Shown in pieces: positions 1 to 64,000 of a stretch of DNA of 64,000 bases. Source of the DNA: Haloarcula nitratireducens (GTDB taxonomy: Archaea; Halobacteriota; Halobacteria; Halobacteriales; Haloarculaceae); NCBI RefSeq assembly GCF_019599505.1, contig NZ_RKLT01000006.1, positions 62,001-126,000 on the forward strand, given 5' to 3'. The notes beneath the pieces are model-generated. The model was given only the letters and a program-made list of their open reading frames with translations, ran no database searches and was not told the origin of the DNA. A program made the position numbers and the translations under genes. The stretch's first letter is position 1; each line of letters begins with the position of its first letter.

Positions 1-923
1 ATGGGAATCTGCGTGACGGAGCCCTCACGACCCTCGATACGGCCGGCCCGCTCGTAGAGCTGAGCGAGGTCGGTGTACATGTATCCGGGGTAGCCACGCC
101 GACCGGGAACCTCTTCACGCGCGGCACCGATCTCGCGCAGCGCCTCGCAGTAGTTGGTCATGTCCGTCAGGATGACCAGCACGTGGTAGTCCTTCTCGAA
201 GGCGAGGTACTCGGCCGTGGTGAGCGCGAGTCGCGGCGTGATCGTCCGCTCGACGGCGGGGTCGTCCGCGAGGTTCATGAAGACGACCGAGCGTTCCAGC
301 GCGCCGGTGCGCTCGAAGTCGTCCATGAACTCGTTGGCCTCCTCGGCCGTGATACCCATCGCACCGAAGATGACTGCGAACTCCGAGCCCTCTCCGTCGT
401 CGCCCTCTTCCTCTTCGGGGACGGACGCCTGTCGCGCGATCTGCAGCGCGAGGTCGTTGTGGGGCAGCCCCGACGCCGAGAAGATGGGCAGTTTCTGCCC
501 GCGGACGAGCGTGTTCATACCGTCGATGGCAGAGACGCCGGTCTGGATGAACTCCTCGGGGTACTCGCGCGAGTAGGGGTTGATCGCCGCGCCGACGATG
601 TCCTGTCGGTCGTCGGGGACGATCTCCGGGCCGCCGTCGATCGGCTGGCCGGTCCCGTCCATGACCCGCCCGAGGAGGTCCTCGGTGACGGGCATCTTCA
701 TCGTCTCGCCGAGGAAGCGGACGGAGGCGTTGCGGTCGATACCCTCCGTGCCCTCGAACACCTGGATCGCGACGTAGTCGCTCGCGGATTCGAGCACCTG
801 GCCGCGGCGGGTCTGGCCGTCGCCGGTCTCGATCTCGACGATCTCGTCGTACCCGACCGGTTCGTCGGTCTCGACGAACACCAGCGGGCCGCTGATTTCC
901 GTGATTGTCTGATATTCTTTCAT
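1..923 (-). CDS. atpB: A-type ATP synthase subunit B (C-terminus cut by window edge)
   Basis: Non-catalytic nucleotide-binding subunit of the A1 head, alternating with subunit A in the hexamer that makes ATP from the membrane ion gradient. The protein begins [13 protein letters not shown] and shows the family blocks [24 protein letters not shown] in place of a Walker A motif, and [13 protein letters not shown]. About 307 codons are visible; the family is usually near 470 residues, so roughly a third lies outside the window. The ATG at 923 lies two bases beyond the atpA stop, which fits translational coupling. It is the last visible gene of the H-I-K-E-C-F-A-B order; subunit D would be expected next, off the edge. 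Confidence 0.97.
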
Positions 924-925
924 CG

Positions 926-2686
926 TTAGTACTTCTCCCGGAGCTGGGACTTGATGTCCTCCTCCAGTTGGTCGACGTACTCGTTGTAGTCTTCCTGCAC
1001 GCCGATGCGGTTGATGCGCGGCGCGGCGTCGATGTCGGTGATCTCCTCGACGGGGACGCCGGCTTCGAGCGCCTCGAAGGCCGCCTCGTTGTACGACTGG
1101 ATGACGTCCATGATGCGGTAGGTCTTCTCCGGTTCGCAGTAGGTGTCGACGTCGTGGAACGCGTTCTGCTGGAGCCACGCCTCGCGCAGGTATCGCGCGA
1201 TCTCGAGCGTGAGCTGCTGGTCCTCCGGCAGGGCGTCCTTCCCGACGAGCTGGACGATCTCCTGCAGTTCGGCCTCCTCGTCTAAGACGTCGATGGCCCA
1301 CTGTCGCGTCTCCGGCCAGTCGTTCCGGACGTTCTCGACGAACCACGGGTCGAGCTGGTCCCGGTACAGGGAGTAGGACTCGTTCCAGTTGATGGACGGG
1401 AAGTGCCGTCGTTCGGCGAGGTCCGCGTCCAGCGCCCAGAACGTCTTGACGATACGCAGGGTGTTCTGCGTGACCGGTTCCGAGAAGTCCCCGCCCGGCG
1501 GCGAGACGGCCCCGATGACCGAGACCGACCCCTCGGTGTCGTTGATGTTCTGGAAGTAGCCGGCGCGCTCGTAGAACTCGCTCAGGCGAGCCGAGAGGTA
1601 CGCGGGGTACCCCTCCTCGCCGGGCATCTCCTCCAGCCGGGAGGAGATCTCGCGCATGGCCTCGGCCCACCGGGAGGTGGAGTCGGCCATCAGCGCCACG
1701 TCGTACCCCATGTCGCGGAAGTACTCCGCGATGGTGATTCCCGTGTACACACAGGATTCACGCGCCGCGACGGGCATGTTCGACGTGTTGGCGATGAGGC
1801 AGGTCCGGTCCATCAGGGCGTTGCCCGTGATGGGGTCTTCCAGTTCCGGGAAGTCCTCGATGACCTCGGTCATTTCGTTGCCGCGCTCGCCGCAGCCGAC
1901 GTAGACGACGATGTCCGCGTCGGCCCACTTCGCGAGCTGGTGCTGGGTGACCGTCTTCCCGGAGCCGAACGGCCCCGGAATCGCGGCCGTCCCGCCCTTC
2001 GCGATGGGGAAGAGGCCGTCCAGCACGCGCTGACCCGAGATGAGGGGTTCGGTTGGCGTCTCCTTTTCGTTGGCCGGGCGCTGAGTGCGGACCGGCCACT
2101 CCTGGCGCATCTGGATCTCCTCGCCGTTGTCCAGTTCGACGACCGGCTCGGTGACGGTGAAGTTGCCCGACTCGGCGGACGTGACTTCGCCGCCCTCGTA
2201 GTCCGGCGGGACCATCACTTTGTGGTCGATGCTGGGCGTCTCGGGGACGGTGCCGACGATGTCGCCGGCCTCGACCGTGTCGCCGGCCTCGACGGTCGGC
2301 TCGAACTCCCAGGTCTTCTCTAAGTCGATCCCCGGCGCGTCGACCCCGCGGTCGAGGTACGCCGAGTTCATCTTCTCTTCGAGCACGTCGAGCGGGCGCT
2401 GGACGCCGTCGTAGATGGCGTCGAGCATGCCCGGCCCGAGGTCCACCGACAGGGGCGCTCCGGTCCCCTCGACGGGTTCGCCGGGGGAGACGCCGGAGGT
2501 CTCCTCGTACACCTGGATGGTGGTGATGTTACCTTCGATCTCGATGACCTCGCCCATCAGCCCTTCCGAACCGACGTAAACGACGTCGTTCATCCGGGCG
2601 TCGAGGTCTCGAGCCGTTACGACCGGTCCCGAGACGCTTTCGATGATGCCGTCCTCGCGGACGTCGGATTCTGTTGCTTGACTCAT
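926..2686 (-). CDS. atpA: A-type ATP synthase catalytic subunit A
   Basis: Catalytic subunit of the cytoplasmic A1 sector; it binds and interconverts ADP + Pi and ATP. It is 586 residues, the normal length for an archaeal A subunit without an intein. The Walker A motif GPFGSGKT is at about 238-245, followed by [16 protein letters not shown]. The A-specific non-homologous region that distinguishes it from F1-beta lies at about residues 110-200. [12 protein letters not shown] occurs in the C-terminal part. The ATG at 2686 follows the atpF stop by three bases and the stop is two bases from atpB, so all are co-transcribed. Inteins occur in this subunit in some archaea; none is present here. Confidence 0.98.
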
Positions 2687-2689
2687 TGT

Positions 2690-3013
2690 TTAGTCTTCGT
2701 CCATCAGGTCGATACCGATGGCTCGCTTGATCTGGTCACGTAGTCCGCCGCTACCGGTGCCACCGCCGAGTGTCACCAGTACCGGCTCGACGCTCGTCTC
2801 GGCGTTCTGTCGAACGCCCCGCGAGAGATGCTCTAAGTCGTCGTCGTGCATCACGACGATGCCGACGTCGTCGTCGCCGAGCATCTCCTCGACGGCGTCG
2901 TCCAGTTGCTCGTCTTTCTCGTCTTGGGGGACGTCCGCGAACTTGCGGACTCCCGCCAGTCGGAACCCCGTCGTGAACTCGGGGCTGCCGATGACGCCTA
3001 TCTCCTGGCTCAT
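2690..3013 (-). CDS. atpF: A-type ATP synthase subunit F
   Basis: Small central-stalk subunit (107 residues) that sits with subunit D in the rotor and modulates ATP hydrolysis. It begins MSQEIGVIGSPEF, matching the typical N-terminus in which a short beta strand is followed by a (T/S)GFRLAG segment, here TTGFRLAGV. The middle carries a run of acidic residues, DDVGIVVMHDDDLEHL, typical of haloarchaeal versions. It overlaps the end of atpC by four bases (ATGA-type coupling) and precedes atpA by three bases. Confidence 0.95.
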   Translation of the reverse strand: MSQEIGVIGSPEFTTGFRLAGVRKFADVPQDEKDEQLDDAVEEMLGDDDVGIVVMHDDDLEHLSRGVRQNAETSVEPVLVTLGGGTGSGGLRDQIKRAIGIDLMDED

Positions 3014-4086
3014 AGTATCACCAGCTCCTGTTCGATCTCGTCGGGTTCGAGACCCGCTTCCCGGCCGCGGGCGATGGCCCGGATGTTGTCCACCTCGCGC
3101 TCCTTAGCGAGGATGTAGGACAACACCGGACAGACCGACAGCGGATACCGATTCGAGAGGCGGTCGGCGTACTCTAGGAGCGCCGCGTCCAGCGCCCGCT
3201 CGAACTCGATGAGGTTGTCGGCCTCTTCGAGCGCGGAAAGCGCCGTATCCAGTTCGTCGCCGTACGTGCTCTCACGGACGGCCGCGACGATGCCCTCGAC
3301 GTTCGCCGAGAGCTGTGAGAGGGTCTGCTCGTCGAAGAGCTTCCCGCCCTCGATGTAGTACTCCGTCGGGTCGGCGTCGGCGCCGCTTCGAGCGAGGCGG
3401 AGCGCGTTCCGGAGGTTCCGGAAGTCCACCTCGGCCTGCAGGAACTCGACGTACAGCCCGGTCGGGCTGTCGATCTCGGGATTGCTGGGGAGCCCCTCGA
3501 GCAGGCTCTCGTAGAAGGCGCGGTCGAGCGCGTTCTCGAGCGGTACGAGGACGTCGCTCTCCTCGTAGACCGGATAGGCCGCGGCCATCGCCTCGCCGAA
3601 TATCGTGTCGTCGAGCAGTTCGACGACTTCCTCGATGGAACCGGCGGTGAGCAACTGGTCGACTCGTCGCTCGCTGAACTCGCCGGCGCGGATGAGGTCG
3701 TCTTCGACCTCGGTCGAACCCGCCCCGGCGTACAGCCCGCGGATGATCGTCTTGACGTTCCAGACGTCGAACTTCCGCAGGTAGCGGGCGATGTAGTCGT
3801 ACAGCGCCCCCTCGGCCCATTTTAACAGGTCGTCGAAGTGTTTCGCGAGGTTCCGATTCAGCGCGTATTCGACGAGGTCGACACCGGAGTACCGGGACCC
3901 GAGCGCGTTCATCTCCGCCTCGTACTCGGTCTCTTCCATGAAACGAGCGATCTCGCTCGTTCCCATGCGGACGAGCTTCCGATAGTCGTCGTCGTCGAAC
4001 AGCGAGGCACGACGCGAGCGAACCCGAGCGATGACGTACTCGTAATTCGAGCTCCGGCCGCGGTTTGCCGCCCCGTTGCTGCTCAT
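3010..4086 (-). CDS. atpC: A-type ATP synthase subunit C
   Basis: Subunit C (V-type d-like) caps the membrane rotor ring and couples it to the central stalk. It has 358 residues, predicted all alpha-helical without membrane segments, and contains the family-type segment VIARVRSRRASLF near the N-terminus and NVKTIIRGLYAG around residue 120. The haloarchaeal copy starts with a short Ser/Asn-rich leader before YEYVIARV. It overlaps atpE by four bases at its start and atpF by four bases at its end, so it sits in a tightly coupled translation chain. Confidence 0.95.
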   Translation of the reverse strand: MSSNGAANRGRSSNYEYVIARVRSRRASLFDDDDYRKLVRMGTSEIARFMEETEYEAEMNALGSRYSGVDLVEYALNRNLAKHFDDLLKWAEGALYDYIARYLRKFDVWNVKTIIRGLYAGAGSTEVEDDLIRAGEFSERRVDQLLTAGSIEEVVELLDDTIFGEAMAAAYPVYEESDVLVPLENALDRAFYESLLEGLPSNPEIDSPTGLYVEFLQAEVDFRNLRNALRLARSGADADPTEYYIEGGKLFDEQTLSQLSANVEGIVAAVRESTYGDELDTALSALEEADNLIEFERALDAALLEYADRLSNRYPLSVCPVLSYILAKEREVDNIRAIARGREAGLEPDEIEQELVIL

Positions 4087-4667
4087 TGTGAATCGAATAG
4101 CCGGTCGCTGATTGCTTTCAGGTTGTCCTCCCAGACGCTCTCCAGCACGGAGTCGAACGTGTTGTTCACACGGACGCGGGAGGTCTCGCTCTCGACAACC
4201 ACACCGCCGAGGCAGTCGTGTTCCCCGGCGAACGCTGCGTCGTCGTAGTCGGTGAGGATATCCTCGATGAGGGCCTGGTCGTCGGCGCGGCCGTAGACGC
4301 GAAGCGTCGCGCCGTCGTCGAACTCGGAGGCGGCGCCCGAGAGCAGCGACCGCGTCAGCTCCTCGCGCCGCGCGCCGTCGATGTCGGCGACGGCCTGCTC
4401 GACGTCCTCGTGAACGTCCTCTAAGACGTCGCGGCGGGCTTCCAGCCGAGCCTGCTTGGCTTCGAGCTTCGCCGAGGAGAGGCGCTGTTCGCGCAACTGC
4501 TCGATCTCTCGCTGAACTTCGGCTTCGCGCTCCTCGTGAATCTGTTCGGCGTCGGCCTCGGCCTCGGAGACGATCTCCTCGGCTCGCTCGTCGGCCTCGT
4601 CACGAATCTCCTCTGCACGCGCGCGGGCCTCGTCTCGGATGTCCTCTACGACTGTATCAAGGCTCAT
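4083..4667 (-). CDS. atpE: A-type ATP synthase subunit E (peripheral stalk)
   Basis: Peripheral-stalk subunit that pairs with subunit H to hold the A1 head stationary. The 194-residue protein begins MSLDTVVEDIRDEARARAEE and its first 100 residues form an uninterrupted Glu/Arg/Ala-rich coiled coil. The C-terminal half is a compact domain containing the segments LRVYGRADDQALIEDI and CLGGVVVESETSRVRVNN, the latter typical of E subunits. It starts 22 bases after the atpK stop and overlaps atpC by four bases. Confidence 0.95.
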   Translation of the reverse strand: MSLDTVVEDIRDEARARAEEIRDEADERAEEIVSEAEADAEQIHEEREAEVQREIEQLREQRLSSAKLEAKQARLEARRDVLEDVHEDVEQAVADIDGARREELTRSLLSGAASEFDDGATLRVYGRADDQALIEDILTDYDDAAFAGEHDCLGGVVVESETSRVRVNNTFDSVLESVWEDNLKAISDRLFDSQ

Positions 4668-4689
4668 TGTTGGAAAAGGGGGATGTGGT

Positions 4690-4953
4690 TTAGACGACGA
4701 AGACGACGACCAGCGCGAGGATGACGAGTGTCTCCGGCAGGACCGTCAGGATGAGGCCACGACCGAACATGCCGTCGTCCTCCGCGATGGCGCCGACTGC
4801 GGCGGCGCCGATACCGCGCTCCGCGTACCCCGAACCGAGCGCGGCCAGCCCGACGGCGAGGGCGGCGGCGGCGGAAGCCGGGATTGCCGGTGCGGCGCCG
4901 GTAGTACCTTCCTGCAGTACAGCGTTGACAACGAGTGCGATATTCTCAATCAT
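4690..4953 (-). CDS. atpK: A-type ATP synthase subunit K (membrane rotor ring)
   Basis: Proteolipid subunit of the ion-translocating Ao ring. I choose the ATG at 4953 (MIENIALVVNAVLQEG), giving 87 residues. A longer open frame reaches an upstream ATG at 5028, but this would translate through the TATA-like element. After a short hydrophobic leader there are two membrane helices: ASAAAALAVGLAALGSGYAE and GLILTVLPETLVILALVV. Glu74 in LPET is the expected ion-carrying carboxylate. The short Gln-free ion site gives no evidence for sodium coupling, and protons are expected in haloarchaea. It follows a 311-base gap after atpI and appears to have its own promoter, which would suit a subunit needed in many copies per complex. 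Confidence 0.93.
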   Translation of the reverse strand: MIENIALVVNAVLQEGTTGAAPAIPASAAAALAVGLAALGSGYAERGIGAAAVGAIAEDDGMFGRGLILTVLPETLVILALVVVFVV

Positions 4954-5264
4954 GTTGTTGAAGTCCTCTCTGGGTGCTCGTGTCCGAACAGGCGTATGTG
5001 ACCCCACGGACTTCATAAAGCTTCCCAAAACGCTTCGTCAGTGTGCTGTCCCGGCGATTTAGGCGCTCAGGACGGGGGGGATGTGAGCTGGTACCAGCCA
5101 CCGTTGGGCGTCGTCAGCGGCGGAGACTGCCCTCGTAGGCGTGAGAACGAAAAATACGAGCGACGACGACGCCCGTGCGTCGGTCGTCTGATCGTTAGCG
5201 ACTATTTCCGGATAGCGCCGACCCGGAGCCGGCGCGTACTGGGAAACCGCTCCAGCAGTCCGTC
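4954..5264. other. 311-base spacer between atpI and atpK
   Basis: This non-coding spacer is unusual because all other junctions in the operon overlap or are shorter than 30 bases. Read on the minus strand it holds a T5 run at 5150-5154 that could end an H-I transcript, a perfect 12-base palindrome GCTGGTACCAGC at 5087-5098, and a TATA-like element at 5014-5019 upstream of atpK. I see no small open frame in it with convincing coding character. Confidence 0.6.
5011..5030 (-). promoter_or_regulatory. Putative internal promoter of atpK
   Basis: On the minus strand the sequence GGGAAGCTTTATGAAG contains a TATA-like hexamer (5014-5019) preceded by a purine-rich BRE-like stretch. The expected start about 25 bases downstream, near 4989, would give atpK an untranslated leader of about 35 bases. 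Assignment rests on sequence pattern and position only. Confidence 0.45.
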
Positions 5265-7526
5265 TCAGTCGTCGTTGCTGTAGGTTCGGTCGTAGCCGAA
5301 CGGGTTGTACTTCTTGCCGCCGCCCTCGAAGAACTTCCCGAAGAACTCGACGTACTCGAGACGCACGCCCTGTAGCCCGGCGCTCGTGACGCCGAGGATG
5401 AGGACGAGCAGGTGTCCCAACACGAGGACGAGCAGGCCGCCGACGAGCCCGGCGATGCCCGAGTGCATCAGACCGGGGAACATCACGCTCGTGACCTCGT
5501 GACCGTGATACGTGCCCTGTTCGAGCATGTAGGCCGGCGAGTGGCCGATACCGAAGTGCCACTCCGCGCCGTGGCCCGTCTCGACGACGTAGACGCCGAA
5601 GAACAGCAGGTTGACCACGAAGGCCATCCCCGCCTTGGCCAGCAACACGGCGGCCAGTCGGGTGTACGAGAGGACGTTCACGAGCACGTTGAGGAACTCG
5701 ACGACCTCGATGAGGTCGGCGAGCGCGAGCAGCACGAGACCCGTGAAGAACAGGACCAGCCACGCCGAGAACGGCGCATCGAGTACCGGGATCGTGAATA
5801 GGTTGATGGGCGGGAGGCCGGCGAAGCCGAACGCGAACGGGTGACCGGCGAAGATGCCCTCCTCCGCGGTGTAGAGGAAGTTCGGCGCAGCACCGTTAGC
5901 GCCGGAGAAGACCCACGCCCAGAGGCCGAACAGCATCAGGAGCCACGAGCCGCTCTCGGTGAGCGCGTCCCAGAGCCCGTGCTCTAGGTTCTCGATGAAG
6001 TCGAATATCCAGCCGACGGCGAGGTGAACCATGCCGACGAGCAGGCTGATCGTCAGCCACGCGATGGCGTAGTTACCGTAGACGGGCTGGAGGCCCTTGT
6101 GCATCGGTGGGTTGCCGCCCCACACTATCTCACCGAGCTGGTGGAGACCGAAGAACTCGCCGTAGAGGACGCCGAACAGCATCGTGAACCCGCCGGCCCA
6201 CATCGCGACGCCGCCGAGGCTCTTCATCACGTCGCCGTCCATCTTCGAGTAGAGACCGTACCCCGCGAGGAAGTAGAGGATCCCGTAGCCGAGGTCGCCG
6301 ATCATGAACCCGTAGAACGCCGGGAACGTCAGGAAGAACGCGACCGTCGGGTCGAACTCCCCGTACTTCGGGCGGTTGACGACTTCGACGAGCGCCTCGA
6401 AGGGGCGAGCGGGCGCGGCGTTGTCCTGAATCACCGGCGGCTCGTCGTCGTCCATCGTGACGAGGCCGCCGTCGGCGGCGACCTCCTGCTGTTGGCTCTC
6501 TTCCTCTTCTTCGGCTTCGGGGGCCGTCACGGTCTGGCCCACCGTCGCGTCGCCGCCACCGCCGCCCTCGTGTTCGATCTCCTCGCGGGCGTGGGCGTGA
6601 CCGTCGTCGTACTCGGCGACTTCGAGTTTCTCGACGTCCACGGCCTCGCTCACGTCGGACTCGATCGCGCTCTCGAACGCCGCGTAGCGCTCGTTGGGAA
6701 TCCACCCCTCGGCGATGAAGGCGTTCTCCGTCGTGGCGAAGGTCAGCGGCGCTTCGGCCTTCTGGACCTCGATGGTGAGCTTCTCCTCGGCCGCCAGCAG
6801 GAACCCGCCGTAGTCGAGTCGCAGGTCGCCGAGTTCGTCCTCGACGGTCGCGAGCTTGGATTCGAGTTGCTGTTGCCGGTGGTGGAGTTCCTCTAAGTAT
6901 TCCGACGGTTCGCCGTCGCCCTCGGGGATCTGCAGCTGCGAGAAGGTCGCACCGACCAGCGCGTCCTGCAGTTCGCTCTCGTCGGTCCGGGCGAAGACGG
7001 CGACGACGCCGTCCTCGTCGAATACTTGGAAAGTGTCGACGTCGCTGTCGGCCAGGGCGACCTTCACCTCGTCCGCGTCGCCCTCGCCGACGGCGACGGA
7101 GAGCGTGTCGTAGCCGCGGAGCAGGTCCAGATCGATGCCCAGCGTGACGAACGGTTCCATCGTGCTGATCCGCTCCTCGACGTCCCGAAGGTCGTCACGG
7201 ACGTCGTCACGCCGGTCGTCGAGTTCGTTGACCTGCGTGCGGACCTCCTCCAGGTCCTCTTCGAGCGCGTCGTCGGTGACGAGTCGCTTCGGCCCGGCGT
7301 CCTCCTCGTCGATGTCGAGGATCGATTCGAGCGAGCGGACCGTCACGAGCTGATCGGACGCCTCGTCGGCTCCGTCGACGGGGTCGCCGGGTTCGAACCC
7401 CTCCCAGGACCCGTCGTACTCGGTGACGTGGAGCATGTCGAGGTCGTGGACCGACTCGATGACCTCCTCCATGACGCGCTTCGATCCCGTCACCGAGACG
7501 CGACACATCTTCTCAGGTCTGAACAT
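5265..7526 (-). CDS. atpI: A-type ATP synthase subunit I (membrane stator)
   Basis: Stator subunit a/I, which forms the ion half-channels beside the K ring. The ATG at 7526 (MFRPEKMCRVSV) gives 753 residues. The N-terminal 380 residues are cytoplasmic with long coiled coils (about 85-130 and 215-260) and an acidic, low-complexity linker rich in Glu/Gln/Gly at about 330-375. The C-terminal half is the membrane domain with about seven or eight helices, starting around KYGEFDPTVAFFLTFPAFYG and including NVLVNVLSYTRLAAVLLAK, where the Arg is the conserved channel arginine. Its start overlaps the end of atpH by 14 bases. Confidence 0.95.
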   Translation of the reverse strand: MFRPEKMCRVSVTGSKRVMEEVIESVHDLDMLHVTEYDGSWEGFEPGDPVDGADEASDQLVTVRSLESILDIDEEDAGPKRLVTDDALEEDLEEVRTQVNELDDRRDDVRDDLRDVEERISTMEPFVTLGIDLDLLRGYDTLSVAVGEGDADEVKVALADSDVDTFQVFDEDGVVAVFARTDESELQDALVGATFSQLQIPEGDGEPSEYLEELHHRQQQLESKLATVEDELGDLRLDYGGFLLAAEEKLTIEVQKAEAPLTFATTENAFIAEGWIPNERYAAFESAIESDVSEAVDVEKLEVAEYDDGHAHAREEIEHEGGGGGDATVGQTVTAPEAEEEEESQQQEVAADGGLVTMDDDEPPVIQDNAAPARPFEALVEVVNRPKYGEFDPTVAFFLTFPAFYGFMIGDLGYGILYFLAGYGLYSKMDGDVMKSLGGVAMWAGGFTMLFGVLYGEFFGLHQLGEIVWGGNPPMHKGLQPVYGNYAIAWLTISLLVGMVHLAVGWIFDFIENLEHGLWDALTESGSWLLMLFGLWAWVFSGANGAAPNFLYTAEEGIFAGHPFAFGFAGLPPINLFTIPVLDAPFSAWLVLFFTGLVLLALADLIEVVEFLNVLVNVLSYTRLAAVLLAKAGMAFVVNLLFFGVYVVETGHGAEWHFGIGHSPAYMLEQGTYHGHEVTSVMFPGLMHSGIAGLVGGLLVLVLGHLLVLILGVTSAGLQGVRLEYVEFFGKFFEGGGKKYNPFGYDRTYSNDD

Positions 7527-7845
7527 GTACCGCCTCCTCGAAGAGGTCTGTGACGTATTCGACCACCTCGTCTTCCCGTCCGGCGGCCTCCGCTTCGAGT
7601 TCCTCGCGGGCGTTCTCACCCTCGGCGATGAGTTCCGCTCGCTCCTCCTCGATCTCCTCGCGCGCCGCTTCGAGACGGGCCTCCGCGTCGGCCTCGGCCT
7701 CTTCGCGGGCCTGTTCGCGTATCTCCTCGGCCCGTTCGCGGGCCTCGGCGAGTCGTTCGTCCCGGTCCTCCTCGGCCTCGGCGACGATCTCGTCGGCCTC
7801 CCGCTCGGCCTCCTTTATCCTATCTAGAACTTCTGGCCGTGGCAT
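7513..7845 (-). CDS. atpH: A-type ATP synthase subunit H (peripheral stalk)
   Basis: Peripheral-stalk partner of subunit E. All 110 residues form a Glu/Ala/Arg coiled coil beginning MPRPEVLDRIKEAEREADE; length and composition match the AhaH family. It is the first gene of the operon, in the usual haloarchaeal order H-I-K-E-C-F-A-B. The 154-base region upstream is shared with the divergent methyltransferase gene. Low-complexity coiled-coil composition alone is weak evidence, but the position before atpI makes the call firm. Confidence 0.92.
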   Translation of the reverse strand: MPRPEVLDRIKEAEREADEIVAEAEEDRDERLAEARERAEEIREQAREEAEADAEARLEAAREEIEEERAELIAEGENAREELEAEAAGREDEVVEYVTDLFEEAVHVQT

Positions 7846-7999
7846 TTGCTAATCGTGTCACCGTTGCTAGAGCGGCTATTTGGTAGTTGCGAAGTTTCTG
7901 TGCGTACGTGTGAACCACACTCACTCGGCGAATCGCCGGAGCGTCCGTTCCCAGGCCGAAATCCGGGGAATTATGACCGCGAGATTCTAACGGCCAACA
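7846..7999. promoter_or_regulatory. Divergent promoter region atpH / methyltransferase
   Basis: This 154-base spacer separates two divergently transcribed starts. It should hold the promoter for the whole ATP synthase operon. AT-richer patches at about 7850-7885 and 7965-7999 are plausible sites for TATA elements on either strand; no single element is clear enough to assign. Confidence 0.4.
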
Positions 8000-8620
8000 A
8001 TGGGAGTCCTCGAAAACAAGGCCCGCGCGCGGACGTTTTACAAGTACCTCTCGAAGGTGTACGACCAGATCAACCCCTTCATCTGGGACGAGCGGATGCG
8101 CGACGAAGCCATCGAGATGCTGGGGCTTTCCGCCGACGATCGGGTACTCGACGTCGGCTGTGGCACCGGTTTCGCCACCGAAGGGCTCCTCGAACACGTC
8201 GACACCGTTTACGGACTGGACCAGAGTCCCCACCAGTTATCGAAGGCTTACCAGAAGTTCGGCAAGCACGGCGACGTTCGCTTTCACTTAGGCGATGCGG
8301 AGCGGCTCCCCTTCAAAGACGACGCCTTCGACGTCGTCTGGTCGTCCGGCTCCATCGAGTACTGGCCGAATCCCGTCGTCGCGCTGCGGGAGTGCCGTCG
8401 CATCGCGAAACCCGGCGGACAGGTGCTCATCGTCGGGCCGGACTACCCCAACTCCACGATCTTCCAGAAGCTGGCCGACGCCATCATGCTGTTTTACGAC
8501 GAGGCTGAAGCCACGCGGATGTTCGAAGCCGCCGGTTACGAGGAGTTCGAACACCACATTCAACAGTCCCGTCCCGGGAGTCCGCGGGCGATCACGACGA
8601 TCGCGCAAGTGCCCGAGTAG
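8000..8620 (+). CDS. Class I SAM-dependent methyltransferase
   Basis: A 206-residue Rossmann-fold methyltransferase. Motif I, VLDVGCGTGFATEGLL, is at about residues 49-64, followed by the acidic end of strand 2 in VYGLDQSPHQL and the motif IV region GDAERLPFKDDAFDVVWSSG. The architecture resembles quinone and lipid methyltransferases of the UbiE/MPBQ type, and a role in menaquinone maturation is possible for a respiring haloarchaeon, but the substrate cannot be read from sequence. The N-terminus KARARTFYKYLSKVYDQINP is typical of that group. It stands alone, divergent from the ATP synthase operon. Confidence 0.8.
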   Translation: MGVLENKARARTFYKYLSKVYDQINPFIWDERMRDEAIEMLGLSADDRVLDVGCGTGFATEGLLEHVDTVYGLDQSPHQLSKAYQKFGKHGDVRFHLGDAERLPFKDDAFDVVWSSGSIEYWPNPVVALRECRRIAKPGGQVLIVGPDYPNSTIFQKLADAIMLFYDEAEATRMFEAAGYEEFEHHIQQSRPGSPRAITTIAQVPE

Positions 8621-8629
8621 GGGGCTCGG

Positions 8630-9865
8630 TCACTCCGGAACCACGGGCACCGAGACTTCCGTTCCGTTCTCCGTGGTCACGTTGATCGTGTACGAACCGC
8701 GGGGCTGTACCGTCCAGAGGTGACCGTTCGACCCGGTGCGGCCGACCGTCTGGCCGTTGATCTCGACCGTCCCGTCGACGGGTTCCGAGGATTCCTCTTC
8801 CACCACCGACATGACTAGGGGACCGGTCTCGTAAGACTGGTCGATAGTCACCCGGAGGCCGTCCTCGAAGGCCGTCTCGGTATCGGTCGTTCGCACGCTG
8901 TTCAGGTCGCGGTGCTGGAGTTCGTAGAAGACGTTCGTGGTCCCGCCGTCTAAGAAGAACGTCAGCTGGCCGTTGCTCGTCTGGGCGGCCAGCCGGTAGA
9001 TCCCGGTGTCACCGTAGGCGTTGACGCTGGGGAGTTGACGCTGGTAGGTCCACGGATACAGTTCCCGTCCGCGCTCGACCGCGGCCACGAGGCGATCGCC
9101 GTCGGCTTCCGCGAACGCGTCGGTTCGGTTCGACGCTCGCTGGCTTCCCAGGCGGGTCTCACGGACGTACTGGCTCCCGTCGATGGTGGCGAGCATGTAC
9201 GCGTCCGTCGAGGATTCGAGGTAGACGACGTCCGCGCCGCCGGCACCGGACATCGACTCGGTCAACTGCTCGCCGACCGGCCCCTGCAGCGTCCGTAAGT
9301 TCCCGAAGATGTTGTTCATCCGAGTCGTCATCCGGTCACTCGTCGAGTAATCCGGTGCGATCTCCGCGGTGCTCTTGACGCGGTTGAGTCGCTGCGCGAG
9401 TTCCCGCGACTCCGTATCGACCATCGAACGGGCCCGGAGGAACTCGGTCGCGGTTATCTCCCCGTTCGCGTACCGCCGGATCGCCGTCTGCTGTCTGCGG
9501 TCGAGTTCGGCTTCCTCGGTTTCGATGCTCGATAACGCCCGACGGATGTGCTGTGTGCGCTCGAACTCCGAATCGAGCCGGCCGAAGCGCGACTCGAACG
9601 CCGCGGCCTCGTGGCGCTGATGGAGCGACGTCGACCCGGCGGCGACGGCCGTGCCGACGTCGATGCCGCTCTCGTTGAACGACGAGGTCCTGACCTCGGT
9701 GTCCGGGATCGTCAGGTGGTTGGTCGTGTTCTCGATGGTGGCGACACGCGGGGCCGGGGGCGCGGCCGTCTGTTGCTGTGTCGCCGACGCGCTCCAGCCG
9801 GCGGCGGGAGCGACCGCCGCACTGACGAACAAGAGTGCGACGAGGAGGGCGGAGAGGGGTCGCAT
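8630..9865 (-). CDS. Secreted haloarchaeal surface protein of unknown function
   Basis: A protein of 411 residues starting MRPLSALLVALLFVSAAVAP, a clear Sec signal peptide with an Ala-rich cleavage region. The alternative upstream start at 9886 adds only seven residues. The mature part has a helical region (about 80-200, rich in Glu/Arg/Gln) followed by a beta-rich C-terminal section ending in an Ig-like segment (VDGTVEINGQTVGRTG). No catalytic motif or lipobox is visible. It resembles a conserved haloarchaeal family usually carried beside the divergent gene at 10020. The two starts are 154 bases apart, so they may share control. Function unknown. Confidence 0.75.
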   Translation of the reverse strand: MRPLSALLVALLFVSAAVAPAAGWSASATQQQTAAPPAPRVATIENTTNHLTIPDTEVRTSSFNESGIDVGTAVAAGSTSLHQRHEAAAFESRFGRLDSEFERTQHIRRALSSIETEEAELDRRQQTAIRRYANGEITATEFLRARSMVDTESRELAQRLNRVKSTAEIAPDYSTSDRMTTRMNNIFGNLRTLQGPVGEQLTESMSGAGGADVVYLESSTDAYMLATIDGSQYVRETRLGSQRASNRTDAFAEADGDRLVAAVERGRELYPWTYQRQLPSVNAYGDTGIYRLAAQTSNGQLTFFLDGGTTNVFYELQHRDLNSVRTTDTETAFEDGLRVTIDQSYETGPLVMSVVEEESSEPVDGTVEINGQTVGRTGSNGHLWTVQPRGSYTINVTTENGTEVSVPVVPE

Positions 9866-10019
9866 CACCACCGGATACAGTCCCACCGTACAAAAATCCC
9901 TCTATTACTGCACCTCGAACAGCCGGCTGAGAAGGCCCGAGACGTTTCAAAGGCGCGTCTGACGTTTTATAGTCGGATGGAAAGGGTTTTGCCGACGGAC
10001 TGTAGATTCTCGTGTGGAA

Positions 10020-11183
10020 ATGGTCCCGCGGGCTCCCGCTGTCTTCCTCGTCCTCCTCGTCGTGGCGTCGGTAGCGACGCCGGTCGCGGCGTCGGCGGTC
10101 GCTCCCACGCGGTCCGCACAGCAGACGACGCCGACCGAGACGCCGACGCCGGTCGCCGAGAACACGACGTTTTACGTTCAGATACAGCCCAACGGCGACG
10201 CCCGCTGGACCATCACGGATACGTACGCGCTGGAGGATCAGAACGACACGCGGGCGTTCGAATCGCTGGCCCAGGAGTACGTAGACGGTGAGACGGACAC
10301 CCGGTGGGAAGCGGCGTTCCGCGAGGCCAACGAGCGGGCGACGGCGGCGACGGGTCGGGAGATGAACCTCACCGGGATGAGCCGGGACTACGTCGTCAAC
10401 GAGCGCCGGGGAACGCTCATCCTCGAGTTCACCTGGACGGACTTCGCCACCGTCGAACGGGGGCGACTCGTCGTCGGCGACGCGTTCGAGACGCCCGAGG
10501 GAACGTGGTTCCGGAGTCTCAGTGAGAACCAGCAACTCGTCATCTCGGCCCCGGCGGGGTACGGCGTCCAGAACTCGCCGCCGCGAACGGCCGTCATCGA
10601 CGGCGAACTCCGCTTCGAGGGACCGCGGACGTTCGAACCCGACTATCTCGAGATCGTCTACACCGGCAACCCCGACCGCTCCCCGACCGACACGCCCGAA
10701 CGGCCGGCCGGACTCTTCGGCAACGTCCCCTTCTGGTTCGGGGCCGTCCTCATGCTCGTCGTCGGACTCGTCGTCGCGGTCGGCTACATCAACTGGCAGG
10801 GTAATCTCGACCTTCCGCCCGCGGGCGCGAGCGGGACGGACACCGGTGGCGGCGACGGCGGTGGCGCGGCCGGTGCCGTCGCGGGCGGAGTGGCGACCGA
10901 CGGGGCGGACGAATCGGACACCGCCGCTGCGTCCGACGACGCCGAAGACGAGGAGACCGACGTCACCCTCTTGAGCGACGAAGAGCGCGTCGAGCGACTG
11001 CTCGACCGGAACGGCGGGCGGATGAAACAGGCCCGCATCGTCAGGGAGACCGGTTGGTCGAACGCCAAGGTCTCGCAGTTGCTCTCCGCGATGGACGAGG
11101 ACGGCCGTATCGACAAGCTCCGAATCGGGCGGGAGAACCTCATCTCCTTCCCCGACGAGGACGTCACCGAGATCGACGAGTAG
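10020..11183 (+). CDS. Membrane-anchored protein with C-terminal winged-HTH domain
   Basis: A 387-residue protein with a signal peptide or signal anchor (VFLVLLVVASVATPVAASA), an extracellular beta-rich domain of about 180 residues, one membrane helix (PFWFGAVLMLVVGLVVAVGY), a Gly/Asp-rich linker, and a cytoplasmic winged helix at the C-terminus (RMKQARIVRETGWSNAKVSQ is the recognition region). This layout suggests a one-component sensor that reads the outside and acts on DNA or on a partner inside. I start at the ATG at 10020; a GTG lies two codons upstream. It is divergent from the secreted protein at 8630-9865, its likely functional neighbour. Confidence 0.8.
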   Translation: MVPRAPAVFLVLLVVASVATPVAASAVAPTRSAQQTTPTETPTPVAENTTFYVQIQPNGDARWTITDTYALEDQNDTRAFESLAQEYVDGETDTRWEAAFREANERATAATGREMNLTGMSRDYVVNERRGTLILEFTWTDFATVERGRLVVGDAFETPEGTWFRSLSENQQLVISAPAGYGVQNSPPRTAVIDGELRFEGPRTFEPDYLEIVYTGNPDRSPTDTPERPAGLFGNVPFWFGAVLMLVVGLVVAVGYINWQGNLDLPPAGASGTDTGGGDGGGAAGAVAGGVATDGADESDTAAASDDAEDEETDVTLLSDEERVERLLDRNGGRMKQARIVRETGWSNAKVSQLLSAMDEDGRIDKLRIGRENLISFPDEDVTEIDE

Positions 11184-11215
11184 GGTAAACATCCCCAGGG
11201 TGGTTTCTGGTTCGG

Positions 11216-11226
11216 AAACGTTTATT
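11216..11226 (+). promoter_or_regulatory. Putative TATA element of etfBA
   Basis: The sequence GAAACGTTTATTC combines a BRE-like purine run and a TATA-like core about 27 bases before the etfB ATG, the spacing expected of a leaderless haloarchaeal transcript. Confidence 0.5.
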
Positions 11227-11250
11227 CGCCGGCCGGCCGCAGTGCGTGGC

Positions 11251-12042
11251 ATGAAAATCCTTGTCACAGTGAAGGAGGTGGCCGTCGTCGAAGACGAGTT
11301 CGAGATAGACGGGCTGTCCATCGACGACCGGTACGTCACCGACGACCTCAACGAGTGGGACGACTACGCCGTCGAGGCGGCCGTCCGGATACGGGAGGCG
11401 GGCGAGGACGTGGAAGTCGTCGCCGTGACGATCGGCGACGCCGACACCGAAGACACCATTCGGCAGGCGCTGGCGAAGGGGGCGGACCGCGCGATACGCG
11501 TCTGGGACGACGCGCTGGCCGAGGCGGGACTGCTCGACCCCGAGACGAAGGCGCGGCTGCTCGCGGCCGTCGCCGAGGAGGAGGACCCGGACCTCGTGTT
11601 GACGGGCGTGCAGTCGGCCGACGACGGGTTCGGCGCGACCGGCGTGACGCTGGCCGAGAAGCTCGGGTTCGAGTGGGCGGCCGTCGTCAACGCCTTAGAC
11701 CTCGACCGCGAGGCCGGCGTCGCCCACGTCCACCGCGAACTGGAGGGCGGCGTCGACGAACTGACCGACGTCTCGCTCCCGGCGGTCCTGACCATCCAGA
11801 CGGGGATCAACGAACCGCGCTACGCCAGCCTTCGCGGGATCCGACAGGCCCAGAGCAAGGAACTGGCCGAGTACGACCTCGCTGACCTCGGGCTCTCGGC
11901 CGGCGACGTCGAGAGTCCGCTGGAACAGACCGCCCTCTACGAACCCGAGAGCGAGAGCGACGCGACGGTGTTCGGGGGCAGCGCCGGGGAGACGGCCGCC
12001 GAGTTAGCGGGCGTGCTCCGCGAGAAGGGGGTGGGCCAGTGA
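11251..12042 (+). CDS. etfB: Electron transfer flavoprotein beta subunit
   Basis: Beta subunit of ETF, which with EtfA binds FAD and AMP and passes electrons from dehydrogenases (for example acyl-CoA dehydrogenase) to the quinone pool. The 263-residue protein begins MKILVTVKEVA and carries the adenine-nucleotide region LTGVQSADDGFGATGVTLAE (about 118-137) and the family signature NEPRYASLRGIRQA. The ATG at 11251 lies about 27 bases after a TTTATT element, consistent with leaderless transcription. Its TGA overlaps the GTG start of etfA by three bases. Confidence 0.96.
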   Translation: MKILVTVKEVAVVEDEFEIDGLSIDDRYVTDDLNEWDDYAVEAAVRIREAGEDVEVVAVTIGDADTEDTIRQALAKGADRAIRVWDDALAEAGLLDPETKARLLAAVAEEEDPDLVLTGVQSADDGFGATGVTLAEKLGFEWAAVVNALDLDREAGVAHVHRELEGGVDELTDVSLPAVLTIQTGINEPRYASLRGIRQAQSKELAEYDLADLGLSAGDVESPLEQTALYEPESESDATVFGGSAGETAAELAGVLREKGVGQ

Positions 12043-12992
12043 CGGTTCTCACCGTCGCCGAACACCGCCGCGGCGAACTCAGAGACGCGAGCCTCGAAGC
12101 GCTGACGGCCGGGCGGGAGCTCGCCGAGGCGGCCGGCGTCGAGCTCCACACTGCGGTTATCGGCGGCGACGTCGAGGCGTTCGCCGACCGGTTGAACCGC
12201 GAGGGCGTCGAGACGATTCACACCGTCGACGAGGGCGAGGAGTTCAACCACGACGTGTACGTGCAGGCGGTGACGCAACTGGTGAACGCCGTCTCCCCCC
12301 AGTTCCTGCTCGTGCCCAACACCGTCAACGGACTCGACTACGCGCCCGCCGTTGCCAGCCGACTCGACCGACCGCTGGTGACCGACGCGGTCGACCTCGA
12401 ATACGACGGCGAACTCACGGCGACGCGGGAGCTGTACGGCTCGAAAGTCGAGACGACGATCGACGTCCACAGCGAGACGCCCGCAGTGACCGTCCGCCCC
12501 GCCGAATGGCCGGCCGCGGAGGGGACCGGCGACGCCGCCGTCGAGGCTTTCGACGTCGAAATCGACGAGTCGGCCGTCCGCTCGACGGTCACCGGATTCG
12601 AGGAAGTGAGCGGCGGCGACGTCGACATCAGCGACGCGGACGTGCTGGTCTCGGTGGGCCGCGGCATCGAAGAGGAGGAGAATCTCGACATGATTCACGA
12701 CCTCGCCGAGGCGCTCGACGCGACGGTCTCCGCTTCCCGGCCCATCATCGACAGCGGCTGGCTGGAGAAGAACAGACAGGTCGGCCAGTCGGGCAAAGTC
12801 GTCACGCCCGACGTCTACATCGCCATCGGCATCTCCGGCGCGGTCCAGCACGTCGCCGGGATGAAGGGCAGCGACACCATCGTCGCCATCAACTCCGACC
12901 CCAACGCCCCCATCTTCGACATCGCCGACTACGGCATCGTCGACGACCTCTTCGAGGTAGTGCCCGCGCTCATTGAGGAGTTCGAGGGGTAG
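12039..12992 (+). CDS. etfA: Electron transfer flavoprotein alpha subunit
   Basis: Alpha subunit of ETF (317 residues, GTG start overlapping the etfB stop). The C-terminal FAD domain is intact: [26 protein letters not shown] and GISGAVQH are the characteristic FAD-contacting blocks, followed by [15 protein letters not shown]. The protein ends [19 protein letters not shown]. The last 20 codons, including stop, are repeated once more at 13101-13160 with five synonymous changes. No iron-sulfur or FixX partner is adjacent. Confidence 0.96.
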
Positions 12993-13029
12993 ACAAAAGG
13001 TTCGTTCTCCGGACCGAGCGAAGCGAGGT

Positions 13030-13098
13030 CCGGCCTTTTTCGCCCACGTTTTTCCGCGAGCGGTCAGCGACGCTGACCCGAGTGGGAAAAAGGTGGTA
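13030..13098. repeat. Long hairpin, copy 1 of a two-copy repeat
   Basis: Arms CCACGTTTTTCC (13044-13055) and GGAAAAAGGTGG (13085-13096) pair at 11 of 12 positions. Inside is a perfect 7-bp hairpin GGTCAGC/GCTGACC with loop GAC (13062-13078). The leading 25 bases, 13030-13054, recur exactly at 13383-13407. Confidence 0.7.
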
Positions 13099-13100
13099 CT

Positions 13101-13160
13101 GGCATTGTCGACGACCTCTTCGAAGTCGTCCCCGCGCTCATTGAGGAGTTCGAGGGATAG
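13101..13160 (+). pseudogene. Duplicated 3' end of etfA (20 codons including stop)
   Basis: Sixty bases that match 12933-12992 at 55 positions. All five differences are synonymous third-position changes (ATC/ATT, GAG/GAA, GTA/GTC, GTG/GTC, GGG/GGA), so the encoded end [19 protein letters not shown] and the stop codon are identical. No start codon or upstream etfA sequence precedes it; the match stops abruptly at 13101. It cannot make a functional protein by itself. Confidence 0.85.
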
Positions 13161-13215
13161 CGATAGCGTGGCCGAGCGCGCGATGAAACGCGCTCCGCCG
13201 TCAGAGCGAAGTCGT

Positions 13216-13386
13216 CCGAAAGAGCGCACAGCGCTCTTTCGGGATCACGAGAGAGCTTCGCTCTCTCGAACGACTCTGACGAACCTTCGTTCGCGCCGCT
13301 CACGAAGACGGGGAAGGGCAGGCTTGCCCGAGAAGCATACCGCGCCGGAGGCGCGGTTTCCCCGGAATCGCCGACGGCGATTCCGG
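13216..13386. repeat. Cluster of four perfect three-base-loop hairpins
   Basis: Four perfect inverted repeats, each with a loop of exactly three bases: 12-bp stem at 13216-13242 (loop ACA), 9-bp stem at 13248-13268 (loop TTC), 8-bp stem at 13339-13357 (loop GGA), and 11-bp stem at 13362-13386 (loop GAC). The stems differ in sequence from one another, so they are not copies of one element, but the geometry is the same. Confidence 0.75.
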
Positions 13387-13465
13387 CCTTTTTCGCCCAC
13401 GTTTTTCGAGGAGCGGTTCGAGCGCGCCGGCGGCGCGACTCGAACCCGACGACGAAAAAGGTGGG
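13383..13465. repeat. Long hairpin, copy 2 of a two-copy repeat
   Basis: Arms CCCACGTTTTTCG (13396-13408) and CGAAAAAGGTGGG (13453-13465) pair at 12 of 13 positions. The inner hairpin (13415-13446) has a 14-bp stem interrupted by one bulged A, with loop GGC. The leading 25 bases are identical to 13030-13054. Confidence 0.7.
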
Positions 13466-13504
13466 TCGTCAGGTACTTTGTGTCCTGGTCCTCAAAGGCG
13501 AACG

Positions 13505-14347
13505 ATGGAGCATCTGGAGCGGCGTCGTGACCGCGTCGAGGAGCGACTGGAGACGGTCCTCGACGCGGTCGAACCCGAGCAGTTGGCAGACGAGGTCCGA
13601 CACGTCGCGCTCTCGGGGGGTAAACGCGTGCGGCCGACGGTCACGGTGCTGGTCTGCGAGGCGCTGGGCGGGGAACCGGACGACGCGCTGGATTTCGGCG
13701 TCGGGATCGAGCTGGTCCACAACGCGTCGCTGGTCATCGACGACATCATCGACGAGTCGGAGGTGCGCCGCGGGACGCCGGCGGCGTGGACGGCGTTCGG
13801 TCACGGACCCGCGATCATCGCCTCCGACGGCCTGTTGGGGGAGGCGTTCGCGCTGTTCTCGGCGGACGAGCGGGCGATGCAGACGGTTTCCGAGGCGATG
13901 GTCGAACTCGGCGAGGGCGAGGCGACGGAACTGGTCGCCCAGCCGACCAACGAGCGGGAGTACATGGAACTCGCTCGCCGGAAGACCGGGGCGCTGTTCC
14001 GGGCGGCCGCCGAACTGGGCGCGATCGCCGCCGACGCGGACGGTTACACCGTCGAGGCGATGGGCGAGTACGCGGAGCGGGTCGGCGTGGCGTTCCAGAT
14101 GCGCGACGACGTGCTGGACGCGACGGCCGACGCCGAAACGCTGGGCAAGCCGACGGGTCACGACGCCGAGATGGAACGCCCCTCCCTGGTCGAGGTGACC
14201 GAGATGACCGCCGAGGAGGCCAACGAGCGAGCGCGTGCGGAATCGGACGCCGCGCTGGAGGCCTTAGAGACGACGAACGCGCCGGATTCGCAGTCGATGG
14301 AGTACCTGCGGGACCTCGCGGAGTTCGTCGTCGTGCGCGAACGGTAG
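13505..14347 (+). CDS. Polyprenyl synthetase (short-chain isoprenyl diphosphate synthase)
   Basis: Trans-prenyltransferase of 280 residues that condenses IPP with allylic diphosphates to make precursors for archaeal lipids or quinone side chains. It has GKRVRPTVTVLVCEA (about 39-53), the first Asp-rich motif VIDDIIDES with Asp79, Asp80 and Asp83, and the second Asp-rich motif MRDDVLDATAD with Asp201, Asp202 and Asp205. It is shorter than the common 330-350-residue geranylgeranyl synthases, lacking part of the C-terminal region, so product chain length is uncertain. I start at the ATG at 13505, since upstream codons run into the hairpin region. The next gene follows after 33 bases. Confidence 0.85.
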   Translation: MEHLERRRDRVEERLETVLDAVEPEQLADEVRHVALSGGKRVRPTVTVLVCEALGGEPDDALDFGVGIELVHNASLVIDDIIDESEVRRGTPAAWTAFGHGPAIIASDGLLGEAFALFSADERAMQTVSEAMVELGEGEATELVAQPTNEREYMELARRKTGALFRAAAELGAIAADADGYTVEAMGEYAERVGVAFQMRDDVLDATADAETLGKPTGHDAEMERPSLVEVTEMTAEEANERARAESDAALEALETTNAPDSQSMEYLRDLAEFVVVRER

Positions 14348-14380
14348 GGCTTTTGGCCGCCGCTGGCGAAGCCGCGGGCA

Positions 14381-14944
14381 ATGACTGTTATCGGAATCGT
14401 CGGGCTCCCCGGCAGCGGCAAGAGCGAGGCGGCCAACGTCGCCGCCGACATGGGGGTGCCGGTCGTGACGATGGGCGACGTCATCCGCCAGGAGTGCCGC
14501 GACCGGGGGCTGGACCCCGCGAGCGACCACGGGCGGATCGCACAGGCGCTGCGCGAGGAGAACGGCCCGGGTGCCATCGCCGAGCGGTCGCTGCCGCTCA
14601 TCGAGGACGAACTGGCCGAGAGCGACACCGTCCTCGTCGACGGCATCCGCTCGGACGTGGAGGTCGAGGCGTTCCGCGAGGCCTTCGGCGAGTCGTTCCT
14701 CTTGATAGAGGTCGATGCGCCGTTCGAGTTGCGCGCCGAGCGACTGGACCTGCGTGGGCGCGACGACATGAACGACGAGAGCGGCGAATCGCTCACCGAC
14801 AGAGACGAGCGCGAACTCGGCTTCGGGATGGGGGAGGCCATCGAGATGGCCGACGTGACCATCGAGAACACGGAGACGCTCGCGGCCTTCCAGCGGAAGG
14901 TTCGCACGCTGCTCCGGGAGGGCGCGGAGGAGATCGAACGATGA
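14381..14944 (+). CDS. UPF0200 family P-loop kinase-like protein
   Basis: A 187-residue nucleotide-binding protein of the archaeal UPF0200 family, related to dephospho-CoA kinases and adenylate kinases. The Walker A motif GLPGSGKS is at residues 8-15 and the segment VVTMGDVIRQECRDRGL resembles a substrate-binding LID start. Substrate is not established in the family as far as I know. It overlaps the next gene by four bases (ATGA), a conserved pairing of UPF0200 with UPF0201. Confidence 0.9.
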   Translation: MTVIGIVGLPGSGKSEAANVAADMGVPVVTMGDVIRQECRDRGLDPASDHGRIAQALREENGPGAIAERSLPLIEDELAESDTVLVDGIRSDVEVEAFREAFGESFLLIEVDAPFELRAERLDLRGRDDMNDESGESLTDRDERELGFGMGEAIEMADVTIENTETLAAFQRKVRTLLREGAEEIER

Positions 14945-15357
14945 GCGTCGTCTACAGCGTCGACGTGGCGATCACGGCCCCGGTCAACGACACCGAGGTC
15001 ACCGACCGGGTCGCCGACGCCGTCCGGAACCTCTTCCCGGAAGCCGAACCCACTCACCGCGAAGACGGACTCGTCGCCGAGGTCCACACGCTGGAGGGCT
15101 TCTCCGAGAAGCTCCATCAGGCGGAGATCCTCGACACCGCCCGCTCTGTCTTCTTCGACAACCTCTCGGGGGATACCTTCGCGTTCGACCTGAAGAAGCA
15201 GGCGGCCTTCGAGGGGCGAGTCAACTTCGCCGTCGGCGAGCCCTCCGAACTGGGGGACATCCACGTCGAGGTGACCGTGCGCGAACCGGACGCCGAGTCG
15301 TACATCGACGCCGTCGCGCCGCCGACCCAGGACGGCAAGCCGGTCGATCCGGAATGA
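14941..15357 (+). CDS. UPF0201 family RNA-binding-like protein
   Basis: A 138-residue protein of the archaeal UPF0201 family, beginning MSVVYSVDVAITAPVNDTEV. Family structures show an RNA-binding-like alpha/beta fold related to ribosomal protein L5-like domains; a role in RNA binding is inferred. It overlaps both neighbours by four bases, so UPF0200, UPF0201 and the HAD gene are translated as a coupled set. Confidence 0.85.
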   Translation: MSVVYSVDVAITAPVNDTEVTDRVADAVRNLFPEAEPTHREDGLVAEVHTLEGFSEKLHQAEILDTARSVFFDNLSGDTFAFDLKKQAAFEGRVNFAVGEPSELGDIHVEVTVREPDAESYIDAVAPPTQDGKPVDPE

Positions 15358-15980
15358 CGACGGCGCTGTGTTTCGACCTCGACGGGACGCTCGTTCACCG
15401 GACTGAATCCCACGAGACGGTCACGCGGGCGACGCTCGACGCCCACGGCTTCGACGCGACCGACGCCCTCGTGAAGACGGCCGAGGAGACGTTTCGCGCG
15501 GCCCAGCGCGATCTCGAACCGAACCCGTTCGAGCGGTCGATGCGAGCCGTCCTCGACGAGACCGGCGAAGACGGCGACCCCGAGGCGATGGTCGAGGCGC
15601 TCCGTGAACGGGCGTACGCGACGACCGAGGTACCCGACGCGGCCCGCGAGTCCCTCTCGGCGCTCGGCGAAGACGACGCCCTCGGCGTGGTAACGAACGG
15701 CACGCGGGAGTGGCAGGTCGGCAAACTCGAACACCACGGCCTGCTCGACCACTTCGACGCCGTCGTCACCTCCTACGAGGCCGGCGCGCACAAGCCCGAC
15801 TCCGCGCCGTTCGACCTGCTCCGCGAACGGCTCTCCGCCGACGAGTACGTCATGGTCGGCGACGACTACGAGGCCGACGTCGAGGGCGCGCGAGCGGCGG
15901 GGTTCGTCTCGATTCACTACGAGGACGGTGACGACGGAAACGGGCCGGACCTGTGGGCCACCATCGACGCGCTGCTGTAG
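15354..15980 (+). CDS. HAD-superfamily hydrolase
   Basis: A 208-residue HAD phosphatase. Motif I FDLDGTLV contains the nucleophile Asp8 and acid/base Asp10, VVTNGTREWQVGKL holds motif II, AHKPDSAPF the motif III lysine, and GDDYEADVEGARAAGF motif IV. The helical cap (about 15-95) places it with subclass I phosphatases such as phosphoglycolate phosphatase or pyrophosphatase-like enzymes; substrate unknown. It is the last gene of the run starting at 13505. Confidence 0.88.
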   Translation: MTTALCFDLDGTLVHRTESHETVTRATLDAHGFDATDALVKTAEETFRAAQRDLEPNPFERSMRAVLDETGEDGDPEAMVEALRERAYATTEVPDAARESLSALGEDDALGVVTNGTREWQVGKLEHHGLLDHFDAVVTSYEAGAHKPDSAPFDLLRERLSADEYVMVGDDYEADVEGARAAGFVSIHYEDGDDGNGPDLWATIDALL

Positions 15981-16123
15981 CGCGTTGAGTCCGTCTCGCT
16001 GTAGGGTTTCGACCACTAGATGTCGGAAGCCTGCCTTTCAGTCCTGCCGTAGTCGGCCGACCAACAGGCCGCGGGGCGGGGCTTTCCGACTCTCGGAGTC
16101 TCTTTTCGATACGAATACAGCAG
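15981..16123. other. Spacer between convergent genes
   Basis: This 143-base spacer lies between the converging HAD and oxidoreductase genes. A TCTTTTCG run at about 16101-16108 could end plus-strand transcription. No open frame of interest. Confidence 0.4.
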
Positions 16124-17179
16124 CTAGAGGCCGCTGACGAAGATGGCAATCCACTCGCCGACCTCTCGCCGCTTGTCCACGCGCACTTCCTCGATCCACT
16201 TCACCCACTGGAAGCCGCGCCGTCCGGGCGCGACCAGCCTGAGCGGGAAGCCGTGGCCGTGCGAGAGGCGGTCGCCGTCGACGTGTGTCGCGAGCACCGC
16301 GTCGCGGGCTTCTCCGATCGGGAGACTGAAGCGGTACCCGGTCACCGAGCGGAACTGCACCCACGACGCGGCGTCGTCGATTCCGGCGTCGTCGAGCAGC
16401 GACCCGACCCTGACGCCCCGCCACTCGTGGCCGGAGTACCACCCGCTCGTGCAGTCGAGGATCGCGTCTTCGCTCGCGTCCGTCGGAAGCTCACCGAGCG
16501 CGTAGGACCGCTCGCGCTCGACGCGACCGCCGACGGTCAGTTGCCACTCCCCGGCGTCTACGGGGTCGGGGTCGTCCGCGACCCAACTCGTCACGGGAAA
16601 GCGGTTGCCCTCGCCGGTCCCCTCCTCGCGCGAGCCGGTGTAGCGACGGTCGGCACCCGCCGTGTCGAGCAGGTCGTTGACCGGCCCCTGCAGTCGCCAG
16701 AGCAACGCCCCGGTGGTGACGAGACCGGCGTACCGCAGGGCGTCTCGACGGCCGCGCCGCGTGACCCCCGTCGGCGAGTGATAGCGATAGCGCAGGTGCC
16801 AGCCCAACAGCGGCGGGACCAGCAGGCCGAGCGCGACGTGGAGGTGAAACAAGCCCCACGGACCGAGATCGAGCGACCCGCCGAAGATCCACCAGACGCC
16901 GGTGACGAGCGCTCCGGCGGCGTCGAGCGCGAGGGCGACTGAGAGGGCGCGCCGCCCGGTGAGGCACTCGGGAGCGACGCGACGGCGGACCCGCCACAGT
17001 TTCACCGGGAGCAGACAGACGAGGACGACGCCCGCGACGGCGTGGAGGTCGATGACCCACGCCGTGTCGGGTGTCCCGGTGAACATCGTCGCCACGCCGG
17101 TCGCCAGTAGGGTCCCGACGGCCGCGAACAGGCCCCAGTCGACGGCTCGCGGTGAGGGGGTGAGCCGACGGACGTTCAT
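16124..17179 (-). CDS. Molybdopterin oxidoreductase fused to a membrane cytochrome-b-like domain
   Basis: A 351-residue fusion. Residues about 14-165 hold four or five membrane helices with histidines suited to heme b ligation (His46 in DLHAVAG, His112/His114 in FHLHVALG, His128 in GWHLRYRYH). Residues about 195-345 form a sulfite-oxidase-type molybdopterin domain with Cys243 in ILDCTSGWY as the expected Mo ligand and the segment HGHGFPLRLVAPGRRGFQWVKW. In bacterial YedY/YedZ (MsrPQ) systems these functions are on two proteins; here they are fused in the order membrane domain then Mo domain. With no twin-arginine signal, the Mo domain would face whichever side the helix count dictates. Physiological substrate unknown. 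Confidence 0.85.
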   Translation of the reverse strand: MNVRRLTPSPRAVDWGLFAAVGTLLATGVATMFTGTPDTAWVIDLHAVAGVVLVCLLPVKLWRVRRRVAPECLTGRRALSVALALDAAGALVTGVWWIFGGSLDLGPWGLFHLHVALGLLVPPLLGWHLRYRYHSPTGVTRRGRRDALRYAGLVTTGALLWRLQGPVNDLLDTAGADRRYTGSREEGTGEGNRFPVTSWVADDPDPVDAGEWQLTVGGRVERERSYALGELPTDASEDAILDCTSGWYSGHEWRGVRVGSLLDDAGIDDAASWVQFRSVTGYRFSLPIGEARDAVLATHVDGDRLSHGHGFPLRLVAPGRRGFQWVKWIEEVRVDKRREVGEWIAIFVSGL

Positions 17180-17329
17180 GGCCAGTGTTAGCGCTCGACG
17201 CGCTTATACTGCGGGTCGCCGCGTTGGAAGCCACAGTAGGACGCTCTTACTGCTACTGTGTCACTGAGTGCCCCGGAGACACGCCTCGCGCGCCGCTTAA
17301 CCCTCTCGAAGCCGAACTGTTGGTACGAA

Positions 17330-17548
17330 ATGAAGACGTTACAGAACCGACTGCTCGGCAGTCACGTACTCGCACTATTCGCGCTGTTGCTCGGCGACCT
17401 GTTCGGGTCGGCCCTCCTCACGACCGCCGGATTCGCGGCGGCCGGACTCACGCTCGCTGCGCTGTTCGTCGCGATGAGCAGCGCGCTCCTCGCCGGCGTC
17501 GAACACCGGCCGAGCGCACCGCTTCTCTCGCCGCGATCCGGGAAGTAG
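17330..17548 (+). CDS. Small two-helix membrane protein
   Basis: A 72-residue protein starting MKTLQNRLLGSHVLALFALL with two hydrophobic segments (about 12-30 and 32-55) and a short basic C-terminus. The ATG at 17330 lies about 30 bases after GCTTAACCC, consistent with a leaderless transcript. A GTG-started longer frame exists but has weaker coding character. No family assigned; it converges with the nuclease lipoprotein gene. Confidence 0.6.
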   Translation: MKTLQNRLLGSHVLALFALLLGDLFGSALLTTAGFAAAGLTLAALFVAMSSALLAGVEHRPSAPLLSPRSGK

Positions 17549-17576
17549 AGAGACGCATAGCCGCGGAAACGGCTTT

Positions 17577-18593
17577 TCAGTACGACCGTTCGAGGACGAC
17601 GGTCCCGTCGGCGTCTCGGACGGTGATCGTATCGCCGCCGTTGTTCCAGACCGCGCCGCTCGCGCCCCAGTACCGCTCGCGCTCGGTATCGCTCCCGCTG
17701 CCGGTGTAGAGCGTGACCCGCTCGCCGGGCGCGAGCGCGTAGTCGCCGAACGTGTAGCGGTGGTCCGCTCCGTCGGTGACGGTCCACCCCGACAGGGAGA
17801 TGGCGTCGTCGCCGCGGTTCGCGAAGACGACGTACTCGCCGTTCAGATTCTCGTTGTCGTTGCCCTCGGCGTCGGCGTGGACGCCGGCGACGACGAGCCC
17901 CGACTCGCTCGCGGTCACCGTCGGCGTCGAGCGGTCGACCGAACCGGGGTCGACGCACTGCCAGAGTCCCAAGCGGGCCTCGCGGGCGGCCGACTCCGCT
18001 TCGAGAAACCGGTCCTTGCGGGTGAAGGGGCTCTCGTCGTACACCCGGGCGTGGCCGGTCGCCACCAGCCGATAGTTGAACAGCCGGTCGTCGACGACCA
18101 CGTAGGCCAGCAGGCGGTCGTAGTAGCCGCGGCGCTCGGTGGCGGGGTCGAAGGCGATCTCCGCGGTCTCGCCGAGCAGGTGCGTCTTGGCGAAGTTCGA
18201 GGCGTCGATGCCCGCGCCGCGCAGACACTCGGTCCCGGCCGCGGTCGTCGGGATCCCCTCGAACTCCGCGGGATCGTTCTCCGCGTTGACCTCGGGCGTG
18301 TCGACGCCGACCAATCGGACGGTGTCTTCGGTCCCGTTGTCGTACCTGACGCGGATGGTGTCGCCGTCGACGACGGCGGTGACCGTCACCTCGATAGTCT
18401 CCTCGGGGAGCGGGCCGGCCGACGGCGCGCCGACGGCGGTCTCCCCTCCCGGGTCGGCGACCGTCCGCTCGGCGGGTGACTGCTCGACAGTCGCCCGTTC
18501 GGTCGGCGTCTGTTCGGCGGGCACCGTGAAACCGCCGCAGCCGGCCAATACGACTGCCAGCGCGAGAAGGGCAACGAGCGGGAGTCGTCGCAT
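17577..18593 (-). CDS. Thermonuclease-like lipoprotein with lamin-tail domain
   Basis: A 338-residue secreted lipoprotein. The signal MRRLPLVALLALAVVLAGC ends in a lipobox. A low-complexity linker leads to a staphylococcal-nuclease (SNase) domain at about 65-205, with VVDGDTIRVRYDNGTEDTVR, LVGVDTPE, AEIAFDPATERRGYYDRLLA and SAAREARLGLW. These include the Arg and Asp positions used for Ca-dependent nuclease activity. The C-terminal 110 residues match a lamin-tail (LTD) beta-sandwich: GEYVVFANRGDDAISLSGWT and APGERVTLYTG. It probably degrades extracellular DNA near the cell surface, giving phosphate or nucleotides; that role is inferred. Confidence 0.9.
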   Translation of the reverse strand: MRRLPLVALLALAVVLAGCGGFTVPAEQTPTERATVEQSPAERTVADPGGETAVGAPSAGPLPEETIEVTVTAVVDGDTIRVRYDNGTEDTVRLVGVDTPEVNAENDPAEFEGIPTTAAGTECLRGAGIDASNFAKTHLLGETAEIAFDPATERRGYYDRLLAYVVVDDRLFNYRLVATGHARVYDESPFTRKDRFLEAESAAREARLGLWQCVDPGSVDRSTPTVTASESGLVVAGVHADAEGNDNENLNGEYVVFANRGDDAISLSGWTVTDGADHRYTFGDYALAPGERVTLYTGSGSDTERERYWGASGAVWNNGGDTITVRDADGTVVLERSY

Positions 18594-18669
18594 CGTCGGA
18601 TGGAAGGCCCGTAGCCTCACAAGTCTGCCGGGCCGAGTTTCTTGGTACTGGACCGCGAGGTTCCACGCG

Positions 18670-19563
18670 ATGCTCGTCCCACTGCCCGTCAGGGAAATCA
18701 TGCAGACGCCCGCCCGGACCATCAGCCCCGAGAGCCCGGTCGTCGAGGCCGCCACGCGCCTGCGAGACGAGGGGATCGGCTCGCTCGTCGTCGAACGCGA
18801 CGGCGACTGCGTCGGCATCATCACCGAGAGCGACGTCGTCGCCGTCACCGCGGAGGAGGGCGACACCCGCGCGCTGACCGTCGAGGACGTGATGTCGACG
18901 GCGCTCGTGACCATCGGGCCGGACGCCGACGTGGAGACGGCCGTCGAACGCCTCCGCACGCACGGCATCAAGAAACTCCCCGTCGTCGAGGACGGCGAGA
19001 TCGTCGGCATCGTCACGACGACGGACATCTCGAGTTACGTCCCCCACATCGCCCACCCCTCGCCGTCGAAGGAAGCGCCGATCGAACGTCGGCGCTTCAC
19101 CCGCCCCGACACGCTGTACGAGGACGACGACTGGGAGTTCGAGAGCTACGGCACCGCCGACGGCATCGACGTGGGCGACCACGTCAGGTTCTCGAAGACG
19201 CTCTCTGGGGAAGACATCGAGCGGTTCGCCGAGGTGAGCGGGGATACCAACCGCCTCCACCTCGACGACGGGTTCGCCGAGGGGACTCGCTTCGGCCGTC
19301 GCATCGCCCACGGGACGCTCGTCGCGGGGCTCATCAGCGCCGCGCTGGCCCGCCTGCCGGGGCTGACCATCTACCTCTCACAGGAGCTCAGTTACCGCGG
19401 CCCGGTCGACGTCGGCGAGCGGGTGACCGCCCACTGCGAGGTCGTCGAACAGCTCAAGGAGAACCGCTTCCGACTGGCGACGGCCGTCGACGACTCCGAC
19501 GGGGAGTGCGTCGTCGAGGGCGACGCCGTCGTCATCTCGGATCCGATCCCCGAGACGGGGTGA
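18670..19563 (+). CDS. CBS-domain pair fused to a MaoC-like hydratase
   Basis: A 297-residue fusion. Residues 7-125 are two CBS domains (VREIMQTPARTISPESPVVE and VEDVMSTALVTIGPDADVET), which bind adenine nucleotides in other proteins. Residues about 160-297 are a hot-dog-fold MaoC domain with SGDTNRLHLDD, where Asp192 and His197 match the catalytic Asp/His of R-specific enoyl-CoA hydratases, and RIAHGTLVAGLIS. This suggests an (R)-hydratase in acyl-CoA metabolism whose activity is set by an adenylate signal; the regulation is inference. ATG at 18670 chosen because it directly precedes the first CBS motif; divergent from the nuclease gene (76 bases apart). Confidence 0.88.
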   Translation: MLVPLPVREIMQTPARTISPESPVVEAATRLRDEGIGSLVVERDGDCVGIITESDVVAVTAEEGDTRALTVEDVMSTALVTIGPDADVETAVERLRTHGIKKLPVVEDGEIVGIVTTTDISSYVPHIAHPSPSKEAPIERRRFTRPDTLYEDDDWEFESYGTADGIDVGDHVRFSKTLSGEDIERFAEVSGDTNRLHLDDGFAEGTRFGRRIAHGTLVAGLISAALARLPGLTIYLSQELSYRGPVDVGERVTAHCEVVEQLKENRFRLATAVDDSDGECVVEGDAVVISDPIPETG

Positions 19564-19623
19564 CCGAACGTGTCGTGTTAACTGATAACAATCGTTAAGC
19601 GCCGTCCGGCCGGACCCGTAGAT

Positions 19624-20358
19624 ATGGACGCAGTCGACCGACCGACGTTCGAGACGAACGAGGCCAGAGACGTCTATCAGTACGTCGAACGGCACGGGAC
19701 GGCGGCGCGCCACCGAGCGCGGGCGGCGACGGAGTTGGACACCGACGAGTTTCGGGAAGCGGTCGAACACCTCCTCTCGAAGGGGTATCTGGCGGACGAC
19801 GGCGGGACGCTCTCGCTGGCGCTGGACGTGGGCTCCATCGAGACGTACGAGAACGGCTCGGTCACGTACACTATCCGGCCGGCCCGGCCGGACGACTTCG
19901 AGGGGCTGGTCGAGGCGATCCGGAACGTCTCCGACGAGAGCACCTACGTCGTCGCCGAGAGCGTCGCCGAGCAGTTACTCTACGAGGACGCGATCACCCG
20001 ACACAACACGGTCCAGTCGCGCGTGTTCTTCGTGGCGACGGTCGACGACGAGGTGGTCGGCTGGTGTCACCTCGACCTCCCACAACTGGACAAGCTCAGA
20101 GAGACCGCCCAGTTGACCGTCGGCGTCGTCGCCGAGCACCGCGGGCAGGGCATCGGCAGCCAACTCATCGAACGCGGGATCGAGTGGGCGCGGGCCAACG
20201 GCTACCGGAAGCTGTACAACAGCGTCCCGGCGACGATGGAGGGCGCGCTGGCGTTCCTCGAAGCCCACGGCTGGAACACGGAGGGCATCCGCCGGAACCA
20301 CTACACCGTCGGCGACGCGCAAGTGGACGAGGTGATGATGGCCTACACGTTCGATTAA
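19624..20358 (+). CDS. GNAT N-acetyltransferase with N-terminal winged-helix
   Basis: A 244-residue protein. The first about 75 residues form a wHTH-like segment (DEFREAVEHLLSKGYLADDG), and residues 80-240 a GNAT acetyltransferase with the acetyl-CoA loop VGVVAEHRGQGIGSQLIERG and the C-terminal LEAHGWNTEGIRRNHY. Family members acetylate small molecules or protein N-termini; the acceptor is unknown. A TATA-like stretch (GTTAACTGATAACAATCGTTAAG) lies 25-45 bases upstream. Converges with the gate-domain gene, overlapping by four bases. Confidence 0.85.
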   Translation: MDAVDRPTFETNEARDVYQYVERHGTAARHRARAATELDTDEFREAVEHLLSKGYLADDGGTLSLALDVGSIETYENGSVTYTIRPARPDDFEGLVEAIRNVSDESTYVVAESVAEQLLYEDAITRHNTVQSRVFFVATVDDEVVGWCHLDLPQLDKLRETAQLTVGVVAEHRGQGIGSQLIERGIEWARANGYRKLYNSVPATMEGALAFLEAHGWNTEGIRRNHYTVGDAQVDEVMMAYTFD

Positions 20359-21416
20359 GCGAGTAGGACGACCAGCGCGAGGGCGATCCAGACGATTTTC
20401 AGCGCGGTGTTGACCGCGATGACCTTCGAACCGAACTCGCGGCCCCAGATGCCGTACTGGAAGGGAATCGACCGCTTGAACGTCGAGACGGCGAAGGAGA
20501 CGATGCCGCCGACGAGCATCGTCGCCACGGCGGTTCGAGCCGTGAACGTGCCGTTCTCCACCAACGGCGCGATGACCACCGCGCCGGAGGTGGTGTCCAG
20601 CGCGAACGCGGCGACCACCGGCACCGCCGCGCCCGGGAGGCCGAGCAGTCCCGCCAGCCCGTCGGCGGCCGCGGTCACGGCGGCACCGCCGCCACCGAAC
20701 AGCGCGAGCAGTTCCTCGGAGTACGCGACCAGCAGCGAGACGACGAGGTAGATGGCCGCCAACCGCGGCAGGATCTCTCTGATTTTCTCGACCGTCTCGC
20801 CGGCGGCGTTACGAACCGCGGCCGCGCGGCTCTCGGGACCGTCGTCCAGTACCTCCGACGCGTCGGCGTGGTCGGCACCGGCGTGGCCGCCGTCGGGCGT
20901 GGCTTCTTGCCGCTCAGCGACCGCGTCCGCGTTCGAACTATTCAGCAGGAGCGCTCCGGCGGCGATGCCGGTCAGCGTGATCGCGAGCGCCACCAGTCCC
21001 CGCGTGGCGACGTAGAGGACGCCGACGCGCGCCCCGAGGATCGGGATCAACACCGGCGCGTAGAACGTGACGATGTGCTGGGCGAACCCGAAGAACGTGT
21101 TGATCGTGACCGCGACCAGCGTCGCTCTGTCGGAGAGCACGCCCGACTCCCGGAAGTCCGCGAGCATGCCGTACCCCGCCGTCGGCGAGGCCGTCGTCGT
21201 CAGGATGGCCGTCCCTACCTCGTCGGGGAGGTTCGCCGGCGCGGTGAGATACCGCGAGACGGCGGCGATGCGGTCGACGAGGCCGAACGCCACCGCGAGG
21301 TTGGCGAGGAACACCCCCAGCGAGATGAACGCGCCGATGCGGAGCACCCGGACGACCACCTCGGCCAGCAGCGCGAGGGCCGGGTGCCCGAGGAGCGCGG
21401 CGACGGCAGTCTGCAC
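20355..21416 (-). CDS. Nucleoside-recognition (gate) domain membrane protein
   Basis: An integral membrane protein of about 353 residues with eight to ten helices, two copies of a gate-type domain (around GTAILTTTASPTAGYGMLAD and ALDTTSGAVVIAPLVENGTF) and a charged cytoplasmic loop rich in Asp/His/Glu at the middle. Gate-domain proteins relate to nucleoside transporters and spore-maturation proteins; the cargo here is unknown. The start is uncertain: I use a GTG at 21416 (MQTAVAALLGHP), while an in-frame TTG at 21443 would add nine residues. Confidence 0.8.
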   Translation of the reverse strand: MQTAVAALLGHPALALLAEVVVRVLRIGAFISLGVFLANLAVAFGLVDRIAAVSRYLTAPANLPDEVGTAILTTTASPTAGYGMLADFRESGVLSDRATLVAVTINTFFGFAQHIVTFYAPVLIPILGARVGVLYVATRGLVALAITLTGIAAGALLLNSSNADAVAERQEATPDGGHAGADHADASEVLDDGPESRAAAVRNAAGETVEKIREILPRLAAIYLVVSLLVAYSEELLALFGGGGAAVTAAADGLAGLLGLPGAAVPVVAAFALDTTSGAVVIAPLVENGTFTARTAVATMLVGGIVSFAVSTFKRSIPFQYGIWGREFGSKVIAVNTALKIVWIALALVVLLA

Positions 21417-21484
21417 GGGCGTATTTCGGCGCTTCGGGGGCAAATGTCCGTCGATGGGCGGCGACCGCCGCCATCGTCTTCCGG

Positions 21485-22060
21485 CTATCCGCTCACCAGC
21501 ATCCGGACCGCGCCGAACAGCACCAGCACGCCCAGCACGTCACAGACGTTCGTCACGACGGGGATGACCACGTCGTCGGGGTCCAGTTCGAAGCGGTAGG
21601 CGGCGTAGGTCGTAATCGTGGTAACGACGACGGCGAGCACCGCCAGCGTGACGCCGCTGACGAGGGCGACCGCGACGACCGTCCCGGGAGCGAGTCGCGT
21701 CACGCCGACGACGGCCTGGACCGCCCACGCGCCGCCGCCGACGAGCGGGAAGACGGTGACGGCGAGGGCGACGATTGCGGCGGCGTTGCCGGCGAGGCGG
21801 TCGTCGGTCGCGTCGAAGGAGAGCAGGCCGAGGTGAAAGGCCGTCGAGAGGCGCGAGGCGAGGATGCTCCCGAGGTTGCCGGCCATTCCGATGGTCACGG
21901 GGACGAGGACGAGCAGCGTCGGATACCGGAGAAGAATGCCTTCGAAGGTATCGAGGACGAGCCCGCTCCCGAGTTCGATGGCGGTCAGGACGACCAGCAC
22001 GGGGAACATCCGCCGGACGATGCTCCGAACGGTCCACTCGTCGGCGGCCACGTCACCCAC
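21485..22060 (-). CDS. MgtE/SLC41-type magnesium transporter half, second gene
   Basis: A 191-residue membrane protein with five helices, consisting of one MgtE integral-membrane domain without the CBS and N-domains of bacterial MgtE. The signature P-x(4)-MAGNLGSILASRLSTAFHLG matches the SLC41 pore-lining region. It starts at a GTG eight bases inside the preceding gene, so the pair is translationally coupled and probably forms a heterodimeric Mg2+ channel, comparable with the two fused halves in animal SLC41. Confidence 0.85.
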   Translation of the reverse strand: MGDVAADEWTVRSIVRRMFPVLVVLTAIELGSGLVLDTFEGILLRYPTLLVLVPVTIGMAGNLGSILASRLSTAFHLGLLSFDATDDRLAGNAAAIVALAVTVFPLVGGGAWAVQAVVGVTRLAPGTVVAVALVSGVTLAVLAVVVTTITTYAAYRFELDPDDVVIPVVTNVCDVLGVLVLFGAVRMLVSG

Positions 22061-22631
22061 CTCCCAGCGCGAGGACGAAGCGGGTCGCCGCCAGCAACGT
22101 GGCGATGCCGACCACGTCGCCGGTGGTGGTCACGACCGGCCCGGCCAGCGTGTCGGGATTCAATCCCCGTCGGTAGCCGACGAAGACCACGGAGACGACG
22201 GCGACGGTGAGGAGAACCCCGGAGACGAGGCCGGCCACGAGCGCGATGCCCACGAGGGTCATCAACGGCGCGGCCGGCCGCCCGATGCCGGTCAGCAACG
22301 CGACGGTCAACACCGCCGCGAGGCCGCTGACGAGGACGCCGTTTGCCAGCGCCGCGGCGACGGCGGCGTTCACGCGCTCGTCGGCCAGCGAGAAGCGCGG
22401 TTCGACCAACCCCTGATGCAGCGCGGAGCCGAGTCGCGCGCCCAGCGACCCGTAGACGTTCCCGCGAGTGGCGAGCAACGCCGGCACGAGGACGAGCAGG
22501 CCCGCCACTCGCTCCAGTTCCGCCTCCATCCCGCCGAGCACGACGCCCGCGAAGAGACCGCCGACCGCGCTGAGAGCCAACACGGGGAGGGACTCTCTGT
22601 ACGCCTCGGCGGCGACCTCGCGGACGGTCAT
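22053..22631 (-). CDS. MgtE/SLC41-type magnesium transporter half, first gene
   Basis: A 192-residue membrane protein with five helices and the pore-region signature PALLATRGNVYGSLGARLGS, followed by a conserved acidic loop. Like its partner it lacks CBS domains, so the Mg2+-sensing gating known for bacterial MgtE must be absent or supplied by another protein. The ATG at 22631 follows SRP54's 3' end by 89 bases on the same strand. Confidence 0.85.
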   Translation of the reverse strand: MTVREVAAEAYRESLPVLALSAVGGLFAGVVLGGMEAELERVAGLLVLVPALLATRGNVYGSLGARLGSALHQGLVEPRFSLADERVNAAVAAALANGVLVSGLAAVLTVALLTGIGRPAAPLMTLVGIALVAGLVSGVLLTVAVVSVVFVGYRRGLNPDTLAGPVVTTTGDVVGIATLLAATRFVLALGGG

Positions 22632-22720
22632 TACCGGGTGAACAGCGCGCGCTCGGAAAAAGAGCGGTGATTACCGAGCGGGCGACGCGGCGACGAACCG
22701 GCGGGAGCGTCGGTCCGTTC

Positions 22721-24127
22721 TCAGCCGAACGGCCCGCCACCGCCGCCCATGCCGCCCATGCCGCCGCCACCGCCGCCCTGCTGCTGTTGCATCTGCTTCA
22801 TCATCCGTTCCATGTCGCCGTCGCCCATCCCCTGGAACTGCTTCAGCATCTGGTCCATCTGCTTGTGCTGTTGGAGCAGTTCGCGGATGCGTTCCTCGGG
22901 CTTGCCCGACCCGCGAGCGATTCGCTCGGTCCGGCTCTGGCCGACGACGCGGGGGTTCTCCAGTTCCTCCTCGGTCATCGAGTCCATGATGACCTCGAAG
23001 TCGCGCATACGCTCTTGGGTCACGTCCATCGCGTCGTCGGGCAGCTGATCCATCAGGCCGCCGCCCAGTCCGGGGATCATGTCCATCACCTGGTCGAGCG
23101 GCCCCATGTTGTTCATCGCCTCCATCTGCTTTCGCATGTCCTTGAGGGTGAACGACCCCTCCATCATGTCCTCGGGCTCCCAGTCGTCGTCCTCGCCCTG
23201 CGTGGTCTCCTCCATCGCGCGCTCGACGCGCTCGGTGAGCTGTTTCAGGTCGCCCATCCCGAGCAGGCGGGAGATGAAGCCCGAGGGCTCGAAGCGCTCG
23301 ATGTCCTTGACCGTCTCGCCGGAGCCGAGGAAGGCGATCGTCGAGTCCGTCTCGTCGACGGCGGCGAGCGCGCCCCCACCTTTCGCCGTCCCGTCGAGCT
23401 TCGTGATGACGACGCCGTCGATGCCGATGGCCTCCTGGAAGTCGGCGGCCTGACTCTTCGCGCTCTGGCCCATCGCGGCGTCGAGCACGAGGAGGTTCCG
23501 GTCGGGCTTCACCTCGTCTTCGATGCGCTCTATCTGTTCGATGAGTTCCTCGTTCAGCCCGTCGCGACCCGCCGTGTCGACGATTCGAACGTCGGCGTCT
23601 TCCGTGGCTTCCAGCCCGTCGCGAGCGATCTCCACGGGGTCGTCGGCGTCGGGGTCGCCGTAGAAGTCGACCTCCGCTCGGCTGGCCATCTCCTTGGACT
23701 GGTCGTACGCGCCGGGGCGGTCGGTGTCGGTCTGGATGATCGCGGGTCGGAGCCCCTTCGTCGAGAACCACCACGCCATCTTCGCGGCCGTCGTGGTCTT
23801 CCCCGAGCCGTAGAGGCCGGCGAGCATGATGGTCTGCTCTTCGAGCGGGATCTCCGTGGACTCGCCGACGAGGTCGACCAGTTCCTCGTAGACGATGCGG
23901 AGCACCCAATCGCGCGGCGTGGTGCCGGCGGGCGGCTCCTCGTCCAGGGCGCGACGCTCGATGTTGTTCGAGAGTTCCTTGACGAGCGCGACGTCGACGT
24001 CGGCCTGCAACAGCGACCGCTGAATCTCCTTGACGACGTCCTCGATGTCCTCCTCGGAGATGCGGGACTTCCCCCGGAGGTCGTCTAGAGTCCCCCGGAG
24101 CGAACTCCCCAAGTCGTCGAGTACCAT
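22721..24127 (-). CDS. srp54: Signal recognition particle protein SRP54
   Basis: GTPase of the signal recognition particle; binds the signal sequence and 7S RNA and docks at FtsY. The ATG at 24127 gives 468 residues: N domain (1-90), G domain with P-loop GLYGSGKT at 104-111, DTAGRDG and [11 protein letters not shown], and a Met-rich M domain from about residue 300 ([29 protein letters not shown]). The tail is unusually rich in Gly/Met/Gln, as in other haloarchaea. TTTAC on the minus strand at 24156-24160, about 29 bases before the start, suggests leaderless transcription. FtsY is encoded at 31472-32878. Confidence 0.97.
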
Positions 24128-24268
24128 TGTTGCCCCGAGGTACGCGACCGGACGGGTAAAGACTTGTTGTCCCCGCGACGACGGGTCGAGGTCCGAAAGC
24201 CGTCCCGTCGGCTTCGCTGCCCGACGGGAACCCGAAGGCTGAAACCGCCGAACCGACCACCGGTAGCC

Positions 24269-25174
24269 ATGGACGCCGTCGGCCGATTCGCGTATCTGCT
24301 CGGGATGCTGGCCGTCGGCGTGGCCCTCCAGCGGACCGGCGTGCTGAACGACCGGCGGACCGAGCGCCTCAACGCCGCGGCGTTCTACGTGGTCCTCCCC
24401 GCGCTCATCTTCGTCTCGACGTACGACCAGCCGCTCTCGTCGCTGCTCTCGCCGGAACTGCTCGTCGGCGTGGCCGTCGTCATGGTCGTCACCGTCGGCG
24501 TGGCGTGGGCGGCCCACCGCCGCGTCACCGCCCCCGAACGGCGCGGCATCGCCGTCGTCCAGTCCTACCACGCGAACCTGGGCTATCTGGGGTTCCCGCT
24601 GGTGGCGGCGGCCTACGGACCGGAGACGCGGGCGACGGCGGCGCTCCTGTTGGGTCTCGTCACGCTCGCGCAGGTCCCCGTGACCGTCCTGGTCCTCGTC
24701 GGCGGCGGCGCGGACGTCTCGCCGCTGGAGCAGGTGCGGGCGCTCGTCACCAACCCGGTCCTCGTCTCGCTGGGCCTCGGAATCGCCGTCGCGTGGTTCG
24801 GTCTCGGCGTTCCCGGATCGGCGGTGACGGCGCTGTCGGCCGTCGGCGACCTCGCGTTGCCCCTCGCGCTCCTCCTCGTGGGGGCCTCGCTGGACGTGGA
24901 CCCGGCCGGTATCGACCCCGCGGCGACGGCGGGCGTCGTCGCCCTGAAACTCGGCGTGATGCCGCTGGTCGCGTGGGTCACTTTCTCGGCGCTCGGCGTC
25001 GCACCCGCCGTGTTCACCGCGAGCGTCCTCATGCTCGGGACGCCGACGGCCGTCTCGACGTTCGTCTACGCGACGGAACTGGGCGGCGACGCCGAGTTCG
25101 CCTCGCTCAACGTCTTCGTCACCACCGTCGTCTCGCTCGTGACGCTGTTCGCGCTGATGGCGGTTATCGGCTAG
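24269..25174 (+). CDS. AEC family (auxin efflux carrier-like) transporter
   Basis: A 301-residue integral membrane protein with about ten helices. [20 protein letters not shown] and the C-terminal [19 protein letters not shown] match the discontinuous-helix motifs of the AEC/BASS-like fold. Family members export or import organic acids such as malate or malonate; the substrate cannot be predicted. The ATG at 24269 precedes the first helix directly. Confidence 0.85.
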
Positions 25175-25235
25175 AACCGAGACGCAGACCCGAACGGTAC
25201 GGCAGCGAGCGACGATTCCGACGCCGTCGTGTCGG

Positions 25236-25940
25236 TTAGTGTTCTCGAACGATCAGTATGGGCGAGTCGGTCCGCTCGGCGATCTGATCGTACGTCTTTC
25301 CGAAGACCCGCTCGGGGGTGGCCTCCTGCGTCTCACCCAGTACGATCAGGTCCTCGCTCCGTGCCGCTTGGCTGATCGAGAACGCCGGGTCGTCGGAGAC
25401 TTCGACCTCGGTGTCGATGCTCGGGCGGGAGAATCCCTCCTGAACGAGGTGGTCTCTGGTCTCGTTCAGGAGCTGTTCACCGGCCGCTACGTCGTCTTCG
25501 CTTTCAGCGACGTGAAAGAGCGTCGTTCGGAGGAGCACCTCCTCGTTGATAGCGTCCAAGAGATCGGTGATCGGCTGTCTGAACTTGTTCTCTCGCAACG
25601 CGACCAGCAGGTGGTCGAGCGTCGTGATGGGATTCGGTACGAGGAGGGCGTCGACGTCTCGGTCTTCGGCGACTGTCATCGGGGCGTCCTCGACATCCGT
25701 TCCCATCGTCAGCTCGACCTCGGCCGTTTCCCCCTGTTGTACGAAGCTAGACGCGGAGGTGTACAACGACCGGTACGCTTCGACCTCCCGCCGCTGGCGC
25801 TCGTCCGCCGACGTGTCGGCCGGTAGCTCGTAGACCCCGAGCAGAATCACCTTACAAGAGGTCAACGTATCCACGAAAGTCGACGGCAGCGGATCCGGGT
25901 CCGGGAACTCGATCGGGATTAACACCGTTTGCGAGGACAT
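25236..25940 (-). CDS. Universal stress protein, double-domain length
   Basis: A 234-residue protein starting [20 protein letters not shown]. The first half has lost most ATP-binding residues, and the second half ends with [20 protein letters not shown] and SPILIVREH, where the usual G-x(2)-G-x(9)-G ATP loop is altered. It therefore looks like a non-canonical tandem UspA protein. It stands alone, with 206 bases before the divergent cupin gene. Confidence 0.75.
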
Positions 25941-26146
25941 TTGTAGATACCTCTTCTCGTGGTACGACTCGTCTAAGGATAGTCTCTTTGGCTCCGATAG
26001 TAAACCCATCCCGGGGTTGGGCTCCGAAGTGCTCGGCCCGTTCCGCCCGTAGAACTGCCACACCGGCCGAGAGGCGAACGTGCCACTTCCCGGCAGACCC
26101 ATAGCGCCAGCGGTACTGGTTTGCCGGGCCGAGCGCAACCACCGCC

Positions 26147-26521
26147 ATGGCCTACCATCATCTCGACCCCGACGACCTCCCCGAAACCGAGGATTACCCC
26201 TGTGACCGACGCGGCATCTCGGACGCCGCAGAGTTGCACGCGCTCCACGCCGCCACCTACGAGATGGCTCCCGGCGAGCAGTTACCTCGGAGCTACCACT
26301 ATCACGAGCGGCGCGAGGAACTGTTCTACGTGCGTTCGGGGAGGCTGCACGTCGAGACGCCCGAAGGCGAGTTCGTCGTCCCCGAAGACGAGGTGTTCGT
26401 CGCCGAACCGGAGAGCCCCCATCGGGCGTTCAACCCCGACGACGCCGAGGAGTCCGTGAAAGTGCTCGGCGTCGGCGCGCCGAAGACGGACATCGCGCTG
26501 CCGTACGATCCGGGCGAGTGA
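26147..26521 (+). CDS. Cupin-domain protein
   Basis: A single-domain cupin of 124 residues. Motif 1 is PRSYHYHERREELFYVRSGR, with two His and a Glu for metal binding; motif 2 is FVAEPESPHRAFNPDD, with the third His. Such proteins often are small metal-dependent isomerases or dioxygenases or sugar-binding proteins. It lies 51 bases before KDPG aldolase on the same strand, so a carbohydrate role is possible, but this is context only. Confidence 0.85.
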   Translation: MAYHHLDPDDLPETEDYPCDRRGISDAAELHALHAATYEMAPGEQLPRSYHYHERREELFYVRSGRLHVETPEGEFVVPEDEVFVAEPESPHRAFNPDDAEESVKVLGVGAPKTDIALPYDPGE

Positions 26522-26572
26522 TTCGAGCGGCTTTCACCTACGCTTTTGTCCCTCGCACGCCGACCCCCTGGC

Positions 26573-27223
26573 ATGACGAGCAAACAGGCGGTCCAGCAGA
26601 AACTCGTAACGAGCGGCGTCACGGCCGTCCTCCGCGGCATTCCGGAGGAGAAGATGGTGGACGTGGCGAGAGCCGTCCACGAGGGCGGCGTCACGGCGCT
26701 CGAGCTCACCGCCGACGCCAAGCGGTGTTCGGACATGATCGCCGCCGTCGACAGGGAACTCGACGACGCGGACGTCATCATCGGCGCGGGCACCGTCATG
26801 GACGCCGCCGCGGCGCGCAACGTCATCGAGGCGGGCGCGGAGTTCGTCCTCACGCCCACCCTCAACGAGGACGTCATCGACGTCTGCAACCGCGAGGGGA
26901 TCGTCTGCGTTCCGGGTATCATGACGCCCAGCGAGGCCGCCGACGCGATGGAGGCCGGCGCGGACATGCTGAAGATGTTCCCCGCCTCCACGGTGGGCCC
27001 GGGCCACATCGGCGCGATTCAGGGACCGCTCGGCAACATTCCCATCATGCCGACCGGCGGCGTCTCGGCGGACAACGTCGCGGAGTACTTCGACGCGGGC
27101 GCGGTCGCCGTCGGCGCGGGCTCCGCGCTGGTCGACTACGAGGCCATCGAGAACGACGACATGGACCAGGTCCGCGAGTCGGCCGCGGAGTTCGTCGAAG
27201 CGGTCGAGAACGCGCGCGACTGA
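26573..27223 (+). CDS. 2-dehydro-3-deoxy-6-phosphogluconate (KDPG) aldolase
   Basis: Class I aldolase that splits KDPG into pyruvate and glyceraldehyde 3-phosphate in the semi-phosphorylative Entner-Doudoroff pathway used by haloarchaea for glucose. The 216-residue protein has GAGTVMDAA (71-79), Glu44 in ALELTADAK, and the Schiff-base Lys134 in DMLKMFPAS; MPTGGVSADNV is the phosphate-binding loop. Length and motifs match bacterial-type KDPG aldolases (about 210 residues) rather than archaeal KDG/KDPG aldolases of the DapA family. The kinase is not in the window. ATG at 26573 chosen over an upstream GTG. Confidence 0.92.
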   Translation: MTSKQAVQQKLVTSGVTAVLRGIPEEKMVDVARAVHEGGVTALELTADAKRCSDMIAAVDRELDDADVIIGAGTVMDAAAARNVIEAGAEFVLTPTLNEDVIDVCNREGIVCVPGIMTPSEAADAMEAGADMLKMFPASTVGPGHIGAIQGPLGNIPIMPTGGVSADNVAEYFDAGAVAVGAGSALVDYEAIENDDMDQVRESAAEFVEAVENARD

Positions 27224-27243
27224 CGGTCGCCCGCTCGGAGCTA

Positions 27244-28887
27244 TCAGTGGTCGGCCTCGTGGGGGTTCGGCTCCGTCCCGTACCGCTCGGCGTGGTCAGT
27301 GTAGTCGATGAACCGCGGCGCGTCGGGGTCGAAGGGCCGCTCTAAGGACTCGAAGGCCCTCTCCTTGTCCCAGCTCTGGAGGCCGCCGACGGCCGAGCGG
27401 TCTTCCAGGTCGTGGTAGTCGAGATCCGGCTCGGTCAGTTCCCACGCCTTCAGTCCGCGTTCGGTGCGGACGATGACCGAGGAGTACGCGTCGCTCGACC
27501 CGACGGAGCCGACGGTGAGGTCGGCGCAGTAGCCCGTGAAGTCGGCGCACTCGTCGCAGCCCTTGAGCGCCGCGTCGTGGAACTGCTCGACGTCCTCCTC
27601 TAGAAGCATCTCGCCGTCGCGGCCGTACACCATCAGCTTCCCGTGGAGGACGTCCATCTTCCCGATGTCCTCGCGGTCGATGCCCCGCTCGCTCTCGATG
27701 CGTTCGCCGACGAGCGAGTAGTAGTTGAAGTTCTTGGTGCACATCAGCGCGATGGTGTAGTCGACGGCTCGCACGCCGTCTTCCTGGGCGGCGTAATCCC
27801 ACTCGAAGTCCTGGAGCGCACGAATCCCCTCTATCTCGCAGGGCGTGCCGACGAGCGCCAGCGACGCCTCCGAGAGGGGAACGTCTAGCTTGTGCTCCCA
27901 GCGCGAGAGGTCTAAGTTCCCCAGCGCGAGCGTCTGGTTGTAGAAGCTCCCCGCGTTCTCGATGCACTCCTCGGGCGTAGTGGCGAGGAACGACTCGGCC
28001 TTCCACGGTTCGTCGTCGCTCTCGGTGGCGATGAGCGCGCCGTCTATCTCGCCCGCCTCCAGCAGGTGAGAGAGGACGCCGGTGACCACTCCGCCGTCCT
28101 GCGCGCCCTCGCGCCAGTCCTCGCGGACGCGCGCGGAGAACTCCGTGATGGGGTCGCCGGCCCCGGAGACGTTGTCGTCGCCGCCGGTGATCTTCCACTG
28201 GCGCTCGTAGCGCAGGCCGCCGCGGGGGCACATGTCCCAGCACAGCGAACAGCCGGTACACATCTTGACGAGTTCCGGCAGGTCGTCCTCGCCGATGCCG
28301 ATGGAGTCGCTGGGGCAGGCGGCGACGCAGGTGCCACACTGGATGCAGCGGTCGGCGTCGATGACCGCCTCGTCGAGTTCCATGAACCACGTCTTCTCGT
28401 CGGGCGTCTCGATATCGTTCATCTTTTCGCGGACGCCGTAGCCGGGCGTCTCCAACTCGACGCCGTCGGGGATGCCCACCCGCTCGTCCGGGGGGCCGTC
28501 CTCGACGTCTTGACTGACGCCCGACGCGGGTTCGGTGAACGACACGTCGCCGAGCGACCCGTTCTCGTCCACGTTGGCGGCCCCGGCCCTGCCGTCCGGA
28601 CGAACTCGGTCGCCGTCCGGCCCCGCTCCGCGGCCCGCAGAGTCGCCCCCGCCGCGGCCGCCACAGCCACACGAACTCCCGCAGCCGCAGGCGTCGCCCG
28701 ACTCGTCCCCGCCGGTCTCCGGCACGCCCGGGAGCGGATCGCCGCCGTCGGTGACGAGCGGCGGTTCCGAGTCGTCTGTGTCCCCGTCTTCGGCGTCGTC
28801 ACCGCTGTCGGGCCGCGAGTCGCCGTCTGCGAGTTCCGGTGCGGCGTCGGCCGGCGCGATACCGCGCTCGCGACGCTCCTCAGTCAT
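27244..28887 (-). CDS. FrhB-like iron-sulfur flavoprotein paired with nitrite reductase
   Basis: A 547-residue protein. From about residue 175 it has two [4Fe-4S] ferredoxin motifs (Cys181/184/187/191 and Cys210/213/216/220), followed by the F420 hydrogenase/dehydrogenase beta-subunit (FrhB) domain with LVGTPCEIEGIRALQ and CDECADFTGYCADLTVGSVG. FrhB-type proteins move electrons between F420H2 or ferredoxin and Fe-S clusters through FAD. The N-terminal 155 residues are disordered and acidic, with an isolated Cys-rich knot CGCGSSCGCGG at 67-77. It starts inside the last eight bases of nirA, so the pair is one operon and this protein probably supplies electrons to the reductase. Confidence 0.85.
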   Translation of the reverse strand: MTEERRERGIAPADAAPELADGDSRPDSGDDAEDGDTDDSEPPLVTDGGDPLPGVPETGGDESGDACGCGSSCGCGGRGGGDSAGRGAGPDGDRVRPDGRAGAANVDENGSLGDVSFTEPASGVSQDVEDGPPDERVGIPDGVELETPGYGVREKMNDIETPDEKTWFMELDEAVIDADRCIQCGTCVAACPSDSIGIGEDDLPELVKMCTGCSLCWDMCPRGGLRYERQWKITGGDDNVSGAGDPITEFSARVREDWREGAQDGGVVTGVLSHLLEAGEIDGALIATESDDEPWKAESFLATTPEECIENAGSFYNQTLALGNLDLSRWEHKLDVPLSEASLALVGTPCEIEGIRALQDFEWDYAAQEDGVRAVDYTIALMCTKNFNYYSLVGERIESERGIDREDIGKMDVLHGKLMVYGRDGEMLLEEDVEQFHDAALKGCDECADFTGYCADLTVGSVGSSDAYSSVIVRTERGLKAWELTEPDLDYHDLEDRSAVGGLQSWDKERAFESLERPFDPDAPRFIDYTDHAERYGTEPNPHEADH

Positions 28888-30628
28888 CGTCGCTCGCCCC
28901 CCGTCCGGCCGAATCGTCGGCTGCGACGCCGCCGGCGACGTCGGCGTCGGCCCCCCGCATGAGCGAGCGAAGCCGGTCGTTGCCGACCCGGCGACACCAC
29001 TCGTAGAACCGCTCGCCGTCGTCTCGCTCGCCGGCGTAGGCCGCGAACAGTTCTTCGAGCGCCGGGATCACGGCGTCGGCCGGGACGGCGGTCTCCACCC
29101 AGTCGAGGAAGGCGTTGTCGGCGCCGAGGCTCCCGCCGAGGCCGAAGTCCATCCCCTCGACGATAGCGTCGCCTTCCCCGTCGGCGCTACTTCCCGACTC
29201 GGCCACTTTGACCGTCTCGCCTCGAAATCCGATGTCGGCGATCTGCGGTTGCGCGCAGGAGGCCGAACAGCCCGACATGTGCATGCGGACCACGTCTAAG
29301 TCGTCGGGCGTCTGGATGCGCTCGTCCAGTTCCTTCGCCCAGCGGCGGACCCGACGTTTCGTCTCGACGATGCCGTAGTTGCAGAACTCCGAGCCGGTAC
29401 AGCCGACCGCGCCCCGCGAGAACGGGCCGGGGTCGGGCTGGTAGTCGGCGGCGAACGGTTCCGCGAGCAGTGCGGAGACGCTCTCGTCGGGGACGTGCGT
29501 GAGGAGGAAGTTCTGGTCGGTCGCCAGTCGTATCGACGCCTCGTCGGTCCCGTACTCGCGGGCCGCGCGCGCCGCCTGTGCGAACTCTTCGCCCCCCATC
29601 CGTCCGGCGATGACGTTGAACCCGACGTAGTTCAGGTCGGGGTCGCGCTGGTCGCGGACGCCGACGTGGTCGCCGCGGTACCCCTCGGTGAGGTCGGTCC
29701 CGCGGGTCGGCAACTCGACCGCACAACGGTCCCGGACGGCTTCCTCGAACGCGTCTGCGCCCATCTGCTCGACGAGGTAGCGCATCCGGCAGACGCCGCG
29801 GTTGTTCCGGTCGCCCAACTCCTTGAACGTCTGGGCGACCGCGCGACAGAACTCGACGGCGTCCTCCGGCCGGACGAACACGTCGAGCGTCGAAGCCATC
29901 CGCGGGCCGTCCGAGAGGCCGCCGCCGACGCGGACGTGGAAGCCGTAGTGCCCGCCGCGCGCCGCATCGCCGTCGAGCGCCTTCTTCGCCGGCGTCAGCC
30001 CCACGTCGTTTATCTGGGACTGGGCGCAGTCGCGGCGACAGCCCGTGATAGTCATCTTGAACTTCCGCGGGAGGTTCGCGTACTCGCGGTTCTCCGTGAA
30101 GAAGTCGGAGACGGCGTCGACGACCGGTTGGGCGTCGAAACACTCGTGGCCGGCGAGCCCGGCGGCCGGACAGCCGAGCACGTTCCGCGCCGAGTCGCCA
30201 CAGCCCTGGATCGTGGTCAGGCCGACCTCGTCGTAGCGCGCCCATATCTCGGGGACGTCTTCGATCTCGATCCAGTGCATCTGGACGTCCTGTCGCGTCG
30301 TGATGTCGAGGAACGCGTCGCCCCAGACCGGATTCTGGGTCTCGCCGCCGTACTCCTCGGGGGCGGTGGCGAACTCGGCGGCGACGTCACCGACGGTCTC
30401 TGCCTGTGCCGGCGTCAATAGCCCGCCGGGCACCTTCGTCCGGAGCATGAAGTAGCCGTCCTGTCGCCCGTGCGCGTACAGGCCCGCCCACTTCAGCCGC
30501 TCCCACTCGCCATCGCCCGCTCTCTCCGCTATCTCCTCGAAACTCAACTCCCGCGCCGCGTACCGCTTCACGTCTTCGACGACGTCGAGCGGGTGTTTCT
30601 CCTGTTTCCATCGTTCGACTGTGTTCAC
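28880..30628 (-). CDS. nirA: Ferredoxin-type nitrite (or sulfite) reductase
   Basis: Siroheme/[4Fe-4S] reductase converting nitrite to ammonia with six electrons. The GTG at 30628 gives 582 residues. The two ferrodoxin-like half domains alternate with two siroheme domains. The siroheme/cluster cysteines are in CTGSEFCNYGIVETKRR and MSGCSASCAQPQIADIGF; a second Cys pair, TGCRRDCAQSQINDVG, occurs in the first half. CTGxxFC plus ETK resembles assimilatory nitrite reductases more than sulfite reductases, but I cannot exclude sulfite as substrate. The C-terminal 25 residues are a low-complexity acidic tail. No nitrate reductase gene is in view. Confidence 0.88.
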   Translation of the reverse strand: MNTVERWKQEKHPLDVVEDVKRYAARELSFEEIAERAGDGEWERLKWAGLYAHGRQDGYFMLRTKVPGGLLTPAQAETVGDVAAEFATAPEEYGGETQNPVWGDAFLDITTRQDVQMHWIEIEDVPEIWARYDEVGLTTIQGCGDSARNVLGCPAAGLAGHECFDAQPVVDAVSDFFTENREYANLPRKFKMTITGCRRDCAQSQINDVGLTPAKKALDGDAARGGHYGFHVRVGGGLSDGPRMASTLDVFVRPEDAVEFCRAVAQTFKELGDRNNRGVCRMRYLVEQMGADAFEEAVRDRCAVELPTRGTDLTEGYRGDHVGVRDQRDPDLNYVGFNVIAGRMGGEEFAQAARAAREYGTDEASIRLATDQNFLLTHVPDESVSALLAEPFAADYQPDPGPFSRGAVGCTGSEFCNYGIVETKRRVRRWAKELDERIQTPDDLDVVRMHMSGCSASCAQPQIADIGFRGETVKVAESGSSADGEGDAIVEGMDFGLGGSLGADNAFLDWVETAVPADAVIPALEELFAAYAGERDDGERFYEWCRRVGNDRLRSLMRGADADVAGGVAADDSAGRGASDDD

Positions 30629-31049
30629 TGAGACCACCTCACATGGTCGTGCGAACACACAGCCCCGGCTTCCTTCAACGCGCCCGTGGCGGCGAAAACG
30701 GCCCCACCTCTCCCGAGGAGGGTATTGTTGCCGGTAGTTTCCCGAACGATCGAACTCGAACCCGCCGCCGTCGCAGGGTCGCCACGAATTCGCACGGCAG
30801 TGCGTCGGCGATACGGGCGAATGCTGCCGATACGACGGGACGAGCATCGGCTGCCTCGGTCGCCGCTCACCTACTGAAAAAGTCAGCGCACGCGCGGACG
30901 AACATCGTCCGCTACGTCGGCCCGCTGTACGACGTCCTCGACCGCTTCGAGACGGAGTCCGAACACCAGTTCGGGTCCCTCGATCGCACAGGACGACGAC
31001 TGAGCGCGGCAGTCCGTTTTCTGCGCTCCCTCACCTTGCTGTCCGGCAT
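30629..31049. other. 421-base spacer with a possible coding remnant
   Basis: No intact gene. The stretch around 30900-30985 on the plus strand has haloarchaeal codon character and would read NIVRYVGPLYDVLDRFE and continue for about 20 residues, but it has no start in a sensible place and merges with the antisense of the lipoprotein gene. It could be a decayed gene or chance. The nirA promoter should lie near 30640-30670 on the minus strand. Confidence 0.35.
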
Positions 31050-31319
31050 TCACTCTTCAGGCGAGGCTGTCTCCGTCTCCGTTCCCATTCCGGTTCCGGT
31101 CTCGGTCGCTTCGCCCATACCGGTCTCTGTCTCCTCGCCCATGCCGGTCTCGGTCTCTGTGGCCATGCCGCCTTCTGTCTCGGTGGCCATTCCGCCCTCG
31201 GTCGCCGTCCCGTCGCCGCCATCGCCGCCGTCACCGCCGTCGCCACAACCGGCCAGTGCCGCCAAGCCGCCGGCAACGAGTGTCAGTACACCGCGTCGCG
31301 TCTGGGATCGTCGAGTCAT
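31050..31319 (-). CDS. Short lipoprotein made only of signal plus Thr/Glu/Gly repeats
   Basis: An 89-residue protein. MTRRSQTRRGVLTLVAGGLAALAGC is a twin-arginine-type signal with a lipobox Cys at residue 25. The mature part is GDGGDGGDGG followed by near-repeats of the octet GMATETEG/GMATETET/GMGEETET/GMGEATET, ending ASPEE and a stop. There is no folded domain. In other haloarchaeal lipoproteins a similar acidic linker precedes a globular domain such as a cupredoxin, so this may be a truncated relative or a true surface spacer. Confidence 0.7.
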   Translation of the reverse strand: MTRRSQTRRGVLTLVAGGLAALAGCGDGGDGGDGGDGTATEGGMATETEGGMATETETGMGEETETGMGEATETGTGMGTETETASPEE

Positions 31320-31471
31320 TACGTCCGGTCCCGACTCTATCCACCGACATTAGCAGTCACCGGCTATCGCCGGTCGGTTCGGCTTACTCGTCGCTGGGGG
31401 ACGACGGCCCGATCCCATCGCTCAGAGCGCGAAAAGCGTCGGATAAGTCGGGGTTACTCGGACGCCGACCG

Positions 31472-32878
31472 CTATTCGCCCAGCAGTCGGTCGACGATCT
31501 CCTCGGGGTCGAACGGTTCGAGGTCGTCGTAGTCCTGTCCCGTCCCCAGAAAGAGGATGGGCTTGCCCGTGACGTGCGCGACGGAGATGGCCGCGCCGCC
31601 CTGCGGGTCGGCGTCGGCCTTCGTCAACACCGCGCCGTCGATCTCGGCGGCGGCGTCGAACTCGCGGGCGCGGTTGACCGCGTCCTGTCCGGCGACGGCC
31701 TCGTCGACGAACAGCGTCATGTCGGGGTCGATGTTGCGGTCGATCTTCGCCAGTTGGTCCATCAGGCCGTCGTTGGTGTGGAGGCGACCGGCGGTGTCGC
31801 CGAGCACCACGTCGACGTCGTTGGCCTTCGCGTACTCGACGGCGTCGTAGACGACCGCCGTCGGGTCCGACCCCTGTTCGTGGGTGATGACCTTCTTCCC
31901 GAGGTTCTGTGCGTGCTTCTGGAGCTGTTCGTTCGCGCCGGCGCGGTAGGTGTCGCCGTTCGCCAGCACAGTCGAGAGGCCCCGTTCCTCGAAGTACTGC
32001 GAGAGCTTGGCGATGGTCGTCGTCTTCCCGACGCCGTTGACGCCGGTGAAGACGATGACCACGGGTTTATCGGCCGTTCGAACGCGCTCGTCGAAGTCGA
32101 ACTGACCGACGCTGATGACGTCGTACAGCGCCTCGCGCAACGCGTCGCGCACGAGACTCCCCGTACCGGAGAGTCGGCGGCGGGTCTGTCCGGTGAGGTT
32201 CGCCTTGACGCCGTCTAGAATCTCGCCCGCGACGCTCATCTCCACGTCGCTCGACAGCAGGGCGAATTCGAGGTCGTCGAGGTGACGCTGGAGATCGTCC
32301 TCCTCGATGACCGTCTTCCCGGTCGCCATGATCTTCGCCCGCTGGGTCAGACTCCGGCCGTTATCGTCGTCTTCCCCGTCTCCCCCGTCCGCCTCGCCGT
32401 CGCTCTCCTCGGCCTCTTCGGCCGCCGCCTCGGGCGACGTGGCCGGCGTTCCGGTCGGGGCGTCGGGTCCGGTGACCTCCTCGTCGGCGTCTTCGTCGGC
32501 CGGAATCTCGGTTTCGGCGTCGGGCTCGGTGTCGGTGTCGTCTGTCGACGGCTCCCCGTCGCCGTCGACCGGTCCCGGCGGCTCCTCGGCGGCGGTGTCG
32601 GCGTCGGCCGTCGTCTCCGGCGAGGCCGTCGCCGTCGCTTCCGGTTCGACCGTCTCCTCGCCGGGACCGCCCTCGGCCGTGCGTTCGTCGGGTTCCGTCT
32701 CGGCGGCCGTCGAGTCGTCTTCGTCTGCCGCCGCTTCGTCCGCCGCCGTGTCGTCGTCGACCGACGCTTCGTCGGTCGATTCTCCCTCGACGGCCTCCTC
32801 CTCGACGGCCTCTTCGTCGACGTCCTCCTCGACGTCGCTGGTGAACCCGCTGAGTTTGTCCTTCAGTCCGTCGAACAT
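31472..32878 (-). CDS. ftsY: Signal recognition particle receptor FtsY
   Basis: Membrane-associated SRP receptor GTPase. The 468-residue protein has a membrane-targeting start MFDGLKDKLSGFTSDV, a very acidic disordered A domain (about 15-175), the N domain, and the G domain with P-loop GVNGVGKT at 279-286, DTAGRLHTN and TKADADPQGGAA. The ending PFDPEEIVDRLLGE is typical. It follows prefoldin alpha by six bases, in the conserved archaeal cluster LX - pfdA - ftsY. Confidence 0.97.
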   Translation of the reverse strand: MFDGLKDKLSGFTSDVEEDVDEEAVEEEAVEGESTDEASVDDDTAADEAAADEDDSTAAETEPDERTAEGGPGEETVEPEATATASPETTADADTAAEEPPGPVDGDGEPSTDDTDTEPDAETEIPADEDADEEVTGPDAPTGTPATSPEAAAEEAEESDGEADGGDGEDDDNGRSLTQRAKIMATGKTVIEEDDLQRHLDDLEFALLSSDVEMSVAGEILDGVKANLTGQTRRRLSGTGSLVRDALREALYDVISVGQFDFDERVRTADKPVVIVFTGVNGVGKTTTIAKLSQYFEERGLSTVLANGDTYRAGANEQLQKHAQNLGKKVITHEQGSDPTAVVYDAVEYAKANDVDVVLGDTAGRLHTNDGLMDQLAKIDRNIDPDMTLFVDEAVAGQDAVNRAREFDAAAEIDGAVLTKADADPQGGAAISVAHVTGKPILFLGTGQDYDDLEPFDPEEIVDRLLGE

Positions 32879-32884
32879 GTGGCC

Positions 32885-33352
32885 TTACTCGTCGTCGCCC
32901 TGCTCTTCCTGCTGCTGTTGCATCATCTGCTGCATCTGCTGTTGTTGCATCTGCTGGGCCTGCTGTTCGAGTTCCTCCTTCTCGGTCTCGACCTCGGCGA
33001 TCTCGGACTGGAGGTCCTCGATGCGGTCGTCCAGCGTCTCCTTCTTCGTCTCCAGGGAGCTGACAGCGCCCTCCTGGTCGCGTTCTGCGGCGTAGCCGCC
33101 GCCCAGCGAGACGACGATCTCGTCGATGTCGTCGACGGTCGCGCGGATGTAGGCGTCGCCGCCGACCGGGACCTGCACGGTCGAACCGGACTCGAGGGTC
33201 TCGATGGCCTCGATGGCCTCGTCGGCCTCGGTCTTCTCCTGCTGGAGTCCTTCGATCTCCTGTTCGATCGCCTCAATCTCCTGGTCCATCTGCTCGATCT
33301 CCTGGGAGATCTGCTGCATCTGACCGCCGCCGCCGCCACCGCCGCCCATCAT
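32885..33352 (-). CDS. pfdA: Prefoldin alpha subunit
   Basis: Alpha subunit of the hexameric prefoldin chaperone that captures unfolded protein for the thermosome. The 155-residue protein has two long coiled-coil arms (about 10-50 and 100-150) joined by the beta-hairpin region TVQVPVGGDAYIRATVDD and VVSLGGGYAAERD. The Gly-run start (MMGGGGGGGG) and the Gln/Met-rich tail are haloarchaeal features. Overlaps the LX stop by four bases. Confidence 0.95.
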   Translation of the reverse strand: MMGGGGGGGGQMQQISQEIEQMDQEIEAIEQEIEGLQQEKTEADEAIEAIETLESGSTVQVPVGGDAYIRATVDDIDEIVVSLGGGYAAERDQEGAVSSLETKKETLDDRIEDLQSEIAEVETEKEELEQQAQQMQQQQMQQMMQQQQEEQGDDE

Positions 33353-33522
33353 GCTGCCACCTCGTCGATGGTGATCTCGGTGCGCTTGAGGTTGTGGTGG
33401 GAGCCGAAGTCGCTGTAGACGCGCTCTTCGGCGACGTTCTCGTTGGGGGCCTCCACTTCCGTCTCGAACTCCTGTGGGCCGTCTCGGGCCGGGAAACTAC
33501 CACGAACAGTGAACGTGCTCAT
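33349..33522 (-). CDS. rpl18a: Ribosomal protein eL20 (LX/L18Ae)
   Basis: A 57-residue protein, MSTFTVRGSFPARDGPQEFE followed by RVYSDFGSHHNLKRTEI, matching archaeal 50S protein LX (L18a/L20e). The ATG at 33522 is chosen by homology. It opens the LX-pfdA-ftsY operon; an inverted repeat GGGAAG-TAT-CTTCCC at 33545-33559 lies just upstream. Confidence 0.93.
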   Translation of the reverse strand: MSTFTVRGSFPARDGPQEFETEVEAPNENVAEERVYSDFGSHHNLKRTEITIDEVAA

Positions 33523-33613
33523 GTCCTCCGGTGCGGGCACGACAGGGAAGTATCTTCCCCTTCCACCTCTGCAGCGGCCCCGTTTCCGCGTACGCTCCGG
33601 GACGTCTGCCGAC

Positions 33614-35113
33614 TCACGCTTCGCTCGGGCCACGCGAGACGACGTAGGCCTCCCCGCGGAACGTGAACCGTCGATGCCGCTCGTCGTAGCCGACGGCGTT
33701 GTCGACGACGTGAGCGTCGGTCCGCAGCAGAACTCGGTCGGTCTCGGCGGTGAGAAACGGGAGCGTGTTCCGGAGGCCGCGGCCCGCCCCGGCACCCGTC
33801 CCGGCCATCACCTGCTCGGCGATGAGGCGCTCGGCGGCGGTTCCGGTGCGTTCGAGCGTGACCGTCCCGTCCGGCGGGTGTCGCCCGTCGTCGAACTCGT
33901 CGGTGGTGACGGTGACCGTTCCCCCGTCACGGTGGGCGATGGCGTCGTCCGTCGGTTCCACGGCGACGGAGTCGCCGATCAGTTCGACGAGCGCACCGCT
34001 CTGTGGCACCGGGTGGCCGTACCCCGCGACGGCGGCGTACTCGCCGCCGCCGAGATAGCCCTGCGAGAGCCCGCCGTCGCTGCAGTCCTCGCCGCAGGCG
34101 ACGGGCTCTCCCCGAGACGCCCGGAGCGACCACTGTTTGGTGCCGCCGGGCGGGAGGCCGCGGCAGTCGTCGGTGTGCGTTCGCGGGGCGACGTAGTACC
34201 ACTCGCCGTCGACGAGCTTGTAGAGGCTCCAGTGCCCGCACTGCAACGTCTCTCGGCTGTGGTTGACCATCTCGAAGTCGACGCGGCCGTTCAGTTCGAG
34301 GCGCTCGGTCGAGGGCCGGACGAACGCCGCCGTCCCGGGACCCGCCTCGTGGTACCACTGGACCTGTCCGCCGCTCGGAAACGTCGGCACCGAGCGCCCG
34401 GCGAACCGGGAGTTGACCGACGGGCCGGGGCTGTTCGAGTCCCAGACGTTGATGTGGGTATCGCCGCCGAACTGATAGGTGCCGGTCGGTCGCCCCCGCA
34501 TCCCGGGCGACCCGACGAGGACGTACTCCAGTCTGGCCCACTCGCCGGGACCCAGACGGGCGGTCCGGGCCATCCACGGTCCCATCTCGTCGGCGCGCCA
34601 GTAGCCGCTGTCGGCGCGGACGACCGCGGGCACTCGCCGGGCGAGGTCGTTGTTCCGGGTCGGCGCGAGGTGGAGGGCGTCGTCGTCGCCGTGGTCGCCC
34701 GGGGGGCGGCCGTGGATCTGTCCGACCATCGGGACCTCGCCGAGCGTGAACGTCCTCTCGGCGTCGGTGCCGTTCTGGAACCAGCCGCGGAGCCTGGCGG
34801 GATGAGAGGGCGTCGCGGTCCGGTCGAACCACAGCGCGATCTGCCCGCCCTCGGGCGCGTGTATCCACGAGTCCAGCGCGTACGTCCGCGGGCCCGTCTC
34901 CAGGGTGATGACCCTCGTCAGCGTCTCCGGCCGCGGCGGGTCGCCGTCCGCGTTCGTCGCCGTGGCCGGCGAGTCGGTGTTCGACGGGTCGGGCGTCGGC
35001 CGGTCCGCGGGCGTGATACTCGGTAGCTCGTCGGTCTCTCCCACCCCGAACGAACAGCCCGCCACCCCGGCGACGCTCGCCGCGAGCGACGTGAGGAGGG
35101 CGCGTCTTCGCAT
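33614..35113 (-). CDS. Secreted lipoprotein of unknown function
   Basis: A 499-residue protein starting MRRRALLTSLAASVAGVAGC, a twin-arginine-like signal with a lipobox. A Thr/Pro/Asp linker (about 30-65) leads to a large beta-rich exterior with no recognised catalytic motif. Segments such as YQFGGDTHINVWDSN, ETLQCGHWSLYKLVDGEWYY and the Cys pair CGEDCSDGG suggest Ig-like or immunoglobulin-type modules and a possible disulfide. It is divergent from the PQQ-propeller lipoprotein 105 bases away, so the two may act together at the surface. Confidence 0.7.
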   Translation of the reverse strand: MRRRALLTSLAASVAGVAGCSFGVGETDELPSITPADRPTPDPSNTDSPATATNADGDPPRPETLTRVITLETGPRTYALDSWIHAPEGGQIALWFDRTATPSHPARLRGWFQNGTDAERTFTLGEVPMVGQIHGRPPGDHGDDDALHLAPTRNNDLARRVPAVVRADSGYWRADEMGPWMARTARLGPGEWARLEYVLVGSPGMRGRPTGTYQFGGDTHINVWDSNSPGPSVNSRFAGRSVPTFPSGGQVQWYHEAGPGTAAFVRPSTERLELNGRVDFEMVNHSRETLQCGHWSLYKLVDGEWYYVAPRTHTDDCRGLPPGGTKQWSLRASRGEPVACGEDCSDGGLSQGYLGGGEYAAVAGYGHPVPQSGALVELIGDSVAVEPTDDAIAHRDGGTVTVTTDEFDDGRHPPDGTVTLERTGTAAERLIAEQVMAGTGAGAGRGLRNTLPFLTAETDRVLLRTDAHVVDNAVGYDERHRRFTFRGEAYVVSRGPSEA

Positions 35114-35218
35114 TGTCGGTACGTCGGGCGCGCGGGCTTTACGCTTTCTGGACGGAGAACCGGACGTTTCGGCGCGCTCGCCGCGCGATTTAAGCCGTCC
35201 CGTCCGGTAGCGGTGGGC

Positions 35219-36442
35219 GTGAACGAGCGCGGGCACACGCGACGGGGGTTTCTCGCCGGGGCCGGGAGCGCGGTACTCGGGTCGCTCGCCGGCTGTCAGT
35301 CGGCGTTCGACCCGCTCGCCTCGACGGTCCTCGACGAGTTCGCGGCCACGCAGTTCCGGCAGGGGCTGTTGAATCAGGGCTACACGGACCGGTCGATTCC
35401 CGGGAGCGTCGAGAAGGCGTGGGAACTGCCGACTAACCGCGGTGACCACACAGCCGCGAAGGGGAGCCCGGCGCTGGCACCGACCGGCGACCTCGTCGTC
35501 GCCGACGACACCGGCCGGATACGAGCCGTCTCGACCGGCGGCGAGGTGCAGTGGGCGACGACCATCACGCGGGCCACGCGGGGGAGCCACGGGACGGCGG
35601 CCATCGCCAACGACACGGCCTACGTCGGCACGTACGACGGCGCGCTGTCGGCCGTCGATATCGAGACCGGGCGACGCCGCTGGCGGACGCAACTCGGCGA
35701 CGCCATCGGCGCGAGTCCGACCTACTACAACGGAATTCTCTACGTCGCCGTCGAGCACTCGGCTCCCAGCGGCAGCGTCGCGGCGGTCGACGCCGCCACC
35801 GGCGACGTCCACTGGCGGGACTCCTGGCCGACGAACCACCCGCACTCGACGGTGGCGCTGGACCGTGAACGCGATCGCCTGCTGTTCGGGTCCAACGACG
35901 GGCACGTCTACGCGTGGTCGTTCCCCGACCTCGAACGCGCCTGGACCTACGACACCCGCGGCGACGTGAAAGCGCCCATCGCCGTCGCCGACGGCCTCGC
36001 CATCGTCCCGTCGTGGGCCGGAACGATTACGGCGGTCAACGTCGAAAACGGCTTCCGCAAGTGGGAGTTCGAGGCCGACGCCGACGTGATGTGTGCGCCC
36101 GCCGTCGCCGACGGCACCGTCTACGTCGGCAGCCACGACGACCGGATCTACGCCATCGACCTCGACAGCGGCGAAGAGGTGTGGCGCTACGACACCGGCG
36201 GCTGGATCATCGGGAGCGTCGTCGCCACGCCCGAACACGTCCTGGTGGGGTCGTACGACACCCGCCTCTACGCGTTGGAGCGGGAGACCGGCGACGTGAC
36301 GTGGTCGGTGCCGAACCGAGGCCACGTCACCAGCGCGCCGCTCGTAACCGAGGACGCGATCTACTACGCGGAGCGAGCGCCGTGGGACGGCGAGGAACTG
36401 GTGGGACCGGGGTATCTGTACAAACTGAGCGAGGCTACGTAG
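35219..36442 (+). CDS. PQQ-like beta-propeller lipoprotein
   Basis: A 407-residue secreted protein. TRRGFLAGAGSAVLGSLAGC is a twin-arginine signal with a lipobox, and the rest is a seven- to eight-bladed propeller of PQQ/WD-like repeats: ALSAVDIETGRRRWRTQLGD, VYVGSHDDRIYAIDLDSGEE, LVGSYDTRLYALERETGDV. Such propellers act as scaffolds or bind redox cofactors; no catalytic residues for PQQ dehydrogenases are evident. I use the GTG at 35219, about 30 bases after GATTTAAG; an earlier GTG at 35213 adds two codons. Confidence 0.85.
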   Translation: MNERGHTRRGFLAGAGSAVLGSLAGCQSAFDPLASTVLDEFAATQFRQGLLNQGYTDRSIPGSVEKAWELPTNRGDHTAAKGSPALAPTGDLVVADDTGRIRAVSTGGEVQWATTITRATRGSHGTAAIANDTAYVGTYDGALSAVDIETGRRRWRTQLGDAIGASPTYYNGILYVAVEHSAPSGSVAAVDAATGDVHWRDSWPTNHPHSTVALDRERDRLLFGSNDGHVYAWSFPDLERAWTYDTRGDVKAPIAVADGLAIVPSWAGTITAVNVENGFRKWEFEADADVMCAPAVADGTVYVGSHDDRIYAIDLDSGEEVWRYDTGGWIIGSVVATPEHVLVGSYDTRLYALERETGDVTWSVPNRGHVTSAPLVTEDAIYYAERAPWDGEELVGPGYLYKLSEAT

Positions 36443-36523
36443 CAACCTCGATACCGAGGCGGCGAAGCCGCCGAGGCGCGGTGTGATGAGGCGACGTAGC
36501 GCCCGCGTTCCCGACTCAGGTTC
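36443..36523. repeat. Short spacer with two hairpins
   Basis: Between convergent genes: CCTCG-ATAC-CGAGG at 36446-36459 and the perfect hairpin GGCGGC-GAA-GCCGCC at 36458-36472. They could act as bidirectional termination structures, although no T run follows. Confidence 0.5.
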
Positions 36524-37927
36524 TCAGTCGGACTCGGCGGTCGCGTCGTGGCTCGCGTTCGCCTGGACCTCCGCGCCGTCGGCGTGGAACGACCCGAGCG
36601 TGTTGTAGAGGCCGCGCTCGTAGATGTCCGGCTCCTTGCTGATGCCGATGTGTGAGCCGATCTTCGCGTCGGCCCAGTACGCGCGGTGCGGTCCCTCGAA
36701 CAGCCGTTTCAGCAGTCGGGCATCGATCTCCATCTTCACCCAGCCGTCCTCGTAGTCGCCGGTGTCCAAGTCGGTCGTGTAGTCGAACCCGCTCCCGTCC
36801 ATCGACAGCTCCAGACAGACGCCGTCGACCAGCGGAATCAGGACGGTGGTGTCCGTCTCGTAGCCGATTCGGGCGCGCTTACCCTCCATGTTCTCGTAGG
36901 CCAGCGGGACGTACGCCCGGAACTCGTCGACGGTCGGCATCGGGTCGGACTCGTAGCCAAACGAACGCGGGGCCAGTTCTTCTTCGATGTAGCGTCGCTT
37001 CGCTTCGGGGTCGGCCGGTTCGAACGGGGCCGAGCGTTCGCCCGTCGTCACGTCGACGTGCTCGCCGGAGTTGAGGAAGACGCACTCGTGGTCCTCGCCC
37101 GTGTTGGATTCGAAGAACTCCTTGGCCTCGATCCGCGGCGGGTTCGCGGTGTACTCGTTGAGGTGCGCGAGGTCGCCCGCGAGCACGTACTCACCGGCGA
37201 AGGGCATGTAGTAGGTCGGTTCGAACAGGTCGATGAAGTTCAGGGCCAGTTCGTGTTTCTCCTGAATGACGCGGTCGCGCTCCGCGATTTTCTCCTCGTG
37301 GTCGTAGTTAGTGACGGCTTGCGGGTAGAACTGCGCCGCGCTGTACTGGTGACAGAGCATGTCGACGTCGCCGTACTCGCGCTTTATCTTCCGGCAACTC
37401 GACTCCGCCATCGGGTAGGGACAGTCGTTCGTGTTGACGAGCGTCTGCTCGCCGTCGTCGATGACGGCCATCGAGTCGACCTGCGTCGAGCCGGTCTGGT
37501 CGGCCTCGCTGTCGTACCACGTACAGCCGAAGAAGTTGCCGCAGAGTTCCGGGTCACAGCCGTCGGCCGCGAGGACGTTGATGTGGGTGTCGCCGCCCAG
37601 GTGCGTGCGCTCGTCGTGAGGGAGTTCGACGGCCTCGAACCCGAGGTCCTCGACGGCGTCTCTGAGATAATCCCAGCGGTAGTCGTGGATGAGAACGGGG
37701 ATGTCGCTGTCCATCCGTTCGAGCGAGGGCGGATGGAAGTGGTCGGGGTGGACGTGCGAGACGTAGATGTAGTCCACGTCGTCGAAGTCTTCCGGTTCGA
37801 AGTCGGGAGCGGGGTAGTGCGCCCACGATCCGTAGTACGCGCCGTCGAGTAACCACGGATCGCACAGGATCTGTACGTCTCCTGTCTCGACCAGCACCGC
37901 CGCTGATTCGAGATACGTGACTCGCAT
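36524..37927 (-). CDS. MBL-fold metallohydrolase of the UlaG/CMP-Neu5Ac-hydroxylase-like group
   Basis: A 467-residue protein with an N-terminal metallo-beta-lactamase domain (about 1-260). YVSHVHPDHFHPPSLE holds the HxHxDH metal motif, VNTNDCPYP a later metal-site Asp region, and YMPFAGEYVLAGD a C-terminal motif. The C-terminal 180 residues have alpha/beta character resembling sterol-carrier or hydroxylase-type modules. The overall layout is similar to the non-Rieske part of CMP-N-acetylneuraminate hydroxylase, but there is no Rieske cluster motif, so it should not be assumed to be a monooxygenase. Start ATG 37927; a GTG three codons upstream is also possible. Confidence 0.75.
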   Translation of the reverse strand: MRVTYLESAAVLVETGDVQILCDPWLLDGAYYGSWAHYPAPDFEPEDFDDVDYIYVSHVHPDHFHPPSLERMDSDIPVLIHDYRWDYLRDAVEDLGFEAVELPHDERTHLGGDTHINVLAADGCDPELCGNFFGCTWYDSEADQTGSTQVDSMAVIDDGEQTLVNTNDCPYPMAESSCRKIKREYGDVDMLCHQYSAAQFYPQAVTNYDHEEKIAERDRVIQEKHELALNFIDLFEPTYYMPFAGEYVLAGDLAHLNEYTANPPRIEAKEFFESNTGEDHECVFLNSGEHVDVTTGERSAPFEPADPEAKRRYIEEELAPRSFGYESDPMPTVDEFRAYVPLAYENMEGKRARIGYETDTTVLIPLVDGVCLELSMDGSGFDYTTDLDTGDYEDGWVKMEIDARLLKRLFEGPHRAYWADAKIGSHIGISKEPDIYERGLYNTLGSFHADGAEVQANASHDATAESD

Positions 37928-38130
37928 CGTCCGCACCTTCGAGGCTGTCCACTATTGTTATAATCGGGTTGTCAGAAATAGCGCCGAGTTATCTCTCGGT
38001 GAGGGAACGCATACGGTCGGTACGCCGTCTATACGCAGGCTTCGCGTCGGCGGCCGACCGGGCGGCATCGCCGGGTCGCGAGTCCGGGAGAAGCGAAACC
38101 CCTTACAGCGTCGGTCGTCGATACTGCGCT

Positions 38131-38601
38131 ATGAGCACGATTCGGGTCGTCTGGGGGACGGCGACCGGCCCGACCGCGCTGTCGTCGTACGACGCGGCAC
38201 TCGCCGAGGCCGGCGTCCACAACTACAACCTCGTGACCCTCTCGTCGGTCATCCCGGCGGGACCGGCCATCGAGGTGGTCGGCACCGCGCCGGACCTCGG
38301 GCCACCCGGCGAGGCCATCGAGGTCGTCCAGTCGGCGGCCACCGCCGCGCCCGGCGAGCGGGCGGCCGCCGGCATCGGCTGGGCGCGCACCGCCGACGGC
38401 CCCGGGATCTTCTACGAGGTCGACGGCACCGACCCCGACGCCGTCCGCGCGGAAATTCGCGACGGACTCGCCGCCGGCCGCGACCTCCGCGAGTGGGACT
38501 TCGTCGAGGAGACGGTCCGCGTCGAGTCGGTCGCCCCCGACGACGACTACGCCAGCGCGGTGGTACTCGCCACCTACGGCGAGAGCCGCCCGGTCGTGTA
38601 G
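38131..38601 (+). CDS. pdaD: Pyruvoyl-dependent arginine decarboxylase
   Basis: Converts arginine to agmatine, which archaea need for polyamines and for agmatidine in tRNA-Ile2. The 156-residue proenzyme self-cleaves between Ser38 and Ser39 in NLVTLSSVIPAG; Ser39 becomes the pyruvoyl cofactor. The catalytic Glu-containing segment near residue 85 (RAAAGIGWAR) and the end of the protein match the PvlArgDC family. Start ATG 38131 confirmed by distance to the cleavage site. Confidence 0.92.
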   Translation: MSTIRVVWGTATGPTALSSYDAALAEAGVHNYNLVTLSSVIPAGPAIEVVGTAPDLGPPGEAIEVVQSAATAAPGERAAAGIGWARTADGPGIFYEVDGTDPDAVRAEIRDGLAAGRDLREWDFVEETVRVESVAPDDDYASAVVLATYGESRPVV

Positions 38602-38697
38602 CTTCTCGGACCCGAACGGCGCGCTTCCGTCGGCCGCGAACGATGCCTGAGCCACGGGGTTTTTAGTACCCTGACTCCTACGTGGAGCAGAACGTCC

Positions 38698-39051
38698 ATG
38701 TACGGAAACACGTCCTTCGGCGGCGACACGGAGAAAGTGACGCTCACTCCAGAGCAGCGACAGACACTCCGCGAGGACTTAGCGAGCGTCGCCGCCCGGA
38801 CGCGGGACCTGCTCCCTGGCGAGTTCGTGGTCGGATCGGAGATAAGCGACGGCGAGGCCGGGCCGCGAGCGACCATCGCTGTCCAGCCGCCGGTCGGCTC
38901 CGTCGTCAGCGCGGGCTACGCGCCGGAGGACCCGGAGAGCGCGACGATAACGGCAGACGAACGCGACGACCTCGCCCAGGGCATCGCCGCCTCCGCGGCG
39001 CTGCAGGTCAAACAGGTGATGGGCGACGATCCGACGCCGACCGCGCAGTAA
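38698..39051 (+). CDS. Conserved haloarchaeal protein (DUF5811-like)
   Basis: A soluble 117-residue protein beginning MYGNTSFGGDTEKVTLTPEQ. It has a helical first half (RQTLREDLASVAARTRDLL), a beta segment with the motif VVGSEISDGEAGPRATIAV, and a helical end. I recognise it as a small conserved haloarchaeal family of unknown function, probably DUF5811. Preceded by GGTTTTTAGTACC, a plausible TATA region about 35 bases before the ATG. Confidence 0.75.
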   Translation: MYGNTSFGGDTEKVTLTPEQRQTLREDLASVAARTRDLLPGEFVVGSEISDGEAGPRATIAVQPPVGSVVSAGYAPEDPESATITADERDDLAQGIAASAALQVKQVMGDDPTPTAQ

Positions 39052-39052
39052 G

Positions 39053-39250
39053 TCACGTTCCGTTTTCCGCCGGCGGGTCGTAGAACAGCGCGTAGCCGAT
39101 CGGCCCGCTGGCCGAGAGGCTCCCGACGGCCATCGCGGTGACGACGCTCAACGAGGTCAGCACGGCACCGAACGCGGCCAGCACCATCGACAGGGCGATA
39201 CTCGCCAAGATGATGTCCGCCGTCGCCGGGAGAGGGGCGGCTCCGAGCAT
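39053..39250 (-). CDS. Small two-helix membrane protein
   Basis: A 65-residue protein, [20 protein letters not shown] followed by a second helix [20 protein letters not shown], with a short polar C-terminus. It abuts the DUF5811-like gene tail-to-tail (one base apart). Haloarchaeal genomes carry similar small membrane proteins; function unknown. Confidence 0.65.
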
Positions 39251-39288
39251 CCTGTCTCGACGGAGGCGCGCCAGCTAATTAAATATTA

Positions 39289-39612
39289 TTACTGTCCGTC
39301 CGGCGAGGTCTGTACCGTCCAGTCCTCGTCGGCGACGAGGGTCTCGCGGGCGGCGCTGTAATCGCGCGCGGCCATCCCGTAGAACGACTGCCGTCCGACC
39401 GGGGTCCGGTACCGGAGGACGACGGTGTGGTCGGTCACGTCGAAGACGGTCAGCGACTGGCGGTCGGACTCGTCGGTCCACGTCTCGCGATGCGTTCCCT
39501 CTCGGTCCACGCAGCGGTGGCCGTACTCCCAACTGTGCGACTCCGCGCGCGAAAGCGAGATCGGGAACGTCGAGGCCGGCGAGTCCGCGGTCGACGTGTC
39601 TGACGTTGCCAT
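39289..39612 (-). CDS. Hypothetical haloarchaeal protein
   Basis: A soluble 107-residue protein with a Ser/Thr/Ala-rich leader, followed by WEYGHRCVDREGTHRETWTD, VFDVTDHTVVLRYRTPVG and YSAARETLVADEDWTV. The pattern suggests a small beta-sheet fold. No family assigned. It starts at an ATG at 39612, 79 bases upstream of the aIF5B stop on the same strand. Confidence 0.65.
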   Translation of the reverse strand: MATSDTSTADSPASTFPISLSRAESHSWEYGHRCVDREGTHRETWTDESDRQSLTVFDVTDHTVVLRYRTPVGRQSFYGMAARDYSAARETLVADEDWTVQTSPDGQ

Positions 39613-39691
39613 GTGGTACGGTTACACGAAGCGACGAAAAACCGTGTTGGTTTCGGCAGTCGGGACCGCCGGGGTCGACCCTCGGCGTCGC

Positions 39692-41497
39692 TCACTTCCC
39701 CCAGAAGGGGTCGCGGTTGCGATGCTTCTCTAAGTACATCGACAGCGCCTCGCGTTCGTCGACGGAGATGTCCTCCGCGAGTTCCTGTTCGAGGATCTTG
39801 GCGTGTTTCTCGGGGATCTCGACCCAGAGGTCGTCGCCCTCCTCGATCTGGCGGCCGACCGTCGGGCCGTCGATGGAGGCGGCGAGCCGCTCGCCCGTGC
39901 GGGCGGCGTCGACCTCCTCGCCCTCGTCCTGCAGGGATTTCAGCCGGCCGACGCGCGTCGCCTCGTTGCCCTCCCACTTGACGACGTTGACGTTGCGCCG
40001 GAGTTCGCCCGAGAGCACCTCGACGCCGACGACGGCGGGGTCGGACTGCCTGAACGTGTGGTCGTCGAGGACGCGGAACTTCGCCGGGCGCGTGATGTTC
40101 TCCAGGATCTGCTCCTGCTGGGCCTCCTCGATCCCGGTGACGTGGTCGTCGTAGCGCTCGATGAGCTGGTAGATGACGTCGTCCTCGAACAGCTTCACGT
40201 CCTCCTGTTCGGCGAGGTCGCGGGCGTCGTCTAACACCTCGACGGAGAACGCGAGGATGGCCTCGTGAGTCGGTTCGTTGGCCGTCTCGGCGACGCGGAC
40301 GTCACGCGGGGCCACCGCGCCGACCTCGGCGCGCATGATGGGGATCTCCTCCTCTTCGAGCGTACTGGAGATAGCCTCCAGCGAGCCGAGCGTGTCGGCC
40401 TTGACGACGACGCCCTCGTCTTCGGTCGTGACCGCGATCTCGGCGAGTTCCTCTTGGACTTCGGCGACGACCTCGTCCCGATCCCTGTCTCGGATCACGC
40501 GGATTGGCGCGCCGGCCATCGCGTCGTCTAAGTCCGGCGCGGCGATCTTCACGCCGTCGGCGGCGGCGACCTCGTCGACCTGTTCGAACTCCTGTTCGGT
40601 CCGAATCTCTTCGAGAGGACGGGGGCGCAACAGGGCGCGGACGTCGGTGACGATCGGCCCTTGGAGACCGCCGACGACGATGGTGTCATCGGCCCGGATG
40701 GTGCCGTCGTAGACGATGGCGTCGAGCGTCGTCCCGAACCCGCGGGTATCCTTCACTTCGAGGACGGTGCCGACGCCGGGGCCGCTGGCGTCGATCTCCA
40801 TCTCCTCTTTCATGTAGCGCTGGGAGAGTCCCATCATCACCGTCAGCAGGTCCGGGACGCCCTCGCCCGTCTCGGCGGAGACGGGGACGACGCCGATGTT
40901 GGCCTGGAAGTCCTGCACCCGCCAGTACATGTCCGCCGAGAAGCCGTTGTCCGAGAGCTCGCCGATTATCTCGTAGAGCTTCTCGTTCAGATCCGAGGTG
41001 ACCCGATCCGATTGGGCGTCCATCGTCGCCTGCACCGGCTGGTTCTCGTTGGGGTTCCAGCCGGGGACGGTGTCGATCTTGTTCGCGGCGACGATGAAGG
41101 GCGTCTGGGTTCGTTTCAGGATGTCGATGGCCTCCAGCGTCTGGGGCTGGAAGCCGTCGTTGACGTCGACGACGAGGATGGCGATGTCCGCGAGCGCGCC
41201 GCCGCGGGAGCGGAGCGTCGAGAACGAGTGGTGACCGGGCGTGTCGATGAACAGCAGGCCCGGCAGGTCGAAGTCCGTCGGGTCGACGAGCTCGCCCGCG
41301 ATCTCCGAGATGACCGAGAGCGGCACCGCCGTGGCCCCGATGTGTTGCGTGATCGCTCCGGACTCGCCCGCCGTCACGGCCGACCCGCGGATGCGGTCGA
41401 GCAGGCTCGTCTTCCCGTGGTCGACGTGGCCCAGCACCGCGACGATGGGCGTCCGGAGGGTGTGGTCCGTCTCTGTGGTGGCGTCGGTATCAGACAT
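39692..41497 (-). CDS. infB: Translation initiation factor aIF5B (IF-2 type)
   Basis: GTPase promoting ribosomal subunit joining. The 601-residue protein has G1 GHVDHGKT at 23-30, DTPGHHSF (G3) and AANKIDTVPGW (G4), then domains II to IV with the terminal helix and the tail KHRNRDPFWGK characteristic of archaeal/eukaryal 5B. It lacks the bacterial N-terminal extension, and there is no intein. The upstream 200-base region holds the promoter. Confidence 0.97.
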   Translation of the reverse strand: MSDTDATTETDHTLRTPIVAVLGHVDHGKTSLLDRIRGSAVTAGESGAITQHIGATAVPLSVISEIAGELVDPTDFDLPGLLFIDTPGHHSFSTLRSRGGALADIAILVVDVNDGFQPQTLEAIDILKRTQTPFIVAANKIDTVPGWNPNENQPVQATMDAQSDRVTSDLNEKLYEIIGELSDNGFSADMYWRVQDFQANIGVVPVSAETGEGVPDLLTVMMGLSQRYMKEEMEIDASGPGVGTVLEVKDTRGFGTTLDAIVYDGTIRADDTIVVGGLQGPIVTDVRALLRPRPLEEIRTEQEFEQVDEVAAADGVKIAAPDLDDAMAGAPIRVIRDRDRDEVVAEVQEELAEIAVTTEDEGVVVKADTLGSLEAISSTLEEEEIPIMRAEVGAVAPRDVRVAETANEPTHEAILAFSVEVLDDARDLAEQEDVKLFEDDVIYQLIERYDDHVTGIEEAQQEQILENITRPAKFRVLDDHTFRQSDPAVVGVEVLSGELRRNVNVVKWEGNEATRVGRLKSLQDEGEEVDAARTGERLAASIDGPTVGRQIEEGDDLWVEIPEKHAKILEQELAEDISVDEREALSMYLEKHRNRDPFWGK

Positions 41498-41698
41498 AGA
41501 TGGCCCCAGAAGTTATCGAGAAACTATCGTCCGCAGTAGTTAAGTTCGTCGTCATGGCGCTCGCGCCGGTCGCTGCGAACGGCTCGTACCGGCGACGCCG
41601 GTTCGGTTTCGTGCGCGTCCCGCCGCTGGGACGAAAACGACGCTCCGACGGCGTCAGACGCCCGTGGCGTTTATGTGACCCCGCTCAGAAAGAGGGGT
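41498..41698. promoter_or_regulatory. Divergent promoter region infB / PRC-barrel gene
   Basis: A 201-base spacer with AGTTAAG at about 41537-41543 on the plus strand, a perfect hairpin ACCGGC-GAC-GCCGGT at 41588-41602, and a second, CGTCCC-GCCGCT-GGGACG, at 41616-41633. GTTTATG at 41669-41675 lies about 27 bases before the PRC-barrel ATG and fits a TATA element for leaderless transcription. Confidence 0.5.
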
Positions 41699-41938
41699 AT
41701 GGCCGAGATACTCGCCGAGAACCTCTCGGGGAAGGACGTCATGGGCACCGACGGCACGGAGATCGGCAGCCTCTACAACATCACCATGGACATCTCCTCG
41801 GGGACGCTGTACAACCTCGTCATCGATCCCGCCGAGTCGCTTCGCAACACGGACTTCGAGTACACCGATCAGGGCCGCCTCCTGATTCCCGTCGAACGCG
41901 TGAAGGCGGTGAAAGACCACATGATCGTCAACCGGTAG
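41699..41938 (+). CDS. PRC-barrel domain protein
   Basis: A 79-residue single-domain PRC-barrel protein (MAEILAENLSGKDVMGTDGT ... RVKAVKDHMIVNR). Such proteins in archaea occur in RNA metabolism and cell-division contexts and bind partner proteins. Its stop is immediately followed, with no spacer, by the ATG of nob1, so the two are co-translated. I use the ATG at 41699 in preference to upstream starts that precede the TATA element. Confidence 0.88.
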   Translation: MAEILAENLSGKDVMGTDGTEIGSLYNITMDISSGTLYNLVIDPAESLRNTDFEYTDQGRLLIPVERVKAVKDHMIVNR

Positions 41939-42397
41939 ATGTACGTCCTCGATTCCTCGGCGTTTATCAACGAGTACCACACCGACGAGCAGATAGCGTC
42001 GATTCCGCTCGTCCAGGACGAACTCGAAGGCGAGGCGGCGTTCCGCTTCGACGCCCTCGAGGGCTCGGGGATGCACCTCCACATCCCCGAGGAGAACACC
42101 GTCGAGCGCATCGAACGCGCCGCCAGGGAGACGGGCGACCTCGCGGAGCTCTCCGAAACCGACGTCCGCCTCGTCGCCGCCGCCTTCGAACTCGACGCTC
42201 GCCTCGTCACCGACGACTACGCCATGCAGAACGTCGCGGAGAAACTGGACGTGCGCGTCGAGGTCATCGCCCGCGAGGGCATCTCCGAGCAGCGCGACTG
42301 GCTCTTTCAGTGTGCCGGCTGCGGTCGCGAGTTCGACGAGAACCACGACCGCTGTCCGATCTGCGGGAGTTCGCTCTCGCGGAAGAACCCCGCGTAG
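41939..42397 (+). CDS. nob1: rRNA maturation endonuclease Nob1
   Basis: PIN-domain nuclease that cleaves the 3' end of pre-16S rRNA. The 152-residue protein has MYVLDSSAFI with the first catalytic Asp, LSETDVRLVAAAFEL and VTDDYAMQNVAEKL with further acidic residues, and a C-terminal zinc ribbon CAGC-x(10)-CPIC. Domain order and length are standard for archaeal Nob1. Confidence 0.93.
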   Translation: MYVLDSSAFINEYHTDEQIASIPLVQDELEGEAAFRFDALEGSGMHLHIPEENTVERIERAARETGDLAELSETDVRLVAAAFELDARLVTDDYAMQNVAEKLDVRVEVIAREGISEQRDWLFQCAGCGREFDENHDRCPICGSSLSRKNPA

Positions 42398-42446
42398 GAG
42401 GCCAAAACGGCCGAAGCGACTGATACGGCCGCGTCGGTCGCCGTCG

Positions 42447-42593
42447 CTACGCGATCCGTTCTTCGACGTCCTCGAGACCGAGGTCGATGAGCTGTTTGAG
42501 GACCTCCTCCTCGGTGATACCGTAGCGGCGGGCCAGCACCGCTACTGCCCGGGCCTGGTCGTCGTCACACGACACCGTGTACCGGGTCGCCAT
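42447..42593 (-). CDS. Very small ribbon-helix-helix-like protein
   Basis: A 48-residue protein, reading MATRYTVSCDDDQARAVAVL then ARRYGITEEEVLKQLIDLGL and ending EDVEERIA. A short beta strand followed by two helices matches the CopG/RHH fold used by small repressors. The ATG at 42593 and TAG at 42447-42449 frame it well, and codon use is typical of the genome. No toxin partner is adjacent. Confidence 0.6.
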   Translation of the reverse strand: MATRYTVSCDDDQARAVAVLARRYGITEEEVLKQLIDLGLEDVEERIA

Positions 42594-42654
42594 GTGCCCC
42601 GCTGTTTCCTATCTGTGTGCATAAATGTCCGTCAGACGGCCGTCGCACGACCGC

Positions 42655-43446
42655 TCACACCGGGAGCGAGGCCCCGGTCGTCGCCATGTAGTAGTTGAGC
42701 GCGAACAGCCCGGCGTTCCAGAGCCCGTGGGCCAGCGCCGGGACGGTGATGCTCTCGGTGTACTCGTAGACGGCCCCGAGGACGAGTCCGAGCGCGCCGG
42801 CGACGAGGATGTACGTCCACGCGCTTCCGGAGCTGATTGCGAAGAAGTGGCCGACCCCGAACAGGAGACTCGCGAGCAACAGGCCGGGGACGAGGCCGAA
42901 CGACCGTCGGAACAGCCCCTGGACGATGCCCCGGAAGACGAGTTCCTCCGCCGGGCCGACGAAGAACAGCGCGACGGGGATCATGTAGAGGAACAGTTCG
43001 GGGTTGCTCCGACCCTCGGTGATGACGCTGTTCTGGCCGGTCTCGACGGGCGTGCCGAACACCGCCTCCACCGCGGCCGAGAGGAGGTCGACGACGACGC
43101 CCATCACCAGCGCGCTGAGGAAGATGCCGAGGACGCCCAGCAGCGCCCAACCGAGGTCCGACGGCGTCGGCCTGCGGACGTGAACCAGCGAGTCTTCCCC
43201 TCTGAGTCTGACGAAGCCGTAGCCGGCCGCGATGAAGCCGACGAACGACAGCGCGTTCACCGCCGCGTAGGCGACCGGCGACCGCGTCAACGCACCCTGT
43301 GACTCGATACCGAACAGGGACAGGCCGAGCTGTGCGAACACGCCCGCGAAGAGGAAGGCGGCGGCGACGACGGCCAGCGCGCGAACGGTGCTCGTCGCGA
43401 TGGTCCGACCGTCGGCGACGGAGACGTACGGGGACGTGAATGCCAT
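42655..43446 (-). CDS. CPBP-family intramembrane protease
   Basis: A 263-residue membrane protein with about seven helices. PAEELVFRGIVQ contains the EExxxR motif, LLFGVGHFF the first His, and PALAHGLWNAG the second His/Asn motif, all typical of CAAX-protease/bacteriocin-processing (Rce1-type) glutamic proteases. Target unknown. I start at the ATG at 43446, just before the first helix; the open frame extends further upstream without coding character. Confidence 0.87.
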   Translation of the reverse strand: MAFTSPYVSVADGRTIATSTVRALAVVAAAFLFAGVFAQLGLSLFGIESQGALTRSPVAYAAVNALSFVGFIAAGYGFVRLRGEDSLVHVRRPTPSDLGWALLGVLGIFLSALVMGVVVDLLSAAVEAVFGTPVETGQNSVITEGRSNPELFLYMIPVALFFVGPAEELVFRGIVQGLFRRSFGLVPGLLLASLLFGVGHFFAISSGSAWTYILVAGALGLVLGAVYEYTESITVPALAHGLWNAGLFALNYYMATTGASLPV

Positions 43447-43535
43447 AGCGGGAGTTACCGGCCAGTAGTCGGCGAATCCACAAGACCCCACCGATTGGGC
43501 GATGCGTGGAGCGTGCGCCGACGCGATCCGCGCGG

Positions 43536-43745
43536 CTACGGCGATCGGTCGTCGATGTGGTGGACCGCGCTCGGCGAGAGCAGTCGGTTCGTCGGGAGCT
43601 TCACCCAGCCGTTCGCCAGGACGCGTACCGCCCCCTCGTGGAGGACCACCTCTTGATCGGCGTCCGCGTATACGACGGCGTCGGCGTACTCTTGGACGAC
43701 GTCTTCGAGCGCGTCGCCCCAGACCGGGTCGTCTGAGAGGACCAT
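43536..43745 (-). CDS. Small haloarchaeal hypothetical protein
   Basis: A soluble 69-residue protein (MVLSDDPVWGDALEDVVQEY, AVRVLANGWVKLPTNRLLSP). The acidic first half and Trp-containing second half fit a small folded domain. Codon use matches neighbours. No family assigned. Confidence 0.6.
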   Translation of the reverse strand: MVLSDDPVWGDALEDVVQEYADAVVYADADQEVVLHEGAVRVLANGWVKLPTNRLLSPSAVHHIDDRSP

Positions 43746-43837
43746 GACGCGGCCCTCTCACCGACGCGACAAAACAGTTCGTCCCGACCACGCCGCGCGA
43801 CGCGCTCGACCCCCTCAGCGGTCGCTCGGATCCCGTT

Positions 43838-45142
43838 TCAGTCCCCGTCGGAGATCGGGTAACTCGGCCGCTCGGCGACGGTCCGAGTCTCTTCGGTGTC
43901 CTCGCCCGAGAGGAGGCCGCGAGCGGCTCGCTTCCCCCACTCGACGGCCGGCTGGGTGAACGTCTCGACGCCGGCGAGCTCGCCGACGAGGACGCAGGCG
44001 GCCTCCGTCGCGTACAGCAGTTCGCCCAGCGAGCGGGCGTCGAGGCTGTCGATCTCGACCTCGATAGCCGGCCGCTCGGCCGCCGAGAGGCTCGCCACCG
44101 TCGCGTCGTACTCGGCGTCTAACAGTTCGCCGAGGTCCGTCCCGGCGAGATAGGAGAGCGACTCGTGGCCGGCGTCGGGCACCGGCACGTCGGCCCGCTC
44201 GCGGGGGCGAACGACCGTGACAACCTTATCGCGTGGGCCGGCGCGGTACAGTTGCAGCTGGGAGTGCTGGTCGGTCGCGCCGAGCGCGCGGGCGGGGGTC
44301 TGGCCGCGGCCGTCCTTCCCGAGGCTCTCGGCCCACAGCTGGGCGAACCACTCGGCGAAGACCTCCAGGCGCTCGGCGTAGGGCATGAAGGCGTTGACCG
44401 CCGCGCCGCGCTCTTCGAGGGCGTAGGCGACCGCGCCGTAGGCGTAGGCGGGCGTCTCGAACAGCGACGGCCCGAGGCCGTCGGCGGCGTCGGCCCCGCC
44501 GGCGAGCAGTTCCTCGACGTCCACGCCCAGGATGGCCGGCGGGACCAGTCCCACCGACGACAGCGCCGAAAATCGCCCGGGGACGCCGTCGGGGACCGGC
44601 AGCGTCGGCAGGTCTTCCTCGTCGGCGAGTTCCCGGAGCGGTCCCGACTCGCCCGTGGTAACCACGGTGCGCTCGGTCCAGTCCACGTCCCGGTACTCGT
44701 AGACGTCCCGGACGACGAGGAAGTTCGCCAGCGTCTCCGCCGTCGTCCCGGACTTCGAGACGACGTTGATAGCGGTCTCCGAGAGCGGGAGGTCAGAGAG
44801 CGTCCGCTCGACGTGTTCGGGGTCGACGTTGTCCAGCACGACGTGTCGCTCGGGGTCCTCCGCCAGCGCCGCGGTGATCGTCTTCGCGCCCAGCGCCGAG
44901 CCGCCGATACCGACCGTGAGGACGTACTCGGCGTCCGAGACGGGTTCGACTGCCTCCCGGATCGCGTCGGCGTCGGTCCGCTCCGGGAGGTTCAGCGCGG
45001 CGTAGCCGAACTCGTCGTCGTCCCGGCCCGCCGCGATGCGCTCGTGCGCCTCGGCGACTCGCTCGTCGAGTGCTTCCAGTTCCGCCTCGTCGATGCCCGG
45101 CTCGGCCACGGTGCCGAGCGCGGCACCGATGTCCACGTACAT
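43838..45142 (-). CDS. pgi: Glucose-6-phosphate isomerase
   Basis: Interconverts glucose 6-phosphate and fructose 6-phosphate, here mainly gluconeogenic because haloarchaea oxidise glucose by the Entner-Doudoroff route. The 434-residue protein has VGIGGSALGAKT, the phosphate-binding VVSKSGTTAETLANFL, and the later ALGATDQHSQLQLY containing catalytic residues, plus VEWGKRAARGLL near the C-terminus with the ring-opening Lys. The length is that of compact prokaryotic PGIs, not the archaeal cupin-type enzyme. Confidence 0.94.
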   Translation of the reverse strand: MYVDIGAALGTVAEPGIDEAELEALDERVAEAHERIAAGRDDDEFGYAALNLPERTDADAIREAVEPVSDAEYVLTVGIGGSALGAKTITAALAEDPERHVVLDNVDPEHVERTLSDLPLSETAINVVSKSGTTAETLANFLVVRDVYEYRDVDWTERTVVTTGESGPLRELADEEDLPTLPVPDGVPGRFSALSSVGLVPPAILGVDVEELLAGGADAADGLGPSLFETPAYAYGAVAYALEERGAAVNAFMPYAERLEVFAEWFAQLWAESLGKDGRGQTPARALGATDQHSQLQLYRAGPRDKVVTVVRPRERADVPVPDAGHESLSYLAGTDLGELLDAEYDATVASLSAAERPAIEVEIDSLDARSLGELLYATEAACVLVGELAGVETFTQPAVEWGKRAARGLLSGEDTEETRTVAERPSYPISDGD

Positions 45143-45197
45143 ACGTGGCCCGTCGATTCGGCGTTACAAATAGCTCGCGGCTGCCGGGGAACGGGGC

Positions 45198-45203
45198 GTT
45201 TAA
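45198..45203 (+). promoter_or_regulatory. TATA element, leaderless gene at 45229
   Basis: GTTTAA ending 26 bases before the ATG; the sequence between is GC-rich without a ribosome binding site. Confidence 0.5.
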
Positions 45204-45228
45204 CCGCCCGGTGGCTCTAGAACCGGTA

Positions 45229-45759
45229 ATGACAGACGCGTCGGCCGCCTCCGCCGAGGAGACGACGAAGTCCTACAGCGGCCTCCCGGGGGCGTTTCGC
45301 TACGCGCTGGGCGCGAGCGACTCGTGGCTGTTCAAGGGGTACGTGGTCGTGGCGCTGTTGTTCACCCTCGCCATCGCGCTCGTGTTCGCGCTCGGGCTGC
45401 TCGTGCTACTCGCCGGCTCCGAGGGGCTCCGCGGCGGGACGTTCACCTTCTCGCGCTCCTTCTTCCTGTTCGTGGGCCTGCTCGTCGTCGCGCCCCTGCT
45501 GGCCCCGATACTACTGGTCGCGCGACGACACCGCCGCACCGGGTCGACGCCGACCTACGACCGCGCCCTCGCGCTGTCGGGGTTCGTCTTCGTCGCCTCG
45601 CTGTACGTCGGCCTCGTTATCTCGGTGCCGCCGCAGTTACAGGAACCGACCGGGAACGCCGTCGTCGCGGCGCTGTACGCCGCGCCGCAACTCGCGGGGC
45701 TCGTCCCGCCCGTCGCGGCCGCCGCGCTGCTGTACGCCGTCCACCGATTCCTCCGATAG
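45229..45759 (+). CDS. Haloarchaeal four-helix membrane protein
   Basis: A 176-residue protein with a soluble N-terminus (MTDASAASAEETTKSYSGLP), four to five helices and a basic loop LLVARRHRRTGSTPTYDRAL. No family recognised. The ATG at 45229 lies 27 bases after GTTTAA (45198-45203), a textbook leaderless spacing. Confidence 0.7.
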   Translation: MTDASAASAEETTKSYSGLPGAFRYALGASDSWLFKGYVVVALLFTLAIALVFALGLLVLLAGSEGLRGGTFTFSRSFFLFVGLLVVAPLLAPILLVARRHRRTGSTPTYDRALALSGFVFVASLYVGLVISVPPQLQEPTGNAVVAALYAAPQLAGLVPPVAAAALLYAVHRFLR

Positions 45760-45804
45760 CGACGGGTCGAAACCCGGAAAAACGCCGCTGTCGTAGGGTC
45801 GCCC

Positions 45805-46272
45805 ATGACAACGAAGGAGGGGACGTTTCTGGTCACCCACGCCGACGAGGACTCCGCGACGCTCCGGGACGTGGCCGACTCGCAGGTTCTGACGCTCGCC
45901 GAGAACCCCGGACTGGAAGCCGACTCGGTCGTCGAGGCGACGGTCGAACCGGAACCGCCGATGGAGGTGACCTACACCGTGGTCGAACTCGCCGACGAGC
46001 GGACGATCCCCGTCGAGACGGTCGACCTCGCACCGACGGCGCAGGCGAAAGAGCTCGCGGCCGAGCAGTCCGTCGGCGAGGTGACGACCCGCGAGCGGGC
46101 CGGCGAGGGCGAGCTCCACGTCCTGACCGTCCCAGCGGAGCGAACCGAGGCCGCCGCCGAGGAGGTCGTCGACGACGAGGCGACGCGCTCGCGGGCCGCC
46201 CGCCTCGGCGTCGACCGGGTCGAAGTGCGAACCGCCGAAGGTGTGGTAAGCGTTCGCTATCTGCCCGACTGA
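45805..46272 (+). CDS. DUF5812 family protein
   Basis: A 155-residue soluble protein beginning MTTKEGTFLVTHADEDSATL, which I recognise as the haloarchaeal DUF5812 family. The first half is beta-rich (VVEATVEPEPPMEVTYTVVE), the second an acidic alpha/beta part. Function unknown. It sits directly upstream of secF. Confidence 0.8.
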   Translation: MTTKEGTFLVTHADEDSATLRDVADSQVLTLAENPGLEADSVVEATVEPEPPMEVTYTVVELADERTIPVETVDLAPTAQAKELAAEQSVGEVTTRERAGEGELHVLTVPAERTEAAAEEVVDDEATRSRAARLGVDRVEVRTAEGVVSVRYLPD

Positions 46273-46344
46273 CCGGCTCTCCGGGCGGCACCGGCTCAGT
46301 TCGGATTGGGAAGGCTTATTCGGGGGCGTGCCAACCCCTCGCCC

Positions 46345-47208
46345 ATGGTCGCGTTCGAGGTCCCCGAAGTCGATTATACCCAGTATTCGAACCGCCAGCT
46401 GGTGGCGATACCGCTGGTGGTGCTGGCGCTGGCCCTCGCGGTTATCGCCGGCTGGTGGGTGCTGACCGGCGCGCCGGCCGCGATGGGGATCGACTTCACG
46501 GGTGGCTCCGAGATCACGATTCAGACGTCGCTCTCACAGGCGGAGATCCGCGCTTCGTTCGACGAACCGGTCGTCTCCGTCCAGGGCGTCGCCGGGGAGA
46601 ACGAGCAGTACATCGTCACGTTCGAGTCCTCCGAGATGGGGGCGATCCGTCAGACTGCGATAAATAACGAACAGATGGAGTTACGCGGGAGCGGGTCGGT
46701 CTCGCCGGTGTTCGGCGGGCAGAACCAGCAGATGGCCGTCATCGGGATGGTCATCGCGTTCGTCGGGATGAGCCTCCTCGCCTTCGCCTTCTTCCGGACG
46801 TTCGTCCCGAGCATCGCCATCGTCCTCTCGGCGTTTTCCGACATCATGATTCCCGTCGCGCTGATGAACCTCCTCGGCATCAAGCTCTCTCTCGGAACCG
46901 TCGCCGCCCTGCTGATGCTCATCGGGTATAGCGTCGACTCGGACATCCTCCTCAATAACCACGTCCTCCGGCGCTCCGGCGGGTTCTACGAATCGACGTA
47001 CCGGGCGATGCGGACCGGTGTGACGATGACGCTCACCTCGATCGCCGCGATGGCGGTGATGGCCGTCGCCGCGACGCTCTTCGGCATCGAACTGATGGCG
47101 TCGATCGGTCTCGTGTTGGTAATCGGCCTGTCTGCTGACCTGATGAACACCTACATGCTCAACGTGACGCTGCTCCGCTGGTACAAGTACGAGGGGATCA
47201 ACCGATGA
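46345..47208 (+). CDS. secF: Protein translocase subunit SecF
   Basis: Membrane subunit that with SecD helps export through the Sec channel. The 287-residue protein has six helices, with the periplasmic-type loop region GIDFTGGSEITIQTSLSQAE after helix 1 and the family motif IGYSVDSDILLNNHVLRR. GTGCTGAC-type spacing upstream and an ATGA overlap with secD show co-translation. Archaeal SecDF lacks SecA, so its energy source is the ion gradient by inference from bacteria. Confidence 0.95.
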   Translation: MVAFEVPEVDYTQYSNRQLVAIPLVVLALALAVIAGWWVLTGAPAAMGIDFTGGSEITIQTSLSQAEIRASFDEPVVSVQGVAGENEQYIVTFESSEMGAIRQTAINNEQMELRGSGSVSPVFGGQNQQMAVIGMVIAFVGMSLLAFAFFRTFVPSIAIVLSAFSDIMIPVALMNLLGIKLSLGTVAALLMLIGYSVDSDILLNNHVLRRSGGFYESTYRAMRTGVTMTLTSIAAMAVMAVAATLFGIELMASIGLVLVIGLSADLMNTYMLNVTLLRWYKYEGINR

Positions 47209-48791
47209 GCGCGCTACGCGAGAACTGGCGTATCGCCGCGTTGATCGTCCTCTTGCTAGTGAGCGCCGTGGCGCTGTTCGTCCCCGGCGTCCCGCCGGGT
47301 AGCACCCCCGCGGCCAACAACTCCTCGACCGCCGCCGACGAGGGAATGACGAACCTCCAGTACGGCATCGAACTGAACGGCGGGACGCGCATCCGCGCCC
47401 CGGTCGTCGGCATCACGGCCGAGGGCGTCGACGTACCGACGAACAACACGCGGCGGACCCAACTCGAACAGACGCTGGCAAATAGTCTCGGCGTCGATAG
47501 CATCGATATCCAGGCTGTGCCGCGGGCCGAGGGCGGGACCGTCGAGGTGTTCTCGAAGAACGTTTCGACCTCGGAGTTGCAGACGGCCTTAGAGAACGAG
47601 GGCTACCAACCCGAGACGGTCCGACAGGGCGTGACCGAACAGACGCGCGAGGAGATGGTCGAGGCGATCGATCAGAAGATCTCCACGTCGGCGCTCTCGG
47701 GCGGGACGGTGACGCAGGCCCGCACCAGCGATCGCAACTACATCGCGATCACGGCCCCCGATAAGGACTACGAGGAACTGCGCAGCATCCTCGAGGACCG
47801 GGGTATCGTCCGGATGTACGCCTACTATCCGGCCGAGAACGGGACTTACGTCCGTAAAGCCGTGTTAGACCAGGGAGCCGAGGCGATACGGGGGACCGGG
47901 ACGATAGAGCAGCGACAGACGGCTTCCGGCGGCGAGTCGTACACGTTCTCGGTCACGATGGAGGAGGGGGCCGCAGAGGCGTTCGCACGGGAGATGGCCG
48001 CCGCCGGATTCGGGAACGGCGGGTTCTGTAGCCCACAGCAGGCACAGGCCAGGGGGCAACCCGTCGAGTGTCTCCAGGTCACTTACGAGGACGAGATCGT
48101 CTTCAACGGCAGCGTCCAGCCCGGACTGGGTAGTTCCTTCGCCGACGGCTCCTTCGCCGAGAACCCGACGCTGACCATCGAGGTGCCGTCCCGAGAGAAG
48201 GCCCAGCAGGTGAAACTCAGCCTCGACGCGGGACAGCTCCCCGCGCCGCTGAACTTCGACCCGCAGGTGACCCAGACGCGCTCGCTCGAACCGGCGCTGG
48301 CCGACCAGTTCAAGACGAACTCGCTGATAACCGGACTGCTCGCCGTCGTCGCCGTCAGCATGGTGGTCTACGGACGTTACGGCCGAGCGGAGGTCGCGCT
48401 GCCGATGATCGTGACGGCGCTCTCGGAGGTGTTCATCCTGCTGGGCTTCGTCGCGTTCGTTCAGTACCCGCTGAACTTATCGCACCTGGCGGGGTTCATC
48501 GCCGTCATCGGGACGGGGGTGGACGACCTCATCATCATCGCCGACGAGATACTTCAGCAGGGGAAAGTCGAGACCGGCCGCGTGTTCCAGAACCGCTTCC
48601 GCAAGGCGTTCTGGGTCATCGGCGCGGCCGCGGCGACGACCATCGTCGCCATGAGTCCGCTGATGGTGCTCTCGCTCGGCGACCTCTCCGGGTTCGCCAT
48701 CATCACCATCGTCGGCGTCCTCATCGGCGTGCTGGTGACGCGACCGGCCTACGGTGACATCCTCCGAACCCTCGTGATAGACGAGGACTGA
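47205..48791 (+). CDS. secD: Protein translocase subunit SecD
   Basis: A 528-residue partner of SecF. It has one N-terminal helix, a large extracellular P1-like domain (about 40-350; ELNGGTRIRAPVV is the D1 motif), and five C-terminal helices with HLAGFIAVIGTGVDDLIIIA, the D4-type motif carrying the conserved Asp pair. Normal length for haloarchaea. Confidence 0.95.
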   Translation: MSALRENWRIAALIVLLLVSAVALFVPGVPPGSTPAANNSSTAADEGMTNLQYGIELNGGTRIRAPVVGITAEGVDVPTNNTRRTQLEQTLANSLGVDSIDIQAVPRAEGGTVEVFSKNVSTSELQTALENEGYQPETVRQGVTEQTREEMVEAIDQKISTSALSGGTVTQARTSDRNYIAITAPDKDYEELRSILEDRGIVRMYAYYPAENGTYVRKAVLDQGAEAIRGTGTIEQRQTASGGESYTFSVTMEEGAAEAFAREMAAAGFGNGGFCSPQQAQARGQPVECLQVTYEDEIVFNGSVQPGLGSSFADGSFAENPTLTIEVPSREKAQQVKLSLDAGQLPAPLNFDPQVTQTRSLEPALADQFKTNSLITGLLAVVAVSMVVYGRYGRAEVALPMIVTALSEVFILLGFVAFVQYPLNLSHLAGFIAVIGTGVDDLIIIADEILQQGKVETGRVFQNRFRKAFWVIGAAAATTIVAMSPLMVLSLGDLSGFAIITIVGVLIGVLVTRPAYGDILRTLVIDED

Positions 48792-48880
48792 GCGGGCGAT
48801 ATCACCTCGTCGTCTCTTCTCTCCCTCGCCGGCAGACGGCTTCGTTTCGTCTCGGCTGTTCGCTGGTGTTTGGTACCGTA

Positions 48881-48906
48881 TGACAAATTAATTTAGATTG
48901 ACTTAT
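48881..48906 (+). promoter_or_regulatory. Putative promoter of the structured RNA
   Basis: The run TGACAAATTAATTTAGATTG followed by ACTTATG stands out against a GC-rich background. TTTAGA (48892-48897) or CTTATG (48902-48907) could be the TATA element, placing a start at about 48918-48932. Confidence 0.45.
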
Positions 48907-48914
48907 GTCCTCGC

Positions 48915-49290
48915 GCGGCGTAGGTACTATTCCCGCTGGAACGCGGGGATACACTGAACGACGCGTCTCAGAACCGTCCGCACAGGGCGTGAAGGGACAC
49001 GTTGGGGGCAAGAACCGAGCAGTCTGTCACAGGACTCCGAGGGTAACGCTCTGAAGGAGAACCGCCGCGGCCCATCGCCGGTCCGGCCGGCCGGATCGGT
49101 AGCAAGGCCAACTACCGGACGTCACGTAAGCGGCGTTCGGGAACCTGGTACGTCGGCAAGGCTGGTGAGAGCCCGGCTAAAGTCCACGCGGACAAGGCCG
49201 GTGGAAGCCCGGCTAAACGCCGACAGTGTGCCAGCACGGTCGCAGGGGCCGTCGAAAACATCTCCCGTTCAGGTCCAAACCGCGTTCGCG
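48915..49290 (+). ncRNA. Candidate structured non-coding RNA
   Basis: Multiple helices can be drawn. There is an 8-bp hairpin ATTCCCGC/GCGGGGAT (48929-48950, one G-U), an 8-10-bp hairpin CGGTCCGG/CCGGATCG at 49079-49098, and CGGTAG/CTACCG around AGCAAGGCCAA at about 49097-49117. A closing helix GTCGGC (49152-49157)/GCCGAC (49219-49224) encloses three hairpins: GGCTGG/CCGGCT (49160-49178), GTCC-ACGC-GGAC (49182-49193) and GGCCGG/CCGGCT (49196-49214). The first and third lie in 24-nt units (49158-49181, 49194-49217) identical at 21 positions, flanked by AA and AAA. It lacks the core motifs of RNase P RNA and SRP RNA. Function unknown; ends are approximate. Confidence 0.5.
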
Positions 49291-49305
49291 GGGTCTTTCC
49301 AGCTG

Positions 49306-49941
49306 TCAGAACTCGCCCAGCGTCGCCTGTTCGGCGGCCGCGAGCACGTCCTCACAGGTAGACCACGACGTCCGCGCGCAGTCGGGTAGGTCGCCGTGGC
49401 GAGTTACGTAGTTCGCCAGAAATTCTCTCGTCGTCGGGTCGCTCGGATAGCCCGACCCGACGTCGCCGTACGTCTCACCGAGCGTCGCGACGTGGGCGTC
49501 GCGGGCCACTTTCGCCACGATAGAGCCGGCCCCCACCAACGGGTCCGTCTCGTCGGCCCCGTGTTCGGCGGTGACGGTCACGTCGGCGGTCACCCGGTCG
49601 GCCACGCGGCGGCCGAACCGTTCGGCGTCCGTGTCGCCCGCGTCGACGGTGCCCGCGAGGCCGTCGCTCGCCACGCCCGAGAGCGCCTCGGCGTGGGCGG
49701 CGACGGTCAGCGCGTTCATGTCCGTCTCCGGGTCGTCGATGCGAGCGACCGGGATCTCCGCGACGGCGACGGCGTCGGCGGCGCTCCGAATCTCCGCCGC
49801 CAACTGTTCGCGCCGCTCGGGGGCGATGCCTTTCGAATCGCCGACACCCGCCGGGAGGCTCCCCGGCTCGGCCCGGACGGCCGCGGCGAACATCGATCCG
49901 AGCACGGGTCCCTTGCCGGCCTCGTCGACGCCGAATCGCAT
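49306..49941 (-). CDS. rnhB: Ribonuclease HII
   Basis: Removes RNA from RNA/DNA hybrids and single ribonucleotides from DNA. The 211-residue protein begins MRFGVDEAGKGPVLGSM with catalytic Asp6 and Glu7, GVGDSKGIAPERRE, and GSIVAKVARDAH, the later metal-site region, with the fourth acidic residue near the middle. Length matches archaeal RNase HII. It converges on the structured RNA candidate. Confidence 0.94.
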   Translation of the reverse strand: MRFGVDEAGKGPVLGSMFAAAVRAEPGSLPAGVGDSKGIAPERREQLAAEIRSAADAVAVAEIPVARIDDPETDMNALTVAAHAEALSGVASDGLAGTVDAGDTDAERFGRRVADRVTADVTVTAEHGADETDPLVGAGSIVAKVARDAHVATLGETYGDVGSGYPSDPTTREFLANYVTRHGDLPDCARTSWSTCEDVLAAAEQATLGEF

Positions 49942-50110
49942 GGCTGGTCGATTCCGCGGCGGCGGGAAAGCCGTTGCGGTCGCCGGTACGACGGCGTCGT
50001 TGCCGGTTCGGCGGAGTAGTCGCGGGCAAACGAGTCCGACCCCGGGGCTACCGTCGGTAGCCGACCGTTACAGGAAAGGTTGATATAGTGGAACCGTAAC
50101 CACCGAGACG
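49942..50110. promoter_or_regulatory. Divergent promoter region with a perfect hairpin
   Basis: GGCTACC-GTC-GGTAGCC (50046-50062) is a perfect 7-bp hairpin with a three-base loop. GATATAG at about 50083-50089 lies about 25 bases before the next ATG and fits a TATA element. Confidence 0.5.
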
Positions 50111-50449
50111 ATGGGCGACTTGGACCGCATCTACCGCGCGCTGGCCGCCAGAGAGCGGCGTCTCGCACTCTCCTGTCTGCACGATCACCAGACGCTCACG
50201 CTCGCGGACCTCACCGAACTGGTCCTCGAACGGACGCACGAGGCGGACATAACGACCGTCTCGGAGGATCGGATTCGCGACACCTACTTCGCGCTCTATC
50301 ACACGCACGTCCCGATTCTGGAGGAGAGCGATCTCGTTCGATACGATCAGGACGACGACCTCGTGGCGGCGACGGAGCGGATTCGGCCCGCGCTATCGGA
50401 CGTGTGCGAGAACGTCGGTGCGATACTGGCCGCGGAGATCGACGGCTGA
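50111..50449 (+). CDS. DUF7344-type winged-helix protein
   Basis: A 112-residue protein, MGDLDRIYRALAARERRLAL ... LTLADLTELVLE ... HTHVPILEESDLVRYDQDDD. This is the pattern of haloarchaeal DUF7344 wHTH proteins, small regulators with a helix-turn-helix and a wing. Targets unknown. Tail-to-tail with pus10, two bases apart. Confidence 0.8.
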   Translation: MGDLDRIYRALAARERRLALSCLHDHQTLTLADLTELVLERTHEADITTVSEDRIRDTYFALYHTHVPILEESDLVRYDQDDDLVAATERIRPALSDVCENVGAILAAEIDG

Positions 50450-50451
50450 GG

Positions 50452-51729
50452 CTACTCTTTGAAGAACTCGGCTTTGGCGAACGGTTCGCTCTCCCCTTCG
50501 ACGTCGACCACGTCCAGCGCGGTCACGACGGCGTCGACGCCCAGCAATCCGGCCAGGCTCGGGTCGGTTCGGCCGCCGTCGCTGGAGACCAGTTCCTTCA
50601 CGTAGAGACCGCCCGCGCCGTGGATGCGGATGTCGGCGTGGCGCTCGTCGACGAGTTCGCCGCTCGCGGCGTAGACGTCCCGCGTTCGGGTGAGGTCGGC
50701 CCGCCGGTGGGCGACCCGCTGTGGCGTCTCCTGTTCGACGGTCGTCCCTTCGAGTTCGTCCAGCGCCGTCCGTAACGCTTCTTCCGTCACCGGTTCCGAG
50801 AACTCGACGTCCATCCGGTAGGTCTTCGAGGCGTCGAGTTCCTTCACCCGCTCGACCATCTCGTGAGTCGCCAGCCGCAGCCCCTCGACCTCGACTTTCC
50901 CGTCGGCGAACTCGTTGATCTCGCGTTCGAGCGCGTCGGTGTCGACGTCTCGGGTCCGGGGCGAGTCCACCTCGATGACGAACGGCCGCCCGGATTCGAG
51001 CATCAGCGCGTCGACGTCCTCGCGGCCCGCGCCGTGAAACGTCGCCGCCGACCCGTCCATCGCCTCCTCGACGACGGGCGCGGAGAGCTGCTCGACGCTC
51101 TCGTCGTAGCGGTACCCGGTCCCGTCACAGCCGTCACAGGGCTGACCCTGATAGAGGCCGGTGCCGTTGCAGTCGTTACAGGGCCACTTCGTCTGGGGGA
51201 TGTCCCGCTGTAGCTTGCGGTAGCGGCCGTAGACGAACGCGGAGTTGACCTGCACGTCCACCTCGTCGGTCGAGAGGTCGAGCGTGAACTGCACGTCCGG
51301 CCGCCCGAACTCGACTTCGGTGTCGGTCAGGCGGCCGATTCGCTTGCCCACTTCGCGGTTGAGTTCCGTCTTCAGGGCCTCGCCCGAATCCGGGTCCAGC
51401 CCCACGTCCTCTCGCAGAAGGGCGTCGTTCTCCTCGAACAGCGGCGGCACCTTCGTCCCCACCTGATAGGTCTCGAAGTCGTAGCCCCGGGCGGCGGTGG
51501 CGGCCTGTTCGGCCCACCAGTCGACGCGGTCGGTCTCGCCCTCACACACCCAGCAGTCCTCGCTCGCCTCGAACGGCTCGTCCGCTTCGAGCGCGAGTGA
51601 CACGCGCAGCGCGTGGCCTCGCTCGGCGTTCGCCAAGCCGAAACTCCGCTCGGCGAACAGCCGACCGAGACAGGCGTCACAGAGCGGGCCGGTGTCGAGT
51701 GCGGCCCGTGTGACCTCTAGTACGTTCAT
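50452..51729 (-). CDS. pus10: tRNA pseudouridine synthase Pus10
   Basis: Makes pseudouridine 54 and 55 in archaeal tRNA. The 425-residue protein has the N-terminal THUMP-like zinc domain with CDACLG and CWVCEG, a second Cys set CNDC/CDGC around 190-205, and the catalytic C-terminal domain with HGAGREDVDALMLESGRPFV, where the Asp is the nucleophile, and GAGGLYVKELVSSDGGRTDP. Complete and typical. Confidence 0.94.
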   Translation of the reverse strand: MNVLEVTRAALDTGPLCDACLGRLFAERSFGLANAERGHALRVSLALEADEPFEASEDCWVCEGETDRVDWWAEQAATAARGYDFETYQVGTKVPPLFEENDALLREDVGLDPDSGEALKTELNREVGKRIGRLTDTEVEFGRPDVQFTLDLSTDEVDVQVNSAFVYGRYRKLQRDIPQTKWPCNDCNGTGLYQGQPCDGCDGTGYRYDESVEQLSAPVVEEAMDGSAATFHGAGREDVDALMLESGRPFVIEVDSPRTRDVDTDALEREINEFADGKVEVEGLRLATHEMVERVKELDASKTYRMDVEFSEPVTEEALRTALDELEGTTVEQETPQRVAHRRADLTRTRDVYAASGELVDERHADIRIHGAGGLYVKELVSSDGGRTDPSLAGLLGVDAVVTALDVVDVEGESEPFAKAEFFKE

Positions 51730-51817
51730 TGTTCCGAGCGAGGCGACCGGCCCGTAACTGCGTTTCGACCTCTCGTCGGGAAGAGAACACCAGCCGGAGA
51801 GCGTTTCACGGCGCTCC

Positions 51818-52021
51818 TCACTCGCTCCAGACGGAAGAGTCGAGCACGTCGTACTCTTCTTCGAGCAGTTCCCAGAACGCGTCGACGTCTTCGAGCGACT
51901 CGCATTCGGCGAGCTGGCTTTTGAGCGCTGTTGCTTGCTCGGGGCCGAGTACGCCCTGGACGACGGCCTTCTGGATGACGTCCGCGAGCAGGGTCAGTTG
52001 ATATTCCAACCCCGTGACCAT
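51818..52021 (-). CDS. Small hypothetical protein
   Basis: A 67-residue acidic protein (MVTGLEYQLTLLADVIQKAV, EDVDAFWELLEEEYDVLD) predicted all alpha-helical. Begins at an ATG at 52021, 60 bases after mscS on the same strand, and ends 88 bases before pus10. No family assigned; codon use is native. Confidence 0.6.
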   Translation of the reverse strand: MVTGLEYQLTLLADVIQKAVVQGVLGPEQATALKSQLAECESLEDVDAFWELLEEEYDVLDSSVWSE

Positions 52022-52081
52022 GTGTCGAGGTATCGTACAGCTTCTGAAATACCTTGTGGTTATTACGAAAGGGAAAGCGGT

Positions 52082-53191
52082 CTAGGGCGCGTCTCGCCCG
52101 CCGTCGGCGGAGAACGGCTCGGCGCTGGACTGCTGAAACAGGTCGCCCGGCACGTCCGTCACCGACACCGACACGTCGCGCTGGGGGAACGGGATCTCGA
52201 TGCCGTCGGTCCGGAAGCGCTCGTAGACCGCGCGGTTGAGGTTGTGGATCGCGCGGGCGTTCTGGGCGGGATTGCCGACCCAACAGAGCAGTTCGAAGTT
52301 CAGCGCGGACGCGCCGAACTCGCGGAACCGGACCCGGGGTTTGGGTCGTTCGAGGACGAGCCCTTCCTCTTCGGCGACGGCGAGTAGAATCTCCTCGACG
52401 GCGTCGGCGTCGGTGCCGTAGGCGACGCCGATGGGGACGCGAATGCGCCGCTTCTGTTTGGGCGTCGATTCGTTGACGATGGCGGCGTTGCTGAGCTTCG
52501 AGTTCGGGACGGTGACGAGGATGTCGTCGCGGGTGCGGATGACCGTCGAACGCACGGAGATGTCCTCGACGCGCCCGCGCTCGCCGGTTTCGAGGACGAC
52601 GAAGTCGCCGACTTTGTAGGTGCCGTCGAGGTACAGCGACAGCGACCCGAAGAAGTTCGCGAGCGTGTCGCGGGCCGCGAGCCCGACGATGATACCGATC
52701 AGGCCCGCCGAGGCCAACAGCGGCCGGACGTCCACCTCCCAGAGGACGAGCAAGAGGAAGACGCCGAGACCGGCGACGAGCGCGCTCCAGACGTTCTGGA
52801 GGATGGGAACCACCTGTCGGTCGACGTACCGGTTGTCGGTCGCCGCCGCGGAGGCCTTCCGACCGATCCGCATCAGCGTCACCATCCAGACGAGGATGAC
52901 CAGCGAGAGCGTTCCCGCTTCTAAGGGAACGGCCACGTTCGGCGAGACGTCGTACACCTGCGTCCCGGCGTACGCGCCGGCGATGGCGACGGTGACGTAC
53001 AGCGCCGAGTGAACGCCCCGGAGGACGATGTCGTCCACCTGTCCGTCGATGCGGTCGGTGAGCCGTCTGAGAAAGCGGTCACCGACGACCTGTACGATCG
53101 TCGCAAGCCCCAACCCGCCGAGCACGAGCAGGGCGAAGCCCTGCCAGACCGGGAGCGCGGCGAGCCACGCGGAGACACCACCCAGTTGCAT
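52082..53191 (-). CDS. MscS-family mechanosensitive channel
   Basis: A 369-residue membrane protein that releases solute on hypo-osmotic shock. Four or five helices precede the MscS pore helix and beta domain: GIIVGLAARDTLANFFGSLS, YLDGTYKVGDFVVLETGERG, VEDISVRSTVIRTRDDILVT and PNSKLSNAAIVN. The C-terminal domain follows to residue 369. It may be especially relevant in salt lakes where dilution is sudden. Confidence 0.93.
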   Translation of the reverse strand: MQLGGVSAWLAALPVWQGFALLVLGGLGLATIVQVVGDRFLRRLTDRIDGQVDDIVLRGVHSALYVTVAIAGAYAGTQVYDVSPNVAVPLEAGTLSLVILVWMVTLMRIGRKASAAATDNRYVDRQVVPILQNVWSALVAGLGVFLLLVLWEVDVRPLLASAGLIGIIVGLAARDTLANFFGSLSLYLDGTYKVGDFVVLETGERGRVEDISVRSTVIRTRDDILVTVPNSKLSNAAIVNESTPKQKRRIRVPIGVAYGTDADAVEEILLAVAEEEGLVLERPKPRVRFREFGASALNFELLCWVGNPAQNARAIHNLNRAVYERFRTDGIEIPFPQRDVSVSVTDVPGDLFQQSSAEPFSADGGRDAP

Positions 53192-53284
53192 ACCACCTGT
53201 TGGCTGCCGAAGAATATATACTGCCCTCTCGGGCCGTCACGCGCCGAGGCGACCGAACCGCCTTTATTCCCGGCCGTCTCTCCC

Positions 53285-54103
53285 GTGAATGTGCATCCGC
53301 TACTCGTCGCCATTCTACTCGGTATCTTGCAGGGGGTTCTGGAGTGGATTCCCGTCTCCAGCGAGGGGGGCGTCGCGCTCGCCTCGACGGTGCTCGCGGG
53401 GTTAGAGCCCGAGACCGCGACGCGACTGGCGCTGTTCTTACACGCCGGCACCGCCGTCGCCGCGGTCGCGTACTACCGTGACGAGGTACGGGAGCTGTTC
53501 GCCTCTCTCCGCGATCTCTCCCGACGGCCGTTCGCCGACGAGACGGCGGACCTCTCCTTTCTCGTCGTGGCGACGCTGGCGACGGGGCTGACCGGCTTGC
53601 CGGCGTATCTCGTGCTCGACACCCTCGTCTCGGATCTCGGCGGCGGGCTATTTCTCGCGTTCGTCGGCGCGCTGCTGGTCGTGACGGGACTGCTCCAGCG
53701 GTTCGCCGCGGTGCTGTCGCTCGGTGACCGAGAGAACCCGAATCTCGTGGACGCCGTCGTCGTCGGCGCGCTACAGGGTCTGGCGATTCTTCCCGGCGTC
53801 TCGCGGTCGGGAACGACGGTCAGCGCGCTGTTGCTGCGCGGTCACGAGGGCGAGTCCTCCCTGCGGCTCTCCTTTCTGCTCTCGATCCCGGCCGCGCTGG
53901 CCGCGAACGTCCTCGTGCTGGCCGATACCGGTCTGCCCTCTGTCTCTCCACTCGCGGCGGTCGTCGCGCTCGCGGTCAGCGCGGTCGTCGGCTATCTGAC
54001 CGTGGACGCGCTGGTCCGCCTCGTCCGCCGGGTCGCGTTCTGGCTGGTCTGTGTGTTCTTCGGCGGTCTCGGCGTCGCCGGCGGGCTGCTGGTCGCGCTG
54101 TGA
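53285..54103 (+). CDS. UppP/BacA-type polyprenyl-diphosphate phosphatase
   Basis: Integral membrane phosphatase that in bacteria recycles undecaprenyl diphosphate; in archaea the analogous carrier is dolichyl-type, used for glycosylation. The 272-residue protein (GTG start 53285) has LEWIPVSSEG (about 19-28) and LPGVSRSGTTVSALLLRG with the conserved Ser/Arg/Ser and Arg residues, in about eight helices. A second in-frame GTG at 53291 is possible. CTTTATTCCC at 53262-53271 may be the TATA element. Confidence 0.88.
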   Translation: MNVHPLLVAILLGILQGVLEWIPVSSEGGVALASTVLAGLEPETATRLALFLHAGTAVAAVAYYRDEVRELFASLRDLSRRPFADETADLSFLVVATLATGLTGLPAYLVLDTLVSDLGGGLFLAFVGALLVVTGLLQRFAAVLSLGDRENPNLVDAVVVGALQGLAILPGVSRSGTTVSALLLRGHEGESSLRLSFLLSIPAALAANVLVLADTGLPSVSPLAAVVALAVSAVVGYLTVDALVRLVRRVAFWLVCVFFGGLGVAGGLLVAL

Positions 54104-54110
54104 GAAGCTC

Positions 54111-54269
54111 TTACCGGGTGTTCAGGGCGGCTCCGAACGCGACTCCCATCGCGAGACCGAGCGACAGCCACAGGGCCAGGTCGTCCAAAGCGACGCCGAG
54201 TGCGGCCCCGATACCTGCGCCGAGCGCTATCCCGACCCCCCGTGCATCTCTCTCATCGGTTTCGGTCAC
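54111..54269 (-). CDS. Tiny glycine-zipper membrane protein
   Basis: A 52-residue protein starting from a GTG at 54269: MTETDERDARGVGIALGAGI, then GAALGVALDDLALWLSLGLA and ending AFGAALNTR. The two helices contain repeated small-x(3)-small patterns (GxGxALGAGxGAALG), suited to helix packing in the membrane. It ends eight bases after the convergent phosphatase gene. No known family; coding is supported by codon use and a clean stop. Confidence 0.55.
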   Translation of the reverse strand: MTETDERDARGVGIALGAGIGAALGVALDDLALWLSLGLAMGVAFGAALNTR

Positions 54270-54347
54270 GACTACTCGGTGGTCTGGCTTCGGGATAACT
54301 CTGTAGGTGGGCCTCTTCTCGGCGACCGACGGGCACGGTGCTGGAAG

Positions 54348-54354
54348 TTATATA
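54348..54354 (+). promoter_or_regulatory. TATA element of cheF
   Basis: TTATATA at 54348-54354, 33 bases before the ATG at 54388, predicts a start near 54378-54381 and an untranslated leader of under ten bases. Confidence 0.55.
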
Positions 54355-54387
54355 CGGCGTGGCGACAACTGTCGGGTGATTGCGGCC

Positions 54388-55251
54388 ATGAGTGGTGACG
54401 AACGGAAGGTGTTCGACGCGTCCGGGGACTTCCAGTACGTCGTCCGCGACGGCGAGCAGGTCGAGGACCCCCAGTGGCGCTCCTGCCGAATCGTCGTCAC
54501 CAACAAGCGTCTCGTCTTGGCGACTAGCGGCGGGAAACAGCCCATCCCGCACTCGAAGATATCGCTGGCCGACCCCGAGAGCGACGTTCCGGACGGAGCG
54601 CCGGCCACCGCCACCGCGTTCGAAGTCGGAAACAACGTCCTGTTAGTAGACGCCGCCGGCGTCGAGGACTTCGCGTTCGAGTACTGTCGGGCCGCCTTAC
54701 AGGGCGCGGTCATCCTCGCTCGGCACCCGGCCGTCGTCGGCGGCGTCATCCGGGACGACGCCGAGTGGGGGAAAGCGCGCTTCCGATTGGCCGACGAGGA
54801 GGTCCGCCTGCAGTTCCCCGGCGGCGACTCGACCGTCTTCGACATCGAGGACGTGGGGACCATCGAGACGAGCGAGAGCGCGGTGATGGGCGAACGGCGC
54901 GCCGTCGTCGAGGTCGAACACACCGACGAACGGGACCGCAGCGTCGAGACGCATTTCTCGGGGATGGCCCACCACACCGACGCTCTGCGGTCGCTGTTCT
55001 CGGCGGTGGTCGACCGACGCGAGGACGACTACGAACTCTCGGAGATGGAGAGCCAGGTGCTGATGGCGCTGTACTCCGGCGTCTCCCCGTTCGAGATGGC
55101 GGATTTCGTCGGGACGACGCCCGACGAGGTCGAGGAGATCTATCAGAAGCTCTTAGACGTCGGTGCGGTGGACAAGGTCCGGACCCGGACGGAGGTCAGC
55201 CTGAACGCACAGGGGCGGAACATGGCGAGCGAAGCGATGAGCGGGGAATAG
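54388..55251 (+). CDS. cheF: Archaeal taxis protein CheF
   Basis: Adaptor between the chemotaxis system (CheY, CheC/CheD) and the archaellum switch. The 287-residue protein matches the CheF family: an N-terminal beta-rich domain with CRIVVTNKRLVLAT, a central domain, and a C-terminal helix-turn-helix-like region VLMALYSGVSPFEMADFVG, ending AQGRNMASEAMSGE. No other che or archaellin gene is nearby, so this copy is away from any motility cluster. Its stop codon lies inside a 16-base repeat (55249-55264) found again at 55451-55466. Confidence 0.8.
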   Translation: MSGDERKVFDASGDFQYVVRDGEQVEDPQWRSCRIVVTNKRLVLATSGGKQPIPHSKISLADPESDVPDGAPATATAFEVGNNVLLVDAAGVEDFAFEYCRAALQGAVILARHPAVVGGVIRDDAEWGKARFRLADEEVRLQFPGGDSTVFDIEDVGTIETSESAVMGERRAVVEVEHTDERDRSVETHFSGMAHHTDALRSLFSAVVDRREDDYELSEMESQVLMALYSGVSPFEMADFVGTTPDEVEEIYQKLLDVGAVDKVRTRTEVSLNAQGRNMASEAMSGE

Positions 55252-55802
55252 CGAGGGGCGCGACTGAAAGGAGCGGTCCTCGAAAAGCGAGCGGGGAACG
55301 GAGTGACCCGCGAGCAGTAGGGAGAATCCTCGCTTCGCTCGGAGTCTCCAATAGCGAACGGGGAACGGAGTGGCCCGTGAGTAGCGGGGTTCTGAGAGTA
55401 GCGAAGAACCTCGGACAGCGGCGCGGTAACTGTAGGGAACCGCGGAGCAGTAGCGAGGGGCGCGACCAGAGAGGGACCGACGGTCCCTCGAGCAGTCGGG
55501 CGGCACTGCCGCCCGGAGACGGCGAACGGTAGCGAGGCCTCGGTCAGTCGAGCGTGCGATGCCCGCAAGACAGTGAACCGTAGCGCAGTAACGCGGTTCC
55601 TCGCTTCGTTCGAGATCGCGACTCTCTGTGAGAAAGTGGGTGAAACCACCCATTGAACACGCTCGGTCACGGAGGGGGAACCACGAGACTGGACACACTG
55701 TGCGTCCACTACCGAACCGGTAGTGGAACTGCAAAAACGATGTGAGAGACGCGTGGCGGGTCGTATCCATGCGGGGCGCACCACATAGTTCTCTCGCCCA
55801 TC
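55252..55802. repeat. 551-base spacer of short repeats and hairpins
   Basis: No gene is supported. A 29-base direct repeat occurs at 55286-55314 and 55353-55381 (26 identical). TAGCGAGGGGCGCGAC recurs exactly at 55249-55264 and 55451-55466. Perfect hairpins with three-base loops are at 55471-55489 (GAGGGACC-GAC-GGTCCCTC), 55497-55515 (CGGGCGGC-ACT-GCCGCCCG) and 55705-55727 (TCCACTACCG-AAC-CGGTAGTGGA), and a four-base-loop hairpin TGGGTG-AAAC-CACCCA at 55637-55652. The words GAGCAGTAG and GTAGCGA recur between hairpins. Confidence 0.75.
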
Positions 55803-56141
55803 ATGAGTGATCCACCACATCAATTCGATGTCGACCGAGGAGAACAGGGGCGCACGGACGTCGACTATCGATTCGACTGCGAGTTTTGCGAGGCGGTCCT
55901 CTGGAGTGCGACCGAGGAGGGGATAAAGCTCCACGGCGCGTCACACTTGACCGATCACCGGCGAGAGATCTCGGACGCGGTCGACGGACGGACGTGGCGA
56001 ATACGCTGTGAGAACGACTGTGGGAACGTCCTCGCGGTGGTCGACAGCGGGGCGACGGGCTTCGAGTGTTCGGGCTGCGGGCAAGACAACTTCGAGGCCG
56101 TGGCCTCGCGGTATCTCTATTGGCAGATAGAGCGACTGTAG
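55803..56141 (+). CDS. Hypothetical protein with a zinc-ribbon-like end
   Basis: A 112-residue soluble protein. FDCEFCEAVLW has an early C-x(2)-C, and the C-terminal half RCENDCGNVL ... FECSGCGQDNF forms a four-Cys zinc-ribbon pattern. Small proteins of this sort are common in haloarchaea and usually unassigned. It follows the repeat-rich spacer and starts at an ATG at 55803. Confidence 0.7.
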   Translation: MSDPPHQFDVDRGEQGRTDVDYRFDCEFCEAVLWSATEEGIKLHGASHLTDHRREISDAVDGRTWRIRCENDCGNVLAVVDSGATGFECSGCGQDNFEAVASRYLYWQIERL

Positions 56142-56200
56142 CGGCGACCGCCGTCCGTCTCGGATAGGGACTCGAAACGCCGTTTCGGCGGAGTTTCAGC

Positions 56201-56647
56201 TCACTCGGTGACGACGGTCACCGGCCCATTGAAGTCGAGGGCGACTCGCTGTGTGGCGTCGCCGAAGAGCGCTTTCCCGGTGGGCGAGCGCTGTCGGCCC
56301 GGGAGGAAGACGTGGTCACAGCCGTACTCTTCGGCCGCCCGGAGGATCTCGTCGGCCTCGTCGCCGACGGCACCGGCCGCTTCGTACTCGACGTCGAGTT
56401 CGGACAGTACTTCGCGGCCGACGTCCTCTGCGAACTCCGTGGCTCCCTTTTCGGCCTCGCCGGGGGTGTACTTCGTCGAAGCGTCCGGGATGGACTCCAT
56501 CGCTCCCCGGCGCGCGCTGTACGCTTCTTCGGTAGTGACGTGAAGGAGGGTCACTTCGGCGTCCACGCCCTCGGCGAGCGTCCCCGCTTCGCGGACGAGG
56601 CCCTTCGCGATCTCGGTCGGTTCGACGACGATGAGTGCTCGTTCCAT
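56201..56647 (-). CDS. Universal stress protein, single domain
   Basis: A 148-residue UspA-fold protein beginning MERALIVVEPTEIAKGLVRE. The ATP loop GRQRSPTGKALFGDATQRV (about 117-135) is changed from the usual G-x(2)-G-x(9)-G(S/T) pattern. It is divergent from the GntP permease gene with a 162-base AT-rich spacer between, so the pair may share control and act together. Confidence 0.8.
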   Translation of the reverse strand: MERALIVVEPTEIAKGLVREAGTLAEGVDAEVTLLHVTTEEAYSARRGAMESIPDASTKYTPGEAEKGATEFAEDVGREVLSELDVEYEAAGAVGDEADEILRAAEEYGCDHVFLPGRQRSPTGKALFGDATQRVALDFNGPVTVVTE

Positions 56648-56809
56648 ACCGGGGTCGAGTGAGGCGACGCTGATAAAGACAGGGGAAGAGACACATACTA
56701 TTCTAATTATAATGGAACAGAACTTCTGATTCAAACTTAGTATTATATTCGACATGAACAAACGTCCGTTATACATCCCCACAATTGGAAACATTTTCAT
56801 ACGGTAACA
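56648..56809. promoter_or_regulatory. AT-rich divergent promoter region (usp / gntP)
   Basis: This spacer is the most AT-rich stretch of this size in the window (for example TATTCTAATTATAATGG and TTAGTATTATATTCGAC). Elements such as TATTATAT at about 56741-56748 could serve promoters in both directions. Confidence 0.5.
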
Positions 56810-58222
56810 ATGATTGACTTCCTGTATATGGCAGTCGAGTTCGCACATAGCCCGTTGCTCACCTTCGCAATCGGGCTCGTCTTGGTCGTATTGCTACTGG
56901 TCGTCTGGGATCTCCCGGCGTTCGTCGGGCTGACCATCGCCGCGTTCTCCGTCGGGCTCGTCAACGCGGTGTTCGTCCAGGACTTCACGTTCGGGGAGGC
57001 CGCCACGAGAACTGCGACGGCGTTCGGGAACGGGATGGCCGGCATCGGCATCCCGATTCTGATGGCCGCAGTCATCGGTAAATCGATGCTGGAGAGCGGC
57101 TCCGCACAGCGCATCGTCCGCGGGTTCCAGTCGGCGGTCGGCAAGGAGAACTCGGACATCGCGCTGTGGGGCAGCAGTACCGTCCTGGCGATTCCGGTGT
57201 TCTTCGACAGCGTCTTCTACCTCCTCGCGCCGCTCGCACGCTCGATGCGTGCGCGCCGGGGCAAGAACTACGCGCTGTACCTCGTGGTCGTCGGTGCTGG
57301 TGCCGCGACGGCGCACGTCTTCGTGCCGCCGACGCCGGGCCCGCTGGCCGTCGCCAGCGAGATCGGCGTCAACCTCGGGATGACGATTCTGGTCGGCATG
57401 GCCGTCGCGTTCCCGGCGGCCGTGATGGGCGGTCTGGTCTACGGTCGCTTCATCAACGGCATAGTCGACATCCCGCTCCGGGACTCGATGGGGACGACGA
57501 CCGAAGAACTCGAGGAACGCGCGAAGCAGAGCTCCTCGTCGATTCCGGGCGTTCTCGAGGCGTCTCTTCCGATCATCCTCGCCGTCGTGTTGGTCGCCGC
57601 CTCCACCTTCGTCAATTCCTTCGAAACGGTGTACCCCACGCTGTCGACTATCGAGCCCGCCGTCGCGTTCATCGGCGATAAGAACGTCGCGCTGACGGTC
57701 GCGGCCATCGCCGCGGCGCTCACCTACCTCCGATGGAACGACATCTCGCGCTCCATCTGGGAGGACGAACTCACCGAGGCGCTGAAGAGCGGCGGGAACA
57801 TCGCCGCCATCACCGCGATGGGCGGCGCGTTCGGTGCCCTGCTCGCCGCGTCCGGTATCGGCTCGTACATCGCCGGCGCGTTCGAGGGCATCGGCATCCC
57901 GCTCATCGTGACCGCGTGGCTCATCGCCGCCGTCATCCGCATCGCACAGGGGTCGGCGACTGCCGCGATGCTCACGACCGCGGGCATCATGGCCCCGCTG
58001 ACCGGCCAGCTCGCCGTCCACTCGGCGTATCTGGTGATGGCTATCGGCGCGGGCGGGAACATCTTCTCGTGGTACAACGACTCCGGCTTCTGGCTGTTCA
58101 AGGAGATCGGCGGCCTCACGCAGGCCGAGACGCTGAAGACCTGGACCGTCCTCACGACCATCATCTCCGTGACCGGCCTGATCGCGGTGCTCGTCTACTC
58201 GTCGTTCTTCCCGCTGGTGTAG
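56810..58222 (+). CDS. GntP-family permease
   Basis: A 470-residue transporter with about twelve helices. Family motifs include GNGMAGIGIPILMAAVIGKS, FFDSVFYLLAPLARSMRARR, and IRIAQGSATAAMLTTAGIMA near the C-terminus. Members import gluconate, lactate, glycerate or related hydroxy acids by proton symport; the substrate cannot be fixed by sequence. A KDPG aldolase is encoded elsewhere in the window, which leaves gluconate as one possibility. Confidence 0.9.
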   Translation: MIDFLYMAVEFAHSPLLTFAIGLVLVVLLLVVWDLPAFVGLTIAAFSVGLVNAVFVQDFTFGEAATRTATAFGNGMAGIGIPILMAAVIGKSMLESGSAQRIVRGFQSAVGKENSDIALWGSSTVLAIPVFFDSVFYLLAPLARSMRARRGKNYALYLVVVGAGAATAHVFVPPTPGPLAVASEIGVNLGMTILVGMAVAFPAAVMGGLVYGRFINGIVDIPLRDSMGTTTEELEERAKQSSSSIPGVLEASLPIILAVVLVAASTFVNSFETVYPTLSTIEPAVAFIGDKNVALTVAAIAAALTYLRWNDISRSIWEDELTEALKSGGNIAAITAMGGAFGALLAASGIGSYIAGAFEGIGIPLIVTAWLIAAVIRIAQGSATAAMLTTAGIMAPLTGQLAVHSAYLVMAIGAGGNIFSWYNDSGFWLFKEIGGLTQAETLKTWTVLTTIISVTGLIAVLVYSSFFPLV

Positions 58223-58337
58223 GCAGCGCCTGCCTTTCGAACGGGTTCGGTCCTCGGTACGTCGCGCAGCGCGCTCAGTACCCGACGAGCGGAACCCCCT
58301 CAACGAGTCCCAGCGCCGCGAAAGAACTTACTGTGCC

Positions 58338-58355
58338 TGCATACAACTGTATGCA
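58338..58355. promoter_or_regulatory. Palindromic operator overlapping the vapB start
   Basis: A perfect inverted repeat TGCATAC-AACT-GTATGCA lies immediately upstream of and across the antitoxin start codons. Antitoxins of VapB type usually bind such sites to repress their own operon. Confidence 0.6.
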
Positions 58356-58356
58356 T

Positions 58357-58593
58357 ATGTCGAAGAGCATCCGCCTCTCCGAGGACGCCTACGAGCGGCT
58401 CGCGGCTCACAAACGCGAGGACGAGACGTTCTCGGAGGTCGTACTCCGATTGGCGGGCGAACGATCGCTACTGGAACTCGCCGGTATTCTAAGCGACGAC
58501 GAAGCCGACGCGCTTCGGGACGCCGTCTCCGAGCGGCGAACGCGCCGCGGTGAAGAACTCGAAGACACCGCCGGTCAGATGCGAGGCGCATAG
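58357..58593 (+). CDS. vapB: VapB-type antitoxin
   Basis: A 78-residue protein starting MSKSIRLSEDAYERLAAHKR (an alternative ATG two codons earlier sits within the palindrome). The N-terminal strand and helices match ribbon-helix-helix-like archaeal antitoxins of the VapB/UPF0330 type, and the C-terminal half is an Arg/Glu-rich tail for toxin binding. Its stop is one base before the vapC start, the normal arrangement of a toxin-antitoxin operon. Confidence 0.85.
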   Translation: MSKSIRLSEDAYERLAAHKREDETFSEVVLRLAGERSLLELAGILSDDEADALRDAVSERRTRRGEELEDTAGQMRGA

Positions 58594-58594
58594 C

Positions 58595-58984
58595 GTGCTA
58601 CTCGATACGTCGTTTCTCATCGACCTGATGAACGGCGACGAGGGCGCGGTCGAAACGGCCCGAGAGCTAGAGAACGAACTAGTCCAGCAGCGGCTTTCAG
58701 CGATGACGCTCTTCGAGCTGTACTACGGTATCGCTCGCGTTACCGACTCCGAGGCAGAACGCGAGAAAGTCGAAAACGTCCTCGCGTCGAAACCCGTCCA
58801 TCCCGCCGACACAGCCGTGATGAGAAAGGCGGGCCGGCTCTCGGGTGAGTTACAGAACGACGGGACGCCGGTCGGAGACGGAGACGTGATTATTGGCGCG
58901 ACCGCCGATATCGTCGAAGAGCCGGTCCTCACGCGAAACGCCGAGGATTTCGACCGGCTCGGTGTCGAAACAGAGACGTACTGA
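58595..58984 (+). CDS. vapC: VapC-type PIN ribonuclease toxin
   Basis: A 129-residue PIN-domain ribonuclease starting at a GTG (VLLDTSFLIDLMNGDE read as Met). Catalytic acidic residues: Asp4 in LLDTSFLID, Glu in LFELYYGIAR, Asp in GDGDVIIGATA and the late Asp in LTRNAEDFDRL. It likely cleaves tRNA or rRNA if released from VapB; specific target unknown. Confidence 0.9.
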   Translation: MLLDTSFLIDLMNGDEGAVETARELENELVQQRLSAMTLFELYYGIARVTDSEAEREKVENVLASKPVHPADTAVMRKAGRLSGELQNDGTPVGDGDVIIGATADIVEEPVLTRNAEDFDRLGVETETY

Positions 58985-59015
58985 CGCGGTCCGAACCGTT
59001 TTCGCCGGTCGCCCG

Positions 59016-59237
59016 CTACGACTCCTCGGCCCGCAGCGCTTCGAGCGACCAGAAGAAGCCGTAGTAGGCGACGATACCGCTCGCCATCGCGAGGTAGTAC
59101 GCCCACTGCGGGGCCGGCGGCAACACTGCGAAGACGACCGAGACCAGCGTCACCCACGCCATCGCGAACACCAGATCGACGAACATCCCCGAGCGGTTCT
59201 CGCGGACGTGCTCGCCGACCCGTTCCAACAGGCTCAC
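59016..59237 (-). CDS. Small two-helix membrane protein downstream of usp
   Basis: A 73-residue protein from a GTG at 59237 (MSLLERVGEHVRENRSGMFV), with two helices (AMAWVTLVSVVFAVLPPAPQ and WAYYLAMASGIVAYYGFFWS) and a short polar end. It is the last gene of the acetate operon on the minus strand, 40 bases after the usp stop. Function unknown. Confidence 0.7.
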   Translation of the reverse strand: MSLLERVGEHVRENRSGMFVDLVFAMAWVTLVSVVFAVLPPAPQWAYYLAMASGIVAYYGFFWSLEALRAEES

Positions 59238-59276
59238 GCGCGGCCTCCGTCGGTGGGGATCATGGTCCGGAGTCGA

Positions 59277-59750
59277 CTACTCCTCCCGCCCTTCGACGCC
59301 CTGTTCGTCGACGACGAGGATGGGGAGGTGACTCGACCGGAGGACGCGTTCGGTGACGCTGCCCAGCAGGGCGCGTCGGACGCCCGAGCGGCCGTGACTC
59401 CCCATCACGATGAGGTCGACGTCGTTGCCGTCGGCGTAGTTGCTGATGATCTCGTGGGGGGTGCCGACGCGGACCTCCTCGACCGTCTCGATACCGCGGT
59501 CGGCAGCGGCGTCGGCGACGATGCCGGTCGCTTCGTTGGCGTCGTCTTCTACGTCTTCCATCTCGCCGAAGTGGCCCTGTTTGAGCCGGTCGATCTGTTC
59601 GCTGCCGAGGCTGTAGTTGACCCAGTCGGGGTCGACGACGTACAGCGCGTGGACGGTCGCGTCGTACTTCTCGGCGAGGTCGACGGCGTGGCTGACTGCT
59701 ACTTCCGCGACGGTGCTGCCGTCCGTGGGGACGAGTATCGTATCGTACAT
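59277..59750 (-). CDS. Universal stress protein, canonical ATP-binding type
   Basis: A 157-residue UspA protein beginning MYDTILVPTDGSTVAEVAVS. The C-terminal loop GSHGRSGVRRALLGSVTERV matches the G-x(2)-G-x(9)-G(S) ATP-binding motif, unlike the two degenerate relatives in this window. It starts two bases after the symporter stop, so it belongs to the acetate transport operon and may regulate the transporter. Confidence 0.88.
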   Translation of the reverse strand: MYDTILVPTDGSTVAEVAVSHAVDLAEKYDATVHALYVVDPDWVNYSLGSEQIDRLKQGHFGEMEDVEDDANEATGIVADAAADRGIETVEEVRVGTPHEIISNYADGNDVDLIVMGSHGRSGVRRALLGSVTERVLRSSHLPILVVDEQGVEGREE

Positions 59751-59752
59751 GG

Positions 59753-61450
59753 TCAGTCGTCCGAGGGTTGTGGTTCACCGCCGTCGGTCGCCGCGACCTC
59801 TTCGGCGGACTGCATCTTCGACATCGGTTCGGGGCTGTGACACTGCCGGACCAGCCGCTTAGTCGCCATGTCGGGCTCGTCGGTCGCGAGCGAGACGCCG
59901 ATGGTGACCGCGAAGACGATGGGCACGGCGACGAGCGCGGAGCCGATGGCCGGGAGCCACTGGGCGAGGAATGCCGAGAGGACGCCGTCGGCACCGGCCG
60001 CGCCGGCGAGGATGCCGTAACTGGGCAGCACCTCGTTTATCATCGGGATCATCCAGATGACCAGGCCCGTGCTCATGCCGGTGAGCGCGCCGGGGCGGTT
60101 CGTGTTCTCCCACCAGAGGCCGAGGAAGAACATCGGGAACAGCACGGCCCCGGCCAGCGAGAACGCGTACGAGACCAGCGCGGCGATGGGTGCCGCGGGG
60201 TCGAGCGCGGCGAGCGTCGTGATGACGCCCAGCGCGACGATGCTCGCGCGGCCGACCATCACCTGCTGGCGCTGGCTCGCGTCCTCGTTGATGATGTTCG
60301 CGTAGATGTCGTGAGAGATGGCCGACGAACCGGCGATGAACAGGCCGGCCGTCGTCGCGATGGCGGCGGCGATGCCGCCCGCGGCCACCAGGCCGACGAA
60401 CCACTGCGGGAGGTTCGAGAGCTGGGCGGCCAGCACGACGATGACGTCGCCAGCGGCGGTGGTCATGCCGGGGTCGCCGTAGACGTCGCCGATGTTGTTG
60501 GCGTAGAGGTCGGTGCCGAAGGCGGCGAAGGCCGGCGCCGAGAGATACAGCAGGCAGATGAAGAACAGGCCCCAGACGGTCGACCAGCGCGCGGTTCGCT
60601 CGCTCTCGACCGTGTAGAACCGAACGAGGACGTGCGGCAGTCCGCACGTCCCGACCACCAGCGAGAACGCGGTCGCGATCCAGAGGTAGTAGCTCGCGGA
60701 GACGAACGGCGCGCTGAACTCGCTGCTGAGCGTGCTGAAGAGGGCCCCGTACTCGATGTGCGGAAGCACCGTCGAGTAGCCCCCCGTGAAGCCGACGGCG
60801 TAGAGGCCGGCGAGGAACGCGACGATGAGGATGACGTACTGGACGGCCATGTTCTTGGTCGCGCCCATCATCCCCGACAGCGTCAGATAGCCGACGGTGA
60901 TCGCCATCATGAAGATGACCATCGACTGGTATCCCGAGAAGCCGGGAATGCCGATGTCGCCGAAGATGTAGAGGCCGACCAGGCCCATCCCGCGGGCCTG
61001 CCCGATGGCGTAGACGAAGCCGATGAGGAACGTCGTCACGGCCGCGATGGCGCGCGCGCTGTCGGAGTTGAAGCGGTCGCCGACGAAGTCGGGCGCGGTG
61101 TACTTCCCGAACCGGCGCATCTGCGCCGCGAGGAAGATGAGCAGGATGAAGTAACCCGTCGACCAGCCGACGACGAACGCCAGCCCGTAGAAGCCCGAGA
61201 GGGCGATGAGCGCCGCCATCCCGAGGTACGACGCGGCCGACATCCAGTTGGCCCCGATGGCCATCCCGTTCTCGACGTTGCCGATCGAGCGACCCGCGAC
61301 CCACATCCCCTCGGTGTCGGCGACGCGGAACGCGAAGCCGATGCCGAGGAACAGCAGGAGCATCGAGAGGACGAGTATCGCCGGGAGCAGTTTGAACGAG
61401 ACGTTCAGCCCCTCGGGGAGCAGGCCGCTCTGGAGCAGGTAGCTCATCAT
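59753..61450 (-). CDS. Sodium:solute symporter, acetate-permease (ActP) type
   Basis: A 565-residue SSS-family transporter with about thirteen helices, including AIGANWMSAASYLGMAALIA, TAPDFVGDRFNS, and GLPHVLVRFYTVESERTARW. Its operon partners acs and the DUF4212 small subunit identify it as the large subunit of an acetate (or related monocarboxylate) symporter of the VC_2705 type. The ATG at 61450 overlaps the DUF4212 stop by four bases. Confidence 0.9.
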   Translation of the reverse strand: MMSYLLQSGLLPEGLNVSFKLLPAILVLSMLLLFLGIGFAFRVADTEGMWVAGRSIGNVENGMAIGANWMSAASYLGMAALIALSGFYGLAFVVGWSTGYFILLIFLAAQMRRFGKYTAPDFVGDRFNSDSARAIAAVTTFLIGFVYAIGQARGMGLVGLYIFGDIGIPGFSGYQSMVIFMMAITVGYLTLSGMMGATKNMAVQYVILIVAFLAGLYAVGFTGGYSTVLPHIEYGALFSTLSSEFSAPFVSASYYLWIATAFSLVVGTCGLPHVLVRFYTVESERTARWSTVWGLFFICLLYLSAPAFAAFGTDLYANNIGDVYGDPGMTTAAGDVIVVLAAQLSNLPQWFVGLVAAGGIAAAIATTAGLFIAGSSAISHDIYANIINEDASQRQQVMVGRASIVALGVITTLAALDPAAPIAALVSYAFSLAGAVLFPMFFLGLWWENTNRPGALTGMSTGLVIWMIPMINEVLPSYGILAGAAGADGVLSAFLAQWLPAIGSALVAVPIVFAVTIGVSLATDEPDMATKRLVRQCHSPEPMSKMQSAEEVAATDGGEPQPSDD

Positions 61451-61905
61451 TCGCGGACACCCCCGTCAGTCGCGGTCTGCTCGTCGCCGGTCGCGTCCTC
61501 GGCGGTGGTCTCGCTGGCGTCGGTGTGCGTGATGCCGTACTTCTCGTCTAACTTGTCGCGCCGGCGAGCGTACCAGAACGAGAGGATGAGCGCGCCGGCG
61601 GGCGCGCCGATGGCGACGAGGAAGTAGTGGAGCGGGAAGCCGATGACTGGCATCGGCGTCGTCATGACACTGGGGACGACGGCCGTCAGCGTCACCGGGA
61701 CGAAGACGATGATCGCCCACGCGATGAACCCCGTCCAGATGAGCCGTAAGTGGTCGCGCATGAACGGCGTGCTCGGGTTCAGCAGGTTCACCTCCTCGTC
61801 GAGGTAGTTCGTGTTCTGATGTGCCTGTGCGGCCTGTGCGGCGGTTCCGCCGTCGGTCTCGACCGACGGACGGTCACCGGAGTCGTGCGTGTTCTTCTCT
61901 GTCAT
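61447..61905 (-). CDS. DUF4212 small subunit of the solute symporter
   Basis: A 152-residue protein with an acidic N-terminal tail, two helices (LIWTGFIAWAIIVFVPVTLT and FPLHYFLVAIGAPAGALILS) and the DUF4212 pattern FWYARRRDKLDEKYGI. It accompanies SSS-type acetate symporters and overlaps the symporter gene by four bases. Confidence 0.9.
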   Translation of the reverse strand: MTEKNTHDSGDRPSVETDGGTAAQAAQAHQNTNYLDEEVNLLNPSTPFMRDHLRLIWTGFIAWAIIVFVPVTLTAVVPSVMTTPMPVIGFPLHYFLVAIGAPAGALILSFWYARRRDKLDEKYGITHTDASETTAEDATGDEQTATDGGVRE

Positions 61906-61957
61906 AGTTCCGTTCGTGGTGTGTCGGTGGCTGTGTGTTCGAAAAACGGTGCGCGGC

Positions 61958-63952
<1,995 letters not shown>

Positions 63953-63981
63953 GGTCTATCACTCACAATCAACGGGTCACT

Positions 63982-63987
63982 GATAAA
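63982..63987 (-). promoter_or_regulatory. Putative TATA element of the acs operon
   Basis: On the minus strand TTTATC at 63982-63987 lies about 30 bases upstream of the acs ATG, predicting a short leader. Confidence 0.4.
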
Positions 63988-64000
63988 CGGGGGGTCTAAC

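Follow-up and report, generated by a model that had tools for sequence, protein, structure and literature searches.

The 64,000-nucleotide stretch of Haloarcula nitratireducens DNA analyzed here (hereafter the window) contains, between secD, which ends at 48791 on the forward strand, and rnhB, which occupies 49306-49941 on the reverse strand, a spacer that is filled by a forward-strand RNA gene. The AT-rich, promoter-like block that an earlier note on this DNA had described in the spacer is indeed present (48880..48909, +), many relatives have a similar sequence ahead of their RNA, and we take it to be a BRE/TATA-like element; a sigma-70 scan, which does not cover archaeal promoters, called no promoter-like site in 48880..48909. 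Transcription of the RNA is probably driven by a promoter of its own. A coding reading of the spacer was set aside because relatives differ by insertions, deletions and paired changes, and the varied genomic places at which the RNA sits show that it is not the leader of one gene. The segment 48932-49299 (+) is a stand-alone non-coding RNA gene of salt-loving archaea.

The proposal of the earlier note that a structured RNA lies in the spacer holds, and the RNA proved larger than described there: the 376-nt fold has a z-score of -2.98, equalled by one of 100 shuffles, and its helices covary. The checks suggested there included a search of Rfam and a covariance model built from homologues. Our covariance model, R1, is based on 14 chosen sequences (317 positions, 67 pairs) and matched all 46 loci supplied end to end, with 74-326 bits over 210-488 nt, a count that is no independent test of frequency, since 13 of these had served to train it and the remainder were known from BLAST or R1 beforehand. 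All 46 matches, some of them close relatives, underlie the counts given below for helices, T-arms, K-turns, loops, end pairing and the bulge-helix-bulge (BHB); L065 and L077 (copies) and L085, L090 and L091 (odd) were left out of the comparison by eye. In the model-fitted alignment of the 46, 93.5% of the cells are paired and 53 of the 67 pairs show double changes, with a covariation score of 0.495 as against 0.187 when partners are dealt anew and at most 0.094 when they are slid. The MAFFT alignment of the training sequences behaves similarly (94.3% paired; 42 of 67 pairs doubly changed; score 0.464 versus 0.208 dealt anew and at most 0.100 slid). We regard it as near certain that this is a real RNA family with a conserved fold.

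The fold includes long-range helices beyond those of the earlier note, at 48954-48960/49266-49272, 49056-49060/49261-49265 and 49067-49073/49246-49252. The first of these, P1 (5' strand CUGAACG, 48954..48960, pairing with 49266-49272; 97.2% paired, with double changes at 4 of 7 pairs), is followed on the forward strand by the P2 arm (48961..49002, pairing 48961-48968/48995-49002; 89.5% paired, 8 of 8 doubly changed) and by an arm of helices 3-5, P3-P5 (49005..49052), with a GUMACA-type loop in 37 of the 46 relatives. Next come the 5' strands of P6 (GGAGA, 49056..49060, pairing with UCUCC at 49261-49265; 95.7% paired, 4 of 5 doubly changed) and P7 (GCGGCCC, 49067..49073, pairing with 49246-49252; 94.4% paired, 7 of 7 doubly changed), the P8 hairpin (49080..49101, ends approximate; 95.0% paired, 6 of 7 doubly changed), the 5' strand of P9 (GGCC, 49106..49109, pairing with 49238-49241; 95.1% paired, 2 of 4 doubly changed) and the 11-bp P10 hairpin (49115..49140; 90.7% paired, 6 of 11 doubly changed). 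The P10 loop, GUAA in the window, belongs to the GNRA type in 45 of 46 relatives. The forward-strand segment 49246..49272 carries the 3' strands of P7, P6 and P1 together with a conserved GAAAAC internal loop, which lies between the long-range helices P6 and P7 and is found in at least 38 of the 46.

The three-hairpin junction of the earlier note is present, with the closing helix at 49152-49157/49219-49224 (GUCGGC/GCCGAC), two 24-nt stem-loops identical at 21 of 24 bases and the hairpin GTCC-ACGC-GGAC, but it is only an accessory domain (49152..49224, +; middle hairpin 49182-49193), proper to the long forms and compared here across 16 long-form relatives, of an RNA that as a whole spans about 48932-49299. 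A pattern made from both stem-loop copies occurs nowhere else in the window than at these two, versus 0.05 expected. The copies contain T-arm-like hairpins of 5 bp with 7-nt loops, at 49161..49177 (loop UGAGAGC) and 49197..49213 (loop UGGAAGC), both on the forward strand, which fit the T-loop pattern. By this pattern, at least one T-arm-like hairpin is found in 25 of 25 long forms (at least 310 nt) and 2 of 21 short forms (at most 257 nt); the 51 hairpins in total, of which at least 4 are matches to the conserved internal loop and not to domain hairpins, compare with a mean of 1.4 and a maximum of 6 in 200 mononucleotide shuffles. Across the 16 long forms, pairing in the three hairpins reaches 98.2%, with double changes at 7 of the 14 pairs and a covariation score of 0.296 (0.152 with partners dealt anew, no more than 0.135 with partners slid); a count of pair types in the same hairpins and long forms did no better than its shuffles. 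All 16 of 16 are able to form a closing helix of 5-9 bp, counting the best stretch in each without a control. A Pus10 gene, encoding a tRNA pseudouridine(54/55) synthase that acts on T-loops, lies at 50452-51729 (-) in the window, two genes from the RNA; as the RNA is found elsewhere in other genera, this proximity is probably due to chance.

Comparison with Rfam 15 at the gathering score retrieved no known family over the RNA of the window or over its relatives at 11 other loci, where the only matches, to a tRNA and an eL15 leader, fall outside it. This agrees with the statements of the earlier note that the RNA is neither an RNase P RNA nor an SRP RNA; moreover, the archaeal RNase P RNA (RF00373), which has no match in the window, was found as a separate, true copy elsewhere in all 12 RNA-bearing genomes tested. 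Up to an E-value of 5, Rfam has a single match to the spacer, over 17 nt, to a hairpin of the Twister-sister ribozyme (RF02681; E 3), rejected at 14.9 bits against a gathering score of 34: the likeness is confined to one hairpin of similar sequence, T-arm-like hairpin 2, and the rest of the motif is unmatched. The guess that the RNA might bind L7Ae or guide pseudouridylation found its best footing in the internal loop between helices 4 and 5, where 23 of 46 relatives have a K-turn-like GA on each strand. The rest lack it, whereas an L7Ae K-turn calls for a conserved tandem GA/AG beside a 3-nt bulge; in addition, no H/ACA or other guide family of Rfam matched, and no ACA box is conserved by eye, so that we consider such a role very improbable. 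A mobile or viral origin was likewise set aside, with no match in plasmids or phages and one viral pattern scan empty; a second such scan gave 23 stretches and a single weak R1 match (E 0.91). A search of openly accessible journal papers turned up nothing recognizable as this RNA. The accessible text of one paper reports an sRNA in vesicles, HVO_2908s, which has relatives in both H. volcanii and Hbt. salinarum (PMC10927574). The RNA class is real and uncatalogued.

With respect to its distribution, the RNA stands beside rnhB at 5 of 33 rnhB loci from public genomes (nhmmer; identity 93-75%), all of them from Haloarcula or Halomicroarcula, whereas Halapricum hydrolyticum, Halorarius halobius and the MAG QS_8_69_26 have it in a different location. 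Of 392 genomes of the order, 46 gave a BLAST match at E 1e-5; R1 identified the RNA in 27 of 117 genomes of one set, absences being less sure because the whole-genome R1 search scored 14 or 10 candidates per genome. When 21 genomes without the RNA, including 15 with the gene for the protein HARP discussed below, were searched again with 81 candidates each, the best E-value was 0.09; G007, G019 and G022 are counted as lacking the RNA by BLAST alone. A further 36 genomes carry it (35 from BLAST plus G016), 27 of them confirmed by R1 and 9 recognized by BLAST alone. In 157 genomes of the phylum R1 matched eight, five already known and three new and distant (G404, G413 and G422), whose RNA stretches have 34, 36 and 59% GC. 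An ion-channel gene with TrkA domains adjoins the RNA in both AT-rich genomes (L210, L211). One genome, G111, has at C1:1321997-1322179 a second, weak R1 match (E 0.006; L209, L213) in addition to a full RNA beside HARP.

The two ends of the RNA come together in an ordered architecture: an outer helix, a 3-nt bulge on the 3' strand, a 4-bp helix, a 3-nt bulge on the 5' strand, and P1. In the window the 5' strand of the outer helix (48932..48946, consisting of CCCGC, a TG bulge and GAACGCGG) pairs with 49280-49292 in a duplex of -28.2 kcal/mol with 8 contiguous pairs, and the central helix is formed by GGAU (48947..48950) and GUCC (49273..49276). The flanking bulges, ACA (48951..48953) and AAA (49277..49279), are predicted cut sites of the splicing endonuclease. 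The 3' strand of the outer helix runs on into UCUUU (49280..49299, + like all these elements), a possible terminator, which is not among the calls of a terminator scan. The strict 3-4-3 BHB, with at least 3 outer pairs, is present in the window and in 36 of 46 relatives, as against a mean of 0.06 (maximum 2) with shuffled flanks and of 14.2 (maximum 21) when the 3' flanks are dealt anew among relatives; it is also present in 2 of the 3 distant relatives. Native ends pair with a mean of -27.3 kcal/mol versus -18.4 kcal/mol for exchanged ends, and out of 46 possible partners the native one ranks first in 14 cases and among the top three in 28. At the same time the letters of the central helix vary (GGAC/GUCC, GGAG/CUCC, GAAC/GUUC, AGAC/GUCU, and AGGC/GCCU in the distant L210).

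Since the BHB is the shape of an archaeal splicing endonuclease substrate, a circle is predicted, and this end structure makes a circular product of about 326 nt likely; the exact place of the cuts inside the bulges is our assumption. According to the available portion of PMC7714728, the H. volcanii enzyme requires an element of the form hBHBh'. A linear RNA, for which the end structure would be a mere closing stem and terminator, would accord with the U-rich stretch after the outer helix, with the 10 of 46 relatives that lack the strict geometry and, as far as the same portion of that paper goes, with circRNA-seq of H. volcanii, an organism with HARP and no Rnl3, in which seven BHB circles are reported, none between 103 and 1658 nt and hence none of this kind (PMC7714728). 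However, the 3-4-3 geometry would be superfluous for a terminator, and yet it is kept in 36 of 46 despite the changing letters, which renders the linear reading doubtful.

A candidate partner for the RNA emerged from its gene neighborhoods. Among reading frames around the RNA, but not overlapping it, in 40 relatives and the window, the largest cluster is one gene, present at 15 loci, which matches PF08745 and TIGR03875 ('RNA ligase partner') and is thus HARP; tblastn places it near the RNA at 14 of the 40 relatives' loci. HARP is a protein-only RNase P homologue and PIN_5 protein, as described in the accessible text of PMC12153264, which gives the family as PF09745, as against PF08745 in our profile scan. 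In one distant genome the RNA has a PIN gene next to it (L212, 7045-7611, +), which was rejected as HARP: its product is a PIN_6 protein with a zinc-ribbon-like end. In the set of 117 genomes, 39 have HARP (TIGR03875 over cut-off) and 28 have Rnl3, all 28 of the latter being among the former. HARP occurs in 24 of 27 genomes with the RNA versus 15 of 90 without (Fisher 8e-12, a figure that ignores kinship), in 32 of the 36 further RNA-bearing genomes, and in all three distant ones, where it is not adjacent, giving 59 of 66 overall. The two genes lie within 2.5 kb of each other in 18 of the 59 (G016, G034, G042, G051, G065, G098, G102, G103, G109, G111, G127, G133, G135, G143, G149, G168, G202 and G318), with HARP downstream and convergent, upstream and divergent, or beyond Rnl3 (G098). 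The window contains neither HARP nor Rnl3; its close relatives G334 (97%) and G001 (94%) have HARP, farther from the RNA.

Could the RNA have some unrelated role, RNA and HARP both being patchy in the same halophiles and their neighborhoods inherited? Seven of the 66 RNA-bearing genomes lack HARP (G040, G055, G105, G321, G367, G375 and G381), 41 of the 59 with both have HARP more than 2.5 kb away, and the statistics ignore kinship. Furthermore, the RNA is missing from 21 HARP-bearing genomes, all of them with Rnl3 (15 in the set of 117 and 6 among 12 others tested), which shows that HARP can do without it. Against such an explanation stands the rarity of the RNA where HARP is missing (only 3 of 78 genomes of the 117 set), as well as adjacency in differing arrangements: on a quick HARP tree of 81 rows, adjacency requires 6 changes and the RNA itself 14, so that RNA-bearing genomes are spread over the tree. 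(On this tree, absence of Rnl3 outside the 117 set means not near HARP; G015 has two rows, for two HARP genes (L243, L244), one on a very long branch.) It is also at odds with the distribution of Rnl3, for the RNA is present in 11 of 11 genomes of the 117 set with HARP and no Rnl3 but in only 13 of 28 with both proteins (Fisher 0.002, kinship ignored). Hence an unrelated role appears unlikely, and we favor HARP as the likely partner of the RNA, a partnership suggested by co-occurrence and gene adjacency; the association is strong but correlative and ignores kinship.

The RNAs of genomes without HARP also bear on this partnership. The three lowest R1 scores of the 46 (L151, L139 and L161) come from such genomes, two other RNAs from them score high (L150 and L163, 196.7 and 188.6 bits), and only 1 of 5 of their RNAs retains the strict BHB, versus 34 of 40 from genomes with HARP (window left out). 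In these small numbers, it looks as if the RNA decays after loss of HARP. The genome G105, with no HARP match, has the RNA twice, as a strong copy (L150) and a weak one (L151).

In the 117 set, none of the 39 HARP-bearing genomes is without both Rnl3 and the RNA, as could be expected if the RNA were an antitoxin restraining HARP in the manner of type III systems, with Rnl3 as an alternative safeguard. Type III antitoxins are small repeats, unlike this RNA. While the place of HARP in a VapC-like PIN group, stated in the accessible text of PMC12153264, would suit an antitoxin, archaeal HARPs show activity of the RNase P type and not of a degradative kind, and a degradative role is called unlikely in the part available of PMC10941002; we judge the antitoxin reading quite improbable.

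The reading that we prefer, with a probability of roughly 0.6, is that of a structured stand-alone RNA, probably circular and BHB-processed, that works with HARP. The RNA gene would be transcribed from its own promoter. The ends of the RNA pair into a canonical BHB, in which the splicing endonuclease would cut both bulges; the splicing ligase would then join the two ends of the body, giving a circle of about 326 nt as in the case of archaeal pre-rRNA. HARP would then bind the RNA, which could be either its dedicated substrate or an RNA that holds and directs it, neither being preferred. In long forms binding may proceed via the T-arm-like hairpins, through docking of the T-loops. The RNAs beside HARP (14 of 40 fetched loci; within 6 kb) are short forms without the T-arm domain, which therefore cannot be the general link between the two. 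Among genomes with both RNA and HARP, the long form occurs in 8 of 13 with Rnl3 versus 1 of 11 without it (Fisher 0.013, with G034, at 272 nt, counted as short), only a hint of a tie to Rnl3 and one confounded by kinship. More tentatively, we envisage a dedicated circular RNA of HARP in halophilic archaea, which would be spliced out, would offer T-arm knobs or another elbow mimic, would be opened by HARP and, where Rnl3 is present, resealed by it. Were this true, the opening and resealing of such a circle would explain what HARP is for in archaea.

These possibilities matter in view of what has been reported on HARP, whose knock-outs in two archaea grow like the wild type, according to the available text of PMC10941002, and whose occurrence without Rnl3 is left unexplained in that of PMC12153264. 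The secD-rnhB RNA is a concrete candidate partner for archaeal HARP, and its presence in all 11 genomes of the 117 set with HARP and no Rnl3 bears on the latter question. Large, deeply conserved RNA classes without a catalogued relative are uncommon, the more so with a possible protein partner at hand; the RNA is also likely to be a new substrate of the splicing endonuclease that is neither rRNA, tRNA nor mRNA.

Among known systems, the archaeal RNase P RNA (RF00373) resembles it in size, in being single-copy-like, in a GNRA loop and in the link to an RNase P-type enzyme, and differs in that the secD-rnhB RNA has no Rfam match. With the archaeal pre-16S and pre-23S rRNAs, tRNA introns and the HVO_1309 5' UTR it shares the hBHBh', whose 4-bp helix and pair of 3-nt bulges enclose a body, but here these would belong to a stand-alone structured non-coding RNA gene, neither rRNA nor intron, for which cutting and circle are predictions. 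Finally, the pair of HARP and Rnl3 shows a similarly patchy distribution around HARP, as presented in the accessible text of PMC12153264, where that link is between proteins and no dedicated RNA is named. In contrast, the RNA described here goes with HARP also in the 11 genomes without Rnl3.
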